From Anaerolineae bacterium CG2_30_57_67 (lineage in GTDB: Bacteria > Chloroflexota > Anaerolineae > Anaerolineales > Villigracilaceae): a stretch of 64,000 bases of DNA. Location: assembly GCA_001872455.1 (NCBI GenBank), contig MNXJ01000057.1, positions 124,001 to 188,000 of the forward strand. The letters run 5' to 3'. Numbering within the stretch: the stretch's first letter is position 1; each line of letters opens with the position of its first letter. Both the position numbers and the translations under genes were made by a program. Of this stretch, positions 1 to 64,000 are shown one piece after another. The notes below the pieces were generated by a model that saw nothing but the letters and a program-made list of their open reading frames with translations, was not told where the DNA came from and made no database searches.

Positions 1-1374
1 GGACTTTGCCAGCGGCTTCATCTCGGCAGTGTAGGTATTGGCGGTTCCGTGGTCAAGAATCAAAATGCCGATGACGGCGCTGCCGACCAGTAGCGGCACG
101 CCCATCCACGAGCTAATGTGCGCGGTTTCTTCGCGCACGTCCCAGCGTGGGTCTTGGCGCACATCGGCCAGGATGAGCGGTTCGCGCGTGGTGACGATTT
201 CATGAATGATGGGGTCTTCCTGCTCGGGGCGCAGGTAGTAGCTATCGGGGTGGTGAATTTCTTCCAGACGTTCCTGGTCGTAACTGATTCCGCCTACTTG
301 ACGGCGTTTCCCCTGTGATTCAACTAGTTGAATGCTGGCAGTGCCGAAGCTGAGCAGACGCGGCAATTGTTGCAACAGGCGTTGAACAACAATGTCCAAT
401 TGCAACGACTCGCCGGTAATACGCGCCATGTCCGAAAGCGTATCGGCCACCTGGCGGCGATATTGTTCTTGCTGGTACAGCTGCGCGTTTTGAATCGAAC
501 CGGCGATTTGGGCTGCCAGCGTGCTGAGAATGGCCTGGTCTTCTTCGCTGAAAAAATTGATCTTGTCAGAGTGAATATTGAGGACGCCCAAAAGGTTGTT
601 GCCGGTAAAAACTGGCAGCGCCATCTCGGCGCGTATATTTGGCAACAACGGGTTGGCAAGCCAGTTTGGATCCTGGCTGACGTCGTTATCTACCACCACC
701 TGGCGGCTACGGGCCGCGCGGGCGACAATGGAAACGGGTTGGTCAATCTCAACTTCGCGCGCGCCGTGCGTGCCCTGGTGTTCGTCATCTTCCTGCCAGC
801 CGCAGGCTTGCACTTTTAGCGTGTGCTGGTTACTTTCCAACAGGAAGATGTGGGCGTGATACAGGTTGAAACGGCGTTGGGTGAGATGTACCGCTTCTTC
901 GAGCAGGGGTTGTAGTTCGAGAATGGTCGAAATGCGGGTGGAAATTTCGGCAATCGCCTGCAGCTGCTGGGCCGATTTGCCGGTCTTCTGGAAGAGCTGC
1001 GCATTTTGCAGCGCCAGGCTCAGCTGGTCTACCACCTGACGTAATAATAATCGGTCATCTTCCTGCCAGACGCGGTGTGAATCGTCCACCACTTCCAGCG
1101 AAGTGAGGCCATCTTCTTGTTCAAAGGGAATGGCAAGCGTGGAAAGGTTGTCGCGCGAGGTTTGCGTGACGGTGACTGCGGACGATGGCAACATCCCAGT
1201 CAGTGCGCGGGTGTTGACCTGACGGGAGGCGGGTACCGGTTCTGCCGCAGTTATTTTTTTGGTCGGCTTTTTGGGCAGGGCAACTTCTCGCGGGGTTGCG
1301 GCTTCCTGCTCAGTGGGCTTGATGTCGCCAAAGATCTTATTCAGCCTTTTGCGCATTTCCTTGTTGTCTGACAT
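1..1374 (-). CDS. Multi-GAF cytoplasmic protein, partial (C-terminus beyond the left edge)
   Basis: The frame is open from the ATG at 1374 to the window edge (458 codons), so the C-terminus is not visible. There is no membrane segment. After a Lys/Pro/Ala-rich linker (about residues 15-75), residues 80-130 resemble only the second half of a GAF domain, ending in ALQNAQLF. A complete GAF follows at about 145-300 (FNLYHAHIFLLE, then NPLLPNIRAEMALPVF) and another at about 315-450. The start overlaps the parA stop by 38 bases, so it is the last visible gene of the sensor operon. GAF domains bind small ligands or mediate dimerisation. Being the last and only open-ended gene, it could carry the output domain of the whole locus (kinase, phosphatase or cyclase), but nothing in the window shows this. 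Confidence 0.85.
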   Translation of the reverse strand, partial: MSDNKEMRKRLNKIFGDIKPTEQEAATPREVALPKKPTKKITAAEPVPASRQVNTRALTGMLPSSAVTVTQTSRDNLSTLAIPFEQEDGLTSLEVVDDSHRVWQEDDRLLLRQVVDQLSLALQNAQLFQKTGKSAQQLQAIAEISTRISTILELQPLLEEAVHLTQRRFNLYHAHIFLLESNQHTLKVQACGWQEDDEHQGTHGAREVEIDQPVSIVARAARSRQVVVDNDVSQDPNWLANPLLPNIRAEMALPVFTGNNLLGVLNIHSDKINFFSEEDQAILSTLAAQIAGSIQNAQLYQQEQYRRQVADTLSDMARITGESLQLDIVVQRLLQQLPRLLSFGTASIQLVESQGKRRQVGGISYDQERLEEIHHPDSYYLRPEQEDPIIHEIVTTREPLILADVRQDPRWDVREETAHISSWMGVPLLVGSAVIGILILDHGTANTYTAEMKPLAKS

Positions 1375-2128
1375 AGTCAACTAACTCCTGAGCAAGAATA
1401 CGGTATTGTTGTGAGCCGCGGCTGTTGGGGCGATACTGGCTGATGGGAATCCCCACGATGGGGCTTTCACGCAGGCGCGTGTCAATTTCGATCACTGCGG
1501 TAAACAACCCGGCGCCGAAAGTTTGTTGCAACTGCTCGCGGATGGCGCGGTGGGCGCGGTTGCGTTCATCCAGTAAGGTGATGAGAATGCGATACGCCAG
1601 ATCGGGGTTGCTATCTTTGCGAATGCGCCGGATGATGGTCATCATGTCACGCAGGGCGTAGGCTGAAAAATATTCTGCTTGGGTGGGGATAACCAGTAAA
1701 TTGGCCGCAGTCAGCGCGTTGGTGGTAATGGCGCCCATGGATGGCGGACAATCCATCAGAATATAGTCAAATTTTTGTGCTTCGGGGCTTTTAAGCGCAT
1801 CGCGCAAAATGAACTGGTAGTTCATCCGAACCGGTAAAAAATGTTCCGCATCTACCATGCGCGAGGAGGAAGCCACCAGCTGTAAGTTGGTCGTTTGGGT
1901 GGTCTGAATGCTGTCTTGCAGAGCCGACCCATCCAGTAAAATTTCGGCGCTGGTGTGGGCGCTTTTGCCCGGCTCCAGCCCGTTTGCCAGCGTCAGATTG
2001 GCCTGCGGGTCAAGATCGAGCAGTAAAACCTGGCTGCCCAATTCTGCCAGCGCCGCGCCAAGCGCGTAGGTGGTGGTGGTTTTGGCGACCCCGCCTTTTT
2101 CGTTGGAAAACGCGATGATATAGCTCAT
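1337..2128 (-). CDS. ParA/Soj-type ATPase inside the sensor operon
   Basis: This 263-residue protein is a ParA-family deviant Walker ATPase of the short Soj type, with no N-terminal DNA-binding extension. Visible motifs are the deviant Walker A KGGVAKTT (residues 11-18) with its signature lysine, LLLDLDPQANLT in switch I, and the Walker B-like YILMDCPPSMG. ParA proteins form ATP-dependent dimers that bind nucleoid DNA nonspecifically and position plasmids, chromosomes or protein clusters. No parB gene and no parS-like site is adjacent, and the gene lies 11 bases after one GAF sensor gene and overlaps the next. The context suggests positioning of a sensor complex, as orphan ParA proteins (ParC, PpfA) do for chemosensory arrays. 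The family call is firm; that role is inference. Confidence 0.93.
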   Translation of the reverse strand: MSYIIAFSNEKGGVAKTTTTYALGAALAELGSQVLLLDLDPQANLTLANGLEPGKSAHTSAEILLDGSALQDSIQTTQTTNLQLVASSSRMVDAEHFLPVRMNYQFILRDALKSPEAQKFDYILMDCPPSMGAITTNALTAANLLVIPTQAEYFSAYALRDMMTIIRRIRKDSNPDLAYRILITLLDERNRAHRAIREQLQQTFGAGLFTAVIEIDTRLRESPIVGIPISQYRPNSRGSQQYRILAQELVDYVRQQGNAQKAE

Positions 2129-2139
2129 GCTGTCTCCTG

Positions 2140-3906
2140 CTATTTTTCCTGTGCTGAAGCGCTTTTTACAATGCGGATGTCTTTGACCTTGAGCGCTTGT
2201 TTGATTTCGTCCAGCGCAATTTGGAGCATCTCTGCCGGGTCGTTGGTGCTGCGAATTTTAGAGGTGATTTCGCTGACGGTTTTTTCCCGCTCTGCGCGGC
2301 GGGAGGTTTCCTCGAACAGACGGGCGTTTTCCATCGAAAGCCCAACGCGCTCGGCCACGGCCTGTACCAATTCGATTTGTTCGCGGCTGATTTCGTCCAC
2401 GTCGTCGGCGGCGCGGATGTTGAGAATGCCAACCACCTCGTTGCGCACTTTGAGCGGCACCGATAAAGTAGCGTTGGTCTCGCCTTTTTGCGCAAGGAGA
2501 AAATTTCCTTGTGCCAGCGCCAGTCGAATTTCTGGCAGGTCAAGCGCTTTCTCCAGCGCTTGTGGGCCCAGTGGGCCGGTGCGGAACCCGGCGAAGGACG
2601 ATTCGCTGGTTGCACGTGTCCACTCGCGGCGCAGATACTGCTGGTAGACGGTTTGGGATTCGGCCAGCGCACGGGTCGCATCGGAGAACAGGCGCGCATT
2701 TTCGATGGCGATGGCAACCTGGTTGGCAAGTGTTGAAAGCGCCTGAATGTCGTCTTCGCTGAAGGCGTTTGGCTCTATGCTCTGAACATCCAGCGCGCCA
2801 ATCAGACGTTCTCCCACGCGCAGGGGCAAAGCCATTTCGGAGCGCGTTTTTGACAGGTCGGGGTTGCGAAAGTAGACCTCGTCTTCGCCAGTTTTTAGGG
2901 CAATGCGCGGCTGACTGGTTTTGATGACTGTGCCAACAATGCCTTCGCCGATGCGTAGCTTGTGTTTGCGCGCCAACATGCGCTGACCGCCTTTGGAGTT
3001 GCTGGCATTTAGCAGGGCATATTCGCCAGATGGATCAACGAAAAAAATGCCAACGTGGTAAAAATTAAATTGTGAACTGATGACCTGGGTAACATTTTTC
3101 AGTAGTTCGGCCTGGTCGCGGATGTTGGCAATGGTTTGGGCCACTTCGGAGACGGCCTGAAATTGCGCCAGCCGGCGCTGTTCGATGGCATTGATTTTTT
3201 CCATCTGCTCGCCGCGCGTTGTCAGCTCGCGCGATTGTTCGGCTAGTTCGCGCGTGCGCTCTTCGATGCGTTCTTCCAGCGAGGCTTGCAGGGCGCGCAA
3301 TTCTTCGTTTGTTTTGGCCTGATCTACGGCGTTTTCTTCCGCATGGATGGCGTTTTCGTTTAGACGAATCACTAACAAGCGCAAGAGTCCTCCGGCAATC
3401 AACGCGATAATTGAGGCGATTACCAGGTCGCCGATGTCGGCGCGCAACCCTTCGGCGGTGACCAGCCAGCCGTTGATTTCGCTGAGCGCGGTGATGAAAA
3501 TGGTGAGATAAACCAGCCCGCCGTAAACGAAAATTCCGCGCTCGCCGCCGGTCAGCCCGCCGATAATTACCACCAGCAGCATGGCCGGTGCGGTGATATC
3601 GTGAATGCCGTTGCCATTCCATAGGATGAAAGTGAGACCAATCCAGAGCCCGGCTGGGGTGATGATCCGGGCCAAGGTTTCCTTCCCCTGGCTCAAAAAA
3701 TAACCAGACAGTGCGGCAACAAAAACAATTATTCCTGCGCTGATCAGCAATTGCCATGAGTGAATTAGGGCAAAATTTACCAGTCCGCCGATGGATGCGC
3801 CAATCGCGCTAAATAAAATAATGGCGCGCAACATGCGATAGTCGGAGCGCTTTTCGCTGGACTGGATTTCCTTTGGAATGAGAAAATTTTCGAAAGCGGC
3901 TTTCAT
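2140..3906 (-). CDS. Multi-pass membrane sensor with coiled coil and two GAF domains
   Basis: The protein has 588 residues. About six hydrophobic segments fill residues 25-180, a charged coiled coil spans about 185-245, GAF1 about 255-400 and a more diverged GAF2 about 430-545. A short tail (550-588) resembles only the beginning of another GAF. GAF1 carries the locus-wide signature FNFYHVGIFFVD, GGQRMLARKHKL and SEMALPLRVG. The linker between the GAFs has the recurrent QYLRREW motif. No extracellular ligand domain, HAMP, kinase or other output is present, so the membrane block itself is the probable input. The start overlaps the upstream sensor's stop by four bases (ATGA), implying translational coupling. 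Confidence 0.88.
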   Translation of the reverse strand: MKAAFENFLIPKEIQSSEKRSDYRMLRAIILFSAIGASIGGLVNFALIHSWQLLISAGIIVFVAALSGYFLSQGKETLARIITPAGLWIGLTFILWNGNGIHDITAPAMLLVVIIGGLTGGERGIFVYGGLVYLTIFITALSEINGWLVTAEGLRADIGDLVIASIIALIAGGLLRLLVIRLNENAIHAEENAVDQAKTNEELRALQASLEERIEERTRELAEQSRELTTRGEQMEKINAIEQRRLAQFQAVSEVAQTIANIRDQAELLKNVTQVISSQFNFYHVGIFFVDPSGEYALLNASNSKGGQRMLARKHKLRIGEGIVGTVIKTSQPRIALKTGEDEVYFRNPDLSKTRSEMALPLRVGERLIGALDVQSIEPNAFSEDDIQALSTLANQVAIAIENARLFSDATRALAESQTVYQQYLRREWTRATSESSFAGFRTGPLGPQALEKALDLPEIRLALAQGNFLLAQKGETNATLSVPLKVRNEVVGILNIRAADDVDEISREQIELVQAVAERVGLSMENARLFEETSRRAEREKTVSEITSKIRSTNDPAEMLQIALDEIKQALKVKDIRIVKSASAQEK

Positions 3907-6188
3907 TGCTCACCTGTTTTGGGCTGGTCGTCGGGCTCTTCTGTTGGGTTGGCAAACTGGATGACGATGTCTGAACCGGGCAGAGCGCGACCCAACTCAG
4001 CGACGGTGGTTTGCAGGACGTTGCGCATGTTGACCGAAGCGCTGATTTTGGTAGCGATTTGGCTGATGGCCTGTTCTTTGGAGGCGCGGCGTTGTGACTC
4101 GTCCAGTAGGCGGGCATTTTCGAGCGCAACCGCCACACGATTGGCGATTTCCTGGGTGATGGTTAATTCGTCCTGTTTCCAGTTCTTTTTGCCAGATGCG
4201 CGCACATTCAGAACGCCGATGGTTTCACCGCGCAAGAGAATCGGAATTGCCAGCGATCCGCGATTGTTTTCTTCGTCAAAGCCGGTTTGCAGCGTGCCTT
4301 CTTGATTGGCTTTTTGAATTTCAGGGGAGGAAAGCGGGGCTTCCAGCGCCTGGGTCTTGCCGTTTTCATAGTGGAAGCCGAGTAGCTTTTCGACGCGGGC
4401 GATGCGTCCCCATTCCTGACGCAGATATTGGCGGTAGATGGTTTCGACCTCCGACAGCGATTTTTTGGTTTCTTCAAATAGACGGTCGTTTTCGATGGCG
4501 ATGCTGATTTGGTCGGCCAGCGTGGAGAGTACGCGAATATCTTCCTGGTTGAAGGCGTTGGCTTCGGTGCTTTGCACATCCAGCGCGCCGATGACACCTT
4601 TACTGGAGTGCAGCGGGAGCGCCATCTCGGAGTGGGTATTGGGCAGGTCGGGGTTGTCAAAGTAGACAGCGTCCATGCCGGTATCCAGCGCAATACGCGG
4701 GTTACCGCTTCCGGTGACGTAACCGACGATGCCGACTTTGCCTACTTTTAGTTTGTGACCGCGCGCCAACATGCGTTCGCCGCCAGCGCTGTTGGCGGCC
4801 ACCAAAACGGCGTATTCGCGTGCCTCGTCCACCAAAAAAATGCCGGTGTGGTAGAAGCCAAATTTTTCGCTGATGAGGCGTGTAACGGAGGGCAAAATAT
4901 CCTCAATTTTTTGCAGTGACGCGATTTCGCTGGCGACTTCGGCGATGGCTTCCAACTGTGCCGCGCGGCGCTTAGTTTGGGCATTGACTTCGGCCAGTTC
5001 AGTAGACTGGCGTGCCAGAACTTGCGAGCGGTTTTCCAATTCAAGTGTGCGTTCCTGCACGCGGTTTTCCAGCGTACCGATCAGTTCGCGCAGTTGGGTG
5101 GTCATGGCGTTGAAGGTGTTTCCAAGTTGTTCAAACTCGTCGCCGCTGTGAATATTCACATTGCGGCTCATGTTGCCATTGGCAATCTCGTGCGCTGTGT
5201 CGGTTAGCGCGCGAATTGGGCGCAGGACGCTGGCGCCGTAAATAAAAATGATGGCGACGGCGCTTGCCAGTACAGTGAAAATCAGCGCAAGATTGATAAG
5301 CAATTGGCGAAGATTGGCATTGACAGCTGCGGTGCGGTCTTCAATGATGTCCACCACGCCGATTACCTCGCCCGAATAGTCGTACAGCGGGGCGCTGTAA
5401 ATGGCAAAGGTGTGACCGTTCTCCACCACCCGGCTGAGGGTTTTATTGCCTTGCAATGCGGCGAGATACGCCGCCGGAGTATTTAGCGTTGGCGCTTTCA
5501 ACGTGCTGGTTTGGAAGACTAACTCTTTGATGGGCGGTTTGGCGTCTGTGTTGGCGGTTACGAACGTTGCCAGGTCGGCTTGTTCTTTTTCGAGCCAGAG
5601 TGACCAATTCACACCGTATTCACCGCGCAAAGATGCCAGGATTTGAACATCCACATTCAGCCCAAATTCAACGGTGCCGATATGTTGGCCTGAATACTGT
5701 ACTGGCACAACGCCGCGCACACCCAGCCCGCCGCGTCCTACTTCCAGCCCGCCGACAGGCTTGCCGGTGCGGTTGGCTTCCACCACCGTGGCGCGAAAGG
5801 CGCTCAAGTCGTCGCCAAATTTATCGAGTTGGTGCAGGCGTAAAAATGATGTTGCCGGGGGTAGGTGATACTGATATTGTGGAATACCAAACTGTTGGTT
5901 GAGTTGTTGGTAACTTTCCAGCGTCAGTGCGGTCAGTTTCTCGCGGTCATGTTCGGCAAAGGCGGCCTGAATATCGGGGTTGGTGGCCGCCTGTGTCGCC
6001 AGCCCGAGCGCAAATTGCTTGGCCGATTCAATTTTCTCATCGAAGGACTCGTAGTAATGTTCAAAGTCTGCTTCGGCGGTGTGTTGATTGGCGTTAACCG
6101 TGCTGAAATACTGATACGCCAACAAGCCAACCAGCGCGATGGCAAACCAGAGCATAATGGGCAATAATAATTTTCGCAGTACCTGCAT
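3903..6188 (-). CDS. dCache-HAMP-GAF-GAF membrane sensor
   Basis: The 761 residues run in order: TM1 (5-26), an extracytoplasmic Cache-type domain (about 35-285), TM2 (295-317), HAMP (318-370), coiled coil (370-415), GAF1 (420-570), a linker with YLRQEW (about 587-592), GAF2 (600-695) and a GAF-stub tail (700-761). The Cache region resembles the dCache_3 family (RLHQLDKFGDDLSAFR, then GLEVGRGGLGVRGVVPV), which senses small periplasmic or external molecules in chemoreceptors and kinases. The sensor has all the usual input and relay parts but no transmitter domain. It sits 2 bases downstream of the next sensor and overlaps the following one by 4. Its ligand cannot be told from sequence. Confidence 0.9.
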   Translation of the reverse strand: MQVLRKLLLPIMLWFAIALVGLLAYQYFSTVNANQHTAEADFEHYYESFDEKIESAKQFALGLATQAATNPDIQAAFAEHDREKLTALTLESYQQLNQQFGIPQYQYHLPPATSFLRLHQLDKFGDDLSAFRATVVEANRTGKPVGGLEVGRGGLGVRGVVPVQYSGQHIGTVEFGLNVDVQILASLRGEYGVNWSLWLEKEQADLATFVTANTDAKPPIKELVFQTSTLKAPTLNTPAAYLAALQGNKTLSRVVENGHTFAIYSAPLYDYSGEVIGVVDIIEDRTAAVNANLRQLLINLALIFTVLASAVAIIFIYGASVLRPIRALTDTAHEIANGNMSRNVNIHSGDEFEQLGNTFNAMTTQLRELIGTLENRVQERTLELENRSQVLARQSTELAEVNAQTKRRAAQLEAIAEVASEIASLQKIEDILPSVTRLISEKFGFYHTGIFLVDEAREYAVLVAANSAGGERMLARGHKLKVGKVGIVGYVTGSGNPRIALDTGMDAVYFDNPDLPNTHSEMALPLHSSKGVIGALDVQSTEANAFNQEDIRVLSTLADQISIAIENDRLFEETKKSLSEVETIYRQYLRQEWGRIARVEKLLGFHYENGKTQALEAPLSSPEIQKANQEGTLQTGFDEENNRGSLAIPILLRGETIGVLNVRASGKKNWKQDELTITQEIANRVAVALENARLLDESQRRASKEQAISQIATKISASVNMRNVLQTTVAELGRALPGSDIVIQFANPTEEPDDQPKTGEQ

Positions 6189-6190
6189 GG

Positions 6191-8164
6191 TTAAGCCTCG
6201 CGGTTAGCGTTTTCGGAGCGGTCAGCGTCGTTTTTCAACTGGAGGATGATTTCGGAGCCGGGCAGGGTGCGTCCCAGTTCCTCAACGGCGGTTTGCAAGA
6301 TGTTGCGCATGTTGACTGAAGCGCTCAGGTGTGACGAGATTGCGCCGATGGTGCTTTCGAGCGCCGCGCGGGAGCGCGAGTCTTCCACCAACCGGGCGTT
6401 TTCAATTGCCAGGCTGACACGTTCAGCGATGGCGCTAGCAATGTCTCTCTCATCTTCCAACAGGGCGCGTTGGGTATTGGTTTGCACGTTGATGACGCCA
6501 ATTACCTCGCCGCGTAGCTTGAGTGGAATTGCCAGCGTGGTGGTTTTTCCCTGCGAAAGATTTAATTCGCCGGTGGCGAGCGCCTCGCGCGCTTCGTAGG
6601 TTTCCAGCGGCTGAAGCAGGGGTTGCGCACCCGCCAGGGAATAACGATAGCCAATATGGTCGCTTTCTTGCGTTACTTTTTTCCACTCGCGGCTGACGTA
6701 CTGACGGTAAGTCGTTTCGGCCTCGGCTAGTGATTTTTGTGTTTCCTCGAATAAGCGCGCATTTTGCAGGGCGACGCTAACCTGGTCGGCCAGGATGGTG
6801 AAAATTTCCAGGTCGCGCGCATCAAAGGCGTGCGCTTCTTTGCTCTGTACATCCAGCGCGCCGATGATTTGTGCGCCGATTTTGAGTGGCAACGCCATCT
6901 CGGAGCGGGTGTCGGGCAGTTCGGGGTTGTTGAAGAATGTTTGGTCAGAATCGGTATCAAGCGCGATGCGCGGGTTGCCGCTGCCGGTAACATATCCTAC
7001 GATTCCGGCCTCGCCAACGCGCAGACGGTGACCGTTTTTCAGTAGACGTTGGCCGCCCTCGCTGTTGGATGCGCTCAAGATGGCGTATTTCTCGTCTTCG
7101 CTCAATAAAAAAATTCCGACGTGATAAAAGCCAAATTGAGCGCTTACCACACTGGCGATACGAGGTAATAATTCTTTCAAATTTTGCACGGAGGTGATGG
7201 CGCGTCCCACCTGCGCCACGGTTTGTAGTTCGGCGGCGCGGCGTTGCTGGTCTTGCGAAATCGTGTTGAGCGTTTGGGTTTGCTCTTCCAACGCGGACGT
7301 GCGTTCCTGTACGCGTTGTTCCAGTCCGCTCACCAGGTCATCTACCTTATGCGCCATTTCGTTAAAGGCGCTGGAGAGCTGCCCGATTTCATCGTTATTT
7401 TCGATGTCAGTGCGGTAAGAAAAGTCGCCCGAGGTAATTCGCAATGCGCCTTCCGTCAGGCGGGTAATCGGGTTGGCCAACTGCCCGCCGATGAGCCAGC
7501 CTGCCAGCGCAAAAATGGGCAGAAAAAATACAATCGTCCACAGCGTGCTGCGCAGGGTATTGTTGCGCGCCTCGGTCAGCGCGTTGGCCGAAAGATCCAG
7601 CCCAAGTACACCTTCGCGCGTGCCGTCTGGGCGGTAGAATGGCGCGTAGGCCGAGAGCCAGGTTCCCCACGAGTCGGTGTATGTGCTTTTTTCGGCCATC
7701 GGCTGGTTCATGGCAGCAAAATTTTCAACCAGTAACGCTCCAGCGTCAGGGTAGGTTTCGCCCAGTTTGGCTGGGCCGCGCAAGACCGAAAGCACCGGGC
7801 TGACGCTGTCCACTACAAAGTAGATTTCGCCTTTTTCGTTTTGCCGCATGGTGTAGACCGAGCCGATGTCTGCGTCGGTGTTGATGATGGCTTCGTTTGT
7901 GGCGCGCAGGGCGCGGAAGATGCTGTTGCCCTCGTCGCTGGGGCGCGTCAACGTGACGTGCAAATTAGCGTCTTGTTCCAGCGCGGCCAATGTTACCATG
8001 CTCAAGGCACGCTGGCGCAGTTGCTCGGTAATTTGTGCCTGTACCACCGTAAATACCACCCAACCGGTGAGCAGCGAGACAGACACGGCGATGAACAAAA
8101 AGGCCAATGCCAGGCGTGAGCGAATGTTGAGGGTGCCTTGGGGTGTCAGAAAAGTTCGTTGCAC
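6191..8164 (-). CDS. Single-sensor-domain HAMP-GAF-GAF membrane protein
   Basis: The 657-residue protein has TM1 at about 17-38, a smaller extracytoplasmic domain (about 39-205) and TM2 at about 205-228. HAMP (228-280), a coiled coil, GAF1 (about 325-470), a linker with TYRQYVSREW and GAF2 (about 500-600) follow. The tail holds NMRNILQTAVEELGRTLPG. The GAF1 core YVTGSGNPRIALDT is identical to that of the neighbouring 761-residue sensor, pointing to recent duplication of the cytoplasmic half, while the extracytoplasmic part differs. No kinase, GGDEF or methyl-accepting domain is present. Gaps of 10 and 2 bases to its neighbours support co-transcription. Confidence 0.88.
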   Translation of the reverse strand: MQRTFLTPQGTLNIRSRLALAFLFIAVSVSLLTGWVVFTVVQAQITEQLRQRALSMVTLAALEQDANLHVTLTRPSDEGNSIFRALRATNEAIINTDADIGSVYTMRQNEKGEIYFVVDSVSPVLSVLRGPAKLGETYPDAGALLVENFAAMNQPMAEKSTYTDSWGTWLSAYAPFYRPDGTREGVLGLDLSANALTEARNNTLRSTLWTIVFFLPIFALAGWLIGGQLANPITRLTEGALRITSGDFSYRTDIENNDEIGQLSSAFNEMAHKVDDLVSGLEQRVQERTSALEEQTQTLNTISQDQQRRAAELQTVAQVGRAITSVQNLKELLPRIASVVSAQFGFYHVGIFLLSEDEKYAILSASNSEGGQRLLKNGHRLRVGEAGIVGYVTGSGNPRIALDTDSDQTFFNNPELPDTRSEMALPLKIGAQIIGALDVQSKEAHAFDARDLEIFTILADQVSVALQNARLFEETQKSLAEAETTYRQYVSREWKKVTQESDHIGYRYSLAGAQPLLQPLETYEAREALATGELNLSQGKTTTLAIPLKLRGEVIGVINVQTNTQRALLEDERDIASAIAERVSLAIENARLVEDSRSRAALESTIGAISSHLSASVNMRNILQTAVEELGRTLPGSEIILQLKNDADRSENANREA

Positions 8165-8174
8165 GGCAATCTCC

Positions 8175-10937
8175 TTAACTGGCGCTTTCGTTGTCTTCAG
8201 TCTTGATCTGGATGGTGATTTCCGAATCGGGGATGGCGTGACTCAACTCTTGCACTGTTGTTTGTAAAATGTTATCCAGGTTGATGGACGCGCTGATACG
8301 GGTAGAAATACCGCCGATAACGCGCTCCTTCGAGGCCAGGCGTTGGGCATCCTGAAAGAGCCGGGCGTTTTCGAGTGCATAGGCCAGACGTTCTGTAATT
8401 GTTTGATATAACCGAATTTCTTCCTGCGTCCAGTCACGCTTTTGCTGGGGAATATGAATTTGAACGCTGCCAAGGCTTTCGCCGCGCACGCTGATGGGAA
8501 GTTGCAGCACACTTTCGTCTGGTGTGGCGAGAATGTCTTCGCGGTGCAGGGCTTCCACCTGACCGTTGTAGTAGCGGAAACTGAGCGCCTGGTTGCGCGC
8601 GATGGCTTGCCAACTGCCTTGTTGATGTTGTCCAAAGATGAGTTGTGCTTCGGTCAGCGCTTTTTGGGTGTCTTCATACAGGCGGGCGTTGTGAATGGCA
8701 ATGGCGATTTGTTCGGCTAATAGGCCAAGTACATCGCTATCCTGTGTGGAAAATGCGTTGGCTTCGCGGCTTTGTACGTCCAGTGCGCCAATGACTTCGT
8801 CGCCCACCTTAAGCGGCAGCGCCATTTCGGAGCGTGTTTCCGGCAGGTCGGGGTTGTTGAAGAAAGCGGCATCTTCGCCGACATCCAGGGCGATGCGCAC
8901 GCTGCCGGTGGCGGTGACGTAGCCGACGATGCCGACTTGCCCGACCTTTAGTTGGTGACCGCGCGTCAGCATTTTTTTGCCGCCTTCGCTGTTGGCCGCC
9001 CGTAAAATAGCGAGCGTTCCGCTTGCATCCAGTAGAAAAATACCCGCGTGGTAGTAGCCGAAAGATTCGCTGATGGTCTCAGTCACTTGAGGTAACAAAC
9101 GTTCCAGGTCTTGCAGGTTGGTAACCGCGCGGGCAACGTTTGCGAGGGCGCGAAACTGGCTGGCGCGGCGGGAGTTTTCCAGGTTGGCTTGCGCAAGCGC
9201 GGCGGTGCGTGTGTTGACGCGCTGCTCCATCTCTTGCAGGGCGGTCTGTAATTTATGGGCAGTATCATCCACCACGTTGGCAAGCGCGCCAATTTCATCG
9301 CGCCGTTCAGTTTTGGTGGAAGTTTTCAGGTTGCCTTTGCCAATTTCTGTGGCTTGGGCCGCCAGTGTATTCAGCGGTGAAGTAATCAGGTTGGCCGAAA
9401 CCCCGGCGGCGGCGATGACAGCCACCATCAGCAAGGTTGAAATCAGCAATACCGTGTTAGCAAGGGTGCGTACCTGACCAGAAAAGGCACTGCCTGTGCG
9501 GGCAAAAATGATATTCCAGTTTTTTGTTTGTAGTGGCGCGATGGTGGCATATTGGTTCGAGGGTGTGTTGGGGTCAAGCGATGTCTGAAAAAAATTGCCG
9601 CGCGTCGGATTTTGCAGGTCTTTTGCCAGGGTGGTTAACTCTGCCGAAAATGATTCGGCTTCGCCCGGTGGAAGTTGGCGTGATTGTTGCAACGAGGTAA
9701 CTTGTTCGTCGCGCAAGCGTATCAGCGTTTTGAATTGCAGAGCGGGCAGAGTGTTGTGTCCCAAAATGATATTGTTTTGGTCTAACAGTATGGCGGTCTG
9801 GCTGTCTTCGAGCCACGCGTTTTGGCGTTCCAACTCATTTTGCAAAATTTGAGCGTCATAAATGAAGCGCGCCAGACCGATAACTTTCTGGTTGTCATTG
9901 AAAATTGGTGCAGCTACAATTAATACCGGGCGCAGAATGCTCTCGTCGTATAAGACTTCGGAAACGTAAACGGCGCGCAGTACCATCGTCTGGCGAAACC
10001 AACCGCTATCAGCGTTGCTTTGATTGACGCGGTAGGCCTGCGTATCCAGTAAGGTGATGCCCTGGGCGCCGATCAGGCCGCTGGAGACGATAAATTCATT
10101 GTGCTTGTTTAAAATTTTGAGTGTATCAAGTACTTCTGCGCTACGGGCGGTATCGCCGGTTAGATATTTTTGCAGAACAGGAATTTCGGAGCCTACTTGC
10201 ACCTGTTGCTGAAGTGAGTTAAGCAAGCTGTCCATCTCTTCAGCGGCGTCGTCCGCATTTTGTGTCAGTAAGTCATTACTATTTTCGGCCAGAGTCTGGC
10301 GCACGCTGATAAATTGTGGGATGGAGGCTGTCCAGAGTGGCACCAGTGCAACGATAAGGAAGGCGAGCGTAATTTTGGTGCGCAGATTCTTGAATTCGGT
10401 TTGCTGTATCAGGTTAATGGTCAGGGTCAGAAAAACGACTCCACCCATAACGATGATGGTTTGTTCGACCCACAACGGCGCAATCAGCCGTTCGGTGATG
10501 ATGTTGTTTTGGTCTATGAACACGGCGGCGATCATGGCGACTAACCCCAGTAAGAACATGCCAACTGCCGGGCCAGGGTCGAGAGTCTGCAGGGCGATGT
10601 TGATGTAAATCAACATGCCGATGACCGCTATTACGATTCCAACTCCCTGAACGAAAAAGTTAACAGCGATGAAGGTGATTCCCAGCATGATCCCCGTCAA
10701 CCAGACGGCGCTGGCGGAGCGTTTTTGGCGATTGAGCAAAAAGGCAATTGTCAACCCGGTGGCGAGCGCCAGGCCGTTAATTGCCAGCCCAATGAATTGC
10801 CAGCCGCCATTTTGGAATGCGCCCGCGCCAAACATCAGCGCAGAAACCCAGGCGGCGGCCATGCCCGTGCGCGCAATGAGTGCTACGTTTTCTGCTTGCC
10901 GTTTCCAGCTTTTTTGAGCGGCGATAAAATCTGTCAT
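8175..10937 (-). CDS. Multi-pass plus Cache, HAMP-GAF-GAF sensor
   Basis: At 920 residues this is one of two large sensors with a composite input. A block of about six TM helices (20-190) precedes another TM (about 190-210), a long extracytoplasmic Cache-like region (about 215-495) and a TM (497-518). HAMP, coiled coil, GAF1 (about 590-735), GAF2 (about 755-855) and the stub tail follow. GAF1 has FGYYHAGIFLLD and TRSEMALPLKVGDEVIGALDVQS. In the inter-GAF linker the tryptophan is kept (QQGSW) although the rest of the motif has drifted. The start shares one base with the upstream stop (TGATG). The doubled input suggests integration of a membrane-state signal with an external ligand, which is inference. 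Confidence 0.87.
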   Translation of the reverse strand: MTDFIAAQKSWKRQAENVALIARTGMAAAWVSALMFGAGAFQNGGWQFIGLAINGLALATGLTIAFLLNRQKRSASAVWLTGIMLGITFIAVNFFVQGVGIVIAVIGMLIYINIALQTLDPGPAVGMFLLGLVAMIAAVFIDQNNIITERLIAPLWVEQTIIVMGGVVFLTLTINLIQQTEFKNLRTKITLAFLIVALVPLWTASIPQFISVRQTLAENSNDLLTQNADDAAEEMDSLLNSLQQQVQVGSEIPVLQKYLTGDTARSAEVLDTLKILNKHNEFIVSSGLIGAQGITLLDTQAYRVNQSNADSGWFRQTMVLRAVYVSEVLYDESILRPVLIVAAPIFNDNQKVIGLARFIYDAQILQNELERQNAWLEDSQTAILLDQNNIILGHNTLPALQFKTLIRLRDEQVTSLQQSRQLPPGEAESFSAELTTLAKDLQNPTRGNFFQTSLDPNTPSNQYATIAPLQTKNWNIIFARTGSAFSGQVRTLANTVLLISTLLMVAVIAAAGVSANLITSPLNTLAAQATEIGKGNLKTSTKTERRDEIGALANVVDDTAHKLQTALQEMEQRVNTRTAALAQANLENSRRASQFRALANVARAVTNLQDLERLLPQVTETISESFGYYHAGIFLLDASGTLAILRAANSEGGKKMLTRGHQLKVGQVGIVGYVTATGSVRIALDVGEDAAFFNNPDLPETRSEMALPLKVGDEVIGALDVQSREANAFSTQDSDVLGLLAEQIAIAIHNARLYEDTQKALTEAQLIFGQHQQGSWQAIARNQALSFRYYNGQVEALHREDILATPDESVLQLPISVRGESLGSVQIHIPQQKRDWTQEEIRLYQTITERLAYALENARLFQDAQRLASKERVIGGISTRISASINLDNILQTTVQELSHAIPDSEITIQIKTEDNESAS

Positions 10938-13708
10938 CAGGATTCCTGCTCCTTTTTGATTTTTACAATCACCTCGGCGCCAGGGGTGATGCGGCCCAGC
11001 TCTTGTACGGTTGTACGCAGGATGTTTTCGATATTGATGGAAGAACCAATTTTTGTGGAAATTTCACTTGCCAGACGGTCGCGTGCCGCCTGATTTTTAC
11101 TTTCGGTGTACAGGCGGGCGTTTTCCAGCGCAACCGCCAGCCGCGCGGCGATTTCTTCAGCCAGTTTGACGGTTTCAGCAGAGAGTGTGGCGCTGTTAAA
11201 TTCCAATTTAAGTGCGCCAATGACCTGGTCGCGGAGTTTGACGGGGACGGCTAGCATGGTTTTATTCTCGCCAGACTGTGACACAAGCGCTGATTTCCCT
11301 TGGCGAATGACATCGGCAGTTTCGGTGGGCAGGTTGTTAAGCGCAATGATTTTTGTGCCGTCGAATTGATAGCCGGTGTGATTCTGCGCAGCGTTGGAAA
11401 AGTTGCGCCAGCTGGAGAGAGTGAATTGCTGGTAAGCCAGTTCCAGATCGGCGAGATTCTTTTGTAGCTGCTCCACCAGCTGCGCACGCTGAATTGCCAG
11501 CGCCAGCTGGTCGGCCATGATTTGTAGCGAGGCAATGTCGTCCTGGTTGAAGGCTTCGGCTTTTTCGCTTTGTACATCCAGCACGCCAATCACCTGGTCA
11601 TTAACTTTGAGTGGTAAACCCATTTCGGAACGGGTGTTGGGCAGGAGCGGGTTGTCGAAGTAGGTGGCGTCGTGGCCGGTATCCAACGCGATGTGGGGTT
11701 CGCCGCTGGCGGCGGCAGAGCCGACGATGCCGACCTGCCCCACTTTTAGCTGATGTTTTCGCTCCAGCATGGCGCGTCCCGCTTCAGTTGGGGAGGCGCG
11801 TAAAACGGCGTATTCATGCCGGGCGTCAATGAGAAAAATTCCGGTGTGATAAAAGTCAAACCGATCCAGCACCAGTTGCGCCGAGCGGTTAAGCAATTCG
11901 TCCAGGCTGCGTGCGGTGGTCGCATCGCGGGCGACTTCGGCGGCGACGCGCAGGCGGCTGGCCTGCTTTTGCAGATCTTCGGTGCGGTCGGTTACTTTTT
12001 GCTCAAGCGTTTGAATGAGAATTTGTAGTTCGCTGGCAACGGTATTGAAAGTTTCTTCCAGTTGACCAATTTCATCTTGCCGGTCAACGGTGAGGCTGGC
12101 AGACATGTCTCCCTTTGCCAGGCGGTTGGCGCGGACGACCAGGTCGGTGATGGGGCCGCTGATGGAGCGCGAAGTCACAAAAACGATGGCGAAGGCCATC
12201 AGTGCGGTGAAAAAGCCTACGCCCAAGTTGGAAAATATTAGACGTAATATGCTCCCGACGACTTCCTGCTGTTTTACTTCAGATACCAGTACGGTTTCGA
12301 TGGCGGGAATATAGGCGTAGTTGCCAAGCACGGCTTCTTGTTGATAGTTGGCGTAAATGCCTTTGCCTGCAAGTGTGTTGCTGCTTCCGATTGCATTGAT
12401 GGTGGCGTCGGTAGAAACAAGCGTCCCTGCTCCGGCGCGGGTGACGGTGACGCTTGTATAGTCGGTGCCGACCAGGTATGTTTCGAGTGTGCTGGCTATG
12501 CCAGTTTTGGTTTCCATCACCGCTTTGATTTCATTCAGGCTGGAACGGGCAACAATTGCGCCGATGAAGGCCCCATTTTTTTCGATGGGTTTCATGATGA
12601 GCAGGGATGTACTCGCCGTGCCTGTGGGCGGGGTGTCAATAGTGAAGGTTTCACCTTGCAAGACGCGTGTGAAGAAGCGTTGCCCGGTGTAAAATTGTTT
12701 TTCGTTGTTGCGCGTGGTGGAAATCAACACTTGTCCGAGGCTGTCTACAATGAAAATCTCATCATAACGGTTGGATTGCTCGCGCAGTTTGACGAAATTA
12801 GCGCGTATCAGATCATAGTTGAACTGGTACGAAAAATTATCGCGTTTGGCTTGAAGCAGAAATTGGATGCGCTGGTAGGTGAGCGGGTCTTTGATGGGAA
12901 TGGAAATTTCGTTATCCATGGCCGTCAGAATGTTGCCAATCTGCGACTGTTTGATATCTGAAACGCCTTTTAATTGAACAAAAACTTGTTCGCGGCTGTA
13001 ATAGAAATTGCCCAAGGCGGCGATAACGAGCGTGGCAACGGCTGACATGATGGTGATAAAAGCGAAGGTGGTTACCAGCCGCGCTGCAATGGTTTTAAAG
13101 TTGAAAATGGCATTGACCAGGATCAACAGAATGTTCATCAGGATGATGATGGCATAGATGGATAACCCGGCCATACTGGAGATGTTGGCTAGCGGTAACC
13201 GCGCGTACTGAATCTGGCTATTGAAATAGAGAATGGCGGCGAAAAATACCGCGCCTATGACGGTGATGCTGATTTTATAGCGCGGGTCCAAGCCTTCAAA
13301 ACGCAGAAAAACAACTACCAAGGCAAAAACAAGCAAGGCGAGCGGAATGGCAAAGTTTTGCCACAAGAAAACTTGCGAGACGCGTCCCAGTCCATCCAGT
13401 AGAAATAAGAGCAGAGCAACAATTTGGAGTCGTCTTTGCCGCAGAAGTGGGTAAAGGGGAAAGTGAAGTAGGCCGAGTAACAGTGAAATTGTTCCAACTG
13501 TCAGTAGTTTTGTGTCGGCCACGTCTAAAATGCCGAAAAATGCCAGAATGTATACCAGCCCGAATCCTAAAAAGTTAAAAATAAGGATAAGCGGGATGAA
13601 CGTCAACGCGGCGCTGATGACCCGGTAGAACTGCCGTTCTCTGCTGGAAACGTCGGTATCTTCCGGCGGAAGATTGAAAAAATTTAACCACCAAGACAAA
13701 TGCATCAT
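10937..13708 (-). CDS. Multi-pass plus Cache, HAMP-GAF-GAF sensor (second large paralogue)
   Basis: This 923-residue protein repeats the layout of the preceding large sensor. About six or seven TM helices occupy residues 30-230, an extracytoplasmic Cache-like domain about 235-490, and a TM about 493-515. HAMP contains GDMSASLTVDRQDEIGQLEETFN; GAF1 is at about 590-735 (FDFYHTGIFLID, NPLLPNTRSEMGLPLKV) and a weaker GAF2 and tail follow. Its N-terminal sequence is clearly different from that of its neighbour, so the two did not simply duplicate whole. The linker retains the Trp (TLSSWRNF). The start is the first of two adjacent ATGs. It lies 3 bases after the upstream stop. Confidence 0.87.
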   Translation of the reverse strand: MMHLSWWLNFFNLPPEDTDVSSRERQFYRVISAALTFIPLILIFNFLGFGLVYILAFFGILDVADTKLLTVGTISLLLGLLHFPLYPLLRQRRLQIVALLLFLLDGLGRVSQVFLWQNFAIPLALLVFALVVVFLRFEGLDPRYKISITVIGAVFFAAILYFNSQIQYARLPLANISSMAGLSIYAIIILMNILLILVNAIFNFKTIAARLVTTFAFITIMSAVATLVIAALGNFYYSREQVFVQLKGVSDIKQSQIGNILTAMDNEISIPIKDPLTYQRIQFLLQAKRDNFSYQFNYDLIRANFVKLREQSNRYDEIFIVDSLGQVLISTTRNNEKQFYTGQRFFTRVLQGETFTIDTPPTGTASTSLLIMKPIEKNGAFIGAIVARSSLNEIKAVMETKTGIASTLETYLVGTDYTSVTVTRAGAGTLVSTDATINAIGSSNTLAGKGIYANYQQEAVLGNYAYIPAIETVLVSEVKQQEVVGSILRLIFSNLGVGFFTALMAFAIVFVTSRSISGPITDLVVRANRLAKGDMSASLTVDRQDEIGQLEETFNTVASELQILIQTLEQKVTDRTEDLQKQASRLRVAAEVARDATTARSLDELLNRSAQLVLDRFDFYHTGIFLIDARHEYAVLRASPTEAGRAMLERKHQLKVGQVGIVGSAAASGEPHIALDTGHDATYFDNPLLPNTRSEMGLPLKVNDQVIGVLDVQSEKAEAFNQDDIASLQIMADQLALAIQRAQLVEQLQKNLADLELAYQQFTLSSWRNFSNAAQNHTGYQFDGTKIIALNNLPTETADVIRQGKSALVSQSGENKTMLAVPVKLRDQVIGALKLEFNSATLSAETVKLAEEIAARLAVALENARLYTESKNQAARDRLASEISTKIGSSINIENILRTTVQELGRITPGAEVIVKIKKEQES

Positions 13709-13711
13709 GGA

Positions 13712-15430
13712 TTAGGCCTTTTGTTGGGCAGTTTCTTCGGATTCAGCGGGGGAGACCACAACGGAGACGGTGGAAACTTGCGGCAGGCGTTGCAATTCGC
13801 GCGCGGCGCTTTGAAGCAGAGCTTCCACATCCAGCGAACGGCTGAAGCGGGCAGATAGGTCATTGAGAGTTTGTTCGCGGATGGCGCGACGCTGAGTTTC
13901 TTCCAGCAAGCGGGCATTTTCAACCGCCAGGGCAACTTGCGCCGAAATTCTCTCGGCCATTTCTTGTTCGGCTTGTCCCCACGGCTTTTCGTTAGGCTTG
14001 CGGCGCAAAAGAATATCACCAATTTTTTTGCCGCGTAGCACCAGTGAAACTTTTAGCGTGTGCACGCCTTCTTCCTGATCGGCTGGTGGCTGGTCTGGCG
14101 AAATCGTCGTGGCGCCGGTTGTTGAGTAGGAAAAACCTTTGGGCGCGTTGCTGATATGTTCCCGCCAGGCCGTGGCCGTGCTTTCGGCGCCTAGCGCTTG
14201 CAACTGCGTCACAACATTCTGGCTTTCCTGAATGAGACGGGCGTTTTCAATTGCCAGAGCAATCTGGTCAGCCATGGCTTGCAGGCTGTAGATGTCATCG
14301 TTGGTGAAAGCGTGATCCTTATCCGACTGAATATCCAGCACGCCGATCAGGCGATTCTGTACTTCCAGCGGCAGGGCGATTTCGGAGCGGGTCAGGGGCA
14401 GGTCGGGGTTATTAAAGAAGGTGGCGTCAGCGCCGACGTTTTGGGCGATGCGCGGACGTTTCTGGTAGGCGGCGTAGCCGACGATGCCTTGGCGCCCAAC
14501 TTCCAACCGGTGACCGCGCTTCACCATGCGCTGTCCGCCATCGGAGGAGGCCGCCTGCAAAACAACAAACTGCCCGTTGGCGTCGGCCAGAAAAATTCCG
14601 GCGTGGTAAAAACCAAAGCGTTCGGTGATTTGCCAGACGACGTTGGTGAGCAATTCGTTTAGGTCGCGTACTTCGGCGGCAGAGCGTGCCACTTGCGCTG
14701 CCGCTTCAAGTTGGGTGGAACGGCGATTCAGTTCTTCGGAGCGCTCTTCCACGCGCTCTTCCAGCGTGGCGCGAATACCGTTTATTTCGGCGTTGCTGCT
14801 TTCTAGATTTTCAATGATTTCTTTTTCAGTGTTATTGCGGTATGCGCTGACAATGGTTAGCAGGACGCCCAGGCTGAATGCGCCCCCCGAAAATGCCGCG
14901 GCGAACTGCGGATTGAGGCCAGGTTCCGAAAGCGGCAACAGGTTGAGCGCCACGAGGTGCAACAGCGCCACGCTGAAAACTCCTGCGGGCGGTAGAAGCG
15001 CTGCTGTTATCCCAAGGCTGATTGGAATAAGTGTGACAATGGCAGCGAGTAAATCTTCTGATGTGTGGGTGGAGTTGACCAGTACAAAAATGTAACTAAA
15101 GATGGAAAGCAAAAAAACTGTCAGGTAGGCAGAGATTTTGTAAAAAGGTGTGCGTGAAAGAGCATATGAAACGAGCACACTGATAAATAAAAATAGGCGT
15201 ACTACGTCTTGTGGGCCGCCAAAATTGGGTGAATCGCGGCCAATCAGGAAACTTATCGGCAGAATCAGGGTCAGCGCCAGGGTCAGGCTGGCAACCAGCC
15301 GGGCATATTTTTTCTCGCGCAAATCAGTTAAAGAAGCGGGCGGTTGCGTCAGCAAGAGCCACAAACGCGCCAGCGCCCAGTTCGCAGGTGATTTTTTGGG
15401 TTTTTGAGAGCGGGTTTGGTTGTCTGGCAT
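13712..15430 (-). CDS. Multi-pass membrane GAF-GAF sensor without HAMP
   Basis: I chose the ATG at 15430 (MPDNQTRSQKPKK...). An open frame continues further upstream but would lie inside the preceding sensor gene and has no homology-like character. The resulting 572-residue protein has about six TM helices (35-200), a coiled coil (about 200-240), GAF1 (240-385, FGFYHAGIFLAD), a diverged GAF2 (about 410-520) and the stub tail (525-572). It matches the architecture of the 588-residue sensor at the other end of the run but has a different membrane sequence. The linker Trp is present (ATAWREH). It starts 2 bases after the upstream stop. Confidence 0.86.
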   Translation of the reverse strand: MPDNQTRSQKPKKSPANWALARLWLLLTQPPASLTDLREKKYARLVASLTLALTLILPISFLIGRDSPNFGGPQDVVRLFLFISVLVSYALSRTPFYKISAYLTVFLLSIFSYIFVLVNSTHTSEDLLAAIVTLIPISLGITAALLPPAGVFSVALLHLVALNLLPLSEPGLNPQFAAAFSGGAFSLGVLLTIVSAYRNNTEKEIIENLESSNAEINGIRATLEERVEERSEELNRRSTQLEAAAQVARSAAEVRDLNELLTNVVWQITERFGFYHAGIFLADANGQFVVLQAASSDGGQRMVKRGHRLEVGRQGIVGYAAYQKRPRIAQNVGADATFFNNPDLPLTRSEIALPLEVQNRLIGVLDIQSDKDHAFTNDDIYSLQAMADQIALAIENARLIQESQNVVTQLQALGAESTATAWREHISNAPKGFSYSTTGATTISPDQPPADQEEGVHTLKVSLVLRGKKIGDILLRRKPNEKPWGQAEQEMAERISAQVALAVENARLLEETQRRAIREQTLNDLSARFSRSLDVEALLQSAARELQRLPQVSTVSVVVSPAESEETAQQKA

Positions 15431-15432
15431 GG

Positions 15433-17595
15433 TTACTCTTCCACTTTGAGTTCGATAACGGATTCCGAGGCTTCCAGTGCGCGGCCTAACTCTCGCGCGG
15501 CGGTTTGCAAAATGTTTTCTACCGAGCCAGCGCCCCATAGTTTTTGCACAATCGAGGCCGAAAGGCGTTCGCGTAGGGCGGATTGCTGGCTTTCTTCCAG
15601 CAGGCGGGCGTTTTCCAGCGAAACGGCCAGTTGCGTTGCCAGGGCTTCCACCCAGGTCTGGTCTTCTTCGCTCCAATCTTGCCCGGTTTCAATTTCGATG
15701 TTGCCGATGATTTGTTCGCGTAGTTTGAGCGGGATGTCTATCTGGCGGCTGGATGCGGGTTCGTCTGCCAGCGCGGCGCTGATGTTGGTGGAATATTCCA
15801 CTGTATTGTTTTTTAAACGGTCGGCCCAGGCCGAAGCGATGTATTGTTGGTTGACCTGGCGTAACTCATCCAACGAGTCGTTCGTTTCGCGGAACAGGCG
15901 GGCGTTTTCGAGCGCAATCGCTACCTGATTGGCGAGGCCCTGCAGGGTGGCGATATCTTCAGGCTTGAAGTCGTTTTCTTTGGTGGATTGCACATCCAGC
16001 GCGCCGACGATGCGCTCACCTACCATCAGCGGCAGGGCGATTTCGGAACGGGTGTTGGGCAAGAGTGGGTTATTGAAGCGGATTGGCGCGTCACCCACAT
16101 CCAGCGCGATGTGCGCTTCGCGGCTCTGAATGGCTGAGCCGACCATGCTGTTGCCGCCTACTTGCAGGCGGTGACGGCGCGCTTTCAAGATTTCGCCAGC
16201 CGTGCCGGTGGCATCCTTCAGCTCGGCCCAGTGACCATTTTCAATCACCAAAAAAATGGCGGCGTAGTAATAACCAAAACGTTCGGTGATGACATGCACG
16301 ACCTTGTTGATGAGTTCATCCGGGTCAAGAATGGAACTGGCAACTTTGGCTACATCGTTGACGGCCTGAAGTTGGGCAGTTCTTTGCTCGACAAGATTCT
16401 CTAATTCCTGGCGGCCAGACTGGATCGCGGTCAGCATTCCGTTGAATTGATTTGCCATTTGTTCAAACTCGTCGCCGGTTTCCAAAACCAATGGGTCGCT
16501 GACCACCTTGCCTGCATTTTTGGTGGCGTAGTTTGACAGCGTTTGCAATGGGCGCAGAATGACCAGGTTGATGGCGAAACCAAGCACAATCATCCCGGCT
16601 AGCGACCCCAGCAAACGGCTGATTTGTTCGGTTTGACTGGCGCGGTTGGCATCGGCGACTTGTTTATCGTAGGGCAGGGAAATTTCCAGTACGCCGAAGT
16701 AGGTGCGCGCGAAGCCGTTCAGCCCTTCGCTGGTAAGGGGCAAGAGCAGGTTGGCGTGTGGTTGGGTGCCAGTGAGCGCGGTGTTGGCGATGGGGTTGAA
16801 AGTATTGTGGACAGCGTCAAAATTAGCGCGTGGCGAGTCAAAAATCCCGTTCTGGGTTCCGGCAAAGTAGAAATAATCTTCATGGTTGCCGGGCGGCCCA
16901 ATTTTTTGGGGTTTGACGTTGATGGAGCGGGTTGTTGGTGTGTACAACCATAACGTGTAATTTGCATCGGTTTCGATGCTCATTTTTTCCAAAAATGATT
17001 GGCCGAAATCAATGCCTACTTCCACCATGCCGATAAATTTACCGTCTTTTAACATAGGGGCAACGCCGTGTACGCTTGATCCGTTGATGTCCACCTCGAA
17101 GCCGCTGGCCGATTGGTGGGTTTGTACGACGCTGGCGATGGTGGTGCGGTAGGTGACGTAGTCACCCAATTGGGTCGGGTCGTGCGCTCTCAAAAATACC
17201 ACGCCCTGGTCGGTTTCCACATACAGTTGAACGATATTGTATTTGGCTTTTAATTCGCTAAAAATGGGATTAAGCAGTTTAAGTAGTTTAACCCGGTCAC
17301 CCTTCAGATACAGATCTTTGATGTCATCGCGGCTCGCCAGCGCCAGCGCCAGCGCGGATGACGTTGCTTCGTAGCCTTTTAACTCACCATTGATGACGCT
17401 TCCCACGCGCGTCAGGTCTTTTTCGGCGTTGGCATTGAGCGCTCGTAGATTATTCTGCTGTGTCAGGTAGCCAGAAATGATCAGAATGACCGCGAAAGAA
17501 AGAAACGCAACAACAACCAGCTTAATGGTCAGCGGTATGCGTTGAATGCGGTGCAGAAAACTTGTAGATGAAGATGTCGGCTTACGAGAATTCAT
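15433..17595 (-). CDS. dCache-HAMP-GAF-GAF membrane sensor (second dCache paralogue)
   Basis: The 720-residue protein has TM1 (22-42), a Cache-type extracytoplasmic domain (about 45-325) and TM2 (330-350). A HAMP-like segment, coiled coil, GAF1, GAF2 and the stub tail follow; the tail ends directly at the C-terminus (NILQTAARELGRALEASES). The input domain is of the same dCache_3-like kind as the 761-residue sensor (VVFLRAHDPTQLGDYVTYR, VHGVAPMLKDGKFIG). GAF1 reads FGYYYAAIFLV, NPLLPNTRSEIALPLMVG. It begins 15 bases downstream of the soluble GAF protein gene. No output domain is present. Confidence 0.88.
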   Translation of the reverse strand: MNSRKPTSSSTSFLHRIQRIPLTIKLVVVAFLSFAVILIISGYLTQQNNLRALNANAEKDLTRVGSVINGELKGYEATSSALALALASRDDIKDLYLKGDRVKLLKLLNPIFSELKAKYNIVQLYVETDQGVVFLRAHDPTQLGDYVTYRTTIASVVQTHQSASGFEVDINGSSVHGVAPMLKDGKFIGMVEVGIDFGQSFLEKMSIETDANYTLWLYTPTTRSINVKPQKIGPPGNHEDYFYFAGTQNGIFDSPRANFDAVHNTFNPIANTALTGTQPHANLLLPLTSEGLNGFARTYFGVLEISLPYDKQVADANRASQTEQISRLLGSLAGMIVLGFAINLVILRPLQTLSNYATKNAGKVVSDPLVLETGDEFEQMANQFNGMLTAIQSGRQELENLVEQRTAQLQAVNDVAKVASSILDPDELINKVVHVITERFGYYYAAIFLVIENGHWAELKDATGTAGEILKARRHRLQVGGNSMVGSAIQSREAHIALDVGDAPIRFNNPLLPNTRSEIALPLMVGERIVGALDVQSTKENDFKPEDIATLQGLANQVAIALENARLFRETNDSLDELRQVNQQYIASAWADRLKNNTVEYSTNISAALADEPASSRQIDIPLKLREQIIGNIEIETGQDWSEEDQTWVEALATQLAVSLENARLLEESQQSALRERLSASIVQKLWGAGSVENILQTAARELGRALEASESVIELKVEE

Positions 17596-17610
17596 AAGAA
17601 GGACTCCGGC

Positions 17611-19806
17611 CTACGCTTGCGAAACATCTTTGGTGGCTTTGCTCAAGTTGATGCGAATGGAAACCCGCCGCGCAGAAAGGGTCTTGCCGAGTTCGTTGGC
17701 AGTGATGGCGATGATTTTATCGGTGTTGGAAGTGCGTCGGATGCGGTCGGCGACCTCGTACAACATGCGCTCGCGTTCTACTTGTGTGCGGAATTGTTCT
17801 AGCAGTTTGGAGTGTGAAATGATGGCCGCCAGGCTTCCCGCCAGTGTGCCGAGCATTTCTTCGTCATTTTCGGTATAAGCGCCCACGCGCGGACTTTCCA
17901 CATTGAGGATGCCCAGCACTTCGTTACGGTATACCAACGGAATAGCAAGTTCGGAGCGCACCTTGGTATTTACCGCAATGTAACGTGAATCTTTGGTGAC
18001 ATCGTCAATGCGTTGAGGTTGACGGTGTGTCGCCACCCAACCGGTGATGCCCACCCCAAATGGAATTTTGAGTCGGGCCGATTCTTCGTTGGGGTAGCCC
18101 ACGGAAGACTTAACTTCCAGTATTTTTTGTTCGGTGTCGGCCAGCATGATGGCAATCTGGTCGCCGCCCATGGTCACTTGCAGACCCTGCACGGCGCTGT
18201 TGAGGGCTTCTTCGATGGTGGTGCTGGATGCCGCCGCCGTGGTGACGTGATGAAGCAGGCGGTGTTGTGAAAGTCGTTCCTGCGCTTCGGCAAATAATTC
18301 TGAGTTGACAACGGCCACGGCCAGCTGGTCGGCCAGAATTTGCATAATTTTGACAGTTTCTTCATTAAAGGCGTAGGGATGGACGGATTGCACATCCAGC
18401 ACGCCCAGCACCCGGTCACCAACGCGCAAGGGCATGGCGGCCTCACCTTTGGTATCGGGCAGAATTGGGTTGGCATAATAGTTTGGATCTTTACTGGTGT
18501 CGTTGACCACCAGCGCTTCCTTGGATTTGGCCGCAGTGCCGACAATGGATTTTGAGCCAACCTCCAGCTTATGTCCGGCGCGTTTCATCTGCGTGCCGGC
18601 ATCGCCGGTGGCCTCACGGATGACGGCGTATTGGCCGCTGGGGTCAAGTAAAAAAACTGAAGCATGATAAAAATTGAAGCGTTCTCGAATCAGGCTAACG
18701 GCTTGTTGTAATAGGTTATCTACAATGAGTGAGCTGGAAACTTCGCGTGAGATTTCGGCAACGGTTTGCAGCTGCAGGGCGCGTTGACGGGCGTCTTCCA
18801 GCAAGCGGGTGTTGTAAACCGCCCCGGCCACTTGTGCAGAGAGTGAAATAAGAAAGCGCAGGTCATCTTTGGTGAAGCGGTTTTCGTTTTTTGCATCTTG
18901 CACAACTAGCGCGCCAATGGCTGCGCCGCCAACAATCAGCGGGCAACCCAGCCATGATTTCGCTGGTTCCCCCACATATTTGGCGCCCAGCGCCCGGCTG
19001 CGGCGTTCGGTGTCTTCTACCAGCATCAGCGGTTGGCGGGTGCGCACCAGAATAGAAATCAGCCCCTCGCCCAGAGGAAAGGGTTCGAGCGCGGATGTTT
19101 TTCCATCGGTGTAGGTGTAGGGCACTTCGATGGTTTCAGTTTCTTGGGAGTAGAGCGCTATCAAAAATTCAGTTTCGCCGATTGCGGCGCGAATTTGATT
19201 GTGCAAAATGGGGTAGAGCGCGGTTAAATCGGTGGAGGAAGAAATTGCCTGGCTGGTTTCAGAAATGGCTTCCAACTCGCGCAGGCGCTGATGCGTGGCT
19301 TTTGCGGCGCGCAGGTTAGCCTGGGCGACGGGAATGGTTTCAGCACAGTGAATGACGGGGTTAATTTTATCCGGGGTCAGGTTGTTGGCGGGGATGCTTC
19401 CCAGCAGAATAACGCCCTGAGTGACGACATCTGCCAGGACGGGGAGAATTGCGCAAGTAGCGCATTTTGCTATTTCAAACGGAGCCAACAAACCGGTCGG
19501 GGCCTTGGCCTTCTCCAGTGTGAAAATTTCGGGGCCGGCGGAGAAATACTGGGCAATATCCGCTGCTGAAAGGTCGAGGCTATTTAGCGCGCCTTCTACG
19601 AGCGGCGATTTCGAGTCATGAGAAAAAGCCAGTTCCAAACCACTTTCGGTGACGATGTAGTAGAGTGCGATAAAAAGGTGTGATTTTAATGCATTCTGAA
19701 TGGCTTGCTTTAATTCGGCGTCGCTTTGCGCCTGAAAAATGGCATAGTTGGCCTGATGCAAGCGCGCGATTTCATCAAAATCGGTATTGGTTGGAGTTTT
19801 GCTCAT
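17611..19806 (-). CDS. Soluble protein of four GAF-like domains
   Basis: The 731-residue cytoplasmic protein starts the sensor run. Residues 1-160 look like a degenerate GAF. Clear GAF domains lie at about 170-330 (LGCPLIVGGAAIGALVVQD), 345-500 (FNFYHASVFLLD, ILPDTKGEAAMPLRVG) and 515-680 (VGITGWVATHRQP, RSELAIPLVYRNEVLGILNVES). The C-terminus again breaks off after the first helix and strand of a further GAF (TANELGKTLSARRVSIRI). It has no membrane segment and no transmitter. The start ATG follows ACGCCC with no Shine-Dalgarno, about 30 bases after the terminator that ends the response-regulator transcript. It may be the hub that links the membrane sensors to a partner. Confidence 0.88.
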   Translation of the reverse strand: MSKTPTNTDFDEIARLHQANYAIFQAQSDAELKQAIQNALKSHLFIALYYIVTESGLELAFSHDSKSPLVEGALNSLDLSAADIAQYFSAGPEIFTLEKAKAPTGLLAPFEIAKCATCAILPVLADVVTQGVILLGSIPANNLTPDKINPVIHCAETIPVAQANLRAAKATHQRLRELEAISETSQAISSSTDLTALYPILHNQIRAAIGETEFLIALYSQETETIEVPYTYTDGKTSALEPFPLGEGLISILVRTRQPLMLVEDTERRSRALGAKYVGEPAKSWLGCPLIVGGAAIGALVVQDAKNENRFTKDDLRFLISLSAQVAGAVYNTRLLEDARQRALQLQTVAEISREVSSSLIVDNLLQQAVSLIRERFNFYHASVFLLDPSGQYAVIREATGDAGTQMKRAGHKLEVGSKSIVGTAAKSKEALVVNDTSKDPNYYANPILPDTKGEAAMPLRVGDRVLGVLDVQSVHPYAFNEETVKIMQILADQLAVAVVNSELFAEAQERLSQHRLLHHVTTAAASSTTIEEALNSAVQGLQVTMGGDQIAIMLADTEQKILEVKSSVGYPNEESARLKIPFGVGITGWVATHRQPQRIDDVTKDSRYIAVNTKVRSELAIPLVYRNEVLGILNVESPRVGAYTENDEEMLGTLAGSLAAIISHSKLLEQFRTQVERERMLYEVADRIRRTSNTDKIIAITANELGKTLSARRVSIRINLSKATKDVSQA

Positions 19807-19832
19807 GGGCGTCTCGAAAGCGGCGAATCAAC

Positions 19833-19870
19833 AAAAAAGCGAGGGATTTCCTTTGGGGAGGTTCCCTCGC
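19833..19870 (-). terminator. Intrinsic terminator between the response regulators and the GAF genes
   Basis: On the minus strand GCGAGGGA pairs perfectly with TCCCTCGC (19863-19870 with 19839-19846) across a 16-base loop and runs straight into six Ts (19833-19838). It lies just after the receiver gene and about 30 bases before the first GAF gene, so it should at least partly separate the two transcripts. Confidence 0.75.
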
Positions 19871-19875
19871 GGCGA

Positions 19876-20358
19876 TTAGCGTTCTTCGTAGGGTATCTCC
19901 CAGACAGGTTCTCCGCTGAGAATTTTGCGTATCTGGTCAGGGAACTTATCCGGGTCGAGTGGCTTTCCAAGAAAGCCGTTGAAGCCTGAAGCCCTGGCTT
20001 TGTTCATTTGCTCCAGGCTGGCCTCGGCGGTGACGGCAATAATCGGGACGGTTTTGAGCCGGTCAGACGCGCGAATTTTTTTAAGCGCTCCGTAACCGTC
20101 TTCGTAGGGCAGGCGGATGTCCATGAGAATTAAATCGAGGCGCGACAAGGTGTCGGCGTATTCGACAACTTCGTAGCCGGATGTTTTCCATTCGCAGTGA
20201 ATGCCCATGAATCCCAACATACGCGCGACCAGAACGAAGTTGGAGACGTTATCTTCGACGACCAGCACGGTGGCGTCTTTTGGAATGGATGATTTGCGTG
20301 CGGAGTCGCCGCTTTTTGGGGTGGTTGGGTGGTCGTTATCAGATTCGCTCATGGTCAT
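19876..20358 (-). CDS. Receiver-only response regulator
   Basis: The 160-residue protein has an N-terminal Ser/Lys-rich extension (about 1-28) and one CheY-like receiver domain. VLVVEDN supplies the acidic pair, LILMDIRLPYEDG the phospho-acceptor Asp, VTAEAS the conserved Thr region and GKPLDP the invariant Lys. There is no DNA-binding or enzymatic output. Such single-domain regulators act by protein-protein contact or as phosphate relays and sinks. The gene overlaps the second receiver gene by 4 bases and is followed by an intrinsic terminator. No histidine kinase lies in the locus, so its phosphodonor is unknown. Confidence 0.93.
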   Translation of the reverse strand: MTMSESDNDHPTTPKSGDSARKSSIPKDATVLVVEDNVSNFVLVARMLGFMGIHCEWKTSGYEVVEYADTLSRLDLILMDIRLPYEDGYGALKKIRASDRLKTVPIIAVTAEASLEQMNKARASGFNGFLGKPLDPDKFPDQIRKILSGEPVWEIPYEER

Positions 20359-20735
20359 CTCTTCAAAAAGCGTTCGATTTGTTCGGTAATGGTGTCAATG
20401 TCAATTGGTTTCTGAATATACCCGTCGCACCCGGCTTCGAGTGATTTTTCTTTGTCGCCTTTCATCACGTTGGCGGTCAGGGCGATGACGGGGATGCCAC
20501 CCATGTTGGGTAGTTCGCGGATGCGTGCTGTCAAGGTATAGCCGTCCATTTCGGGCATGTTGATGTCCATGAGGATTAAATCTGGGCGGAGCGTTTGTAA
20601 TTTTTTAAGGGCTTCTGTGGCGCTGGGCGCTTCGAAAACGGTAAATCCATCCGCTGAAAGCACTCGTCGGATCAACATGCGGTTATCAGGATTGTCTTCA
20701 ACGTATAAAATGGTAGCGCGGCTTTCTTCCGTCAT
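20355..20735 (-). CDS. Receiver-only response regulator (DivK/CheY type)
   Basis: The 126-residue protein is a bare receiver domain: ILYVEDNPDNRMLIRRVL with the acidic pair, LILMDINMPEMDGY with the phospho-acceptor Asp, ALTANVMKGD with the switch Thr, and QKPIDID with the conserved Lys. The ending close after helix 5 leaves no room for an output domain. It is the first gene of the two-receiver transcript. GGAGG lies 10 bases before the ATG and a TTGACA-17-AATAGT promoter lies further upstream. It may interact with the GAF proteins downstream, but that is inference from position only. Confidence 0.95.
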   Translation of the reverse strand: MTEESRATILYVEDNPDNRMLIRRVLSADGFTVFEAPSATEALKKLQTLRPDLILMDINMPEMDGYTLTARIRELPNMGGIPVIALTANVMKGDKEKSLEAGCDGYIQKPIDIDTITEQIERFLKR

Positions 20736-20783
20736 TGGTAGTTGACCTCCGTGAAGATTCTAAATTGTTTCATCTGTGTGCAG

Positions 20784-20812
20784 ACTATTTTACTTGCAGG
20801 TTGAACTGTCAA
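20784..20812 (-). promoter_or_regulatory. Candidate sigma-70-type promoter for the response regulator pair
   Basis: On the minus strand a perfect TTGACA (20807-20812) is followed after 17 bases by AATAGT (20784-20789). It points to the receiver gene starting at 20735. The -10 is a weak match, so the position is tentative. Confidence 0.5.
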
Positions 20813-20876
20813 GTCATAACAGCAACCTTACAAGAATTCTGATGATACCCACAGCCAATAAATTGCTCCTGTAACC

Positions 20877-20899
20877 AAAAGCAACATTTATGTTGCTTT
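20877..20899. repeat. Small perfect hairpin in the divergent intergenic region
   Basis: AAAGCAACA (20877-20885 with one base following) and TGTTGCTTT (20891-20899) are inverted around a TTTA loop. It lies between the two divergent promoters and could be an operator or hairpin. The surrounding 218 bases hold no gene. Confidence 0.4.
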
Positions 20900-20942
20900 G
20901 CAGGGCAAAACAAAGATGCAGGTGACCGCCAGAAGAATTATA

Positions 20943-20970
20943 TTGATTGTAGCGTGAATTGTACTATAAT
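20943..20970 (+). promoter_or_regulatory. Candidate promoter for the ABC ATPase gene
   Basis: TTGATT (20943-20948), a 16-base spacer and a perfect TATAAT (20965-20970) stand 34 bases before the ATG at 21005. GGAGG at 20995-20999 gives a strong ribosome binding site. Confidence 0.65.
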
Positions 20971-21004
20971 CAAACCACTATATCCGTCTGAATTGGAGGC
21001 TGAA

Positions 21005-22105
21005 ATGTCGAGTGTAACGTATGAGCATGTTGTGAAAGAGTTTGGTACTGTTCGCGCTGTGAACGACCTGAGTTTTCATGTGGAAGATAAGGAATTTTTG
21101 GTTTTTGTTGGGCCGTCGGGTTGTGGTAAGACGACTGCCCTGCGTTTGCTGGCAGGTTTGGAAGAAATTACCAGCGGACAAATTTTGATTGGCGATCGGG
21201 TTGTAAACGATGTTCCGCCTAAAGACCGTGATATTGCCATGGTGTTTCAGTCCTATGCTTTGTATCCGCACATGTCAGTATACGATAATATGGCTTTCAG
21301 TCTTAAATTACGCGGCACACCCAAGGAAGAAATCAAAAAGCGTGTGATGGAAGCGGCTGAAATTTTGGGAATCAATGAATTGCTGGAGCGTAAGCCCCGT
21401 CAACTCTCAGGCGGTCAGCGTCAGCGCGTAGCCGTTGGACGCGCCATCGTCCGCAATCCGAAAGTCTTCCTGTTCGATGAGCCGCTTTCCAACCTGGATG
21501 CCAAGTTGCGCGTACAAACTCGCGCTGAAATCAATAAACTCCATCAACGCCTGCAAACCACCTTCATTTATGTGACTCACGACCAGGTGGAAGCGATGAC
21601 GATGGCCTCGCGCATCGCCGTCATCAACAAAGGCATGCTTCAGCAATTGGATACGCCGCAGGTGCTGTACGATACCCCGGCAAATATGTTTGTGGCGGGT
21701 TTTATCGGTTCCCCGGCAATGAACTTCTTTCCGGCGACTATCAAACGGAACGGTGCCGACTTGATGGTGGATACTGGCACTTTTGCGGTAAAAATCCCTT
21801 CCAGTCACGTTGCCCTGTACCAGTCCTGGGTCGGCAAGAAGGTGGTCTTTGGTATTCGTCCGGAAGACATCTTCAACCCGTCTTTCCTGCCCCCGGCCAT
21901 TCATGCCGAGAGCGTCCCCTCCAAAGTGGACGTGATTGAGTTGATGGGCAACGAAATTTTCCTGTACATGGTGGCGGGCTCGCAAAACTTTGTTGCCCGT
22001 GTAGACCCGCGCACCACCTACAAGGTTGGTGATCAGGTGCAGGTAGCCTTCAATATGGATAAATTCCACATCTTCGACCCTGAGACTGAGCTGGCTGTTC
22101 GTTAA
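21005..22105 (+). CDS. Sugar-type ABC transporter ATPase (MsmK/UgpC/MalK-like), orphan
   Basis: The ATG at 21005 is preferred because GGAGG stands 5 bases before it; an open frame extends 17 codons further up but would begin inside the promoter. The 366-residue protein has Walker [10 protein letters not shown], signature [16 protein letters not shown], Walker [13 protein letters not shown] and H-loop THDQVEAMT, then a C-terminal TOBE region (GIRPEDIF). This is the CUT1 sugar-importer ATPase type. No permease or binding-protein gene is near, so like Streptomyces MsiK it probably energises several importers encoded elsewhere. A hairpin follows the gene. Confidence 0.93.
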
Positions 22106-22125
22106 CACGATTGCTCTCCGAAAAA

Positions 22126-22158
22126 AAACTTCCGAAGCCGTTCAGGCTTCGGAAGTTT
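22126..22158. terminator. Hairpin between the ABC ATPase and phosphoglycerate mutase genes
   Basis: A 14-base perfect inverted repeat (22126-22139 and 22145-22158; core CTTCCGAAGCC/GGCTTCGGAAG) with a 5-base loop. The run of eight A/T pairs lies on its left, so the T-run is best for minus-strand transcripts. For plus-strand readthrough it would be a weak terminator or a processing site before gpmA. Confidence 0.6.
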
Positions 22159-22176
22159 GCTGAAAGGATGAATTTT

Positions 22177-22932
22177 ATGCAAATCAAATATACACTGGTG
22201 CTCGTCCGTCACGGTCAGAGCGCCTGGAACCTCGAAAACCGTTTTACCGGTTGGACGGATGTTGACTTGACCGAGCAAGGCGTGGTGGAGGCCAAAGCAG
22301 GCGGGCGCTTGCTGAAAGAAGCCGGATATGAATTTGATGTCGCTTATACGTCAGTTCTGAAGCGCGCCACCAAAACCTTGTGGATTATTCAGGAAGAAAT
22401 GGGTATTGAATGGCTGCCAGTCATTCGCGCCTGGCAACTCAATGAGCGGCATTACGGTGCGTTACAGGGCTTGAATAAGGCTGAGACTGCCGAGAAATTT
22501 GGCGAGGCTCAGGTGAAGGCCTGGCGGCGCAGTTACGATGTTCCCCCGCCTGCGCTGACTCTTGCCGACGAGCGCCATCCGCGCTTTGACCGGCGCTACG
22601 CTGGCCTCAAGCCGGATGAACTGCCCGCCACCGAATCGCTCAAAATCACCCTCGACCGGGTGCTGCCCTACTGGCATAACGAGATTGCCCCGGCCATCAA
22701 ATCGGGTCAGCGCTTGTTGATTGTGGCGCATGGCAACTCGCTGCGCGCGCTGGTTAAATACCTCGATCAGATATCGGAAGAAGAAATCGTTGGGTTGAAT
22801 ATTCCAACCGGAATTCCGTTGGTCTACGAACTGGATGCTGACCTGAAGCCTGTCAAGCACTATTATCTTGGCGACCCCGAAGCGGTCGCCAAAGCCGCAG
22901 AATCTGTGGCAAACCAAGCCAAAAAGAAGTAA
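22177..22932 (+). CDS. gpmA: 2,3-bisphosphoglycerate-dependent phosphoglycerate mutase
   Basis: The glycolytic enzyme interconverts 3- and 2-phosphoglycerate. The ATG at 22177 ([13 protein letters not shown]) is preferred, with GAAAGG nine bases ahead; it gives 251 residues, close to the usual 247-250. Visible family motifs are VRHGQSAWN with the phospho-histidine near residue 11, [60 protein letters not shown] with the second catalytic His, and [12 protein letters not shown]. It lies between two hairpins and is probably expressed alone or by readthrough from the ABC gene. Confidence 0.97.
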
Positions 22933-22951
22933 GCAGGTACCCTATATCAGC

Positions 22952-22986
22952 AAGAAAGAAGCCCGAATTTTGGGCTTCTTTCTTTT
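22952..22986 (+). terminator. Intrinsic terminator after gpmA
   Basis: AAGAAAGAAGCCC (22952-22964) pairs perfectly with GGGCTTCTTTCTT (22972-22984) over a 7-base loop and runs into further Ts. A TATAAT at 22986-22991 directly after it may be the -10 of the next gene. Confidence 0.85.
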
Positions 22987-23038
22987 ATAATCTCGCCAAT
23001 CTTTCACTTTTGACCTTTTGACCTTCACCGTCCCGCCC

Positions 23039-25987
23039 ATGCAGCTTTCCCCCGACTTTCTTTCCGAACTTTGCGCGCACTTCTCTGGCGAGATTCGCGC
23101 CGACGCGGCCATGCGCCTGTTGTACAGCACCGACGCCAGCATTTATCAGGTTGAACCGTTGGGCGTGGCGATTCCCAGAACGCAAGATGACTTACAGGCT
23201 GCTGTCGAACTGGCCGCAAAATACCGTGTTCCTATTCTGCCGCGTGGATCCGGCTCCAGCTTGGCCGGGCAGGCTATCGGCCAGGCGTTGATTCTCGACA
23301 CTTCGCGCCATTTGGACAAAATTATCGCAATCAACCCCGAAGCGCAGACGGCCACCGTCGAGCCAGGCGTTATTCTGGCGCGCCTGAACAAGGTTGCCGC
23401 CCAACACGGCCTCATGTTTGGCCCCGACCCGGCCTCTGCGGAGCGCGCCACGCTGGGCGGCGTGATTGGCAACAATGCCACCGGCGCACATTCGATTCTC
23501 TACGGCATGACGGCTGACCATCTGCTTTCTGCCGACGTGCTTTTCTCTGACGGCTCACGGGCGACGCTGGGAGAAATTGACAATCGGGCATTCCAAAACC
23601 GGGCTTTTAATGATGAGCGTTCGAGAATGGCGCATATTCTTGTTGCTGTCGCAGAGATTCGTCAACGCTACGCCGATGCCATTCGCACGCACTGGCCGCG
23701 CACCTGGCGCAACTCGGCTGGCTACCGGCTGAATTACCTGTTACCCTGGTCACCCACCGTTCCGCCGCAATGGTACGCCGACGAAAATAGTTACCCCGCT
23801 CGCGCCTCATCCATCAGCATTAACCTGGCACCGCTTCTGGCTGGCTCCGAAGGTACGCTGGCTATCATTCAGCGCGCAACAGTACGGCTGGTTGCCAAAC
23901 CGCGTCACACCCTTTTGGCCGTCATCGCATACGACAGCGTCCCTGCTGCCTGTGACGACGTGCCGCGCCTGCTGGGCTTTTTGCCCTCGGCAGTTGAACT
24001 CATCCCGCGAATGCTGCTGCGCCTGGCGCGCGACGTGCCTGCCTACGCCCGCATGGTTGATTTTGTCGAGGGCGACCCCGCCGCCTTGCTGGTGATTGAG
24101 TTCTCGGGCGAAGACCCGCTTTGGCTGCAACAACAAGCCGCCCATCTCGGTTCAAACGCTTGCATCGTCACGGCTCCCGAAGCGCAAGCCCGCATCTGGG
24201 CAGTGCGCAAAGTAGGGCTGGGCATTCTCGATTCTGGCCCCACCGCTTCCCGCCCGGTCGCTTTTATCGAGGACTGCGCCATCCCGGTTGACCATCTTGG
24301 CGATTTCGTGCGTGAAGTTGACCGTCTGCTGACTGAAAACGGCACACAGGCGGCTTACTACGCTCACGCCTCGGCGGGCTGCCTGCACATCAAACCTCTG
24401 CTTGACTTGCACACTGGCGCGGGCGTGCATGCTCTGCGCGCTATTGCCGAGGCGGTCCATGCGCTGACGGTACGCTTTGGCGGCGCAATGTCAAGTGAAC
24501 ACGGCGACGGCCTGGCGCGCGCTGAATTTTTGGAAAAAACCTATGGGGAGACTGTGATGGAAGCGTTTCGCGCCCTCAAGCGCGCCGCTGACCCGCAAAA
24601 CTTACTCCACCCTGGGAACCTGCTCGGGGCGTCTCCGCTGGATGTCAACCTCCGGTACGGAGAAACCTACCAGTCGAAGGCGTGGCCGCCGGTCCTCGAC
24701 TTTTCCCGTCAAAAAGGCCTGACCGGCGCGATAGAGCAGTGTAATGGCGCGGGCGTCTGCCGCAAAACGGACGGCGTGATGTGTCCATCCTTTCAGGCCA
24801 CGCGCGAAGAACAGAACGCCACACGCGGACGCGCCAATTTATTGCGGGCGATCAGCAGTCAGCGCGCAACCGTCAGCGGCGGTCAGCCCTCCGGCGAATT
24901 GGAACGCGCCGTTTACGAGGCGATGGGGCTATGTCTGGCTTGCAAAGGCTGCAAGGCCGAATGTCCCAGCGGGGTGGACATGGCAAAACTCAAATACGAC
25001 TATCAGCAACACTATTACCAGTCGCATCGCCGCCCGCTGCGCGATTATCTATTTGGCTATATCAACGAACTGACTTTTTGGGCTGCGCCCTTTGGCAGGT
25101 TGTACAACTTGCTAATGCGTTTGCCGCTGGCAAACTGGTTTGGCGCGCGCTTGCGTCTTGCGCCTCGCCGCTCACTTCCGACCTTTGGCCTGTCGTCCGC
25201 CGCTTCAGCGCCTTCCAATTTGCCGCTTGCCACGGTTCTCTTCCTGCCCGACACCTTCACCCACTTTTTTGAGCCGGAAATCGAATCGGCGGCGATGCGT
25301 ATTTTGGCGGCTGGCGGAATTGCCGTTAAACGGTTGCCACTCTATGGCGCGGGACGCACGCTCATTTCCAAGGGTTTCCTCCGTGCCGCTCAACGCCACG
25401 CCGCCCGCGTTTTGGATGAAATCGCCCGCCTTGACCCGGCGGGCGTGTTGCCGGTCATTGGGCTGGAACCCTCTGAAATTTATACCCTGCGGGATGAATT
25501 TTGTGACCTGCTGCCCGCACGCGCCGCCGAAGTGGAGCGCCTGGCCGTGCGCGCCTGGATGTTTGATGAATATTTCATTCGGCAGGCGCGCTTGTTTGTG
25601 CAGGGCGAACCGTCATCCGCCCCCGGCCAGCCGATTTTGCTTCACGGCCATTGCTACCAGAAAGCGCAGCCGCCCGCCGCGGACGGGTTTCCGGTGGGGC
25701 AGGCGGCGACGGCAGACTTTTTGCGATATTTTGGTTATGCGGTAGAAATCATTCCGTCGGGTTGTTGCGGAATGGCTGGCGCGTTTGGCTACGAAGCCGA
25801 GCATTACGATGTCTCCATGGCGGTGGGCGAATTGACCCTTTTCCCGGCAGTGCGCGCGCGTGGACAGAAGCAGGTGGTGGCGGTTGGCGCCTCGTGTCGC
25901 GCCCAAATTGGCGACGGAACGGGTGCACAGGCGCATCACGCGTTGAATTTGGCGCTGCAGGCGCTGGAGGCCGGTTTTAAGTTTTGA
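23039..25987 (+). CDS. FAD-linked oxidase fused to Fe-S/CCG domains (YdiJ-like 2-hydroxyacid dehydrogenase)
   Basis: The 982-residue cytoplasmic or membrane-associated flavoprotein joins a GlcD-like half to a GlpC/GlcF-like half. The N-terminal PCMH-type FAD domain has PRGSGSSLAGQAIG and FGPDPASAERATLGGVIGNNATG. The FAD-oxidase C-terminal domain has SSEHGDGLARAEF and LLHPGNLL. Two ferredoxin-type clusters follow (CNGAGVCRKTDG...CPSF; CLACKGCKAECPSGVDM), then CCG-type motifs (GHCYQKA; SGCCGMAGAFGYE). The order and length match E. coli YdiJ, a D-2-hydroxyglutarate dehydrogenase. The substrate here could be that, D-lactate or glycolate. The ATG at 23039 has no Shine-Dalgarno and follows CCCGCCC. 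Confidence 0.92.
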   Translation: MQLSPDFLSELCAHFSGEIRADAAMRLLYSTDASIYQVEPLGVAIPRTQDDLQAAVELAAKYRVPILPRGSGSSLAGQAIGQALILDTSRHLDKIIAINPEAQTATVEPGVILARLNKVAAQHGLMFGPDPASAERATLGGVIGNNATGAHSILYGMTADHLLSADVLFSDGSRATLGEIDNRAFQNRAFNDERSRMAHILVAVAEIRQRYADAIRTHWPRTWRNSAGYRLNYLLPWSPTVPPQWYADENSYPARASSISINLAPLLAGSEGTLAIIQRATVRLVAKPRHTLLAVIAYDSVPAACDDVPRLLGFLPSAVELIPRMLLRLARDVPAYARMVDFVEGDPAALLVIEFSGEDPLWLQQQAAHLGSNACIVTAPEAQARIWAVRKVGLGILDSGPTASRPVAFIEDCAIPVDHLGDFVREVDRLLTENGTQAAYYAHASAGCLHIKPLLDLHTGAGVHALRAIAEAVHALTVRFGGAMSSEHGDGLARAEFLEKTYGETVMEAFRALKRAADPQNLLHPGNLLGASPLDVNLRYGETYQSKAWPPVLDFSRQKGLTGAIEQCNGAGVCRKTDGVMCPSFQATREEQNATRGRANLLRAISSQRATVSGGQPSGELERAVYEAMGLCLACKGCKAECPSGVDMAKLKYDYQQHYYQSHRRPLRDYLFGYINELTFWAAPFGRLYNLLMRLPLANWFGARLRLAPRRSLPTFGLSSAASAPSNLPLATVLFLPDTFTHFFEPEIESAAMRILAAGGIAVKRLPLYGAGRTLISKGFLRAAQRHAARVLDEIARLDPAGVLPVIGLEPSEIYTLRDEFCDLLPARAAEVERLAVRAWMFDEYFIRQARLFVQGEPSSAPGQPILLHGHCYQKAQPPAADGFPVGQAATADFLRYFGYAVEIIPSGCCGMAGAFGYEAEHYDVSMAVGELTLFPAVRARGQKQVVAVGASCRAQIGDGTGAQAHHALNLALQALEAGFKF

Positions 25988-26005
25988 TATTTTCGCAGTA
26001 AAACT

Positions 26006-27055
26006 TTACTTTTGCGTCAGCCAAACTTTCAGCGGTCGTTCAACATAGAGATGAAAGCCTACACAAAATAGTAGCAGGGCAAAAAAGTAGATGTAAAAAA
26101 GGGACCAATCGGGCAGAAAACTTTTTGGCGACAGGTCAAACAGAATCTTGAGCGGGTACTGAAAAATGTAAATGGCGTAGCTGGCTTCACCCAACAGCGC
26201 CAGGGGCGGCGCTGAAAGCCAATTGGCGGGCAACCAGGCAACCAGTGAAATAAAAATCAACAGAAGTGGGGCAAAAAATCCGCTGTCAAAGGGAATGCCC
26301 TGCCCCAAAATTTTGGCAATATACGCGCGAAAGTTGAGCGCAAGCACAATCAGCACGCTTAATGCCAGCACGCTCCACTTCAGCCAGCGCGCTGGCATGG
26401 GCGCTGTTTTTTGTTCCATAAATAAGTAGCCCCCGGCTACGCCGAGCAGAAAAGTGGGAAAATGCGCGAGCGGAAAGAAAAACAGCAGGTCGTGCGAGAT
26501 GGATGGGTAGTTGTGGTAGAAGTTGCTATTGAACAGGCGGATGAGAATCGCTTCTGACAATATCCACGCGGCCAGCGCGGCGAATAAAAAGTTTCTGGCG
26601 CTGATGATTTTTTGTTGTAAAGCGATTAACAAAAAAGGGAAGACCACGTAGAAGAAAATTTCTACCGAAAGCGACCAGCCTGGCCCGTTGACGCCAAACG
26701 GATAAGGTGGCAGCCAGGATTGCAGCGCCGCAAAGGAAAGCGCCAGCGCTGTCCAATCCGGGGCTTCGCCCATCCAGCCGCGTACAACGAAGGCCAACAG
26801 CAGGGCAATCCAATAGGCCGGCAGAATGCGTGTCAGGCGGGCGCGGATGTATTTTCCCAGCGACATCTGCCGGTTGTAATGTGCGATGACCATCACGAAG
26901 CCGGATAGAACGAAGAAAAATGAAACCATGATGGGCCCGCTCGAAAAAAAACCGGGCAATGTTTGGGCAAAAGGTTCGTGAATGCCGTAGTGATAAATCA
27001 CGACAACGGATGCGGCCAAAAATCGCAGGAAAGTGAGATTCTCGATTTTTGTCAT
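26006..27055 (-). CDS. Acyltransferase family 3 membrane protein
   Basis: The 349-residue protein has about ten TM helices and the acyltransferase-3 opening (NLTFLRFLAASVVVIYHYG with the catalytic-type His near residue 22). FVLSGFVM and an RLTRILPAYW segment follow. Members transfer acetyl or other acyl groups to sugars, lipids or exported polymers at the inner membrane. It lies 29 bases after the second ABC half-transporter gene, so it may be cotranscribed. However, a perfect TATAAT only 8 bases before its ATG suggests its own leaderless transcript. The acceptor is unknown. Confidence 0.9.
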   Translation of the reverse strand: MTKIENLTFLRFLAASVVVIYHYGIHEPFAQTLPGFFSSGPIMVSFFFVLSGFVMVIAHYNRQMSLGKYIRARLTRILPAYWIALLLAFVVRGWMGEAPDWTALALSFAALQSWLPPYPFGVNGPGWSLSVEIFFYVVFPFLLIALQQKIISARNFLFAALAAWILSEAILIRLFNSNFYHNYPSISHDLLFFFPLAHFPTFLLGVAGGYLFMEQKTAPMPARWLKWSVLALSVLIVLALNFRAYIAKILGQGIPFDSGFFAPLLLIFISLVAWLPANWLSAPPLALLGEASYAIYIFQYPLKILFDLSPKSFLPDWSLFYIYFFALLLFCVGFHLYVERPLKVWLTQK

Positions 27056-27063
27056 AGGCCGGT

Positions 27064-27069
27064 ATTATA
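27064..27069 (-). promoter_or_regulatory. Candidate -10 element of a leaderless transcript for the acyltransferase
   Basis: On the minus strand TATAAT ends 8 bases before the ATG at 27055. Transcription would then start at or next to the start codon. No Shine-Dalgarno is present. The -35 is not clear. Confidence 0.4.
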
Positions 27070-27084
27070 GTCTGATGTCCGCTT

Positions 27085-28878
27085 TTATTCCTGGAAACCG
27101 GTTTGGTAGAGCGCGAAATATTTTCCCTGGTGGGCAAGCAGTTCGGCGTGCGTGCCTTGCTCGCTGATGCTGCCTCCTTCGACCACGACGATTAAATCGG
27201 CGCTGGTGATGGTGCTCAGGCGGTGGGCGATGACGAAGGACGTGCGCCCCTGGAAGAGCCGCGCCAGCGCTTTTTGAATGATTTGCTCGGTTTGTGTATC
27301 CACGCTGGAAGTGGCCTCGTCGAGAACGAGGATGCGCGGGTCGGCAAGCAGGGCGCGGGCGAAGGAAATTAGTTGGCGCTGACCCACGCTGAGCATGACG
27401 CCGCCTTCCTCGACCGAGGTCTCATAGCCGTTTTTGAGCCGCAAAATAAATTCGTGTGCGCCAACGGCTTGAGCGGCGGCCTGAACTTCGGCGTCGGTGG
27501 CGTCGAGCCGGCCAAATTTGATATTCTCTTTGACGGTGCCATTGAACAGAAACGGATCTTGCAAAACAACGCCCATTTGCCGGCGCAGCGAATTTTGAGT
27601 AATATCGCGCAAATCGTGGCCGTCCACCAGCAGCCGTCCAGAGGTTGGGTCCATAAAGCGCGAGAGCAGTTTGACCAGCGTGGTTTTGCCTGCACCGGTT
27701 TCGCCAACCAGGGCGACGGTCGAACCTGCCGGGACAGACAGGCTGATGTCGCGCAGAACCAGCGTCGGGTCGTCAGAATAGTGGAAGGAAAGCTGGTCGA
27801 AGCGCACATCGCCCCGGATGGCGGGCAGTTCCAGCGCCGAGGCTGAATCATTGACTTCCACTTCCATGTCGAGCAGGGCCAAAATGCGCTCGCCGCCGGC
27901 CATGGCCGATTGAAGTGTATCAAAGCGGCGCGAGAGGTCGCGGATGGGGTCAAAGTAGCGGTCAATGTACAGCACAAAACCGACCAGCACCCCGGCAGTA
28001 ATCGACTCGCCCAGCACGGCGGTGCCGCCGATGTAAACGACGGCGGCGGTTGCCAGCGCGCCGAGAATATCTACGATGGGCATGAAGGTTGCGGCGACTT
28101 TGGCGGCGTGTAAAAGCGTCTGCAGGTGATAACGGTTGGTGACCTGGCTGAAGTGTTGGTAGTTATGCGTCTGACGGCTGAAGGCTTGCACGACGCGAAT
28201 ACCGTTGATGTTTTCGGCCAGCACCGAATTGACCCACGAGATGGCGGCGCGTACTTTGCGGTAGGCCAGCCGCGCCGAGCGGCGATAAATGCGCGTAGCC
28301 AATACCATCAACGGAATGGTAATAAACGTAATCAGCGAGAGTTTGGCGTTGAGCGTCAGCATGGCAATGATGATTCCGACCAGCGCGAACAGGTCGCGGG
28401 CAATCGCCAGCACGGCCCAAGTGATAAATTCGCGCAGGGTTTCGACATCATTGATGACGCGCGTGATGACGCGTCCGACGCTGTAGCGCGAGTAAAAGCC
28501 CAGCGAAAGACGCTGCAAGTGTGCGAAAAGCATTTTTCGCAGGTCATAAATGACCGATTGCCCGACCAGCGCCATAATTTTGACGCGCCAGTAAATAAAT
28601 CCCCAGCGGATGATGGCCGCGGCCAGGTAAACCAGCGCCGTATTGCGCAAGACAAGCGGGTTATGGGCGTTCAGCCCGTCATCAATCGCGATTTTGACCA
28701 GGTAGGGGCCAATCACCGACGAGGCAGTCGCCACCAGCATCAGCGCCGCCGAAAAGAGCAGCTGCCACTTGTAGGGCAGGATGAACTTGATTAACCGCCG
28801 GGCAACTTGCGGGTCGAGGCCTTTATCGTACAATTCTTCCGATTGGGTAACGTAGGCGGGATGCGTGATGGTTGTCAT
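27085..28878 (-). CDS. ABC exporter half-transporter (MdlB/LmrA-like)
   Basis: The 597-residue protein has six TM helices in the first ~330 residues and a nucleotide-binding domain after ~350. Visible are Walker A GETGAGKTT, Q-loop GVVLQDPFLFNGT, a divergent signature MLSVGQRQLISFARALL (LSVGQ in place of LSGGQ), Walker B ILVLDEATSSVD and H-loop IAHRLSTI. It begins 3 bases after the stop of the other half-transporter, so the two very likely form a heterodimeric exporter of the BmrCD/TM287-288 type for drugs or lipids. It belongs to the MarR-led operon. Confidence 0.95.
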   Translation of the reverse strand: MTTITHPAYVTQSEELYDKGLDPQVARRLIKFILPYKWQLLFSAALMLVATASSVIGPYLVKIAIDDGLNAHNPLVLRNTALVYLAAAIIRWGFIYWRVKIMALVGQSVIYDLRKMLFAHLQRLSLGFYSRYSVGRVITRVINDVETLREFITWAVLAIARDLFALVGIIIAMLTLNAKLSLITFITIPLMVLATRIYRRSARLAYRKVRAAISWVNSVLAENINGIRVVQAFSRQTHNYQHFSQVTNRYHLQTLLHAAKVAATFMPIVDILGALATAAVVYIGGTAVLGESITAGVLVGFVLYIDRYFDPIRDLSRRFDTLQSAMAGGERILALLDMEVEVNDSASALELPAIRGDVRFDQLSFHYSDDPTLVLRDISLSVPAGSTVALVGETGAGKTTLVKLLSRFMDPTSGRLLVDGHDLRDITQNSLRRQMGVVLQDPFLFNGTVKENIKFGRLDATDAEVQAAAQAVGAHEFILRLKNGYETSVEEGGVMLSVGQRQLISFARALLADPRILVLDEATSSVDTQTEQIIQKALARLFQGRTSFVIAHRLSTITSADLIVVVEGGSISEQGTHAELLAHQGKYFALYQTGFQE

Positions 28879-28881
28879 GGG

Positions 28882-30603
28882 TTATCCGCTCAACTGAATA
28901 TCGTGAATTTCTTTATACAATCCGCCACGCGCCAGCAGTTCGACGTGCGTGCCGGTTTCGACGATTTGCCCCTGGTCCATCACCACAATTAAATCGGCGC
29001 GGCGCACGGTACTCAGGCGATGGGCAATCACAAAGGTGGTGCGGCCTTCCATCAGCTGGTCGAGCGCTTCCTGAATGAGCCGCTCGGTTTGCGTATCCAC
29101 GCTGGAAAGCGAGTCGTCCAAAATGAGAATGCGCGGATTCATCAGCAGGGCGCGGGCAATCGCCACGCGCTGACGCTGCCCACCCGAAAGCGTTACCCCG
29201 CGCTCGCCGACCAGGGTTTCGTAGCCTTCGGGGAAACCGAGGATAAATTCATGCGCCTGAGCCGCCCGGGCGGCGGCGAAAATCTCCTCGTCGCTGGCGT
29301 CTGGGCGGCCATAGGCGATGTTGGCCTTGATGCTGTCAGAAAACAGCAGCGAAGTTTGCAGCACCAGCCCAATTTGTCGGCGCAGGCTGGGCAGGTCGGC
29401 GCGGCGCACGTCCACCCCATCCACCAGCACGGTGCCCTCGGTCACGTCGTAGAAGCGGGGAATGAGATTGACCAGCGATGTTTTTCCGCTGCCGGTGGCG
29501 CCAATCAGCGCGACGAGTTGATTTGGGGCGACCCGCAGGTTGACTTCTGCCAGCGAGGCCTGTTTCTCGTCCTGATATTTCAACGCTACCCCGCGGAATT
29601 CGACTTCGCCGCGCAGGGCTGGCAGGTTCACCGCCTCGGCGGGCGAGGCGATTTCGGCGGGCGTGTCCAACACTTCCAGCGCGCGCTGCGCCCCGGCGCT
29701 GGCTTCTCCGGCGGCGTTGACCAGGTTGGTGAGCTGCTGCGCTGGGGCGGCCAGCATTAAGATGTAAGCGTTGAAGGCCACCAGTTCGCCCACGCTCAAC
29801 TCGCCGCGTAAAACCATGCTGCCGCCAAACCACAAAATGAGAATGGTGCAAATCGTCACCAAAAAATCGGTGGTGGGCATGACCACCGCCCAGGTGCTGA
29901 TGACGCGGATGCGGGCGTCATAATAGGCGCGGTTGGATTCGTCGAAGCGTTCCATTTCATAATTTTCGCGCGCAAAAGCGCGTACCACCTGCACGCCGCT
30001 GACGTTTTCCTGCAGCCGCGCCGAAAGGTCGCCCAGGCGGTTGTCCACATTGAAAAACATGGCGGTGATGCGGTTGCCGAAATCAAAGGTCATCCACACC
30101 ATCGGGAAAATGGGAATAATCCCAATCAGCGTCAGCGTGACGTTGGTGGAGAGCATGATGCTGATGGCGCCGACGATGAGAAAAACCAACTGCGCCAGTT
30201 CTACCACCGAGCCGCCGATGAAATTCTGCACGGCGCGCACATCTTCAATACAGCGTGAAATCAACTGGCCGGTTTGGGCGTGGTCGTGAAATGAAAAGGA
30301 AAGGTTTTGAATATGGTCGTACAGTTTGTTGCGCAAATCGTAGCCGACATGCCCGGCAATCCATTCGGACAGGTAGCGCTGCAAGCCCGACAGGGCGGCG
30401 GTCAGCAGCCCCAGCCCCAATAAAAGCAGGGCAGATTGAATAATCAGGCGGCTGTCGCCGCGCGCGAGTCCGTTATCTATCAAATCGCGCATGATGCGTG
30501 GCATGTACAGGCTCAGCGCCGTCAGCCCGAGCAGGTTGAGCGCCGAAAAGGCAATTTGAATCAGATAGGGCTTGATGGCGAAACGCAGGCGGAAGATGGA
30601 CAT
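28882..30603 (-). CDS. ABC exporter half-transporter (partner)
   Basis: The 573-residue protein has six TM helices in the first ~310 residues and a canonical nucleotide-binding domain. It shows Walker A GATGSGKTS, signature [17 protein letters not shown], Walker B ILILDDSLSSVD and H-loop IAHRLSTV. The residue after the Walker B aspartate is Asp (LDDS) instead of the catalytic Glu (LDEA in the partner), typical of one degenerate ATP site in heterodimeric exporters. The ATG at 30603 follows CCCGCCC and has no Shine-Dalgarno; an array of seven 7-bp repeats stands directly upstream. Confidence 0.95.
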   Translation of the reverse strand: MSIFRLRFAIKPYLIQIAFSALNLLGLTALSLYMPRIMRDLIDNGLARGDSRLIIQSALLLLGLGLLTAALSGLQRYLSEWIAGHVGYDLRNKLYDHIQNLSFSFHDHAQTGQLISRCIEDVRAVQNFIGGSVVELAQLVFLIVGAISIMLSTNVTLTLIGIIPIFPMVWMTFDFGNRITAMFFNVDNRLGDLSARLQENVSGVQVVRAFARENYEMERFDESNRAYYDARIRVISTWAVVMPTTDFLVTICTILILWFGGSMVLRGELSVGELVAFNAYILMLAAPAQQLTNLVNAAGEASAGAQRALEVLDTPAEIASPAEAVNLPALRGEVEFRGVALKYQDEKQASLAEVNLRVAPNQLVALIGATGSGKTSLVNLIPRFYDVTEGTVLVDGVDVRRADLPSLRRQIGLVLQTSLLFSDSIKANIAYGRPDASDEEIFAAARAAQAHEFILGFPEGYETLVGERGVTLSGGQRQRVAIARALLMNPRILILDDSLSSVDTQTERLIQEALDQLMEGRTTFVIAHRLSTVRRADLIVVMDQGQIVETGTHVELLARGGLYKEIHDIQLSG

Positions 30604-30610
30604 GGGCGGG

Positions 30611-30659
30611 TATCAGTTATCAGTTATCAGTTATCAGTTGTCAGTTGTCAGTTATCAGT
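30611..30659. repeat. Tandem 7-bp repeat (TATCAGT) x7
   Basis: Seven exact-length units lie between marR and the first ABC gene: four TATCAGT, two TGTCAGT, one TATCAGT. Degenerate ACTGCTC units continue to about 30690. The array ends 8 bases before the SD-less ABC start codon (minus strand). Confidence 0.9.
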
Positions 30660-30676
30660 CTTCCAGTGATTACTGC

Positions 30677-31111
30677 TCACTGCTCACTGATTTCCATTAT
30701 TTTCTTGAGCAGTTCCAGGCCGGTTTGGAGTTGTTCCTGCTCAACGGGCGTGAGGGTGGTCAGCCGCTGCGCCAGCCAGGCGTCGGTTTGCTCGTAGATG
30801 GCGGAGAGCGCGGTTTGTCCGGCGGGGGTCGTCAGTGTCAGATGGATGTGGCGGCGGTCTTGCTCATCGGTCTGACGCGCCACCAGGCCGCGCGTCACCA
30901 ACCCATCCACAGCGGCGCTGACCGCCGGGCGGCTGGCGTTTTTATCGGCGGCGATGGCGCTGACCGAGTCGATGCCGTGCCGGATGCGTCGCAGTACCTG
31001 AAATTGTTCCACCGTCAGACCAAACTGTTCGGCGGCGGTATGCCGAATGCGGGCGCGGGTGCGAAACCAGGCGGTGGGAACGCTTTCCCAAAATTTTTCA
31101 ATGAGGGTCAT
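30677..31111 (-). CDS. MarR-family transcriptional regulator
   Basis: The 144-residue protein has the MarR winged-helix layout: helical N-terminus, recognition region SVSAIAADKNASRPAVSAAVDGLVTRGLV and wing QTDEQDRRHIHLTLT, then a C-terminal dimerisation helix. MarR proteins usually repress a neighbouring exporter operon and release DNA on ligand binding. Here it leads the two ABC half-transporter genes. An imperfect inverted repeat overlapping its own promoter (31146-31178) is a good candidate operator, implying autoregulation. The start codon follows CTTCCC without a Shine-Dalgarno. Confidence 0.93.
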   Translation of the reverse strand: MTLIEKFWESVPTAWFRTRARIRHTAAEQFGLTVEQFQVLRRIRHGIDSVSAIAADKNASRPAVSAAVDGLVTRGLVARQTDEQDRRHIHLTLTTPAGQTALSAIYEQTDAWLAQRLTTLTPVEQEQLQTGLELLKKIMEISEQ

Positions 31112-31145
31112 GGGAAGGGTGAATGAGAAATGAAGAATGAAGAAA

Positions 31146-31190
31146 GGTTAACTTATCTAACTATTCTATTAATTAACCATTTTTTGTCAA
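31146..31190 (-). promoter_or_regulatory. marR-ABC operon promoter with overlapping operator
   Basis: Minus strand TTGACA (31185-31190), 16-base spacer, TAGAAT (31163-31168). Half-sites GGTTAACTTAT (31146-31156) and ATTAATTAACC (31168-31178) are inverted with 9 of 11 bases matching and cover the -10 and start region, as expected for MarR repression. Confidence 0.6.
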
Positions 31191-31222
31191 GGGCGAACTT
31201 GAGAGTTGACTAATTGGCTGCA

Positions 31223-31254
31223 ACCGGACAACCGGATAACCGGACAACCGGATA
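31223..31254. repeat. Tandem 8-bp repeat (ACCGGAYA) x4
   Basis: Four units alternate ACCGGACA and ACCGGATA between the marR and panB promoters. The unit resembles the 8-bp array at 63121-63216. Confidence 0.9.
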
Positions 31255-31270
31255 ACATGATTTTTGTCAT

Positions 31271-31300
31271 TTGCATTCGATGAGAAAAAAAGACTATACT
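31271..31300 (+). promoter_or_regulatory. Candidate panB promoter
   Basis: TTGCAT (31271-31276), an 18-base spacer and TATACT (31295-31300). GGAGG at 31331-31335 then precedes the panB ATG by 5 bases. Confidence 0.6.
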
Positions 31301-31340
31301 GAAAGGGCATTGAATTCTATTCTCTCTCTTGGAGGCATAA

Positions 31341-32276
31341 ATGGCGCAAGAAGGACGCAAGAAAATTACCCTGCCGTATCTGTTCGATAAGGTCGCCAAA
31401 AAGGAACCCATCACCTGGCTGACCTGTTACGATTATCCGACCGCCTATCTGCAAGAGCAGGCCGGGATTGAAATGATTCTGGTGGGCGACAGCCTGGGCA
31501 TGACGATGCTCGGCTTCGACTCGACCCTGCCGGTGACGATGGCCGACATGATTCGGCACGCCTCCGCCGTGCGGCGCGGCGCGCCAACCGCCTTTGTCGT
31601 CGGCGACATGCCCTACATGAGCTATCAGCCTTCCGTCGAAGACGCCATCCGCAACGCCGGGCGCTTCATGGCCGAGGCCGGTTGTGACGCCATCAAACTG
31701 GAAGGCGGCGCGGCGATGGCCGACCGCATCGCCGGGATTGTGGACGCTGGCATCCCCGCCATCGGCCACCTGGGGCTGACGCCGCAGTCTGTTTCCGCGC
31801 TGGGCGGATTCAAGGTACAGGGCAAAGACGCCCGCCTCGCCAAGAAAATCCTCGACGACGCGAAAATCCTGGAAGAAGCCGGGGCCTGCATGATTCTGCT
31901 GGAGATGGTTCCCGACCGCCTGTGCAAAATGATTACCGAGCGCGCCGAAAACTGCATCATCCTGAGCCTGGGTTCCGGCCCCGACGCCCACGGCCAACTG
32001 TTGATTTACCACGACATGTTCGGCCTGTACCCGAAATTCAAGCCGAAAATGGCGAAAGTTTTCGGCAACGCGGGCGAAGTCATCCTGAATGGCCTGAAAA
32101 CCTACCACGACGAAGTCATCGCGCGCCAATTCCCCCAGCCTGAAAATTGGTTCGGCATGAAGGACGAGCAGTTCGCCGAGCTGGAAAAACTGGTAGCCGA
32201 AGACGATGCTTGTGATTGCGGCTGCTGCGATGATGACGATTGTGACTGTGATTGCGATTGCTGCAAAAAGGATTAA
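31341..32276 (+). CDS. panB: Ketopantoate hydroxymethyltransferase with a Cys/Asp-rich tail
   Basis: The enzyme makes ketopantoate from 2-oxoisovalerate and methylene-tetrahydrofolate in pantothenate/CoA synthesis. It is a TIM barrel with LVGDSLGMTMLGFDSTLPVT (metal-binding Asp), VVGDMPYMSY, IKLEGG, IPAIGHLGLTPQSV and the catalytic Glu in ILLEMVP. The canonical enzyme ends near 265-275 residues; this one has 311. The last 24 residues (288-311) hold nine Cys and eleven Asp, mostly as Cys-Asp alternation after a CDCGCC block. That tail looks metal-binding and is not part of the known PanB fold. The start is clear from GGAGG. The next gene begins 2 bases after the stop. Confidence 0.96.
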   Translation: MAQEGRKKITLPYLFDKVAKKEPITWLTCYDYPTAYLQEQAGIEMILVGDSLGMTMLGFDSTLPVTMADMIRHASAVRRGAPTAFVVGDMPYMSYQPSVEDAIRNAGRFMAEAGCDAIKLEGGAAMADRIAGIVDAGIPAIGHLGLTPQSVSALGGFKVQGKDARLAKKILDDAKILEEAGACMILLEMVPDRLCKMITERAENCIILSLGSGPDAHGQLLIYHDMFGLYPKFKPKMAKVFGNAGEVILNGLKTYHDEVIARQFPQPENWFGMKDEQFAELEKLVAEDDACDCGCCDDDDCDCDCDCCKKD

Positions 32277-32278
32277 CC

Positions 32279-33544
32279 ATGACGGACGATTTACGCTCCC
32301 TTTTCGCCATTCCGCACGACCGGCTGGACGCCATCAACGCGGTTTTGCTCAGCCCCGACAGCCGCGTCATTACCGATTTTCTCAAAGTGGTCGAAAAATA
32401 TGGCACGCCCGAACAAATCAACGCCAAAGCCGCCGAAGCGCGCAAACTCCCCAACCTGCTCAAAAAAGTGGAGGAGCGCACGCCCGCCTACCTGAAAGAC
32501 CTGCAATGGCTGACGGAGCAGCGCGACGCTGGGAAATTTGCCTCGGTGGCGGAATACCGCCGCGGGGTGCTGGGCGCCAAAGCCGAAAAAACCACCTTCC
32601 GTGACGACTTCGCCGTCACCCTCGAAGTCTCGGCCTTGCAATACTTCCCCTGGATTCGGACGATGGTCGAACGCGCCATCGAAAAGCGTTCGCTTATCCC
32701 GGGGCGCTTCATCGCCGTCCGCAAGATGAAAGAATCAGAAGCCGATGGCGACCTGCCCGCGATTGTCGCCGCGCTGGAAATCATGGGCGCGTCCTTCGTC
32801 GAAACGCTCGACACCAAAGGCACCGACGGTTCCAACGTTCACCTGGGCGGTCCGGCGACGATTACCGGTTATTTTGGCGGCGTCGGCCAGCCCAATCACT
32901 ACCCGCTCAAATGGGTGGATGAATTTTTGTACTATTACACCACCTACGGCCTGCGCGAAGTCCTCAACATTAACCCCGGCACGGTGCTGGCCGGTTACAT
33001 GCTGCACCGCCTGGGCATTGACATCGAATTCAAGATTTCGGTTTTCATGGGCAACGACAACCCCTACGCCGCCCTGTGGACTCTCCTGGCCGCCAAGTTG
33101 TTCAGCCGCGAAGACGGCAGCACCCCGCTGATTGGCTTCAACTGGTCGAACTCGGTCAACAATGAAAGCATCGAAATCACCGCCCAATTTCGTCAGGCGC
33201 TGGGTTTTGAAGACGCGGTGCGCTTTGAACATCACATTACCGAAACCTGGAAATCCATCGTGCGCCAGCCCTACAACCGCCGCGCCGAACTGGTGCAACT
33301 GGCTGACCACGTTGCCAACATCAGCGCCAAACACGAAGGCGGTAACCCCGAAACCGATTCTGAGCGGGCGCACCCCTCCGACATCCTCGACTACTTCCGC
33401 GACAAAAGCGAAGTCATCGAAAGTGGTGACTGGGACGCCCTGCAAACCAACTTCCTGGATAAAGTGGACGCCGCCAACGACACCGCCCGCGCCCTGACCG
33501 AAAAAGGATTGAGTTTCATCGCCGCCGGTACTTTGCACCGCTAA
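32279..33544 (+). CDS. Conserved-looking protein of unknown function coupled to panB
   Basis: I do not recognise this 421-residue protein. The ATG at 32279, 2 bases after the panB stop, is chosen over an in-frame start inside panB. It is soluble, without signal or TM segments. The middle has a Gly/aromatic-rich stretch (HLGGPATITGYFGGVGQPNHYP, about 190-210) followed by LNINPGTVLAGYMLHRLGIDIEFKISVFMGNDNPY and NWSNSVNNES. A histidine pair appears in FEHHITETW and another acidic/His patch in HEGGNPETDSERAHPSD. This suggests an enzyme with a phosphate- or metal-binding site. Coupling to panB suggests a role near pantothenate or one-carbon metabolism, but it lacks the Rossmann motif of ketopantoate reductase. 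Coding character is certain; function is open. Confidence 0.85.
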   Translation: MTDDLRSLFAIPHDRLDAINAVLLSPDSRVITDFLKVVEKYGTPEQINAKAAEARKLPNLLKKVEERTPAYLKDLQWLTEQRDAGKFASVAEYRRGVLGAKAEKTTFRDDFAVTLEVSALQYFPWIRTMVERAIEKRSLIPGRFIAVRKMKESEADGDLPAIVAALEIMGASFVETLDTKGTDGSNVHLGGPATITGYFGGVGQPNHYPLKWVDEFLYYYTTYGLREVLNINPGTVLAGYMLHRLGIDIEFKISVFMGNDNPYAALWTLLAAKLFSREDGSTPLIGFNWSNSVNNESIEITAQFRQALGFEDAVRFEHHITETWKSIVRQPYNRRAELVQLADHVANISAKHEGGNPETDSERAHPSDILDYFRDKSEVIESGDWDALQTNFLDKVDAANDTARALTEKGLSFIAAGTLHR

Positions 33545-33562
33545 ATCCATTGGCGCGTTTTC

Positions 33563-33589
33563 CGCCCCTCTTCCAAACGGAGAGGGGCG
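33563..33589 (+). terminator. Hairpin after the panB operon
   Basis: CGCCCCTCT (33563-33571) pairs with AGAGGGGCG (33581-33589) over a 9-base loop, followed by a pyrimidine-rich but not pure T tract (TCTTCTCCTCTCTT). Confidence 0.55.
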
Positions 33590-33636
33590 TCTTCTCCTCT
33601 CTTCTCTCATCTCCTTCTCTCTCCTCTTTCCCGCCC

Positions 33637-33924
33637 ATGCTCATCCAAATCGTTCACCTTCAAGTTCCCCCCGAAAACCGCGCCCGCTTTTTACAAATTG
33701 CGCTGGAAACTGTCGCCGCCAGCCGCGAGGAATCGGGCATCCTGCAATTTGACCTGCTCGAGCAGGAAGACGCCCCGAACCATTTTCTGCTCTACGAGGT
33801 TTATCGCTCTCCGGCAGACCTCGAAGCCCACCGTCTGACGCCGCATTTTGACCAGTGGGCCAAAACCGGCGTCCCCCTGCTGATGGGCGAGCGCGTGCGG
33901 GTGATGTATCAGCCGGTGGAATAA
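33637..33924 (+). CDS. Small ABM-domain (YgiN/LsrG-like) protein
   Basis: The 95-residue protein has the dimeric alpha/beta-barrel ABM signature: IQIVHLQVPPENRARFLQIALETVAASREESGILQFDLLEQED, FLLYEVYRSPADLEAHRLTPHFDQW. Family members include quinol monooxygenase YgiN and LsrG; many are of unknown function. The ATG at 33637 is chosen because the family starts with the beta strand LIQIVHLQV. The upstream frame is only a pyrimidine-rich leader. There is no Shine-Dalgarno and the codon follows CCCGCCC. A strong terminator follows 6 bases after the stop. Confidence 0.88.
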   Translation: MLIQIVHLQVPPENRARFLQIALETVAASREESGILQFDLLEQEDAPNHFLLYEVYRSPADLEAHRLTPHFDQWAKTGVPLLMGERVRVMYQPVE

Positions 33925-33929
33925 AAATA

Positions 33930-33964
33930 AAAGTGGGCGCAGGCTGCCAACCTGCGCCCACTTT
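33930..33964. terminator. Bidirectional terminator between convergent genes
   Basis: A perfect 14-base inverted repeat (33930-33943 with 33951-33964; core GTGGGCGCAGG/CCTGCGCCCAC) with a 7-base loop. A-rich on the left and T on the right, it serves both the ABM gene and the convergent secreted protein gene. It resembles the hairpin at 35945-35989. Confidence 0.85.
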
Positions 33965-33989
33965 GCCAATAGTTTCTCAAGCCGCGTGG

Positions 33990-35768
33990 TTAGCGCATGA
34001 TCAGCGGGAGGTAAAGTTTGTAGTTAGGGACAACGTAAACATTGAACGCCGCGCCGTCCGGCATCGGCAAATGGTCCTGGTTAAAGATCCCCCACTTAAA
34101 GACTGGACTGCCCACGTAAACCACACCGATGGGGTGATTATCGGTTGTTCCACCCACACCGCCGGGGTTGTAGTTGGGCGTGACGATGATAATGGCGTTC
34201 GGGTTGTTGTTTGTCAGGGGATTGTCAATGTAGGTGATGTGCCCGGCGATATTTACTCCCGTCGCTGCATGGTGAACAAAGACATCAACCCCCGGGGCGC
34301 CTGTGTGAACCGCCACGTTAAACGCGGCGCCGACCGGTATCGCCACTCCGTCCTGATTAAAAATTCTCCACTGGCTTCCACTGTAGAACACGCCGATAGG
34401 GTGATCGTCGCCCTGTCCACCAACACCGCCGGGATTAAAGTTCTGCGTGACGAAGAGTATCGCATCGGGGTTGCCGTTCGCCAGTGGATAATCAATAATT
34501 GTTTCATCCCCGAATGTGTTTGCCGCCGTTGTCTTGTGAACAAAGACGCTCGCATCCGGGTTGGGTACCAGCACATTGAAGGCGGCATTCACCGGCATGG
34601 TCACAGAGTCCTGGTTAAAGATCGCCCACTGGCTTCCGGTGTACCACATGCCGATGTTGTGATTATCGTCCATTCCGCCAGCGCCGCCGGGATTGTAGTT
34701 CTGCGTGGCGAAGACAATCGCATTCGGGTGACCATTGGTCAGGGCATTGTCAATCATTGTGTAGTCGTTGACTCTGTTGCCCGCTGTAGTCGTGTGGACA
34801 AAAATATCCGAGACAGGAACCAGCACCAGCACGTTGAACGAGGCGCCGGTCGTCATCGCCCCCCCGTCCTGGTTAAAGATAATCCACTGGCTTCCGTCGT
34901 ACCACACGCCGAGGTTATGATCATTGTTCAAACATCCGCAAACGCCGCCGGGATCGAAGTTCGGCGTGACAAAGAGGATGGCGTTCGGGTTGCCGTTCGT
35001 CAGGGCATTGTCTATATAGGTGGAGACGCCAGTGGTGTTGTCCGCTGTGACCGTTTGAACAAAGGCGCCCGCATACGCCGGGAGAACGAACACATTGAAC
35101 GCGGCATTGAGCGGCATCGCCGTACCGTCCTGGTTATAAATTCTCCACTTGCTGGCTGATGTGTCGTAGTATACGCCGATTGGAAAATTTGCGTTCACGC
35201 ATCCGCAAAGATTACTGGGGTTCCAGTTGGGCGTGACCAAGATCCTGGCGTTTGGGTTACTGTTCGTCAGGGAATTGTCAATGAAGGTGTGATCGCCGCT
35301 GCTGTTGCTGGGTGTGGTTATGAGGGCAAAGACGCCTGTGCTGGCGGTGGGGATGATCACATTGAACGCCGCGCCTACCGGCATCGCCGCGCCATCCTGG
35401 TTAAAGATCGTCCACCGGCTTCCATTGTAGTACACGCCAATGGGGCGATTATTGTACTGTTGAATAACCCCGCCTGGATTGTAGTTGGGCGTGACGATGA
35501 TGATGGCGTCCGGCTTGCCGTTTGTCAGCGGATGATCAATGATGGTCCGGGTGTTAGTGCCATCAATATTTGCCGCCGTCGCGACGTGAACGAACTGAAC
35601 GCCCAGCGAACTCGCCGGAGTGATATTGAGAGCCGGGAGGTCGAGCAGTTGAGGCTGAGGCGCGCGCGGCGGCAGTGCGCCGCGCCCGGCATACGCCACC
35701 CCGCTGTTTCCGATGACACTGACCGTGACGGCCAGGACCGCCACCAAGCGAGCAAATTTCGTAAACAT
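33990..35768 (-). CDS. Secreted protein with six beta-rich repeats (DUF7452-like)
   Basis: The 592-residue protein has a signal peptide (hydrophobic core LVAVLAVTVSVIG, cleavage probably after AYA near residue 28) and six repeats of about 85-90 residues. Each has the order HTTTA, DNPLTNGNPNA, FVTPNYNPGG, IGVYYDGSQW, IFNQDG and AMPVGAAFNV. This pattern fits the DUF7452 repeat family as I know it; the function is unknown, though a surface beta-propeller-like adhesin is plausible. The protein ends in KLYLPLIMR, a tail shared with the neighbouring small secreted protein. The repetitive DNA produces long antisense open frames, which I regard as non-coding. A weak AAGGA precedes the start. Confidence 0.88.
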   Translation of the reverse strand: MFTKFARLVAVLAVTVSVIGNSGVAYAGRGALPPRAPQPQLLDLPALNITPASSLGVQFVHVATAANIDGTNTRTIIDHPLTNGKPDAIIIVTPNYNPGGVIQQYNNRPIGVYYNGSRWTIFNQDGAAMPVGAAFNVIIPTASTGVFALITTPSNSSGDHTFIDNSLTNSNPNARILVTPNWNPSNLCGCVNANFPIGVYYDTSASKWRIYNQDGTAMPLNAAFNVFVLPAYAGAFVQTVTADNTTGVSTYIDNALTNGNPNAILFVTPNFDPGGVCGCLNNDHNLGVWYDGSQWIIFNQDGGAMTTGASFNVLVLVPVSDIFVHTTTAGNRVNDYTMIDNALTNGHPNAIVFATQNYNPGGAGGMDDNHNIGMWYTGSQWAIFNQDSVTMPVNAAFNVLVPNPDASVFVHKTTAANTFGDETIIDYPLANGNPDAILFVTQNFNPGGVGGQGDDHPIGVFYSGSQWRIFNQDGVAIPVGAAFNVAVHTGAPGVDVFVHHAATGVNIAGHITYIDNPLTNNNPNAIIIVTPNYNPGGVGGTTDNHPIGVVYVGSPVFKWGIFNQDHLPMPDGAAFNVYVVPNYKLYLPLIMR

Positions 35769-35944
35769 TTTGGATTTTCCTTTGGCTGAAACGAAAATTT
35801 CACAGAGTATCTGTGGACGCAGGTTGATCCATCTCGACCAACTTGATTTTATTGTACGTCAGTTGTGTCAGAAAGCAATCCTGCCTGAGTACTTCACGCG
35901 TATGCAAAACATCCTGCGAACATCCATGCTGTCTTGCAAGTGAG

Positions 35945-35989
35945 AATCAAAAAGTGGTGCAGGTTTGTATCCTGCACCACTTTTTGATT
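35945..35989. terminator. Long perfect hairpin, terminator of the small secreted protein gene
   Basis: A 19-base perfect inverted repeat (35945-35963 with 35971-35989) around TTTGTAT, core AGTGGTGCAGG/CCTGCACCACT, with T-runs in both directions. It lies downstream of the minus-strand gene ending at 36029. The surrounding gap 35769-36028 has no other gene. Confidence 0.8.
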
Positions 35990-36028
35990 TAACGCGCTTT
36001 ATGCTAAAGTTGAGAGTGCTGGTAGCGC

Positions 36029-36319
36029 TTATCGAATAATTAGCGGAAGGTAAACTGAGTGAGTGCCTTCGCAGATGTAGCCGATGCACAGGGCCTTGGA
36101 CGCGCCACTGGCTTTTCCAATCATTCCGCCAAAAGCGCCGTCAAGCCGATAGCTGGTAGATGTCATGCTTCCGCCAGGCGCTTGCGCGCCATTCAGCGTA
36201 TTGCGTTGAATGCGAAATGAACTCGATGACAAGATGGCAGCACTGACAGCAGTGACTGTTAAGGCTGAGACGAGTATCAGGATTGTGATAGAGACAATCC
36301 ATTTTGTGTGATTCTTCAT
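36029..36319 (-). CDS. Small secreted protein with YLPLIIR tail
   Basis: The 96-residue protein has an N-terminal signal (KWIVSITILILVSALTVTAVSA). A short body contains SSSFRIQRNTLNGAQAPGGSMTSTSYRLDGAFGG, similar to the 'SYRLDG...GG' surface repeats common in Anaerolineae secreted proteins. Two Cys (CIGYIC) may form a disulphide. The C-terminus HSVYLPLIIR matches that of the six-repeat protein. GGAGG stands 7 bases before the ATG. It follows the 356-residue lipoprotein gene by 12 bases and is probably cotranscribed. Function unknown. Confidence 0.75.
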   Translation of the reverse strand: MKNHTKWIVSITILILVSALTVTAVSAAILSSSSFRIQRNTLNGAQAPGGSMTSTSYRLDGAFGGMIGKASGASKALCIGYICEGTHSVYLPLIIR

Positions 36320-36331
36320 CGATTGCCTCCA

Positions 36332-37402
36332 TTACTTGAGTAATAACATTACTTCGATGACACCCTCACCGCTGATAATCTCGCCCATCGCCTTTCCAAT
36401 GACCGCCCCAAATTGTGGATTAGTGGCTAGCATGGCATAGCCGGGGATGTCTGATGTAGTCAATAAATCACCGCGGTGAATGGGGCCGTTGGCGGTGGTC
36501 ACCTTGACGGGGACGATGCCCATCATCGCAACAGGAATGTAGCCGGGCTGGGTTTCCATTGAGCCGCCGCCGACAAAACCAGGCGCAGTTGAATATACGC
36601 CAGCCAATGACGAGTCGTTGGCATGCAAAGATTTGGCAACCGTTCGGTCTTGCGTGGCGCTGATGACCAATACATCGCCTGGTTCAAAAGTGGAAACGTC
36701 GCCCTCTACCCTAATCCACTCCGCATAGTCTGCGCCGCTTCCGGTGAAAGAACCATCAGCGGTCACGTTGCCATTTCCGTTGACGCGAAAGCGAAGATAC
36801 GCGCTGGAACAATCAAATCCGCCTGCGCAGCCGCGGATGATGTCCGAATCGGTGTTATCCAAAATAGTGACAGTCAGTCCGCGCGTGCCAGGACTGCCGG
36901 CAGCGCTATTGGTGGTCCTATTGCCTACGTTAAATGCGCCTTGCCCGGCTGCATTGTTGGCAATCAGTGGAGCCGCCTGCGCATCATTTCCCACCAAAAC
37001 AGCCGCTCCGCCAACCAAACTAAAGGCATAGGGTGTGCCAAGCAGTTTCTGCCGTGGGCTTAATTTCTCGCCATTGACGGTGATTTCCGCCCAAAGCGGC
37101 TGTGCGAATTTACTCGGGTCGATGTTATTCGCTTCTGACACCAGGTTGGGGATGGCAATGTTCAACATGCCATTGGTAACTGCCACCGTCTGGGTATCCG
37201 AGTAAATCAGGTCTCCGGCGGTCGTTGCGGTTGGGTCGTCCCAGAATTTGACGAGTACTGTGTAGTTTCCATTCGGCACCGGTACTCCTCCAGTACCGGT
37301 TAAAACCGCCTGGTAGCCCAATTGCCTATCCGGCCCGCAGGCTGCCAGGAACAAGGCAATTCCGATAAAGATTAACAAGACGAATAGATTTTTTTTTCTC
37401 AC
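36332..37402 (-). CDS. Lipoprotein with a peptidase G2/tail-fibre-like C-terminal region
   Basis: A GTG start at 37402 with GGAGG 5 bases ahead gives 356 residues. A lipoprotein signal ends in FLAAC (Cys22). Residues 30-120 form a beta-rich domain (YQAVLTGTGGVPVPNGNYTVLVKFWDDP) of the kind found before tail-fibre or trimerisation modules. The C-terminal region (ADYAEWIRVEGDVSTFEPGDVLVIS, HRGDLLTTSDIPGYAM) resembles the peptidase G2 / IMC-type chaperone region as I know it. I see no collagen-like stalk. It heads a set of three exported proteins. Function is unproven; a trimeric surface protein is plausible. Confidence 0.78.
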   Translation of the reverse strand: MRKKNLFVLLIFIGIALFLAACGPDRQLGYQAVLTGTGGVPVPNGNYTVLVKFWDDPTATTAGDLIYSDTQTVAVTNGMLNIAIPNLVSEANNIDPSKFAQPLWAEITVNGEKLSPRQKLLGTPYAFSLVGGAAVLVGNDAQAAPLIANNAAGQGAFNVGNRTTNSAAGSPGTRGLTVTILDNTDSDIIRGCAGGFDCSSAYLRFRVNGNGNVTADGSFTGSGADYAEWIRVEGDVSTFEPGDVLVISATQDRTVAKSLHANDSSLAGVYSTAPGFVGGGSMETQPGYIPVAMMGIVPVKVTTANGPIHRGDLLTTSDIPGYAMLATNPQFGAVIGKAMGEIISGEGVIEVMLLLK

Positions 37403-37532
37403 AATGACCTCCTCTGATGGCCAAATTAAACGCCTCGCGGAGTGCGCGCGAACGCAAGTCGATTTAAACTAAAAAAACCGACTAGATCCATAGTACAGAA
37501 TTTACTTACCCCTTACAATGGATTATCGTTTC

Positions 37533-37558
37533 AAACTCGTTACAGAAACGAGTTTTTT
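37533..37558 (+). terminator. Hairpin next to the end of guaB
   Basis: AAACTCGTT (37533-37541) pairs with AACGAGTTT (37547-37555), followed by three further Ts on the plus strand. It lies 9 bases beyond the minus-strand guaB stop, where the T-run is on the less useful side, so its direction is uncertain. The rest of 37403-37566 has no gene. Confidence 0.5.
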
Positions 37559-37566
37559 GCGTTTTT

Positions 37567-39027
37567 CTACAGTTTTCTCACGTCGTGCGAGCCGCTTTCA
37601 TGAATTCCGGCGGGGGTGATTTCGATAAATTCCGCATTTTCCTGCAGTTCGCGGAGGTTGTGCGCGCCGCCATAACTGAGGCCGGAACGCAGACCGCCGA
37701 CCAGTTGCGTCAGCACTTCGGCCACGCCGCCGCGATACGGAACGACCGCTTCCACGCCTTCCGGCACGACTTTGGCCCAGTCTTCGGCGCTTTCGGCGCT
37801 TTCATCGTGGCCGCGCTCGGCTTCGCGCCGCCCCATCGTCGCGCCCAGCGAGGCCATGCCGCGCACCACTTTCACTTTCTGCCCGTCACGGATGACCGGC
37901 GAACCGGGCGCTTCCTCCGTTCCGGCGAAGAGCGAACCAATCATCACCGTTTCGGCGCCCGCCGCCAGCGCCTTGACCAAATCCCCGGCTTTTTGGATGC
38001 CGCCGTCGCCGATGACGGGAATATCGCGCCCCGAGTCGCGCACGCCAGCCACAGAATCCATGATGGCGGTCAGCTGCGGCACGCCAAAGCCGGTCACAAT
38101 GCGCGTGGTGCAGATGGAGCCGGGGCCGATGCCCACCTTGATGGCGTTGGCGCCCGCCTCGGCCAGTTCACGCGCGCCCTCGCGCGTGGCGACGTTTCCG
38201 GCGATGAGCTGCGCGGCGGGAAATTGGCGGCGCAGGGTTTTGACCATTTCGATGCAGTGGTCGGCGTGGCCGTGCGCGATGTCCAGCACCAACACATCGG
38301 CCCCGGCTGCGAGCAGGGCGGCGGCGCGTTCCAATTCACTGGCGCTGACGCCGATGGCCGCGCCGACCCGCAGATGTTCGCGCCCGTCGAGCGTGGCGAG
38401 CGGGTTGTGGGTTGGGCTGGCGACATCCTGCGCGGTAATCAGGCCGCGCGGCTGATTGTTTTCGTCCACCACCGGCAATTTTTCCAGGCGATGCTGGTAG
38501 AGCAGGGCGCGCGCTTCTTCGCGGCTGATGCCCGGCGCGGCGGTGACGAGGCGCGCGCGGGGCGTCATCACTTCTTCCAGCCGCTGAAAACCTGCCGGAG
38601 CCAGCAGCAGGTCGCGGCGGGTGACAATGCCTGCCAATTTGCCGGAAGCATCCACCACCAGCAATCCGCCCACCTGACGCAGGCGCATCTCTTCGGCGGC
38701 CTCCATCACGCTGGCGCTTTGTGGAATGGTGTAGGGGGCTTCGACGATGAAACCCTGGGCGCGTTTGACCTGCCGCACCTGGCGCACTTGCTGTTCGATG
38801 GTCATAAAGCGGTGTAGAATGCCAATCCCGCCGCTGCGCGCCATGGCAATTGCCATTTTGGCTTCGGTGACGGTGTCCATGTTGGCGCTGATGACCGGGA
38901 TGTTGAGGCGGATGCCGTCGGTCAGGCGGGTGGATGTGTCCACGTCGCGCCGCGATTGGATGGGCGAGCGGCGCGGGACGAGCAAAACATCTTCAAAAGT
39001 GAGGCCTTTGCTGGGGCGAATTTTCAT
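37567..39027 (-). CDS. guaB: IMP dehydrogenase
   Basis: The enzyme oxidises IMP to XMP with NAD in guanine nucleotide synthesis. The ATG at 39027 ([21 protein letters not shown]) has AGGAGA 7 bases ahead and gives 486 residues, the usual length; an earlier in-frame ATG at 39051 lacks this site. Visible are two CBS domains (about 95-205), the catalytic loop [15 protein letters not shown] with the nucleophilic Cys, the phosphate loop [27 protein letters not shown], and the flap Arg region near [12 protein letters not shown]. It starts 30 bases after the NarL-type regulator gene and may be cotranscribed with it. Confidence 0.97.
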
Positions 39028-39056
39028 GGCAAGTCTCCTGATTTTTTCCATTTCTC

Positions 39057-39689
39057 TTACAACCCGTGCTGAATGGCAATCACCGCCGCCTGGGTACGGT
39101 CGGACACTCCCAGCTTTTCCAGAATTGCGCTGACGTGATTGCGGACCGTGCCTTCGGACAAATGCAGCTGCCCGGCAATCTCGCCGTTGTTGAAGCCTTT
39201 GGCTATCAGGCGCAAAACGTCGAGTTCGCGCCCGGTCAATTTTCCCGTTAAAACCGAGACGGGCTGTGTCTGTTTGCTGGCAATCTGATTGAGCAATTTT
39301 CCGGCGACTGCCGGGTCAACAAACGCTTTTCCGGCCAGCGTGCCGCGAATGGCCTCGATAATTTTTTGGCGCGAGGCGTCTTTGAGCAAATAACCGCAGG
39401 CTCCCGCGCGGATGGCGTCAAACAGCCATTCATCGTCATCGTAGGTGGTCAGTACCAAAATTTTGATGGCCGGAAACTTGGCGTGAATCTCGCGGGTGGC
39501 TTCGATGCCGTTCATCACCGGCATTTTCAAATCCATCAAAATCAAATCTGGCTGTTTTTGGGCGGCCAGTTCCAGCGCCTCGGCGCCGTCCTGCGCCAGA
39601 CCAACCACCTGAAAATCTTTTTCCAGCGTCAGCAGCATTTCCAACCCGTCGCGGATGACGGCCTGGTCGTCACACAGCAGAATTTTCAT
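39057..39689 (-). CDS. NarL/LuxR-family response regulator
   Basis: The 210-residue protein has a receiver domain ([26 protein letters not shown] with the phospho-Asp, [17 protein letters not shown] with the Lys). A LuxR-type helix-turn-helix follows ([43 protein letters not shown]). It overlaps the kinase gene by 4 bases (ATGA). Regulators of this class bind short inverted repeats; a perfect palindrome in the kinase upstream region (41074-41103) is a good candidate target. Confidence 0.96.
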
Positions 39690-41014
39690 AGGGTCAGTGT
39701 CACTTTCGCGCCCTGGCCTTGGGCGCTTGCGACGGTTAATTTTCCGCCCGCCAGTTCGGCGCGCTCGCGCATGCCCACCAGCCCAAAATGTCCTGTTGAT
39801 GGGTCGGATTTCAGGTCAAAACCCTGGCCGTCATCCTGAATGACGAGCGTGGTCTGGCCGTCGCTGGTTAAGCGCAGGCTGAAATTTTTGGCGCGCGCGT
39901 GGCTGACGATGTTTTCGATGGCTTCGATGGCAACCCGGTAGATGGTTTGCTCCACGTCGGGGCTGAGCGCCGGCAGGGGATTTTGCAGGGAAAGATCCAG
40001 ACCGAGCGCATAACGCGCCGCCGCCGATTCCGCCGCCCGCCGCAGAGCAATTTCCAGCCCCAAATCTTCCAGCGCGCTGGCGCGCAGCGCTTTGAGAGCG
40101 CGGCGGGTTTCATCTGTTCCGAGGCGGGTGGCGTCCAGCGATTTTTCGAGAAATTCTCGCGCGCGCGGCGGGTCAATCTCAAAATAGGCTTTGGCGGTTT
40201 CGAGTGAGACGGAAATCGCTGTCAGCGAATGCGCCAGCGTATCGTGCAGTTCGCGCGCCAGCCGGTTGCGCTCGCGGCTGACGGTGAGATGCTCCAGCGT
40301 GGAAGCGTAGTGCGTCAGGTTGGCGTTTGCCTGGCGCAGCGATTCGCGCTGTTCGCGCAGGCGTTTGACCAGCAGGCTGAGAAAGACGCCCACCGCCAGA
40401 AAGCTGATGGTGCGAATGCTGGCAATGAAACCAAAAACGTACACATTGCGCGAGTTGATGGCGCTGAAATAAATCAGCCCCAACTCTAGCGCGGTGGTGC
40501 CTACGCTGAACAGGATGACCTGCGCCAAGTCATATTCCCAGGCGACCAGCGCCAGCGCGACAAACAGAACCGGCAACTGCCGCAGTGCCATGCCCTCCGC
40601 ATTTGCCAGGGGGCCGTTGGGAAAATGCGGCGTGAGAAAGACGTTGATGAAAATGGGCGCGCTGGTGATGGTGAGCAAAAGCAGCGGGTAAAACGCGCGT
40701 CCGAGCCTGACCTGCGCCCCGTCCCAATAGGTCAGCGCCAAAAAGAACAGGGCGGTCAACCCGCTGGCGGCGTAAAACAAATAGACCGGGCGCAGCGGGT
40801 CGCGCGGCGGGAGCGGCGGCAGGTTAATCGGCTGACCCGGCAGCGGAAATTTTTGCCCGGGCGCGGCCTGCAGCAGGGGCGGATTTTGCGTAACGGGCAG
40901 GTTGACTTGCGTGTACAGCACAAAATCCATCAGCGCCATCGCCAGCAAAAAGCCGAGCCAAATCCAGGCGGCGGTGCGGAGAAAACGGGTGGAGTCGTGC
41001 ACGGGCGCTTGCAT
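39686..41014 (-). CDS. NarL-type membrane sensor histidine kinase
   Basis: The 442-residue kinase has TM1 near 15-35, a short extracytoplasmic loop and about six further TM helices to residue ~225 in an intramembrane-sensing layout. A coiled coil, the HisKA_3 dimerisation box RERNRLARELHDTLAHSLTAI with phospho-His, and an HATPase_c domain follow (ENIVSHARA, DDGQGFDL, GHFGLVGMRERAELAGG). This is the DesK/LiaS-like class that often senses membrane or envelope state. The start codon follows TTCGCCC without a Shine-Dalgarno, close behind a TAAGAT. The partner regulator gene overlaps its end. Confidence 0.95.
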   Translation of the reverse strand: MQAPVHDSTRFLRTAAWIWLGFLLAMALMDFVLYTQVNLPVTQNPPLLQAAPGQKFPLPGQPINLPPLPPRDPLRPVYLFYAASGLTALFFLALTYWDGAQVRLGRAFYPLLLLTITSAPIFINVFLTPHFPNGPLANAEGMALRQLPVLFVALALVAWEYDLAQVILFSVGTTALELGLIYFSAINSRNVYVFGFIASIRTISFLAVGVFLSLLVKRLREQRESLRQANANLTHYASTLEHLTVSRERNRLARELHDTLAHSLTAISVSLETAKAYFEIDPPRAREFLEKSLDATRLGTDETRRALKALRASALEDLGLEIALRRAAESAAARYALGLDLSLQNPLPALSPDVEQTIYRVAIEAIENIVSHARAKNFSLRLTSDGQTTLVIQDDGQGFDLKSDPSTGHFGLVGMRERAELAGGKLTVASAQGQGAKVTLTL

Positions 41015-41073
41015 GGGCGAATCTTATCACGAAGTGCGGCGGGGGGGCTGTGCGCGGTGTCACACTTTTTTAT

Positions 41074-41103
41074 CTGCGCCCATGACGGCTGTCATGGGCG
41101 CAG
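41074..41103. promoter_or_regulatory. Palindromic candidate operator between the two-component genes and the glycosyltransferase
   Basis: CTGCGCCCATGAC (41074-41086) and GTCATGGGCGCAG (41091-41103) form a perfect 13-base inverted repeat around GGCT. No T-run follows in either direction, so a binding site is more likely than a terminator. The TGAC-N4-GTCA core is the kind of inverted repeat bound by NarL-type regulators. Confidence 0.55.
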
Positions 41104-41200
41104 AGGCAGGTTTTCACTGTTTTGACGGGTGAATCGTGATGCGCTTCACTCGCCGCGCGCGGCGGGAAAAGATAAGATGGAGAAACGAAAGGAATTCAAA

Positions 41201-43294
41201 ATGACAACAGCCACCTTCCCCCAAAAAACATCCTTTTTGGAAAAGAAACTTTTCCCCGGTCTGACGGTTGCCAGCGTCGTGCTGCTCGGCATCATGGCCT
41301 TCGCGCTTGTTCTCCATCTTTATAACATCCAGGCCATCGGCGACGCGAATGCCTATTACACGGCGGCGGTCAAATCCATGCTGATGTCGTGGCGCAACTT
41401 CTTCTTTGTGGCGGCGGAGCCGGGCGGCTCGGTCACGGTGGATAAACCTCCGCTGGGGTTGTGGATTGAAGCGCTCTTTGCCTACTTTCTCGGCGTGAGC
41501 GGTTTCAGCGTCAGCCTGCCCAATATTTTGGCGGGCGTTTTGGGCCTGCCGCTTTTGTATGGCATGGTCAAAAAACACATGGGCGAACTGGCTGGGCTGG
41601 CCGCCGCGCTGGTGATGGCGGTTACGCCGGTTTTTGTCGCCACCAATCGCAACAACACGATGGACGGCCTGCTGGTTTTCTTTTTGCTGATGGCGGCCTG
41701 GGCCTTCCTGCGCGCCACCGAAACGGGAAAATTGCGCTGGCTGTTGCTGGGCGCGTTCCTTGTTGGGCTGGGCTTCAACATCAAAATGATGCAGGCCTTT
41801 CTGCCGCTGCCCGCTTTTTATGCGCTGTATTTCTTCGGCGCAAAAACCGGCTGGGGACGCAAACTTCTCCATCTCGGCCTGGCCAGCGTTTTACTGCTGG
41901 TCGTTTCGCTGGCGTGGGCGGTTGCGGTGGATTTGACCCCCGCCGATGCGCGCCCGTTCATCGGCTCCAGTGGCGATAATACCGTCATGGGGTTGATGTT
42001 TGGACATAACGGGATGGCCCGGCTGGCAGGCGGAGGCGGCCCCGGCGCGAATCGTCCGCAAAATGGCGAAAACCCACCCGCGCCGGGCGCTGATTCTGCC
42101 GCCGGGCAGGCACCCGCGCCTCAGCCAGGATTCCGCGCCGCGCCGCCCGCCGCCCTGCAGGCTTGCGCCAATTCTACGCCGGGCGCGGCCTGCTCGTTCA
42201 CCGCGCAAAATGGCAGCGCGATTAACGGCGCTTGTATTCTTCCGCCCAACACGACGGCGCTGGCTTGCGCGCCGCAAGGGCAGATTCCGCCCGCTGGCCT
42301 GCGCCCGGCAGACGGCCCCAACGCTCCCGGCGGCGGCACACCGTTCAGCCAGGAAACCGGCGCGCCGGGCGTCTTCCGCTTTTTTACCAGCCCGCTTTCC
42401 CGGCAGATGTCGTGGCTGCTGCCGTTTGCGCTCATCAGCGTTTTGCTGGCGCTGTTTGGCGCGCGCATCAAACTTCCGCTTGAAGCGGGCCTTCACAAGG
42501 CGCTGATTGTGTGGGGCGGCTGGCTGCTGACCTGTGTGGTTTTCTTCAGTATGATTTCGGGCATTTTCCATTCGTACTACGCCATCATGCTGGCGCCCGC
42601 GCTGGGCGCGATGGTTGGGACGGGCTTCGCCTGGCTGTGGGGCATGGATAAAAAATGGGCGGGCGCGGCGCTGGCGCTTTCGGCGGCGCTGACGATTGGG
42701 TTTCAGTATTTTGCCGCCAGCCAGTACAACGAATTTTCGGCCTGGATGCTGGTCAGCGGCGTTTTGCTGGGGCTGGGCAGTCTCGCGCTGATTTTCCAGC
42801 GGCGGCTGGCGTATCTGACGATTTTGGCGGCGATGCTGGTCATTCCGCTCTACTGGACGGTGAAAACGGTGACGGCGGGGGCGGATATTAATTTGCCGAC
42901 GGCCTACACCGGCAGTCAGCAGGCGCGCCCGCAAAACGGCGGCGCGGGCGCAGACACAGCCTTGCTGACGTATCTTTCGGCCAACACGGATGGGGTCAAG
43001 TACCTGGCGGCGGTGCCGTCCTCACAGCAGGGCGCGACGCTGGTGCTGGCGACGGGACGCCCCGTGCTTTACATGGGCGGATTCGGCGGGCAGGACGAGG
43101 TGGTCAGCGCCGCAGATTTATCGGCGCTGGTGGCAAATGGTGAACTGCGCTATGTGCTGTACGGTGAGCGCGGCAATCAAGCCGAAATTACCAATTGGCT
43201 GAAATCGGCCTGCGCGGTGGTGCCGAGTTACAGCCAGATCAGCGCTGGCGGGGGGCCGCAAGGCCAATCCATGACGCTTTATCTGTGCAAATAA
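41201..43294 (+). CDS. GT39-family membrane glycosyltransferase (YkcB-like)
   Basis: The ATG at 41201 (MTTATFPQK) with AAAGGA 7 bases upstream is preferred over earlier in-frame starts. The 697-residue polytopic protein has the ArnT/PMT-type N-terminal region (IGDANAYYTAAVKSML with the catalytic-type Asp, then VTVDKPPLGLWIEA) and about 12 TM helices. Such enzymes move sugars from polyprenyl-phosphate donors to lipids or proteins outside the membrane. Between TM helices, about residues 275-385, is a Gly/Pro/Ala-rich insert with four Cys (CANSTPGAAC, CILPPNTTALAC). A C-terminal extracytoplasmic domain (about 590-697) follows. It is divergent from the two-component operon, which may control it through the palindrome. 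Confidence 0.88.
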   Translation: MTTATFPQKTSFLEKKLFPGLTVASVVLLGIMAFALVLHLYNIQAIGDANAYYTAAVKSMLMSWRNFFFVAAEPGGSVTVDKPPLGLWIEALFAYFLGVSGFSVSLPNILAGVLGLPLLYGMVKKHMGELAGLAAALVMAVTPVFVATNRNNTMDGLLVFFLLMAAWAFLRATETGKLRWLLLGAFLVGLGFNIKMMQAFLPLPAFYALYFFGAKTGWGRKLLHLGLASVLLLVVSLAWAVAVDLTPADARPFIGSSGDNTVMGLMFGHNGMARLAGGGGPGANRPQNGENPPAPGADSAAGQAPAPQPGFRAAPPAALQACANSTPGAACSFTAQNGSAINGACILPPNTTALACAPQGQIPPAGLRPADGPNAPGGGTPFSQETGAPGVFRFFTSPLSRQMSWLLPFALISVLLALFGARIKLPLEAGLHKALIVWGGWLLTCVVFFSMISGIFHSYYAIMLAPALGAMVGTGFAWLWGMDKKWAGAALALSAALTIGFQYFAASQYNEFSAWMLVSGVLLGLGSLALIFQRRLAYLTILAAMLVIPLYWTVKTVTAGADINLPTAYTGSQQARPQNGGAGADTALLTYLSANTDGVKYLAAVPSSQQGATLVLATGRPVLYMGGFGGQDEVVSAADLSALVANGELRYVLYGERGNQAEITNWLKSACAVVPSYSQISAGGGPQGQSMTLYLCK

Positions 43295-43316
43295 TGGCTC
43301 ATCCTATATTTTGCGG

Positions 43317-46130
43317 CTATTTCCAGTTTTTCGCCAGCTCGTTCAACGCCCGATAGTACGGCGCAATGCTGGGGATGTAGTGCGCCTCGTTTTTGCTGTG
43401 CGGCCCCAGCCCCGCTTGCCCCCAGACGACGGCCTGCCCGCCGGGAGCGAAGCGCGCGCTGGTGCCGGGCAGTTTCCGGCTGATTTTTGCTTGCGCGCCC
43501 GAGGCTTGTTGGACCGCCTGCAGCAGCGCCTGCAGCGCCGGGTTGGTGGGGTCGCACGCGACGCCGTTTTCCATCACTGAAAATTTCGCTTCCAGACCGT
43601 TTTCGGCGCAGTAGGCTTCGATTTTCGCCTTCAGGCTCAAAACGTCATCCTGCGGAATGGGGCGGATTTCCACGCCGAGAATGCCCTCGGCGGCGGTGAC
43701 GTTGTACACGCCGGGCGTTCCGACGTGAATGAAGGGAAATTTTGCCTGTGACTGCCAGCCATCCGCCGCGTTGAGAGTGAGATGGGTGGCGAAAATTTCG
43801 CTCAACGCGGCGCGGGCGCTGATCAGTTTTTCGCTCAAATCGCCGCTGCCAGCCACGCCGCTGTGTCCTTTGACGCCGCGCGCTAAAATGTCGAAGCGCA
43901 TCACGCCGCGATTTTCCACACAAACTTCGCCAAAAAGTTCATTGCCTTTTTCACCGGTACGCTCACCGGCAATGAATAAACTTGGCGTGTAGCCGCTTTC
44001 CGCTTGCAGGGCTTTCAGCACAAACGGCGTGCCCCAGGCTTCGGCCTCGCCGTTTTCTTCGTTGCCGACCAGTAGCAGTGAAATGTTGGGGAAAGGCTTA
44101 CCAGCGGCCAGCGCGTCCTTCATCCACACCAGGTAGGTGGCGACGACGGTTTTCATATCTGCCGCGCCGCGCCCGTAGAGGTAATCGCCTTCGATACGCG
44201 GAATGAACTGGCTGTCATCGGGTTCGGGTTCCACCACGTCGAAGTGGCCGGTGAGCAGGATGGGGGAAAGATGGGAGGCTGGAGACGAAAATTTTGCAAA
44301 CACCGCCGGGTATTTGCCGTCAAAATACTTTACTTCCAGGCCGTGACCGCGCAAATAGTCGTAGATGAAGGTTCCGGCGCGGTGAACTTCTTCCAGCCGT
44401 TCGTTGGGGCAGGCGGTGACGCTGGGGATGCGAATCAACTTTTGCGCCAGGTCGAGAATTTCGCTGGTTTTGTCGGGGTAGTTTTCGCTGAGGCTGATGC
44501 CGGAGGCGGCGCGGAAGCGGATGGGCAGGGTGTTGTCTTGGCGGGCGTCTTGCCGCGCTTGCTGTAGCAGGCTGCCCAGTTTTTCAGCGTCGCCGTTCAG
44601 GCTGGCAAATTGCGCGGCGATTTTTTCTGCGTCGGCGCGAACCTGATATTCGCGTTCCAGCGCCAGCTCGCGCAAAACGCTGACCGGGACTTCGTCGTTT
44701 TCGCCCAGTTCCAGGCGCAGGCGGGCGCGGATTTTTTCGGCGGTGTTGGGGCCGCCGCGCGCCATTTCTTCCAGCGGGCCCAGGTCTTGCCACAGGTTGA
44801 GCGCCTCGGCCAGCGGGCGCAGTTCTTTCAGCGTCCAGGCCAAAAATTCGCGCATGGAAATTGGTTTGCCGGTGAGCGGGTTTTCGATGTCGGCGCGCAG
44901 GCCGTGTTGGGCGGCCAGGTGTTCATTGGCGCGGGCGCGCGGAATGTCTTCGCGGTCGTAGCGGAAGGAGCGGGCGAAGATGGGGTCGGCGTAAAAGCGC
45001 AGCAGCAGCAGGTGTTTCAGCGTCAGGTTGGCGATGTCCACCTCCAGCGGGTTGCCGCCGTCGTCGGTGCGGATTTCGACGCGGCCCATCGGCAGGTTGA
45101 TGCGCGCCATCAGGTTTTGCTTTTCGATTTGGCGGGCCATTTCCTCGGCGGGGGCGGCCTCGCCCACCGAGTAGAGGCCGCGGGCGTAGAGTTCGTCCAG
45201 TTGGTCGCCGGTGGTTGAAATCAGCCGTTCGACGGGTTCGGCAAAACTGCGGGCGCGGACGGGAGTCCAGTTGTTGTTGCCAAAGCGCACGCCGCGCCGA
45301 ATTAAGTCGTAGGAAGTTTGCAGGTAGTCGTTGTACGAGCGGTACAGGTCGGGCAGGTCAATTTGGGGCGGGTTGGGAAAGGTGAGATTGCGCACCGAGT
45401 CGTTTTCCGTCAAAATGAGCGCGGCGCGTCCGGCGCGGACCTGTGCCTGCATGGGGGTGCTGGCGCTGGTGGCGATGAACAGGCTGGCAAAGGCGCGCAG
45501 CAGGCGGGTGGCGGTGATGTAGAACTCGGATTTGTACTCGTCAAATTGGTGTTCGCCGCGTTGAGCGGGCGGCAGGTGCATAAAATCCCACGAGAGCAGG
45601 GCTTCGGGCAGCGACAGGTTGATGTGAATTCCGGCGGTGGCCAGCGTTTCGCCGTACAGGTCTACGCAGCGTTCCAGATAGCGGCGTTTGGCAATGCTCC
45701 AGTTGCCGGGGATGCTTTCGTGTTGAATGGCGGTCAGGTGAAGCAGGTTGCCGTGCCAGTAGAAGAGGCGCTCGTCGAATTGTTTTCCGGCGCGGGCCAG
45801 GGCGTTGATCAGCACGGCTTCGAGCAGGCGCGCTTCGTAGGCTGCGCCGCGCGGGCTGAAGTAGGGGCGGGTGGCAAATTCGACCATCCAGTGAAAAACT
45901 TCCAGTTGGGAAAATTTTGCCAGTTCGGGCGGCAGGCACTCGGCGCGCAAGTGGTCCACGAAGGATTGCTGCGCCGGGCCGGCACCCACCGTCAGCAGCG
46001 GGCGGAATTGTTCGTCGAGCAGATTCCATTCCAGTTCGTAACCGTTCAGCCCGCCAGACGGGGTTTGTTTCTCGGTCGTTTCCAGGGCGAGTTTGTATTT
46101 TTCGGCAAACTTTTGCGGGTTGTAGGTCAT
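43317..46130 (-). CDS. Fusion of a GCS2-like carboxylate-amine ligase and an M20 metallopeptidase
   Basis: The 937-residue protein joins two domains. Residues 1-490 resemble the glutamate-cysteine ligase/carboxylate-amine ligase fold: the opening YELEWNLLD with metal-type acids, IHINLSLPEALLSWDF, and MGRVEIRTDDGGNPLEVD. Residues ~550-937 are an M20 peptidase with all expected metal and catalytic positions: LLTGHFDVVEP, YLYGRGAADMK, VGNEENGE, IAGERTGEK, VKGHSGVAGSG and the terminal His in GPHSKNEAHYIPS. A ligase and a hydrolase in one chain could condense one amide and trim another, or cycle an amino-acid conjugate. It overlaps the aminotransferase gene by 4 bases. The N-terminal assignment is by motif only; the M20 part is firm. 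Confidence 0.88.
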   Translation of the reverse strand: MTYNPQKFAEKYKLALETTEKQTPSGGLNGYELEWNLLDEQFRPLLTVGAGPAQQSFVDHLRAECLPPELAKFSQLEVFHWMVEFATRPYFSPRGAAYEARLLEAVLINALARAGKQFDERLFYWHGNLLHLTAIQHESIPGNWSIAKRRYLERCVDLYGETLATAGIHINLSLPEALLSWDFMHLPPAQRGEHQFDEYKSEFYITATRLLRAFASLFIATSASTPMQAQVRAGRAALILTENDSVRNLTFPNPPQIDLPDLYRSYNDYLQTSYDLIRRGVRFGNNNWTPVRARSFAEPVERLISTTGDQLDELYARGLYSVGEAAPAEEMARQIEKQNLMARINLPMGRVEIRTDDGGNPLEVDIANLTLKHLLLLRFYADPIFARSFRYDREDIPRARANEHLAAQHGLRADIENPLTGKPISMREFLAWTLKELRPLAEALNLWQDLGPLEEMARGGPNTAEKIRARLRLELGENDEVPVSVLRELALEREYQVRADAEKIAAQFASLNGDAEKLGSLLQQARQDARQDNTLPIRFRAASGISLSENYPDKTSEILDLAQKLIRIPSVTACPNERLEEVHRAGTFIYDYLRGHGLEVKYFDGKYPAVFAKFSSPASHLSPILLTGHFDVVEPEPDDSQFIPRIEGDYLYGRGAADMKTVVATYLVWMKDALAAGKPFPNISLLLVGNEENGEAEAWGTPFVLKALQAESGYTPSLFIAGERTGEKGNELFGEVCVENRGVMRFDILARGVKGHSGVAGSGDLSEKLISARAALSEIFATHLTLNAADGWQSQAKFPFIHVGTPGVYNVTAAEGILGVEIRPIPQDDVLSLKAKIEAYCAENGLEAKFSVMENGVACDPTNPALQALLQAVQQASGAQAKISRKLPGTSARFAPGGQAVVWGQAGLGPHSKNEAHYIPSIAPYYRALNELAKNWK

Positions 46131-47440
46131 AGGGTTCCTGTTTTCAACGACTCCAGCCCAGCCATCAGCCGTTCAAATGCGCCGCGCGTGCGTTCCAGCG
46201 GGGTGGCGTAGGAGAAGCGAATCCAGTCGTTGCCGAAGGGCGAGAAAAAAGCGCCGGGCACAACCGCTACGCCAAAATTTTCGGCCAGGTAGATGCCGAT
46301 GGGTTCGCTGCTTTGCCAGCCTTTGGCGCGGAGAAATTCGCCAACATTCATAAAGGCGTAGTAGCCTTTGCCAAGAATGTGCTGCAGCCCGCTGGCGGCG
46401 AGCAGTTCTTTCAGTACCACGCGGCTGGCGTTGGTCGGCGCGATGATGGTTTGCGCGGCGGCGGCGTAACCCATTTCATAGGCGGCCATCGCCACGGCCA
46501 GCGAGTAAAACGGCGGGATGACGCTGTGCGAGCCACGGGCGACGATGAACTTAATCACCGCTTCGTCGGCTATCAGGTGACAGTTGCGGATGTTTGACCC
46601 GCCCAGGCTTTTGGTAATCCCGTCCAAAAACATCAGATGTTTGCGCTCTTCGGCGGTAAAGTGGGGCAAAAAGCTATTCAAATCCATTGGGCTTTCGTCG
46701 GTGACGTAGTGATACATCCAGTCGAATAACACAAAAGCGACGCCCGCTTCGAGCGCGGCTTTGGCCAGTATCACTTGCTTTTCGGCGGAAATGGTCTGCC
46801 CGGTGGGATTATCGGGATTGGTGATGATCAGCCCGGCGATTTTTCTGCCGCTGCGGGCGGCGAATTCCACGCTGGCGCGGATTCCTTCCACCGAATAGGC
46901 CCAGCCGTCGGCAGGGTCGCCCGGCGACCAGAGCACATTCGCGCCGATGCCGTACGGCCCCCAGTTGTAGGAAATCCAGGGTACGCGCGAGACGAGAATC
47001 GCGTCTCCCTGGCGGCCATGCCCGAGGGCGAGCATCGCCCCGTAGGCTTTGATCAGCGCGTCTCTGCCGCCGGTGGTGCCGATGACGTTGGCGGGGTCCC
47101 AGCCGCTGGCGGCGTCCAGCTTCCAGTAGGTTTCCACCACGGCTTTGCGGTAGGCCTCCGTGCCGAAGGGCATATCGTAGGCGGTGCCGTGTTCGATTTG
47201 CAATTCGGCGGCGCGCTGCAAAATGGCTTTGGGTACGCCTGGCAGCGAGGCGCCGCCGTCACCTTGCGAGGCGTCAAAAACCGCCGCGGCGGGGTTTTTC
47301 TCCTTGTAGACTTTGAGCGATTTGTTGATGAGAAACATGCGCGAGGGCGGAATCTCCATCAGCGCGCGTAAATGGTCGCTGACAGGAATTAGGTTTTCCT
47401 CGGGGACGGCGAAGACGGGGATGCTGTTGGCAATCTTCAT
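46127..47440 (-). CDS. PLP-dependent aminotransferase, class I/II
   Basis: The ATG at 47440 (MKIANSIPVFAVPEENLIP) with GGAGAA a few bases ahead gives 437 residues; the frame extends upstream but through the leader terminator. Fold-type I features are TTGGRDALIKAYGAML, IITNPDNPTG, FDWMYHYVTD, the PLP-lysine region LDGITKSLGGSNIRN and the carboxylate-binding Arg in WIRFSYATP. It transfers an amino group between an amino acid and a 2-oxo acid; the substrate cannot be read. It is translationally coupled to the ligase-peptidase fusion, so the two probably act on the same compound. An attenuator-type leader precedes it. Confidence 0.92.
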   Translation of the reverse strand: MKIANSIPVFAVPEENLIPVSDHLRALMEIPPSRMFLINKSLKVYKEKNPAAAVFDASQGDGGASLPGVPKAILQRAAELQIEHGTAYDMPFGTEAYRKAVVETYWKLDAASGWDPANVIGTTGGRDALIKAYGAMLALGHGRQGDAILVSRVPWISYNWGPYGIGANVLWSPGDPADGWAYSVEGIRASVEFAARSGRKIAGLIITNPDNPTGQTISAEKQVILAKAALEAGVAFVLFDWMYHYVTDESPMDLNSFLPHFTAEERKHLMFLDGITKSLGGSNIRNCHLIADEAVIKFIVARGSHSVIPPFYSLAVAMAAYEMGYAAAAQTIIAPTNASRVVLKELLAASGLQHILGKGYYAFMNVGEFLRAKGWQSSEPIGIYLAENFGVAVVPGAFFSPFGNDWIRFSYATPLERTRGAFERLMAGLESLKTGTL

Positions 47441-47471
47441 GTGTTTTTCTCCTTCGAGTGCGGTATAGAAA

Positions 47472-47496
47472 AACGCCCCGAGTGTTTCGGGGCGTT
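47472..47496 (-). terminator. Intrinsic terminator in the aminotransferase leader (attenuator)
   Basis: AACGCCCCGA pairs with TCGGGGCGTT (47472-47481 and 47487-47496) over five bases. On the minus strand it is followed by TTTTTCT. It ends about 30 bases before the aminotransferase ATG, inside the 5' leader, where a terminator only makes sense if readthrough is regulated. Confidence 0.8.
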
Positions 47497-47640
47497 GGGT
47501 TTCAAAGGTTGTGCCGCCGTGCGGCAGCAACCGCTTGCGCTCTTCCTGAAGGCCAACGTCCCGCAGTCAGACGGGCGCGGGGAGTAGTGAGGGAATGAGT
47601 GACGGAGGTGCGTTTCATGGCGGGGTTAAAATACCATTGA
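47497..47640 (-). promoter_or_regulatory. Structured leader of the aminotransferase operon, possible riboswitch or leader peptide
   Basis: About 150 bases upstream of the terminator hold several potential stems. One is GTTG(C)TGCCGC/GCGGCACAAC at about 47507-47528. A possible 38-codon leader reading frame begins MKRTSVTHSLTTP and ends just before the terminator. A GGCGGCAC block stands where a T-box core would lie, but the diagnostic TGG is not present. I cannot name the class. No other gene lies in 47441-47770. Confidence 0.4.
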
Positions 47641-47736
47641 AGGACGGTTTTTGGTGTAAAAAATGCCTAAATTTTTGCGCGCCGGGGTAAACCCAGCGGG
47701 TTGCGCTCCACCCCAAGCGGTGAAAACGCTCCAAAA

Positions 47737-47763
47737 TTGGTCTTTGGGTAGATGTGATAAAAT
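47737..47763 (+). promoter_or_regulatory. Tentative promoter for the fluoride-riboswitch transcript
   Basis: TTGGTC (47737-47742), 15 bases, TAAAAT (47758-47763). The spacing is short; the element is placed mainly because the aptamer begins about 15 bases later. Confidence 0.35.
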
Positions 47764-47778
47764 GTCTTCACTCTTCCT

Positions 47779-47825
47779 GGCGATGAGGCTCGCCCAAACC
47801 GTCTTAACGACTGATAGCCTCTACC
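47779..47825 (+). promoter_or_regulatory. Fluoride riboswitch (crcB motif) aptamer
   Basis: The sequence runs GGCGATGAGGCTCGCCCAAA, then CCGTC/GAC stem bases, then CTGAT and GCCTCTACC. From memory it follows the Thermotoga petrophila fluoride aptamer (GGGCGAUGAGGCCCGCCCAAAC...GGGCUGAUGGCCUCUAC) block by block. This includes the GAUGAGGC segment that pairs with GCCUC in the pseudoknot and the conserved CUGAU. The 3' pseudoknot strand is also the 5' arm of the following terminator, so fluoride binding should prevent termination and switch the MutS-like genes on. Confidence 0.92.
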
Positions 47826-47851
47826 GAAACTCCCAACGGTAGAGGCTTTTT
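47816..47851 (+). terminator. Riboswitch expression-platform terminator
   Basis: AGCCTCTACCG (47816-47826) pairs perfectly with CGGTAGAGGCT (47837-47847) and is followed by TTTTGTTT. The left arm overlaps the aptamer's pseudoknot strand GCCTCTACC, giving mutually exclusive structures. It lies 40 bases before the ATG of the first MutS-like gene. Confidence 0.92.
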
Positions 47852-47890
47852 GTTTGCCACAGCACATTTCCTTTTTCAGGATAGTTCTCC

Positions 47891-49417
47891 ATGACCTTTT
47901 TCAGCATCCTCTTCGATAACGACGACCTGCCCAAAGAGACCGAAGCAGCGCCCGCCTGCTTTAGCGACCTGAATCTTGACCAGATTGTCAAGGCAGTTAC
48001 GGCGCGCAAGAAGGACTATCGCCTCGCGCCGTTCTTCTATACACCCTTGCGTAGCGCGGAAACCATCCGCTACCGCCACGAGGTGATGCGCGACCTGGAA
48101 AACGAGAGCCTGCTGGCGCATATCGAAACCTTCGCCGAAAAAATGGTCATCGTGGGCCGTTACCTGGGGCTGGTGGAAAAACTGGAATTTCACCACCACA
48201 AACAGGGCTGGTTCCTGGATGCGGCGCTGGTTTATTGCGAGGCAATCGGCTCTCTGGCGGAAAATCTGGCGCAAATCAACCTGACTTCGCGCGGCTTGCT
48301 GGCATTGCGTGAGTACCTGACGCAGTATGTGACCTCGCCCGCCTTCCAATCCCTGACGGCGGAGGCGTGCAAGGTCAAGGAAGGGCTGGCGGGCGTGCGT
48401 TATTCCATCATCATCGAAAGCGGCAAATTCAAGGTGCTGAAATACGAGGACGAACCCGATTACAGCGTGGAAGTGGAAAAAACCTTCGCCAAATTCCAGC
48501 AGGGCGCGGTCAAGGATTATCGCAGCGAGTTGGGAAAAGCCTCGGGCATGAATCACATCGAGGCCAAGATTCTCGAATTCGTCACCCTGCTGTATCCCGA
48601 AGCCTTTGCCGCCCTCGACCGTTTCCGCGCGGGACATACGCAATTTGTGGACGAAGCCCTGCGCACCTTCGACCGCGAAATCCAATTCTACATCGCCTAT
48701 CTGGACGGAATGCGCGACCTGCGGCACAAAGGGCTGATATTCTGTTACCCCGAAGTCGGCGCGAGCAAAGAAGTGTTCGTGCGCGACGGTTTCGACCTGG
48801 CGCTGGCGCAGACGCTGCTTTTTAGCGAAAAGCCCGTCATCTGCAACGACTTCGCGCTGACCAACCCCGAGCGCGTCATGGTCGTCACCGGCCCCAACCA
48901 GGGCGGCAAAACCACCTTCGCCCGCATGTTTGGACAATTGCATTACCTCGCCAGCCTGGGGCTGCCCGTGCCAGGGCGCGCGGCGCGGCTGTTCCTGTGC
49001 GACAACATCTTCACCCACTTCGAGCGCGCCGAAGACATCCGCAACCTGCGCAGCAAATTGCAGGATGACCTGGTGCGCCTGCACGAAATTTTCAGCCGCG
49101 CCACGCCCGACAGCCTGATTATCCTGAACGAGGTTTTTGCCTCCACCAGCCTGAAGGATGCCGTCTTTATGAGCAAAGAAATCATGCGGCGCGCGCTGGA
49201 ACTGGATTTGCCCGGCGTATGGGTGACGTTCATTGACGAACTGGCTTCATTCGGCGAGAAAACCGTCAGCATGGTCAGCGCTATCGTCCCCGAAGACCCC
49301 GCCCGGCGCACGTTCAAAATCGTCCGCCGCCCCGCCGACGGGCTGGCTTACGCTCTTTCGCTAGCTGAAAAACACCGCCTGACCTACGCCCAACTGAAGG
49401 AGCGCATCCGCTTATGA
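47891..49417 (+). CDS. MutS-like ATPase, first of a pair
   Basis: The 508-residue protein has the MutS lever/clamp helical region (about 30-320) and a C-terminal MutS ATPase domain. It shows Walker A TGPNQGGKTTFAR, LARLFLCDNIFTHFERAED, and ILNEVFASTSLKDA in place of the Walker B/dimer loop (LLDEIGRGTST). There is no mismatch-recognition domain and no Phe-X-Glu motif. The usual His of MutS (THFHEL) is replaced: WVTFIDEL. So it may be a structural or regulatory subunit. It is directly behind a fluoride riboswitch and overlaps the second MutS-like gene by 4 bases. Such proteins are probably DNA- or RNA-structure ATPases; the link to fluoride stress is regulatory inference. Confidence 0.92.
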   Translation: MTFFSILFDNDDLPKETEAAPACFSDLNLDQIVKAVTARKKDYRLAPFFYTPLRSAETIRYRHEVMRDLENESLLAHIETFAEKMVIVGRYLGLVEKLEFHHHKQGWFLDAALVYCEAIGSLAENLAQINLTSRGLLALREYLTQYVTSPAFQSLTAEACKVKEGLAGVRYSIIIESGKFKVLKYEDEPDYSVEVEKTFAKFQQGAVKDYRSELGKASGMNHIEAKILEFVTLLYPEAFAALDRFRAGHTQFVDEALRTFDREIQFYIAYLDGMRDLRHKGLIFCYPEVGASKEVFVRDGFDLALAQTLLFSEKPVICNDFALTNPERVMVVTGPNQGGKTTFARMFGQLHYLASLGLPVPGRAARLFLCDNIFTHFERAEDIRNLRSKLQDDLVRLHEIFSRATPDSLIILNEVFASTSLKDAVFMSKEIMRRALELDLPGVWVTFIDELASFGEKTVSMVSAIVPEDPARRTFKIVRRPADGLAYALSLAEKHRLTYAQLKERIRL

Positions 49418-50907
49418 ATGTTTATTTACTGTTCCCCAGCCGGAATGCCGACCCGAAGCAGCCGCTTCCGCCCAACGCAGACGCGCTCATTCAGGACCTG
49501 GAACTGGATACCCTGTTCGAGGCGATGGCGCGCGGCGACGAGTATCTGCGCACGGCGGCGAAGCAGGCGCTGCTCTCCAGCCTCGATTCGCCCGCCGAGA
49601 TTCTCTACCGCCAGGAGATTCTGCGCGACTGCCTGAAGAATCCCGAAGTCGTCCGCCAAATCTACAGCCTGCCGCTGCAAGCCATAGACAGGAAACATCG
49701 GCACTGGATGGGCATTTTCAGCCATTACCCCAGCGGAGTGCTGAGCGGCGCGCTGCAAATGCTGGAAATGTTCGTTGACCTGCTCAAAACCCTGAAGCAA
49801 ATCGCCGATGAACACGGCGCGGCGTTTGAGTCGCGCGGCTTTCGGCGTTTCTTTGCCATGATTCAGCAGGAATTGGATGACGCCTATTTTGTCGAAGTGC
49901 AGGAACATCTGGAGCGGTTGAAGTTTCGCGAGGGCGTGTTGCTCAGCGCCGAACTGGGCATGGGCAACCAAGGCGCGAATTACGTCCTGCGCAAGACCGC
50001 CCACCCGGCGCGCAACTGGATCCAGCGGATTCTCTCACGCAAAGCGTCCGTTTACTCCTACACGCTGCCCATGCGCGACGAACACGGCGCGCGGGCGCTG
50101 GGAGAATTGCGCGACCAGGGCATCAACCTGGTGGCAAATGCGGCGGGGCAATCTGCCGACCACATTGACAGTTTCTTCGCTGCCCTACGGCTGGAACTGG
50201 CGTTTTACCTTGGCTGCATCAACCTGGCGGAGCGGCTGGCAGAATTGGGCGAACTGATTGCCTTCCCCGCGCCTGCCGCCGCCGATGAGCGCGTCCATTC
50301 ATTCACCGGGCTGTACGATGCCTGCCTGTCGCTGACGATGAAACAGAAAGCGGTCGGCAACAGTGTGAACGCCAACGGCAAAGACCTGGTCATCATCACC
50401 GGCGCCAATCAGGGCGGGAAATCCACCCTCCTGCGTAGCATCGGCCTGGCGCAGTTGATGATGCAGTGCGGCATGTTCGTGCCTGCCGAGGCGTTTTCAG
50501 CCAATCTCTGCCGCGGCGTATTCACCCACTACAAACGGGAAGAAGATGCCTCGATGACCAGCGGCAAATTTGACGAGGAACTCAGCCGCATGAGCGCGAT
50601 TGCCGACCTGGTGCGCGCCGACTCGCTGGTTTTGTTCAATGAGTCGTTTGCCGCCACCAACGAACGCGAAGGCTCGGAAATCGCGCGGCAGATTGTCACT
50701 GCCCTGCTGGAGCGGCGCGTCAAGGTCTACTTTGTGACGCATCAATACGAATTGGCCAACGGTTTCCATCAGCGTGGCATGGAAAACGCCCTCTTTCTGC
50801 GCGCCCAGCGTCAGCAAGTGGATGGACGCCGCACCTTCCAATTGCAGGAAGGCGCACCCCTGCCGACCAGTTTCGGCGAAGACCTGTATCGCAAAGTCTT
50901 CGAATAA
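49414..50907 (+). CDS. MutS-like ATPase, second of a pair
   Basis: The 497-residue partner has the same plan: helical core (about 30-320) and a MutS-type ATPase with TGANQGGKSTLLRSIG, CRGVFTHYKREEDASMTSGKFDEELSR, LVLFNESFAATNEREG and the His motif VYFVTHQYELA. Walker B again reads Asn-Glu where classical MutS has Asp-Glu. It retains the His its partner lacks, which suggests an asymmetric heterodimer. No mismatch-binding domain or Smr nuclease domain is present. Its start lies inside the end of the first gene (ATGA), so it also depends on the riboswitch. A strong terminator follows. Confidence 0.93.
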   Translation: MNVYLLFPSRNADPKQPLPPNADALIQDLELDTLFEAMARGDEYLRTAAKQALLSSLDSPAEILYRQEILRDCLKNPEVVRQIYSLPLQAIDRKHRHWMGIFSHYPSGVLSGALQMLEMFVDLLKTLKQIADEHGAAFESRGFRRFFAMIQQELDDAYFVEVQEHLERLKFREGVLLSAELGMGNQGANYVLRKTAHPARNWIQRILSRKASVYSYTLPMRDEHGARALGELRDQGINLVANAAGQSADHIDSFFAALRLELAFYLGCINLAERLAELGELIAFPAPAAADERVHSFTGLYDACLSLTMKQKAVGNSVNANGKDLVIITGANQGGKSTLLRSIGLAQLMMQCGMFVPAEAFSANLCRGVFTHYKREEDASMTSGKFDEELSRMSAIADLVRADSLVLFNESFAATNEREGSEIARQIVTALLERRVKVYFVTHQYELANGFHQRGMENALFLRAQRQQVDGRRTFQLQEGAPLPTSFGEDLYRKVFE

Positions 50908-50973
50908 GTCGCGCCGCGCCGCGTCGGTCCTGGACGATTTTTCGGTCCAACCACAATCTGCTCGGGATAACTA

Positions 50974-51000
50974 AAACGCGCCGATTTCGGCGCGTTTTTT
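50974..51000 (+). terminator. Intrinsic terminator after the MutS-like operon
   Basis: AAACGCGCCG (50974-50983) pairs with CGGCGCGTTT (50988-50997) over ATTT and ends in six Ts. Confidence 0.9.
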
Positions 51001-51016
51001 GACGAAGGAGGTGTTG

Positions 51017-51073
51017 ATGAGACCCGTCAGCCGGAGAGCTTTCAGTACTCTGTCGCAAAAATGTCCATGTTGA
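51017..51073 (+). CDS. Possible 18-residue microprotein ORF
   Basis: A strong AAGGAGG (51005-51011) stands 5 bases before an ATG opening MRPVSRRAFSTLSQKCPC and a TGA. It lies after the MutS operon terminator and overlaps nothing. Only the ribosome binding site supports it. It could be chance, or an RBS left over from a lost gene. Confidence 0.2.
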   Translation: MRPVSRRAFSTLSQKCPC

Positions 51074-51085
51074 ACCTTCCGTGAG

Positions 51086-52885
51086 CTATGGATGCTCAAG
51101 TTCTCCCCAGCGTTGATAGGCCACGGCTATTTCTATTTCCAGTTCTTTCAGCCGGTTCAAGGTTTGGGTCACCAGAGCGCTTTCGCGCTGAAAAAAATCT
51201 ACTTCAGCCATCAGCGCTGCCAGTTGATGTTGTTCGGCCTCCAGGCTTTCAATGCGGCCCGGAAGTTCTTCCAACTCACGCTGTCGCGCTTCGAGGGCGC
51301 GTTGTTCCTTGTAACTGGGTTTGCGCGGCGCGGTAGATGTTGGCGCGGATTTGGGCGATTTCACTTCGACGCTGATGGGCGGTGTGGTCTGTTGTTGTCG
51401 CCGGTCATCATACCCGCCGATATATTCTTTCACCTGGCCGCTGCCATCCAGCGCAAGGGTGTTGGTGACTAAATTGTTGAGGAAAGCGCGGTCATGACTG
51501 ACGAGAAGAAGCGTGCCGGGGTATTCCATCAACAGGTCTTCCAAAATTTCCAGCGTTTCAATATCCAGGTCGTTGGTGGGTTCATCCATCACAAGCAGGT
51601 TGGCAGGTTGGGCGAACAGGCGCGCCAGCAGAAGCCGGTTGCGTTCTCCGCCAGAGAGCGCGCTGATGGGCGCTTGAACGCGGTCGCGGGTGAAAAGAAA
51701 GTCTTCCAGATAGCCAATCAGATTGCGCGTTTTTCCGTTGATGGTGATGGTGTCACGTCCCTGCCCGACATTTTCCAGCACGGATTTATTCTCCTCAAGC
51801 TGGGCGCGGAGTTGGTCGAAGTAGGCGATTTCCAGGTTGGTTCCCAGACGAATTTCACCTTGTTGTGGGGTCAGTTCGCCCATGAGCAGGCGCAATAGCG
51901 TAGTTTTTCCCGAACCGTTAGGCCCAATAATACCAACTTTGTCACCACGCTGAATCGTGGTCGAAAACTCGCGCACAATACTTTGTCCGCCAAGGGAAAA
52001 GCTGATTTTTTTTGCTCCGATTACCAATCTGCCAGAACGTTGATCGGCTTGAATTTTCATGCGCACTTTGCCGAGTTGTTCGCGGCGCTCGCGTCGTATT
52101 TCGCGCAGGCGTTTCAGGGCGCGCACCCGGCCTTCATTGCGTGTTCGGCGCGCTTCGGTACCTTTGCGAATCCACTGCTCTTCCTGGGCGAGTTTCTTGT
52201 CGAAAATAGCCGCCTGTTCTTGTTCAGCGTTTAATAGGGCTTCTTTGCGTTGCAGGAAAGTTGTGTAGTCGCAGTTCCAGTCGAACAGGCGGCCTCGGTC
52301 CAACTCGACGATGCGAGTTGTCAGGTGTTGTAAAAACACGCGGTCGTGGGTGACAAAAAATAATGTGCCGCCCCATCGTTTTAGAAAATCTTCCAGCCAG
52401 TCAATGGCGTCAATATCGAGGTGATTGGTAGGCTCATCCAGCAACAGCAAATCTGGGTTGCGCACCAGGCCGCGCGCCAGCAAAACCCGGCGTTTTAGCC
52501 CAGCAGACATGAGGTTAAACTCAGCGGCGGGATCAATCTCCATGCGGGCGAGTATTTGTTCGACCTGAATTTGCGTTTGCCAGTGACTTTCGCTGCTTTG
52601 AACGTTGTTTTCCAACCCATCTGCGACGATTTTTTCCACCGTTCCCGTCAGCCCTTGCGGCACTTCCTGGGGCAGATAAGCCAGCCGCAAATTTTGCTGC
52701 CGCGATACGTCTCCGCCATCTGGTGAGATGTCGCCATTGATCAGTTTCAGCAACGTTGATTTTCCGGCGCCGTTGCGGCCCAACAGCCCGACAGATTCGC
52801 CGCGTTCCAGCTGTAAATTCATGCCATCCAACAGCGGCGCTCCGCCAAACCCCAGCCTGACTTCTTTTAAACTAATCAATGCCAT
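51086..52885 (-). CDS. ABC-F family ATPase (Uup-like)
   Basis: The 599-residue soluble protein has two ABC domains in tandem without membrane segments. The first has GRNGAGKST and LLLDEPTNHLDIDAIDWLEDFL; the second GPNGSGKTT, SGGERNRLLLARL and LLVMDEPTNDLDIETLE. The interdomain linker (about 235-300) is Arg/Lys-rich, and a C-terminal coiled coil (about 525-599) is present as in Uup. ABC-F proteins act on the ribosome or on DNA junctions; the C-terminal coiled coil favours the Uup branch. It is convergent with the MutS-like operon and read alone. Confidence 0.95.
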   Translation of the reverse strand: MALISLKEVRLGFGGAPLLDGMNLQLERGESVGLLGRNGAGKSTLLKLINGDISPDGGDVSRQQNLRLAYLPQEVPQGLTGTVEKIVADGLENNVQSSESHWQTQIQVEQILARMEIDPAAEFNLMSAGLKRRVLLARGLVRNPDLLLLDEPTNHLDIDAIDWLEDFLKRWGGTLFFVTHDRVFLQHLTTRIVELDRGRLFDWNCDYTTFLQRKEALLNAEQEQAAIFDKKLAQEEQWIRKGTEARRTRNEGRVRALKRLREIRRERREQLGKVRMKIQADQRSGRLVIGAKKISFSLGGQSIVREFSTTIQRGDKVGIIGPNGSGKTTLLRLLMGELTPQQGEIRLGTNLEIAYFDQLRAQLEENKSVLENVGQGRDTITINGKTRNLIGYLEDFLFTRDRVQAPISALSGGERNRLLLARLFAQPANLLVMDEPTNDLDIETLEILEDLLMEYPGTLLLVSHDRAFLNNLVTNTLALDGSGQVKEYIGGYDDRRQQQTTPPISVEVKSPKSAPTSTAPRKPSYKEQRALEARQRELEELPGRIESLEAEQHQLAALMAEVDFFQRESALVTQTLNRLKELEIEIAVAYQRWGELEHP

Positions 52886-52994
52886 GCCATTTGCTTCCTT
52901 TGAAGCGCAAATATACTACACATTCCCGCTTATCCTTTTTATGGCTCTCCCGGATTTTCGGTGAAAACCCCTGACTACCTTCCAGATTTATGTA

Positions 52995-53170
52995 ACTGAT
53001 GTTACGCGATACACCGTAGCACGACATTTATGTCGTGCTGAAAATTGGCTGATGCCAATTTTCAGACACCTGAATCCTATCAAACGGCTCTAAAAATGCG
53101 CTTTTTTGGTTTTGTGGTGCAACCGCGACATAAATGTCGCGCCACAAGGTTACTGCTGCGTAACATCAGT
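52995..53170. mobile_element. 176-bp MITE-like element, copy A
   Basis: The ends are inverted repeats (ACTGATGTTACGC at 52995-53007, GCGTAACATCAGT at 53158-53170) flanked by TA on both sides, as expected for IS630/Tc1-type target duplication. The inside holds palindromes GCACGACA/TGTCGTGC, GAAAATTGGC/GCCAATTTTC and CGCGACATAAATGTCGCG. Copy B at 56812-56987 is the same length in inverted orientation with about five mismatches by eye. No transposase is encoded. Confidence 0.88.
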
Positions 53171-53231
53171 TATGTAAAAGTGTCATGTCATTGTGACCCC
53201 GGAGTTTTCCAAAGACCTGCCCGTTTTTGAT

Positions 53232-53258
53232 TTGAGACTTTTTGTTAGATGATACAAT
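53232..53258 (+). promoter_or_regulatory. Tentative promoter for the TM-anchored lipoprotein gene
   Basis: TTGAGA (53232-53237), 15 bases, TACAAT (53253-53258), about 85 bases before the ATG at 53345. The spacing is not ideal. Confidence 0.35.
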
Positions 53259-53344
53259 AATAGCAGACGTCTGAATCAAGCCAAATGGAGAGTTTTCTAC
53301 CCAAACCTATTGTGATTTACTCGTCAATATGCCTGGAGCCACCC

Positions 53345-54169
53345 ATGAAAACCCTCACTCATTTTTCCCCTATTTTTTTTGTTGGGCTAACGCTGGCGGC
53401 CGTTTCTTGGGCCTGTAGTTCTTCCATAGTCACGACGCCAGTACCAGAGCCGCCTGCTACCAGCGCCGTGGTCGTTTTTCCAACTGAAACGCTGGCCGCG
53501 GCAATTTTCACACAGGCGCCGCTTGCTCCCAGCGCCGAAGCAACTTCCAGCGAAAAAGCCGTTCAAACTACTGCCAAAGATTTGCCCGCCGGGGCCAAAG
53601 TGGGCCAGTTACAGGTGGATTATCCTGGCCTGCTTCTTCCTGGCGGCAGTAAAACGATTGAAGTGAGCGTTTATGTGCCCGTGGAATTGGCCGGGGCCGA
53701 CCCTGCGCCATTTATCCGCGACCTGATTCCAGCCAACCCGAAGCCGTTACTCGGTTCCTACGAACGTTATCATGCGCTGATTTTTCTTTCACATGCCATG
53801 CGCGCCGAATTGGTTGCGCCTGGTTTCATCGTCAGCGAGTTGTATCCTGCCGACCAGCAAGTGGAAATTGACAGCCCTAACATCGCCACGCACTGGGCCT
53901 GGTCAATTCTTGCGCCACAACAGCCCGGTGAATTTATGGCAACGGTGCGCCTGTTTCTGGAAGGCGAGTCTGTGCCGCGCTGGGTGGGAAGTTTTTCCGT
54001 CACCGTTGCTCAGCCTACCCCTACGCAAACGCCCGTGCCTGACCCCGCCGATGCAATTATTTCTGGCATGGGCAAGGCCACGGGCGTTATTGCCGCGATT
54101 GGGGCTTTGCTGGCAGCGATTGCCGGAATTATAAAAGTGGCTTCGGAGTGGAAGAAAAAGGGAAAGTAG
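53345..54169 (+). CDS. Lipoprotein with a C-terminal membrane helix, unknown function
   Basis: The ATG at 53345 (MKTLTHFSPIFFVG) has GGAG 6 bases ahead and directly opens a lipoprotein signal ending VSWAC (Cys24). A Thr/Pro/Ala linker (25-75) leads to a domain of about 150 residues (GQLQVDYPGLLLPGGSKTIEVSVYVPVEL...IVSELYPADQQVEI...HWAWSILAPQQPGEFMATVRLFL). This looks like a beta-sandwich. A second Pro/Thr linker (PTPTQTPVPDP) is followed by a helix ATGVIAAIGALLAAIAGII and a basic end KKKGK, so the chain is anchored at both ends. I do not recognise the family with certainty. It is convergent with the glycosidase-like lipoprotein and both lie between the MITE copies. Confidence 0.82.
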   Translation: MKTLTHFSPIFFVGLTLAAVSWACSSSIVTTPVPEPPATSAVVVFPTETLAAAIFTQAPLAPSAEATSSEKAVQTTAKDLPAGAKVGQLQVDYPGLLLPGGSKTIEVSVYVPVELAGADPAPFIRDLIPANPKPLLGSYERYHALIFLSHAMRAELVAPGFIVSELYPADQQVEIDSPNIATHWAWSILAPQQPGEFMATVRLFLEGESVPRWVGSFSVTVAQPTPTQTPVPDPADAIISGMGKATGVIAAIGALLAAIAGIIKVASEWKKKGK

Positions 54170-54170
54170 A

Positions 54171-56642
54171 TTATCTCCCCAGCCAGCGTGGATACCAGTA
54201 CCAAAGCAAATCGGCGGCGGTCTTGTTGCGTATCGAAGCAGATTTATCCATGAGCGCGACAGGCGGGTAATAGCCGCGCGAAACAAACCCGTCAATCCAC
54301 TCACGCACATTCAGCGCCTGCAACACGGCTTGATACAAATCGGCCTGCATCTTTAAATCCAGTGTCGCCGCGGCGATATCAGCGTTGGGGGGCGCTAGCG
54401 CACTCCAATCAAGGCAGCCGCCTGCGCCCGAGGGGACGCATCCGCTAGCCGCGCCTGAAGCCGAGGGGTAGTTCAAGGCCAGAATGACCGTCTGGTGATT
54501 TTCGGCCAGGAAGGGTAATAATTCTTCGTCCATGCGCCGCCCAGCCTCGGCGGTCATGTTGTCTACATCCGAACCGTTGACCGCCAGCGGAACTGACCAG
54601 AGCAGGTAAATCCCATCAAATTCATTGAGAAAAGCCGGAGCGGGCGCGAGCGACGCCTGATATGGGTGTGCCCAGTAGATTTTTCCCGGAAAATGGGCGC
54701 GCACCTCTTTGATGATGCTGCGCCAGGTTGACTCCGCGTCAGCGGGGAGGTTGCTGGGGCTGCCATCGGCCAGAATTCCGCCGGGCAAGCTGGGCGTTAG
54801 CTCATCGCCGCCGAGAATTAGTCCCTGCGCCCCGCCCTGTGCTGCCAGGTCGGCGTGATATACCGCAAAGGCGCGGTAACGCTGAAACCATTCCTGCCAC
54901 CATTCAGGGGTGCGTGGCGCATTCAGCCAAAAGCCAGCCGCGTTGGGCGAAAAATGCGGAGTGGGATAAATCAGGGTGGAAAAATTCAGGGCGCGGGCAT
55001 ATTGAATCACCTGACTGGCATCCTGCCAAAGCGGGTCCCGGCCTGTCGTCGGGGAAAACAGAAGCGGGTCGGCGAAAATTGCGCTCCATGTGGGAGTGTA
55101 GATGAGTGTGTTTGCGCCTATGCCCTGAACCCCGGTTAGGGCGCTGGGGTAAAGCGCCTGCCAGGAGGGGTGATAGCCAGCCTGGAATTCGATGCCTACC
55201 ACGAATCCGTTTGTGCGCGGGTTAACCGGTACGGCGACTAACGAAGCGGGCTCGCTGACGGGAAGCCATTTCCAGGCGTTTACAGTGTCTTGCAGATTTT
55301 CCGCCGTCAGGCTGGTAGAGACGTTGCGCCCTTCGCCGCCAGCGGTGGCAATATCATCTGCCGCGCCGCACTGCTCGTTGCGACAGTAACGATAGCCAAA
55401 CCGGCCAAGCATGTTGAGCGGCCCGTAGAGTTGATAGACCCAGCGGTTGTTGCCCATCGGCCACATGGGAAGCGGCTCTGTCCACCCGTAGGGATTAAAT
55501 TGAATCGAAACAGTATCTCCTACCGGCGTGTTGGCCGGTACGGTCACATCAAAGAGAATCGGCGCGGAAGGCCCGGCCTGCCAGGTGACGACGGTGTCGC
55601 TGATGACAGTATCGCTGGCTGGCACAATCAGTTGGCGCACGACGAAGCTATCGTCGGAGGCGTGTTCGGCGTTCCAGAATCCATCGCCAAGGGTGTACTT
55701 GTAGCGTACATCTGTCCCAACTGGCAGGCGCAAGCTGAGGGTGAAATGATGGTTATCCTGGGGCGTCAAAGTGGGTGAGTGACTAGCGATAATGCTGACG
55801 CCGCCGCTCAGGTCGGCAAAGGCGTTGCCCAGCGAGAGCAAATTTCCGACCAGGCGTATCGGCGCACCGATGACAGTATCTGTGGGAACGGCGACGTTAA
55901 AAGTTACCTGCACCGTTTTGACGGGTTGCAGTTGGATGGCGGCCTCGGTGTTGACGTTAGCATTTACGCCCGCGCCTTGTTGAAACGGTTGAAATGTGCC
56001 ATCGAGGGTGTAAGCCGCCAGCCAGTGTGTGCCGGGACGCAAGCCGCGCAGGGCATATTGCCCAAGCGAATCAGTCAATGCAGTAACGCCGCCAGCCGTG
56101 ACGAGAATATTGGTTAGTGGCTGGCCGCTTTCGGCCTGTGTGACAATGCCGCTGATGCCGCCCATCTCTCCGCTGTAAGGCACACTGCCCCAGGATGCGA
56201 GCAAATCATCTACATTCATGGGACCGGAGGCTTGAATCAAGCGGTAGCGCACCGGTTGTCCCAGGGCTGTAGTTTCCTGGGCGTTGAATGGCCCCTGCAA
56301 AACGTAGCGATATTTGACCGTTGAATTGAGTACAAAGGGCAATTTGACGCTGTAATGCTGGGCGTCTACGGCCTGCATGGCGTAGATGAGCGGATTGAGC
56401 GCCAGGCCGGTAACTTCGTCTAAAATGGCGATATAGACGGCACTGCCAGGAGTGGGCGCGGCGGGCAGCGCCAGGTTGAAGGTGATTTCTGCCAGTGGGG
56501 TTGGCGTGGCGGTTGGGCTGTTGTTGCCAGGGATGGGGGTGGGCTGGTCGAAGAGATTCCAATCAATCAGCGAAACTTGGCAGGACAGGCTGGTAAGCGA
56601 CAAAATCAACAGCGCCGCTAGCCATTTGGGCAAGGTTTTCAT
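54171..56642 (-). CDS. Large secreted lipoprotein with carbohydrate-binding-like domains and a TIM-barrel hydrolase-like region
   Basis: The 823-residue lipoprotein has a signal ending SLTSLSC (Cys21) and a Thr/Pro linker. A starch-binding-like domain follows (about 50-140, VKYRYVLQGPFNAQE), then a carboxypeptidase-regulatory-like Ig domain (about 160-240, GISGIVTQAESGQPLTNILVTAGG) and two more CBM20-like domains (about 245-455). The C-terminal ~340 residues look like a (beta/alpha)8 glycoside hydrolase of the GH113/GTA kind (LILGGDELTP, DGIYLLWSVPL, VILALNYPSASG). A role in degrading or binding alpha- or beta-glucans outside the cell is plausible. The family call for the barrel is by general pattern. 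Confidence 0.82.
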   Translation of the reverse strand: MKTLPKWLAALLILSLTSLSCQVSLIDWNLFDQPTPIPGNNSPTATPTPLAEITFNLALPAAPTPGSAVYIAILDEVTGLALNPLIYAMQAVDAQHYSVKLPFVLNSTVKYRYVLQGPFNAQETTALGQPVRYRLIQASGPMNVDDLLASWGSVPYSGEMGGISGIVTQAESGQPLTNILVTAGGVTALTDSLGQYALRGLRPGTHWLAAYTLDGTFQPFQQGAGVNANVNTEAAIQLQPVKTVQVTFNVAVPTDTVIGAPIRLVGNLLSLGNAFADLSGGVSIIASHSPTLTPQDNHHFTLSLRLPVGTDVRYKYTLGDGFWNAEHASDDSFVVRQLIVPASDTVISDTVVTWQAGPSAPILFDVTVPANTPVGDTVSIQFNPYGWTEPLPMWPMGNNRWVYQLYGPLNMLGRFGYRYCRNEQCGAADDIATAGGEGRNVSTSLTAENLQDTVNAWKWLPVSEPASLVAVPVNPRTNGFVVGIEFQAGYHPSWQALYPSALTGVQGIGANTLIYTPTWSAIFADPLLFSPTTGRDPLWQDASQVIQYARALNFSTLIYPTPHFSPNAAGFWLNAPRTPEWWQEWFQRYRAFAVYHADLAAQGGAQGLILGGDELTPSLPGGILADGSPSNLPADAESTWRSIIKEVRAHFPGKIYWAHPYQASLAPAPAFLNEFDGIYLLWSVPLAVNGSDVDNMTAEAGRRMDEELLPFLAENHQTVILALNYPSASGAASGCVPSGAGGCLDWSALAPPNADIAAATLDLKMQADLYQAVLQALNVREWIDGFVSRGYYPPVALMDKSASIRNKTAADLLWYWYPRWLGR

Positions 56643-56811
56643 CTCTTTTTCTCCGAACCGGCGTTGTATCGGCGTGGTGTGGCCGGTTTAAGCCAATGAT
56701 ACCTGTTTTTTTTTGAAAAATCCCCATTTTCTATGAAGCTGGAATTTTGGCAGGGCAAGTCTTTTGACTGGCACTGTCGTATTTTAGATTATTGCCCGAC
56801 TATTTTACTAG

Positions 56812-56987
56812 CTGATGTTACGCAGCAGGAACCTTGTGGCGCGACATTTATGTCGCAGTTGCACCACAAAACCAAAAAAGTGCATTTTTAGAGCCGTTTG
56901 ATAGGATTCAGGTGTCTGAAAATTGGCATCAGCCAAATTTCAGCACGACATAAATGTCGTGCTACGGTGTATCGCGTAACATCAGTT
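56812..56987. mobile_element. 176-bp MITE-like element, copy B (inverted)
   Basis: The element runs GCTGATGTTACGC (56812-) to GCGTAACATCAGT (-56987), flanked by TA at 56810-56811 and 56988-56989. It matches the reverse complement of copy A over its whole length with about five differences. It interrupts the lipoprotein fragment read on the minus strand at 56988-57195. Confidence 0.88.
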
Positions 56988-57195
56988 ACTAATAAAACAT
57001 ACATGATGCCGTTGCTATCTTCTTTTCCCGCTATGGCATTTGGGTTGATGGAAACACTTTTCCAAGCAGTCACTGGTTTCTCTGATGGCATTGGTAAAAC
57101 AGACGCAGATGGCGTTTCTGTTGGCTTTGGCGTAAAAGTATTGCAAGATGCCAATACCATGACGAGCGCTGAAAATATGATTGCCTTGCTGATGG
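56988..57195 (-). pseudogene. Broken lipoprotein gene fragment cut by MITE copy B
   Basis: On the minus strand a reading frame encodes RSISKAIIFSALVMVLASC, a good lipoprotein signal with Cys. It continues FTPKPTETPSASVLPMPSEKPVTAWKSVSINPNA and VLLVTD. It then enters the MITE, which supplies about 27 foreign codons and a stop. No ATG, GTG or TTG stands at the proper place before the signal; the first ATG lies within the signal. The gene seems to have lost both its start and its 3' part. No continuation is recognised beyond the element (56643-56810). Confidence 0.5.
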
Positions 57196-57198
57196 ACC

Positions 57199-58134
57199 TT
57201 ATACACTTTCTGTCTTGACGCTGTTTTTGGCTGAGCGGTTGAAACTGGCGGCCACTGCGCTGAAGATAATGCTGAGGAAGTAGAGCGCAATCATCGGCGC
57301 CATTACCAGCGCCATGTTGACCGGATCCACGGTGGGGGTGATGATGGCGGCGGCAATGGAAATCAGGATGATGGCGATGCGCCAGTGTTTGATGAGCATC
57401 CCTGGCTTGACCAGCCCCATGCCCGAAAGCGCAAAGATAACCAGTGGAAACTCAAATGAGACTCCCAGCCAGAACATCAGCCCGGTGACAAAGGTGAAGT
57501 AGGATTGCGGACGCGGACGGGCGGCGATGCCTAGAAAATCGAGCAAAAAGGGCAGGGCTGTGGGTAACATGACCTGATAGGCAAACCAGGCGCCGCCCAG
57601 AAAGAAAATTAGCGCAAAGGGAATTGAAATCAGCCCAAACCAGCGCGCGCGCGGAAAAAGCCCTGGCGCGGCGAACAGCCAGATTTCAAAGGCGATGTAG
57701 GGGGTCGCCAGCGCGATTCCGGCCAGCATGGCGACACGCATGAAAACGGAGAGCGATTCGGTTACTTCAATGGCCTGAAGTTTCTCCAGCCCGCCAACCG
57801 GCCTGGCTAGAAATTTGACCATGTCTTCAGTGAAATAGAAGGAAACGAGAATCGCCAGCGCTACGGCAATCAGTGAACGTAAAATATGCCAGCGTACCGA
57901 TTCTAACTCGCGTACCACCTCTGCCGGATTTTTGATGGCGTCGCCAAACGCATCCAGCAAGGGTTTTTCTTCTGGCACGTTGGTCATAAAAGTGTACATG
58001 CCGTGGAAGAAGGCGTAAACACGTCCGCGGCGAATGCGTTCCAAAATTGGGCGGAAAACCCATGCCAGCAGGCGGAAGGGCAGGAGCAGGATGTTGATGA
58101 AGGCTGTTTTGATCCGTCGCAGGAAATTCTTCAT
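57199..58134 (-). CDS. tatC: Twin-arginine translocase subunit TatC
   Basis: The 311-residue integral membrane protein binds the twin-arginine signal and forms the translocation core with TatA/B. Six TM helices fit; visible family stretches are ELESVRWHILRSLIAVALAI (start of the TatC domain), IALATPYIAFEIWLFAAPGLF and FLGGAWFAYQVMLPTALPFLL. GLMFWLGVSFEFPLVIFAL with the conserved Phe-Glu-Phe-Pro, and SIAAAIITPTVDPVNMALVMAPMIALY, complete the family pattern. An N-terminal extension of about 75 residues precedes the TatC domain and is unusual. It overlaps tatB by 4 bases. Confidence 0.96.
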   Translation of the reverse strand: MKNFLRRIKTAFINILLLPFRLLAWVFRPILERIRRGRVYAFFHGMYTFMTNVPEEKPLLDAFGDAIKNPAEVVRELESVRWHILRSLIAVALAILVSFYFTEDMVKFLARPVGGLEKLQAIEVTESLSVFMRVAMLAGIALATPYIAFEIWLFAAPGLFPRARWFGLISIPFALIFFLGGAWFAYQVMLPTALPFLLDFLGIAARPRPQSYFTFVTGLMFWLGVSFEFPLVIFALSGMGLVKPGMLIKHWRIAIILISIAAAIITPTVDPVNMALVMAPMIALYFLSIIFSAVAASFNRSAKNSVKTESV

Positions 58135-58520
58135 GCCGTTGTTTCGTTTTTGTCGGGCGAGGGGGAGTCAACGACGGTTGGCTCTTCTGGTGTGGCGACG
58201 AATAGATCTTTCTCGTCCAGATGCGTCTGACGTTTGGGGGCTTGAACGCCGCCAATCAGGTTCTTTTTGACATCTTCCTGCCAGGTCTGAGTATCGGCCT
58301 GCGCTTCTTCCAGGTTGGCTTCGCGCATCAGTTTGGTCGGCAGGCTTTTGAGTTCTTTGCTGGTTTGGGTGAACATTTTATAAGCGTCTGATTTGATAAA
58401 ACGATTGAGCCAGCGCCCAAGCAGGTGACCGGTTTCAGCCATGTCTTTGGGCCCAAGCAGGACCAACGCCAGTAAGACAACAAAAAACAATTCTGGCAAG
58501 CCAACGCCAAGAATTTCCAT
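58131..58520 (-). CDS. tatB: Twin-arginine translocase TatA/TatB-type subunit
   Basis: The 129-residue protein has an N-terminal TM helix (VGLPELFFVVLLALVLLGP) with the Glu expected in TatB-like proteins. GPKDMAETGHLLGRWLNRF, an amphipathic helix and an acidic, variable C-terminus follow. It supplies the receptor-side partner of TatC for folded protein export. Length and sequence are closer to TatB than to TatA, but a single bifunctional TatA is possible because no other Tat gene is present here. It follows nusB by 4 bases. Confidence 0.92.
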   Translation of the reverse strand: MEILGVGLPELFFVVLLALVLLGPKDMAETGHLLGRWLNRFIKSDAYKMFTQTSKELKSLPTKLMREANLEEAQADTQTWQEDVKKNLIGGVQAPKRQTHLDEKDLFVATPEEPTVVDSPSPDKNETTA

Positions 58521-58524
58521 GATT

Positions 58525-58980
58525 TTATTCGCCTTTTTTGGTCAAAATTTGGTGGATTTCGTGTTCGTGGTCGGCCAGGCTGCCGAGGACGCCGTTGATA
58601 AAGCGTGGGGCGTTATCTGAACCGTAGTGTTTTGCCAACTCCACCGCTTCGTTGATGGCAACTTTAAGCGGCGTTTCGCCCCAAACGGCAAATTCCCAGG
58701 TCGCCATGCGTAAAATGTTGCGGTCAATGGTAGCGATCTGGTCGAAAGGCCATTCGGGCGCGTATTTGGCGATAGTGCGGTCGAGCGGTTCGGTGAGCGT
58801 GACCACGCCATGAATCAGGCGGCGCGTAAACTCGGACAGCGCCGGCCCCATTTCGGACTGACCTTCGCCGTTAAATTCTTCCATGCGCCGGGCATAAACT
58901 TCCCCTGGCAGGTGTCCGGCGATATCTACTTCGTAAAGTACCTGCAGGGCGAGTGCGCGCGCCCTGGTGCGTGATTTCAT
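58525..58980 (-). CDS. nusB: Transcription antitermination factor NusB
   Basis: The 151-residue all-helical protein matches Nus[20 protein letters not shown] at the start, [43 protein letters not shown] in the middle and [29 protein letters not shown] at the end. NusB with NusE binds boxA RNA and is needed for rRNA antitermination. It is first of nusB-tatB-tatC and lies downstream of the Gls24-type gene, an arrangement common elsewhere, though here two palindromic elements separate them. Confidence 0.97.
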
Positions 58981-59028
58981 GATGGCGGGTTACCTTTTAC
59001 CTTAACTGCGAAATTTTTTGTTTCGATG

Positions 59029-59116
59029 CTAGTACCGGAACTTTCCGATTTTGTAGGGTAAAAACGGCGCAATTCAGCTGTTTTTACCCTACATCTTTAT
59101 AAAGTTCCGGCACTAG
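59029..59116. repeat. Compound palindrome 1 between gls24 and nusB
   Basis: CTAGTACCGGAACTTT (59029-59044) is inverted at 59101-59116 with one mismatch. Nested inside, TGTAGGGTAAAAAC and GTTTTTACCCTACA form a second stem. The 88-bp unit looks like a small MITE or structured RNA. Confidence 0.7.
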
Positions 59117-59121
59117 ACGCA

Positions 59122-59210
59122 ATACTGTTTAGATAAGGAGTCCAAAATCTCCAGACTTTGGCGCCAACGTCGGGAGACGTTGGACTCCGAAACTGCTAAC
59201 TAAACAGTAT
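59122..59210. repeat. Compound palindrome 2 between gls24 and nusB
   Basis: ATACTGTTTAG (59122-59132) is perfectly inverted at 59200-59210. Nested inside are GGAGTCCAA/TTGGACTCC (59137-59145, 59180-59188) and CCAACGTC/GACGTTGG (59164-59171, 59176-59183). The 89-bp unit is MITE-like. Confidence 0.7.
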
Positions 59211-59215
59211 AGATG

Positions 59216-59557
59216 CTAGACGTAATCAATGTCTTCGACGTGAATGTTGACGTGTCCAATGTCCATGCCAACCATCTCTTCGATGGCGCGGGCGACTTGT
59301 TGTTGAATGTTGCGGCTGGCGTCGCGCACGTTGACATCTTTTTGCAGGATGACGAACAGGTCAAGATAGACCAGGCCATCTTCTACTTTGATTTGGACGC
59401 CTTCATTGGCGCCGCGCCGGAAGAAGCGGCCAAACCCGCCAGGTACGGGCGCCAGGCGGGCGACACCCTCCACGCTTAAGGCGGCCATTTTGGCAATCGT
59501 CAGCAGAACATCGGGGGATAAGGTGGTCTTTCCGGTTGGTTGGTAGGTTTCGCTCAT
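59216..59557 (-). CDS. Asp23/Gls24-family protein
   Basis: The 113-residue protein has the Gls24/Asp23 pattern: GKTTLSPDVLLTIAKMAALSVEGVARLAPVP near the N-terminus, then VKVEDGLVYLDLFVILQKDVNVRDASRNIQQQVARAIEEMVGMDIGHVNIHVEDIDY. Members are linked to envelope stress or lie next to nusB and fatty-acid genes with unclear function. GGAGA precedes the start. It lies 15 bases downstream of fabG and, apart from the two palindromes, just upstream of nusB. Confidence 0.93.
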   Translation of the reverse strand: MSETYQPTGKTTLSPDVLLTIAKMAALSVEGVARLAPVPGGFGRFFRRGANEGVQIKVEDGLVYLDLFVILQKDVNVRDASRNIQQQVARAIEEMVGMDIGHVNIHVEDIDYV

Positions 59558-59572
59558 GGAGTGTCTCCTGTT

Positions 59573-60328
59573 TTACATCATTGCCATGCCGCCATCCACG
59601 CCGAGCACTTGCCCGGTGATGTAGGCGGCCTGGTCGCTGGCGAGAAAGGCCACAGCGTAGGCAATCTCTTCGGGTTGGGCTTTGCGTCCAAGCGGAACCA
59701 TCTTCAGCGCCGCTTCCAGCGTTTCGGGTGACATACCGCTCAAAATCTCCGTATCCACAAACCCTGGCGCGATGGCGTTGACGGTGACGTTGCGTGAGGC
59801 GATTTCACGCGCCAGCGCTTTCGTGAAACCAATTTGCCCGGCTTTGGAAGCGGAGTAGTTGGTTTGGCCGGGGTTGCCCATCTGCCCGGAAACCGATGAG
59901 ATATTGATGACGCGCCCGTAGCGCTTGCGCATCATGTGTTTGATGGCGGCTTTGGAGCAGTTGAAGGTGCTTTTTAGGTTGGTATCCAGCACTGTGTCCC
60001 AGTCGCTCTCAGACATCATCATAATAAAACCATCTTTGGTGATGCCGGCGTTGTTGACCAGAATATGCAGGTCGCCGAAAGTTTCAATGGCGAATTTGAT
60101 GAGGGTTTGCGCCGCGCTAAAGTCGGAGACGTCGGCCTGAAAGGATATGGCCTTGCCACCCGCGGCTTGGATCTCGTTTATAAGCGTTTCTGCTGCCTCG
60201 GGTGATTTGTGGTAATTGACGACGACTGCCGCGCCACGCTGTGAGAGTTCCAGCGCGATAGCGCGGCCAATGCCGCGCGAGCCGCCAGTGACAACGGCTA
60301 CCCGATTTTGTAACGATAAATCTGCCAT
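59573..60328 (-). CDS. fabG: 3-oxoacyl-ACP reductase
   Basis: The NADPH-dependent short-chain dehydrogenase reduces 3-oxoacyl-ACP in fatty acid elongation. The 251 residues show [13 protein letters not shown] (cofactor loop), [11 protein letters not shown], the catalytic Ser-Tyr-Lys in [34 protein letters not shown] and the C-terminal [14 protein letters not shown], all close to canonical FabG. GGAG precedes the start. A role in another acyl reduction cannot be excluded since no other fab gene is adjacent, but the sequence is typical. Confidence 0.93.
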
Positions 60329-60370
60329 TTTTTTACTCCTGAAGGTGGAATTATACCCTCGACGGGCATT

Positions 60371-61042
60371 TTATACACCGTCATTAACCCGCACCAACCA
60401 GAAACGTGCCGCCAGCCCCAGCCCAATTCCGCTCAATGCTGCGCCGCCGAAGATGGCAAAAATGGTGTCTTGCCAGAAGCGTATTGGAAAGAGGCGAATG
60501 AGGGTATCAGAGTAGAGAAACAGCCACGAGTCGCCGCTGAAGAACAGGGCGTGGAAGGCTGAAAAAAATTGCCAGAAGGAAGTCGCCGCCAGGGCGCCGA
60601 GAAACGCAATCAGCCCGGCTGTCAGCCAGCCGCCGCGCCCCAGCCCGATTAGAAAGGAAATCTTCCAGCCGCCGTACCAGGCCCAGAACGCTAAAATCGC
60701 CAATGCTGCCAGCGCCAGGTAGAAAATTGGCAGGATACGGACGACGACGGTTTTGACATCGCGCATGTGGCTGACTTCGCGTTCGTTGAAGACGGGGGTT
60801 CCGTCGTTAAAGCGCAGGTCAGCCAGGTATTCGGGGCCGGCGTTGTTGAGCAGGTAGTCTATAGCGTAGCGTGACCAGCGCAGGCGGTCTGGTTGGGTGA
60901 AGCCGTAGGTGTCGGCGGGAAAGCCGGGCAGGGCGTACTCGATGGGCGGAAAGGCCGGGCTAAGCAAGATGCGGACGAAGGTTAGTATAAGAACAACGGG
61001 GGTAAGAATGGTGATAAGCCAGGAAAGGAGCGCTTTTTTCAT
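60371..61042 (-). CDS. DUF1461/TIGR01906-type integral membrane protein
   Basis: The ATG at 61042 ([15 protein letters not shown]), overlapping the upstream stop by 4 bases, gives 223 residues with about four or five TM helices. After the first helix comes [21 protein letters not shown] and [13 protein letters not shown], the pattern I know from the DUF1461 family. A C-terminal region follows with [13 protein letters not shown] and [14 protein letters not shown]. The family has no established function and is often found in Gram-positive and Chloroflexi genomes. It is coupled to the spermidine-synthase-like gene. Confidence 0.88.
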
Positions 61043-62592
61043 TGAAGTTCCTGCATTTCTCCGCCGAGGATGAAGTTGAGAATCATATCGTTGGTGACCC
61101 ATTCGATTGGGGCGCGGTCGTCGGTGTAGATGGTTCCGTTCGTGGGTGTGGGGCGCAAATTGTCGTAGGCGATTTGGGTGACGGTCAGCAGCAGCGGAGG
61201 CGTGGCCGGGTTTGCCTGCAACAGCGCCAGATTTTGCGTCAGGTTTTCGGCGCGGGTGGGTTGTTTGGTGGCGTACAAAATGGAGTTGAAGGTGTAGGGA
61301 ATATCCATGACGTAGACCGAGGGCAGTACGCTGGAAATGGTGGCGGCCAGGTCATTAATCAGCCGCCGGTCAGTGGCGGTGCGGCCAATGTTGATGGCGA
61401 GCACGCCATCCGGGGCGAGGTGGTCGGCGGCGATTTGGAAAAATTCGCGCGTGGTCAGCGGCGGCGGGATGTACGGCGGGCGGTAGGCGTCCACCGCAAT
61501 CAGCGAGTATCGGTACGAACTGTGTTCCAGCCCCCAACGGCCATCGGTGATAAAAACATTCAGATTCGGCATGGTCATGCCGAAGTAATCGCGCCCGACC
61601 TGTACGATTTTTGGGTCAATTTCGTAGCCGTCAATCGGAATGGCGCCGAAGATGGCGGTCGCCTGCCGGGCGGTTGTGCCCGCCGCCAGGCCGATGATGG
61701 CGATGCGCTGCACTTGCGCCGGGGAGTAGGGCGCGGGGTTGAAGAAAATTCCGGCCAAAAATTGCTCCCAGGGGCCGCCGTAAAAAAGCGTATCAGCGCG
61801 GTATTCGGAATGGACGCCCTGACCATCGTTCAGCCGCAGTTGGCGCGCGCCGTCGGGCTGCTGCAAAACCTCGATGTAATTGTAATCGGACTCGGTTTCA
61901 AAAATCTGGTAGGCGGTGGTTTTGCCGGGGAATTTTCCCAGCAGGGCGAACAAAACCGTCAGCGCCAGGAAAAGCCCGGCCAGCAGGGTGCGCGGCCTGT
62001 CGCGCAGAATCAGGTAGCCGCCCAGCGCCAGCAAAAGCGGCAGGGCGGCGAAAACCAACAGCGTGCGGGTTGTTCCAATCAACGGAAACAGCCACAGGGT
62101 GGGCAGAAACGCTCCCAGCACCGAACCAGCCGTCGAAATAGAAGAAATTTTCCCGGCCAGACTGCCGACATTTTCCACTTTTTCCAGCAAGAGGCGCACG
62201 ACAAATGGGGAAACCATCGCCAGCAGGGTGACCGGCAGGCTGAATAAAATCAGCGTGGCGAGGAAGGCCCCGGCCATGATGCCCAGGTTGAGGGCGTCGG
62301 AGGCGCGCGCGGCGGCCAGCAGAACCGGCTGCGCCAGCAGGGTGACGGCGGCCAGGCTGACGCCCGCCGCGGTCAGCAGGTCGAACAGCAGGCGCGGGCG
62401 CGGCCAGCGGTCGGCCAGACTTCCGCCCAGCGCATAGCCAATGGCGAAGTAGAGTAAAATCAGGCCGATGATGACGGCCCAAACCAGGTTGATGGCGCTG
62501 AATTTCATTTGCAGTAGGCGCGAGGCGCCAAATTCAACCGCCAGCGAGGTCATTCCGGCGAAAAAAGCGGTGATGGAGAGATAGTTTTTCAT
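61039..62592 (-). CDS. Membrane protein with a spermidine-synthase-like domain
   Basis: The ATG at 62592 (MKNYLSITAFFAG) overlaps the upstream lipoprotein stop by 4 bases and gives 517 residues. About seven or eight TM helices in the first ~220 residues resemble a half MFS carrier. The C-terminal ~290 residues are a spermidine-synthase-like methyltransferase fold (YNYIEVLQQPDGARQLRLNDGQGVHS, IAIIGLAAGTTARQA, IDGYEIDPKIVQVGRDYFG, LIAVDAYRPPYIPPPLTTREFF). These fused proteins are common in environmental bacteria and their reaction is not established. The Asp pair of true polyamine aminopropyltransferases is only partly recognisable. Confidence 0.9.
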   Translation of the reverse strand: MKNYLSITAFFAGMTSLAVEFGASRLLQMKFSAINLVWAVIIGLILLYFAIGYALGGSLADRWPRPRLLFDLLTAAGVSLAAVTLLAQPVLLAAARASDALNLGIMAGAFLATLILFSLPVTLLAMVSPFVVRLLLEKVENVGSLAGKISSISTAGSVLGAFLPTLWLFPLIGTTRTLLVFAALPLLLALGGYLILRDRPRTLLAGLFLALTVLFALLGKFPGKTTAYQIFETESDYNYIEVLQQPDGARQLRLNDGQGVHSEYRADTLFYGGPWEQFLAGIFFNPAPYSPAQVQRIAIIGLAAGTTARQATAIFGAIPIDGYEIDPKIVQVGRDYFGMTMPNLNVFITDGRWGLEHSSYRYSLIAVDAYRPPYIPPPLTTREFFQIAADHLAPDGVLAINIGRTATDRRLINDLAATISSVLPSVYVMDIPYTFNSILYATKQPTRAENLTQNLALLQANPATPPLLLTVTQIAYDNLRPTPTNGTIYTDDRAPIEWVTNDMILNFILGGEMQELQ

Positions 62593-63104
62593 TGGCAATT
62601 CAGGGTAACCGTCACCTGTGCGGGTGCGCCGCCGGTGAGATTGAAGGCTTCCACGCGGTACACGAAGACGCCGCTATAACCGGGCAGGCTGTCGTTGTAT
62701 TTGCTGGTGTTGGCGGCGATCTGCCCCAGTAAGATTCCGTCGCGGTAGATGCGGTAGCCGTCCTCGTTGGATGCCGTGTCTTGCCAGGTGAGGGTGAGCG
62801 TCGCCCCGCCGCCGTAGGCGCAGGCGAACGTGTAGCTCAGACCGAGAGGCGCGGCGGGCGGATTGGGTGTGGCGTTGGCGGTCGAGCTGGGTGTGATGCT
62901 GGCGGTGGGTCCGGGCGTGGGGCTGGGCGCCGCCGCTGGTGGTTGGGTCGGCGTGGCGGCGGGCGTTTGCGCGCGGATGGCGCTCAGTGTGGCGGCGGCG
63001 ATGGTGGCGACTGCGGCAGAATCCAGCGTAGGCGTGGCCGCCGGTGGCTGGGGCAAATTGCAGGCGCTGAGCAAAAGGACGAGGAGCAGAATGATACGGG
63101 GCAT
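62589..63104 (-). CDS. Small lipoprotein with a fibronectin-III-like domain
   Basis: The ATG at 63104 (MPRIILLLVLLLSAC, Cys15) gives 171 residues. The open frame further up only translates the 8-bp repeat array into Phe/Pro/Ser repeats and is not credible. An Ala/Thr/Pro-rich linker (about 20-85) is followed by one FN3-like domain (PPAAPLGLSYTFACAYGGGATLTLTWQDTASNEDGYRIYRDG...YRVEAFNLTGG). Two Cys may form a disulphide. No Shine-Dalgarno is seen; the start follows AATCCCC, right behind the repeat array. It is coupled to the next gene by a 4-base overlap. Confidence 0.82.
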   Translation of the reverse strand: MPRIILLLVLLLSACNLPQPPAATPTLDSAAVATIAAATLSAIRAQTPAATPTQPPAAAPSPTPGPTASITPSSTANATPNPPAAPLGLSYTFACAYGGGATLTLTWQDTASNEDGYRIYRDGILLGQIAANTSKYNDSLPGYSGVFVYRVEAFNLTGGAPAQVTVTLNCQ

Positions 63105-63120
63105 GGGGATTGGGAAGTTG

Positions 63121-63216
63121 GGAAACAGGGGAAAAGGGAAACTGGAAAACAGGGAAACTGGAAAACCGGAAAACAGGGAAACCGGAAAACCGGAAAACCG
63201 GAAAACCGGAAAACCG
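63121..63216. repeat. Tandem 8-bp repeat (GAAAACCG type) x12
   Basis: Twelve units of exactly 8 bases. Those nearest hmgA are perfect GAAAACCG (63185-63216); units further along drift to GGAAACTG, GAAAACAG and GGGAAAAG. The array fills the whole gap between the hmgA stop and the lipoprotein start. Confidence 0.95.
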
Positions 63217-63217
63217 A

Positions 63218-64000
63218 CTACTGCCAACTGTCCATATACGCTGGCTTTTCCATCTCCAGCGCCTGACGGGTGAGATTCAGCGGGTGGAAGGTGTCCACCA
63301 TCACGGCCAGTTCGCTGGTTTCTTTCTTGCCGATGGATGCCTCCGTCATGCCGGGCTGCGGGCCGTGTGGCAGGCCGTAGGGGTGCAGGGTAATGTCGCC
63401 GCGCTCAATGCCTTTGCGGCTCATAAAATTGCCCTCGGCGTAGTAAATGACCTCATCCGAATTGACGTTGGAATGATTGTAAGGCGCGGGGATGGCTGCG
63501 GGGTGATAGTCGAACAGGCGCGGGACGAAGGAGCATACCACGAAATTATGCGCTTCAAAGGTCTGGTGAACCGGCGGCGGCTGGTGAATGCGCCCGGTGA
63601 TGGGTTCAAAGTCCTCGATGTTGAAAATCCAGGGGTAGAGAAAGCCGTCCCAGCCGACCACGTCGAAGGGATGATGGTCGAGGATGTGGCGGCTGAGCGT
63701 GTCGCGCACTTTGACGCGCACTTCAAATTCGCCGTTTTCGGTGTGGGTTTCCAGGTTTTCGGGCAGGCGAATGTCGCGCTCGCAGTAGGGGGCGTGTTCG
63801 AGCAGTTGGCCGTATTCGTTGCGGTAGCGTTTGGGCGGCTCGATTTGGCTGGGGGCTTCGATGGTGAAGAAACGCGCTTCGGAGGTGGTCAGTGTTATTT
63901 GCCAGGTGACGCCGAAAGGGATGACGAGGTAATCGCCAGCGCGAAAGGCCAGGCTGCCGAACTGACTCTCCAGCGTTCCCTGCCCCTCGTGGACGTACCA
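63218..64000 (-). CDS. hmgA: Homogentisate 1,2-dioxygenase, partial (N-terminus beyond the right edge)
   Basis: The visible C-terminal ~260 codons continue without a stop to the window edge. The Fe(II) enzyme opens the ring of homogentisate in tyrosine and phenylalanine breakdown. Visible family sequence includes YVHEGQGTLESQFGSLAFRAGDYLVIPFGV, EAPSQIEPPKRYRNEYGQLLEHAPYCERD and DVVGWDGFLYPWIFNIEDFEPITGRIHQPPPVHQTFEAHNFVVCSFVPR. YNHSNVNSDEVIYYAEGNFMSRKGIERGDITLHPYGLPHGPQPG carries the His/Glu metal ligands. It ends in YMDSWQ. The closest relatives may be the HGO-like group of uncertain substrate, but the key residues are all present. Confidence 0.94.
   Translation of the reverse strand, partial: WYVHEGQGTLESQFGSLAFRAGDYLVIPFGVTWQITLTTSEARFFTIEAPSQIEPPKRYRNEYGQLLEHAPYCERDIRLPENLETHTENGEFEVRVKVRDTLSRHILDHHPFDVVGWDGFLYPWIFNIEDFEPITGRIHQPPPVHQTFEAHNFVVCSFVPRLFDYHPAAIPAPYNHSNVNSDEVIYYAEGNFMSRKGIERGDITLHPYGLPHGPQPGMTEASIGKKETSELAVMVDTFHPLNLTRQALEMEKPAYMDSWQ

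Follow-up and report, generated by a model that had tools for sequence, protein, structure and literature searches.

The question raised by this locus is what function, if any, is served by a tail of 24 residues, consisting almost entirely of Cys and Asp, at the C-terminal end of a PanB protein. The gene for this protein lies within the 64,000-nucleotide stretch of DNA that was analysed (referred to below as the window), and the features upon which the discussion is based are as follows.

31341-32276, plus strand: panB paralogue (PanB2) of 311 aa, matching PF02548 (E 8e-98) and TIGR00222 (291 bits).
32157-32213, plus strand: PanB2-specific C-terminal segment (approximately residues 273-291), from the phmmer alignment with 1M3U and the AlphaFold2 model.
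32202-32273, plus strand: Cys/Asp tail, residues 288-311, DDACDCGCCDDDDCDCDCDCCKKD, from the translation, and predicted to be disordered from AlphaFold2 pLDDT.
32265-32272, plus strand: purine-rich AAAAAGGA in the last codons (Lys-Lys-Asp), from reading of the sequence, and likely the Shine-Dalgarno sequence of the gene that follows.
32279-33544, plus strand: partner gene of PanB2 (421 aa), with a predicted TIM-barrel-like fold and N-terminal helices, from co-occurrence and fold search.

The original prediction of a PanB with a tail of 24 residues containing nine Cys and eleven Asp was confirmed by the translation, on which these counts are exact. In a Pfam profile search, the match to PF02548 extended over residues 8-266 with a score of 327 bits, and the NCBIfam score for panB (TIGR00222) exceeded the cut-off of 207.6. 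Residues D50, D89, E121, and E188 of PanB2 align with the metal/active-site positions of E. coli PanB in the phmmer alignment and are invariant across an alignment (A1) of 38 relatives; based upon their E. coli counterparts, we take these residues to have the same metal-binding and active-site roles. The model of PanB2 also has the PanB fold, with 1o68_B as the top Foldseek match (E 2.8e-28, TMt 0.89). The ORF at 31341-32276 is a PanB with intact catalytic residues. Its alignment with the E. coli enzyme (1M3U) ends at residue 271, and the segment beyond this point, which is common to the PanB2 orthologues, is modelled by AlphaFold2 as a helix at residues 275-290.

The same genome contains another panB on contig C55 (L001, G000:C55, 1387-3244), which is directly followed by panE and shows about 51% identity to the PanB2 of the window. 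Because of the presence of this canonical panB beside panE, PanB2 may have a role other than pantothenate synthesis. The gene that follows PanB2 has its ATG at 32279, which is 2 nt past the PanB2 stop codon, and its 421-aa product matched nothing in Pfam or NCBIfam and nothing convincing among the PDB sequences. This gene is present in 91 of the 152 genomes from the family, and it accompanies PanB2 in 82 of the 87 genomes where the latter is found (P = 6e-26, a value in which independence is overstated because the species are related). It adjoins PanB2 in most of the loci that were fetched and the pair is widespread in Anaerolineae. The structural neighbours of its model (a designed barrel, glutamate mutase, CutC, MTHFR, and transaldolases) are close together, all with Z values of 10-12, and they name no function; the predicted protein is a candidate for a new enzyme family working with PanB2. 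Other features observed in the window include a protein with six DUF7452 repeats (PF24249) at 33990-35768 on the minus strand and two tandem arrays, one consisting of seven copies of the 7-bp unit TATCAGT (30611-30659) and the other of four copies of the 24-bp unit AAACAGGGAAACCGGAAAACCGGA (63120-63216).

In the translation of 31341-32276, PanB2 ends in VAEDDACDCGCCDDDDCDCDCDCCKKD, and the stop codon (32274-32276) comes right after the tail codons. In addition to the nine Cys and eleven Asp, residues 288-311 comprise only two Lys, one Ala, and one Gly. As Cys accounts for 0.58% of the residues in the long ORFs of the window, the probability of finding at least nine Cys in 24 residues by chance is about 9e-15 against this background, and the tail is the most Cys-rich stretch of this length among all window ORFs of at least 60 aa. 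The mean AlphaFold2 pLDDT is 55 for residues 291-300 and 53 for residues 301-310, with a value of 38 at residue 311; confidence this low is as expected for disorder, and the tail is predicted to form a disordered, free end after the last helix. Its Cys residues are dense (9 in 24 residues) and are arranged as CxC and CC, which is a metallothionein-like trait, and not as paired CxxC. Their spacing shows no evident Fe-S or zinc-finger pattern, and the suggestion that the tail might anchor an Fe-S site found no support. The Pfam profile search detected no second domain in PanB2, although a tail this short could escape such profiles.

PanB2 is present in 87 of the 152 family genomes and in 153 of the 400 genomes sampled from the order, but it is absent from all four other genomes of the source genus. 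The C-termini of 104 distinct PanB2 proteins and of 60 others from the order were inspected, and as some of these genomes are duplicated, this amounts to roughly 150 proteins. Nearly all of them terminate no more than about 8 residues past the core, and a Cys-rich tail is found only in the window protein and in one from a La Plata MAG (G107, L033/L137); the possibility that the Cys tail is a common feature of PanB2 was rejected based upon this count. The tail of the La Plata protein, KCDCDCNCDCNCDCCKTEKK, is in the same place as that in the window, and the C-terminal end of L137 reads IEADKNAKCDCDCNCDCNCDCCKTEKK vs. VAEDDACDCGCCDDDDCDCDCDCCKKD in the window. The proposal that the tail should be sought in Anaerolineae orthologues has had a divided outcome: a similar Cys/Asp(Asn) tail is present in G107/L033, so that the absence from all close relatives that was to point to a neutral microsatellite was not observed, but nearly all of the roughly 150 proteins, including L034, lack it. 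Lys-rich tails of 24-28 residues are present at the same position in four PanB2 proteins (L138, L151, L203, and L198). These four proteins sit in separate parts of the PanB2 tree.

Beyond these orthologues, no Cys-rich C-terminus was detected in 68 distant PanB relatives from viral contigs (44-49% identity, with frames read from the match), and none of the papers searched described a PanB with a Cys-rich tail. When genomes of the class were scanned for C(D/N)C(D/N)CC, matches were observed in 27 of 396, mostly in small or overlapped frames, and the only PanB among them was that of the window. Three small Cys-rich proteins of Anaerolineae (L120, L207, and L230, at around locus position 1500) contain CNCDCDCC or a similar array followed by a coiled-coil-like RRYRT..LE.YL..L..EVQAVEE helix. 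They share with the tail the (C-D/N-C)n-CC arrays, but differ from PanB2 in being encoded by separate small genes, in carrying the array toward the N-terminus with a helical segment after it, and in showing no detected homology to it. They are metallothionein-like, with a shared C-terminal segment RRYRTRAE..LE.YL..L.AEVQAVEE. No Pfam match above the cut-off was found for L120, and no protein of this type was found in the genome of the window. From these proteins it can be seen that bacteria of this class also use (Cys-Asp)n arrays outside PanB2, which counts in favour of the metal-buffer explanation given below. Within the genome itself (G000), the CDCDC pattern occurs elsewhere in a radical-SAM-like protein (N-terminal QCDCDCDCACG) and in a match in another frame inside a longer ORF. 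A locus at G000:C74:2553-2573 on the minus strand (L125) has radical-SAM/SPASM-like Cys motifs and an N-terminal GGQCDCDCDCACG array resembling the PanB2 tail. The CDCDC search, which would miss other spacings, found no other C-terminal tail in G000, and the idea that the tail is common to other proteins of this genome was rejected on its basis.

In the explanation that we prefer, and to which we assign about an even chance, the tail is a rare, lineage-restricted buffer or store for soft or borderline metals that is tethered to PanB2. The tail would be a dispensable, disordered C-terminal appendage, confined to one lineage, on a second PanB, and each chain would display 9 thiolates and 11 carboxylates, which could bind Zn2+, Cu+, Cd2+, and perhaps Co2+/Ni2+. 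It is not needed for PanB chemistry, because nearly all orthologues, including L034, are without it, and in this explanation it takes no part in catalysis. Nine thiolates that alternate with carboxylates in a disordered end are chemically suited to soft metals, and we infer that the tail binds metal. In motif comparison it closely resembles an (Asp-Cys)n peptide, and it shares CxC motifs and the alternation of acidic residues with Cys with bacterial metallothioneins, phytochelatins, and the (Glu-Cys)n synthetic phytochelatins. However, metallothioneins and phytochelatins are stand-alone peptides whereas that of PanB2 is a tail on an enzyme, and natural phytochelatins contain enzyme-made gamma-Glu bonds, unlike the encoded tail. 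The tail would most likely act in a metallothionein- or phytochelatin-like manner, in the way that SlyD and HMA4 use their tails of Cys, His, and Asp. As in PanB2, the SlyD proteins of E. coli and H. pylori carry an unstructured, species-variable tail of the Cys/Asp/His type on an ordinary enzyme domain, and the SlyD tail, which varies between species, binds up to 7 Ni(II) per protein (PMC7055735). SlyD tails are His-rich, whereas the PanB2 tail has no His and its only metal-type residues are Cys and Asp, and no hydrogenase link is shown for PanB2. The plant HMA2 and HMA4 proteins likewise have a Cys/Asp-rich C-terminal extension, with di-Cys motifs that in HMA4 give nanomolar affinity for Zn, and these extensions have diverged between species while remaining functionally alike (PMC6255694). 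They differ from PanB2 in that they belong to membrane transporters, are far longer, and metal transport is the transporters' own job. Those PanB enzymes whose structure is known assemble as decamers, with two pentamers stacked on each other (PMC7770189), and by arithmetic from this an assembled PanB2 would carry about 90 tail thiols. Counted against the metal-buffer explanation are the presence of the tail in only two of roughly 150 proteins, the lack of any trace of it in the close L034, and the moderate support (92/75) for the clade described below.

A different account, which we regard as rather unlikely, is that PanB2 tolerates short disordered tails after its last helix, and that in one lineage a neutral, low-complexity extension has drifted or slipped into GAY/TGY codons. 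The lack of a tail in nearly all orthologues, its loss or original absence in L034, and the presence at this position in L138, L151, L203, and L198 of Lys-rich tails that are unrelated but about as long are all consistent with this, as is the use of Asp codons, for which the GAT:GAC ratio is 8:3 in the tail vs. 2:16 in the gene body (Fisher P = 0.0013). This difference could be a hint of a separate origin of the tail. Codon context may or may not be the cause of the GAT excess; within the window's long ORFs, GAT is the codon for 7 of the 10 Asp residues that precede Cys, a small sample that includes the tail gene and ORFs some of which are maybe not genes. Growth by slippage had been proposed from the run of GAT/GAC and TGT/TGC codons. 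These codons are indeed present, but Tandem Repeats Finder detected no tandem array at 32202-32276 even with a minimum score of 30, so that the detectable array characteristic of a microsatellite is missing from the DNA, and synonymous codons are mixed (TGT 3, TGC 6; GAT 8, GAC 3). Recent slippage growth is thus unsupported, and it was rejected on the absence of a tandem array. Further, exposed Cys residues in large numbers are usually selected against.

The neutral account is also opposed by the retention of eight Cys, in CxC/CC order, in a second species at a near-saturated synonymous distance. In a tree based upon 103 PanB2 cores, from which the tails were left out, the window protein, L137, and the untailed L034 grouped together with moderate support (92/75), and the Lys-tailed L203 joined this group with support of 88/83. 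Both Cys tails are thus probably part of one small clade, and they could either have arisen once, with the tail then lost in L034, or have been gained twice; no relic Cys codons were found after the L034 stop. Between the cores of the window protein and L137, dS is 1.35 and dN is 0.063, indicating that synonymous sites are near saturation. Over the final eight codons of the tail that run up to CC, these two sequences show four third-position differences and one first/second-position difference (P = 0.028, for one sequence pair in one chosen register), and the contrast is not significant over 10 or 15 ungapped codons (P = 0.38 and 0.22), since over that length the two arrays no longer share a register. 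In a neutral simulation at the window-L137 distance, which starts from the window tail, assumes common descent and leaves out slippage and repeat turnover, about 1.2 of the 9 Cys were retained and retention of at least 8 was seen in 0 of 20,000 runs; the L137 tail retains 8. If the tails share descent, this supports selection on tail composition, and we infer that selection rather than chance keeps the tail. The lack of a tandem repeat, the mixed codons, and the Cys number and spacing kept at this distance together argue against a recent neutral microsatellite, although with two tailed sequences the evidence is thin.

The tail could also be a redox device, in which reversible disulfides within or between subunits would serve, on oxidation, to clamp the decamer, to cluster it or to protect it. 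Disulfides form readily in vicinal CC and CxC motifs, and in the AlphaFold2 model the tail comes after the last helix and is predicted to be free; however, neither a structured redox motif nor a conserved Cys partner was identified, and the alternating Asp residues resemble metal-binding and not thioredoxin-like motifs. We consider this account quite improbable. The original prediction further held that the tail might deliver metal to the enzyme. PanB requires a divalent metal and works best with Mg2+, but it also accepts Zn2+, Co2+, Mn2+, and others (PMC7770189). The Asp residues could, in addition, bind hard metals weakly. Nearly all orthologues, however, are untailed and have the same metal ligands where aligned, and the Mg2+ preferred by characterised PanB is disfavoured by Cys thiolates, for which it is a poor partner; delivery of the catalytic metal by the tail is for these reasons highly improbable.

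The last PanB2 codons, AAA AAG GAT, hold an AAGGA motif near the next ATG at 32279, and the end of the tail, AAAAAGGAT, likely contains the Shine-Dalgarno sequence of the 421-aa gene. As AAAAAGGA likely has this role, it may be the translation of the downstream ORF that fixes the KKD end. That the whole sequence is kept for a role in RNA or translation (as a spacer, for coupling or for ribosome entry at the next gene), with the peptide as a by-product, has very little likelihood despite the AAGGA just before this ATG, since the tail RNA is no more structured than its shuffles (z = -1.16, upon which RNA structure was dropped as an explanation), the L137 protein has the Cys tail even though the gene after it begins some 60 nt further on and has an AAGGAG of its own, and the eight C-terminal codons differ mainly at synonymous positions.

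Our results indicate that the tail is a real, unusual, and rare feature that probably binds metal. A bolder form of the metal-buffer explanation, which we consider doubtful, is that a genetically encoded, metallothionein-like (Asp-Cys)n module on a decameric biosynthetic enzyme, with about 90 thiols per particle, makes the PanB2 of a few Anaerolineae a scaffold that buffers or senses metal. If the tail does bind metal, it would be an instance of a housekeeping-type enzyme gaining metal buffering by means of a short C-terminal addition, and it would also represent a natural, encoded counterpart of the synthetic phytochelatins. The tail also brings into view PanB2 and the unnamed gene that accompanies it, which form a conserved pair across Anaerolineae.

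Follow-up and report, generated by a model that had tools for sequence, protein, structure and literature searches.

A predicted carboxylate-amine ligase fused to an M20 metallo-hydrolase and linked to an aminotransferase in Anaerolineales and Acidobacteriota

Why would a predicted amide-forming ligase and a predicted amide hydrolase be kept on one polypeptide, and what connects them to an aminotransferase? The question is raised by an open reading frame of 937 aa (43317-46130, minus strand, ATG start) in a stretch of 64,000 nucleotides from Anaerolineae bacterium CG2_30_57_67, referred to here as the window. Each part of the locus belongs to a known superfamily. What is new is the architecture of the fusion, the two-gene unit and the attenuator ahead of it; no description of these was found in the searchable libraries and literature, subscription papers lying outside reach.

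Architecture of the fusion protein

Pfam searches of the fusion placed only the M20 domain (PF01546, 67.4 bits, cut-off 24.6, residues 625-934) and its dimerisation domain (PF07687, 22.6 bits, cut-off 21) above cut-off, both within residues 625-934. None of the models among the database families searched reached its own cut-off in the N-terminal half. PF04107 (GCS2) gave no hit at its gathering score in the window protein and was weak in 2 of 31 members (best E 0.03); PF04262 (GshA, glutamate-cysteine ligase) stayed below cut-off in the window protein (13.6 against 27 bits) and was weak in 22 of 31 orthologues (best E 1.7e-4). The AlphaFold model of residues 1-545 (44496-46130, minus strand; pLDDT 86.7, pTM 0.91) gave YbdK and its Salmonella homologue as top Foldseek matches (E 1.9e-9 to 1.1e-8). 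These were followed by matches from E. coli (GshA, E 2.7e-8) and Francisella, bifunctional glutathione synthetases (GshAB), PafA and yeast GCL, with Dop among the weaker ones. When the orthologue profile was aligned by hhalign with 30 Chloroflexota GCS2 proteins plus E. coli YbdK, E was 3.5e-9 and the probability 96.

The carboxylate-amine/ammonia ligase superfamily (GS fold) is defined by five features on named strands (Iyer and colleagues, PMC2588565), and all five are present in the N-terminal half. GhExE (ExE/H) on core strand 1 is found as G30-Y-E32-L-E34 (strand 31-38), with G30, E32 and E34 invariant. The acidic residues of strands 2 and 3 are the invariant E77 (strand 74-77) and E84 (strand 82-86), whose spacing equals that of D60/E67 in GshA and D53/E60 in YbdK. 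H169-I-N171 on strand 168-172 provides the [HD]x[NH] of strand 4 (H169 and N171 invariant), while R292/R294 (strand 291-295) and R282, also invariant, provide the strand-5 Arg and the Arg of the preceding loop. Ex[RK]x2D on strand 6 is seen as E352-I-R354-T-D-D357 (strand 348-355), its last position being D or E among orthologues. Together the five features suggest a half built for ATP-dependent amide formation. By its modelled fold and motifs, the core at residues 1 to ~475 is a GS-fold carboxylate-amine ligase domain with predicted catalysis. It shares with GCS2/YbdK (PF04107) and GshA (PF04262) the fold, the ExE metal motif, the second acidic pair at the same 7-residue spacing, HxN, the Arg fingers and ExRx2D, and GshA has a similar GxHxNxSLP segment. 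It differs from both in its low identity (12-15% in structural alignment, below Pfam cut-offs), in the extra C-terminal helices and in the obligate M20 fusion.

These helices (residues 483-531; 44538-44684, minus strand) link the two enzymes. They appear as H483-510 and H512-531 in the model of the N-terminal half and as a single helix, H483-531, in that of the full-length protein (pLDDT 84.5, pTM 0.77). The C-terminal half (residues 554-937; 43317-44471, minus strand) is an M20 metallo-hydrolase with its dimerisation domain, DapE/ArgE-like by the two Pfam families and the nearest structures, which are 2rb7 (Desulfovibrio, uncharacterised) and then DapE. H629, D631, D658, E691, E692, E723 and H911, the metal and catalytic residues, are invariant in 65 orthologues. 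The half is a member of peptidase family M20, and hydrolysis is predicted. With the DapE/ArgE deacylases and 2rb7 it shares these residues, the dimerisation domain and the GTS-RF and HxxNE C-terminal motifs. It is unlike DapE and ArgE in being fused behind a ligase and in lying far under the equivalog cut-offs, both for DapE (NF009557, 107.9 against 284; TIGR01246, 73.1 against 361.8) and, again widely, for ArgE.

Among 77 full-length orthologues 303 positions are near-invariant, 180 in the N-terminal half and 123 in the M20 half, so the fusion is not due to chance; it is real and old. The sequence-only reading had placed a ligase and a hydrolase on one chain, and this holds with a GS-fold half at 1 to ~475 and an M20 half at ~554-937. 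It had also seen acidic GCS2-fold motifs in the N-terminal half and intact M20 metal and catalytic motifs; the former are confirmed as GYELE (30-34), HIN (169-171) and VEIRTDD (351-357), the latter by the seven invariant residues. It had staked its case on a structural match of the N-terminal half to the GCS2 superfamily, and both the models (YbdK and GshA by Foldseek) and the profile comparison gave that match.

Distribution of the fusion and its aminotransferase partner

The gene upstream (46127-47440, minus strand, ATG at 47440) encodes a PLP-dependent class I/II aminotransferase of 437 aa (PF00155, 76.6 bits against a cut-off of 19.7). Its PLP- and carboxylate-binding residues N211, D240, Y243, K277, R285 and R408 are invariant. 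The nearest solved structures are aspartate aminotransferases, and none of the named equivalogs (GntC, archaeal AspAT, DapC) was reached, the best scoring 76.6 against 415.

Of 129 related loci detected in 84,980 species genomes, the best 80 were kept. They belong to Anaerolineales and to Holophagaceae (Geothrix) and related Acidobacteriota, and 77 of them carry full-length copies at 60-83% identity; a second acidobacterial clade of the fusion stands at ~52%. The tree places the main acidobacterial copies in a single group with good support, apart from the Chloroflexota copies. Plasmid-borne copies were not found, and unfused N-terminal halves were seen only where a contig ends or the frame is shifted. 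Among the Chloroflexota genomes sampled, the fusion is confined to the family of the window (83 of 152 genomes), the other families covered having none. As about half of this family is without it, the module is not part of core metabolism. Cultured Geothrix species possess the same pair of genes.

Wherever the contig reaches far enough, in both phyla, the aminotransferase lies upstream of the fusion, usually directly adjacent. The pairing noted by the sequence-only reading recurs elsewhere, in Anaerolineales (Chloroflexota) and in Acidobacteriota. The 4-base ATGA overlap on which that reading rested is real in the window (46127-46130) but is not itself conserved: at other loci the gap measures anywhere between -4 and about 140 bases, or unrelated inserts fill it. 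The genes lying between the two at some loci were rejected as pathway members, being such inserts. Comparison of neighbours revealed no other partner gene conserved across both phyla. An apparent three-way aminotransferase-ligase-M20 fusion of 1390 aa (L187, G669) was also rejected; it results from a frameshift late in the aminotransferase gene, where the shifted frame yields a normal aminotransferase end, ETTERALARLWTALQQES*.

Both genes occur in 80 of the 152 family genomes, the fusion only in 3, the aminotransferase only in 9 and neither in 60 (Fisher p 1e-28). All three fusion-only cases lie at contig edges, leaving no firm case of the fusion alone. Seven genomes have a solo aminotransferase at an interior contig position, with catalytic residues intact, and three of these belong to the genus of the window. 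By these counts, the fusion depends on the aminotransferase and not vice versa. Distance-matrix correlations between the parts (0.94-0.96) say little, since any neighbours inherited vertically would give such values. A functional link between fusion and aminotransferase is supported. At three loci of the same genus (L200, L201, L202; G088, G090, G091) the aminotransferase was kept and both the fusion and the attenuator were lost.

In the window, downstream of the fusion, lies a histidine kinase and LuxR-type response regulator pair (39057-41014, minus strand), not conserved with the module, and a convergent YkcB-like mannosyltransferase gene (41189-43294, plus strand) stands between. On the other side, a fluoride riboswitch (RF01734, 42.1 bits; 47770-47830, plus strand) immediately precedes a tandem pair of overlapping MutS-domain-V genes coding for short MutS-like proteins (47891-50907, plus strand); a crcB-mutS association is already on record (PMC2864571). 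The riboswitch was rejected as regulator of the operon because it faces the opposite way, to the MutS-like genes.

Leader and candidate attenuator

A short open reading frame, MKRTSVTHSLTTPRARLTAGRWPSGRAQAVAAARRHNL (47502-47618, minus strand), precedes the aminotransferase gene and encodes a Thr/Arg-rich leader peptide. This type of leader is conserved in 35 cassette loci and in 2 solo-aminotransferase loci without the fusion; its typical form is MF(S)xxxVDTNNTNRTTRTxxVTGRWYLSGE..., of about 30-45 codons. The window leader is a diverged copy, rich in Thr and Arg and with no Asn run. Substitutions over the first 20 leader codons number 128/70/194 at codon positions 1/2/3, a coding signature.

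Between the leader and the aminotransferase, directly ahead of its start codon, lies a GC-rich intrinsic terminator hairpin (arms 3:4; 47472-47496, minus strand) followed by a T run, and most Chloroflexota copies have a matching hairpin. Arm 2 of the antiterminator, CGGGACGTTGG (47553-47563, minus strand), encodes GRW and pairs with arm 3, CCCAACGCCCCG (47488-47499). The mutually exclusive 1:2, 2:3 and 3:4 hairpins form in all 34 leaders tested. In each full leader the terminator forms, and the GRW segment alternatively pairs with the Thr/Asn/Arg codons; once this upstream part is covered, it forms 8-12 pairs with the terminator's 5′ arm, a length of 8 being reached by 11% of codon-shuffled leaders. 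A leader base covaries with both terminator arms, as G/C/G in 25 loci and A/T/A in 6; the exceptions are 2 wobble and 6 unpaired cases. Thr, Asn and Arg account for 31%, 19% and 12% of the stall region. The same codons also make up arm 1, and their enrichment alone is therefore no proof of the amino acid sensed.

Just before the leader ATG, a possible extended -10 element, TGGTATTTT (TGGTATCCT in relatives), was read at 47628-47636 (minus strand); a sigma-70 consensus scan gave no site in the window. The arrangement GGTGGTATCCTTGCG..ATG occurs at the aminotransferase-fusion operon in 9 of 10 genomes scanned, the genome of the window being the exception. The start of the attenuator module has essentially one occurrence in each genome, at the operon, and its promoter/leader motif marks no wider regulon. 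Rfam gave no match at the operon, where neither a known riboswitch nor a T-box was found. Judged by its architecture, the Chloroflexota operon begins with a cassette-specific, ribosome-mediated transcription attenuator, which would point to induction when some amino acid, with Thr the most consistent candidate, runs short. The regulation of the operon probably resembles that of operons for amino-acid supply.

The Acidobacteriota copies have the same kind of hairpin with no clear leader peptide, and a consensus RNA fold of their upstream region contained the hairpin only. Four Holophagaceae loci (L092, L097, L115, L117) carry AT-rich repeats, e.g. ATCAATTATTGAT, upstream of the aminotransferase and a TGGTA/GTTAACCTT element ahead of the hairpin; these are perhaps an operator and a promoter for a different regulation.

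Possible role and comparison with known systems

The adjacent aminotransferase, together with an RNA switch of the amino-acid-shortage type, gives the locus the appearance of an undescribed amino-acid pathway shared by two phyla. The reading we favour, tentatively and at rather less than an even chance, is a two-gene amino-acid module, induced through the attenuator, in which an aminotransferase works with a bifunctional ligase/hydrolase to protect, carry or release an amino acid. Computation shows the domains, intact active sites, conserved linkage and attenuator architecture; what each half catalyses and on which substrates, in what order the steps follow and which amino acid is sensed are inferred. 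The first gene would provide a PLP aminotransferase acting on the amino acid of the pathway. The N-terminal half would phosphorylate a carboxylate at the expense of ATP (the gamma-carboxylate of glutamate is the likeliest) and join it to the amine of an amino acid; the M20 half would hydrolyse the amide of the same class of compound, freeing the product. The compound made may be a gamma-glutamyl or N-acyl amino acid, as the sequence-only reading had supposed. Much as an acyl group protects the amino acid in the Dap and Arg routes, the amide would likely protect an amino acid transiently, or serve in its carriage or release, around the PLP step. In Chloroflexota, the Thr/Asn/Arg-rich leader would induce the operon at low levels of the corresponding charged tRNAs, with Thr the most consistent of the three.

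Several points count against the module reading: about half of the family does not have the module, Thr/Asn codons that double as arm 1 may owe their enrichment partly to RNA pairing, and the Acidobacteriota copies show no obvious leader peptide. The seven genomes with an aminotransferase and no fusion indicate that a strictly coupled sequence of protection, transamination and deprotection is not obligatory. A narrower version, an unrecognised supply route in which a gamma-glutamyl-type ligase protects, the aminotransferase completes and the M20 half deprotects, with induction by Thr shortage (together with Asn/Arg), is unlikely in that full form.

An unlikely alternative is that the two halves make and destroy one conjugate and so control how much of it is present as a storage or stress compound, the aminotransferase supplying a building block. 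Such control of a pool would fit a ligase half that is always fused and never stands alone, and an aminotransferase that feeds the fusion would be expected to occur by itself while the fusion is never firmly alone. E. coli GspSA, a glutathionylspermidine synthetase/amidase (PMC6272389), offers by analogy an established case of ligase and amidase domains opposed in one protein, but these are unrelated to the domains found here. Leader-peptide regulation, moreover, is less suited to a storage or stress compound than to biosynthetic supply of an amino acid, and the protection and supply reading is placed ahead of pool control.

It is improbable that the protein is mainly a hydrolase, its N-terminal half having lost ligation and now binding, hydrolysing or regulating the M20 half in a catabolic or salvage module. 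Dop, a hydrolase on this fold, is among the weaker structural matches and the M20 half has its full catalytic residues, but every ATP/Mg motif of a ligase is retained in an N-terminal half that is no less constrained than the M20 half. Little probability attaches to a general aspartate-type aminotransferase serving aspartate-family amino acids, with the fusion an unrelated reaction under a shared promoter: the nearest structures, the solo aminotransferases and the leader residues Thr, Asn and Arg, which all draw on aspartate in established metabolism, agree with it, but no aspartate-aminotransferase family model reaches cut-off and the linkage has held across two phyla despite different regulation and inserts between the genes.

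As a separate observation, ArgJ (PF01960) was found in 0 of the 152 genomes of the family, implying that arginine is imported or made in another way. Its absence was rejected as a reason for the module, since it extends to genomes with and without the module alike, and the DapL profile in this family is equally uninformative.

In the Dap and Arg routes, an amide protects the amino acid during transamination. DapD-DapC-DapE and ArgA-ArgD-ArgE resemble the present module in their set of enzymes: one that installs the amide, an aminotransferase and an M20 hydrolase, grouped around an amino acid under amide protection. Here, in contrast, the amide would be installed by a GS-fold ligase, predicted to be ATP-dependent, that shares its chain with the hydrolase, and the aminotransferase sometimes occurs alone. 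Known ligase neighbourhoods with genes for amidotransferase-like peptidases or gamma-glutamyl cyclotransferase, read as peptide metabolism, show a similar pairing of genes, but their descriptions mention neither an M20 fusion nor an aminotransferase. The fusion, aminotransferase and attenuator offer a tractable entry to a metabolite of uncultured Anaerolineales, and the cultured Geothrix species make substrate and phenotype testable. With E. coli GspSA and trypanosomatid TryS the fusion shares opposed amide synthesis and hydrolysis on a single chain, whereas GspSA joins ATP-grasp and CHAP domains with the amidase first and the window fusion joins a GS fold to M20 with the ligase first. It would be an example, beyond the glutathionylspermidine case, of two opposed activities kept on one chain in a pathway.
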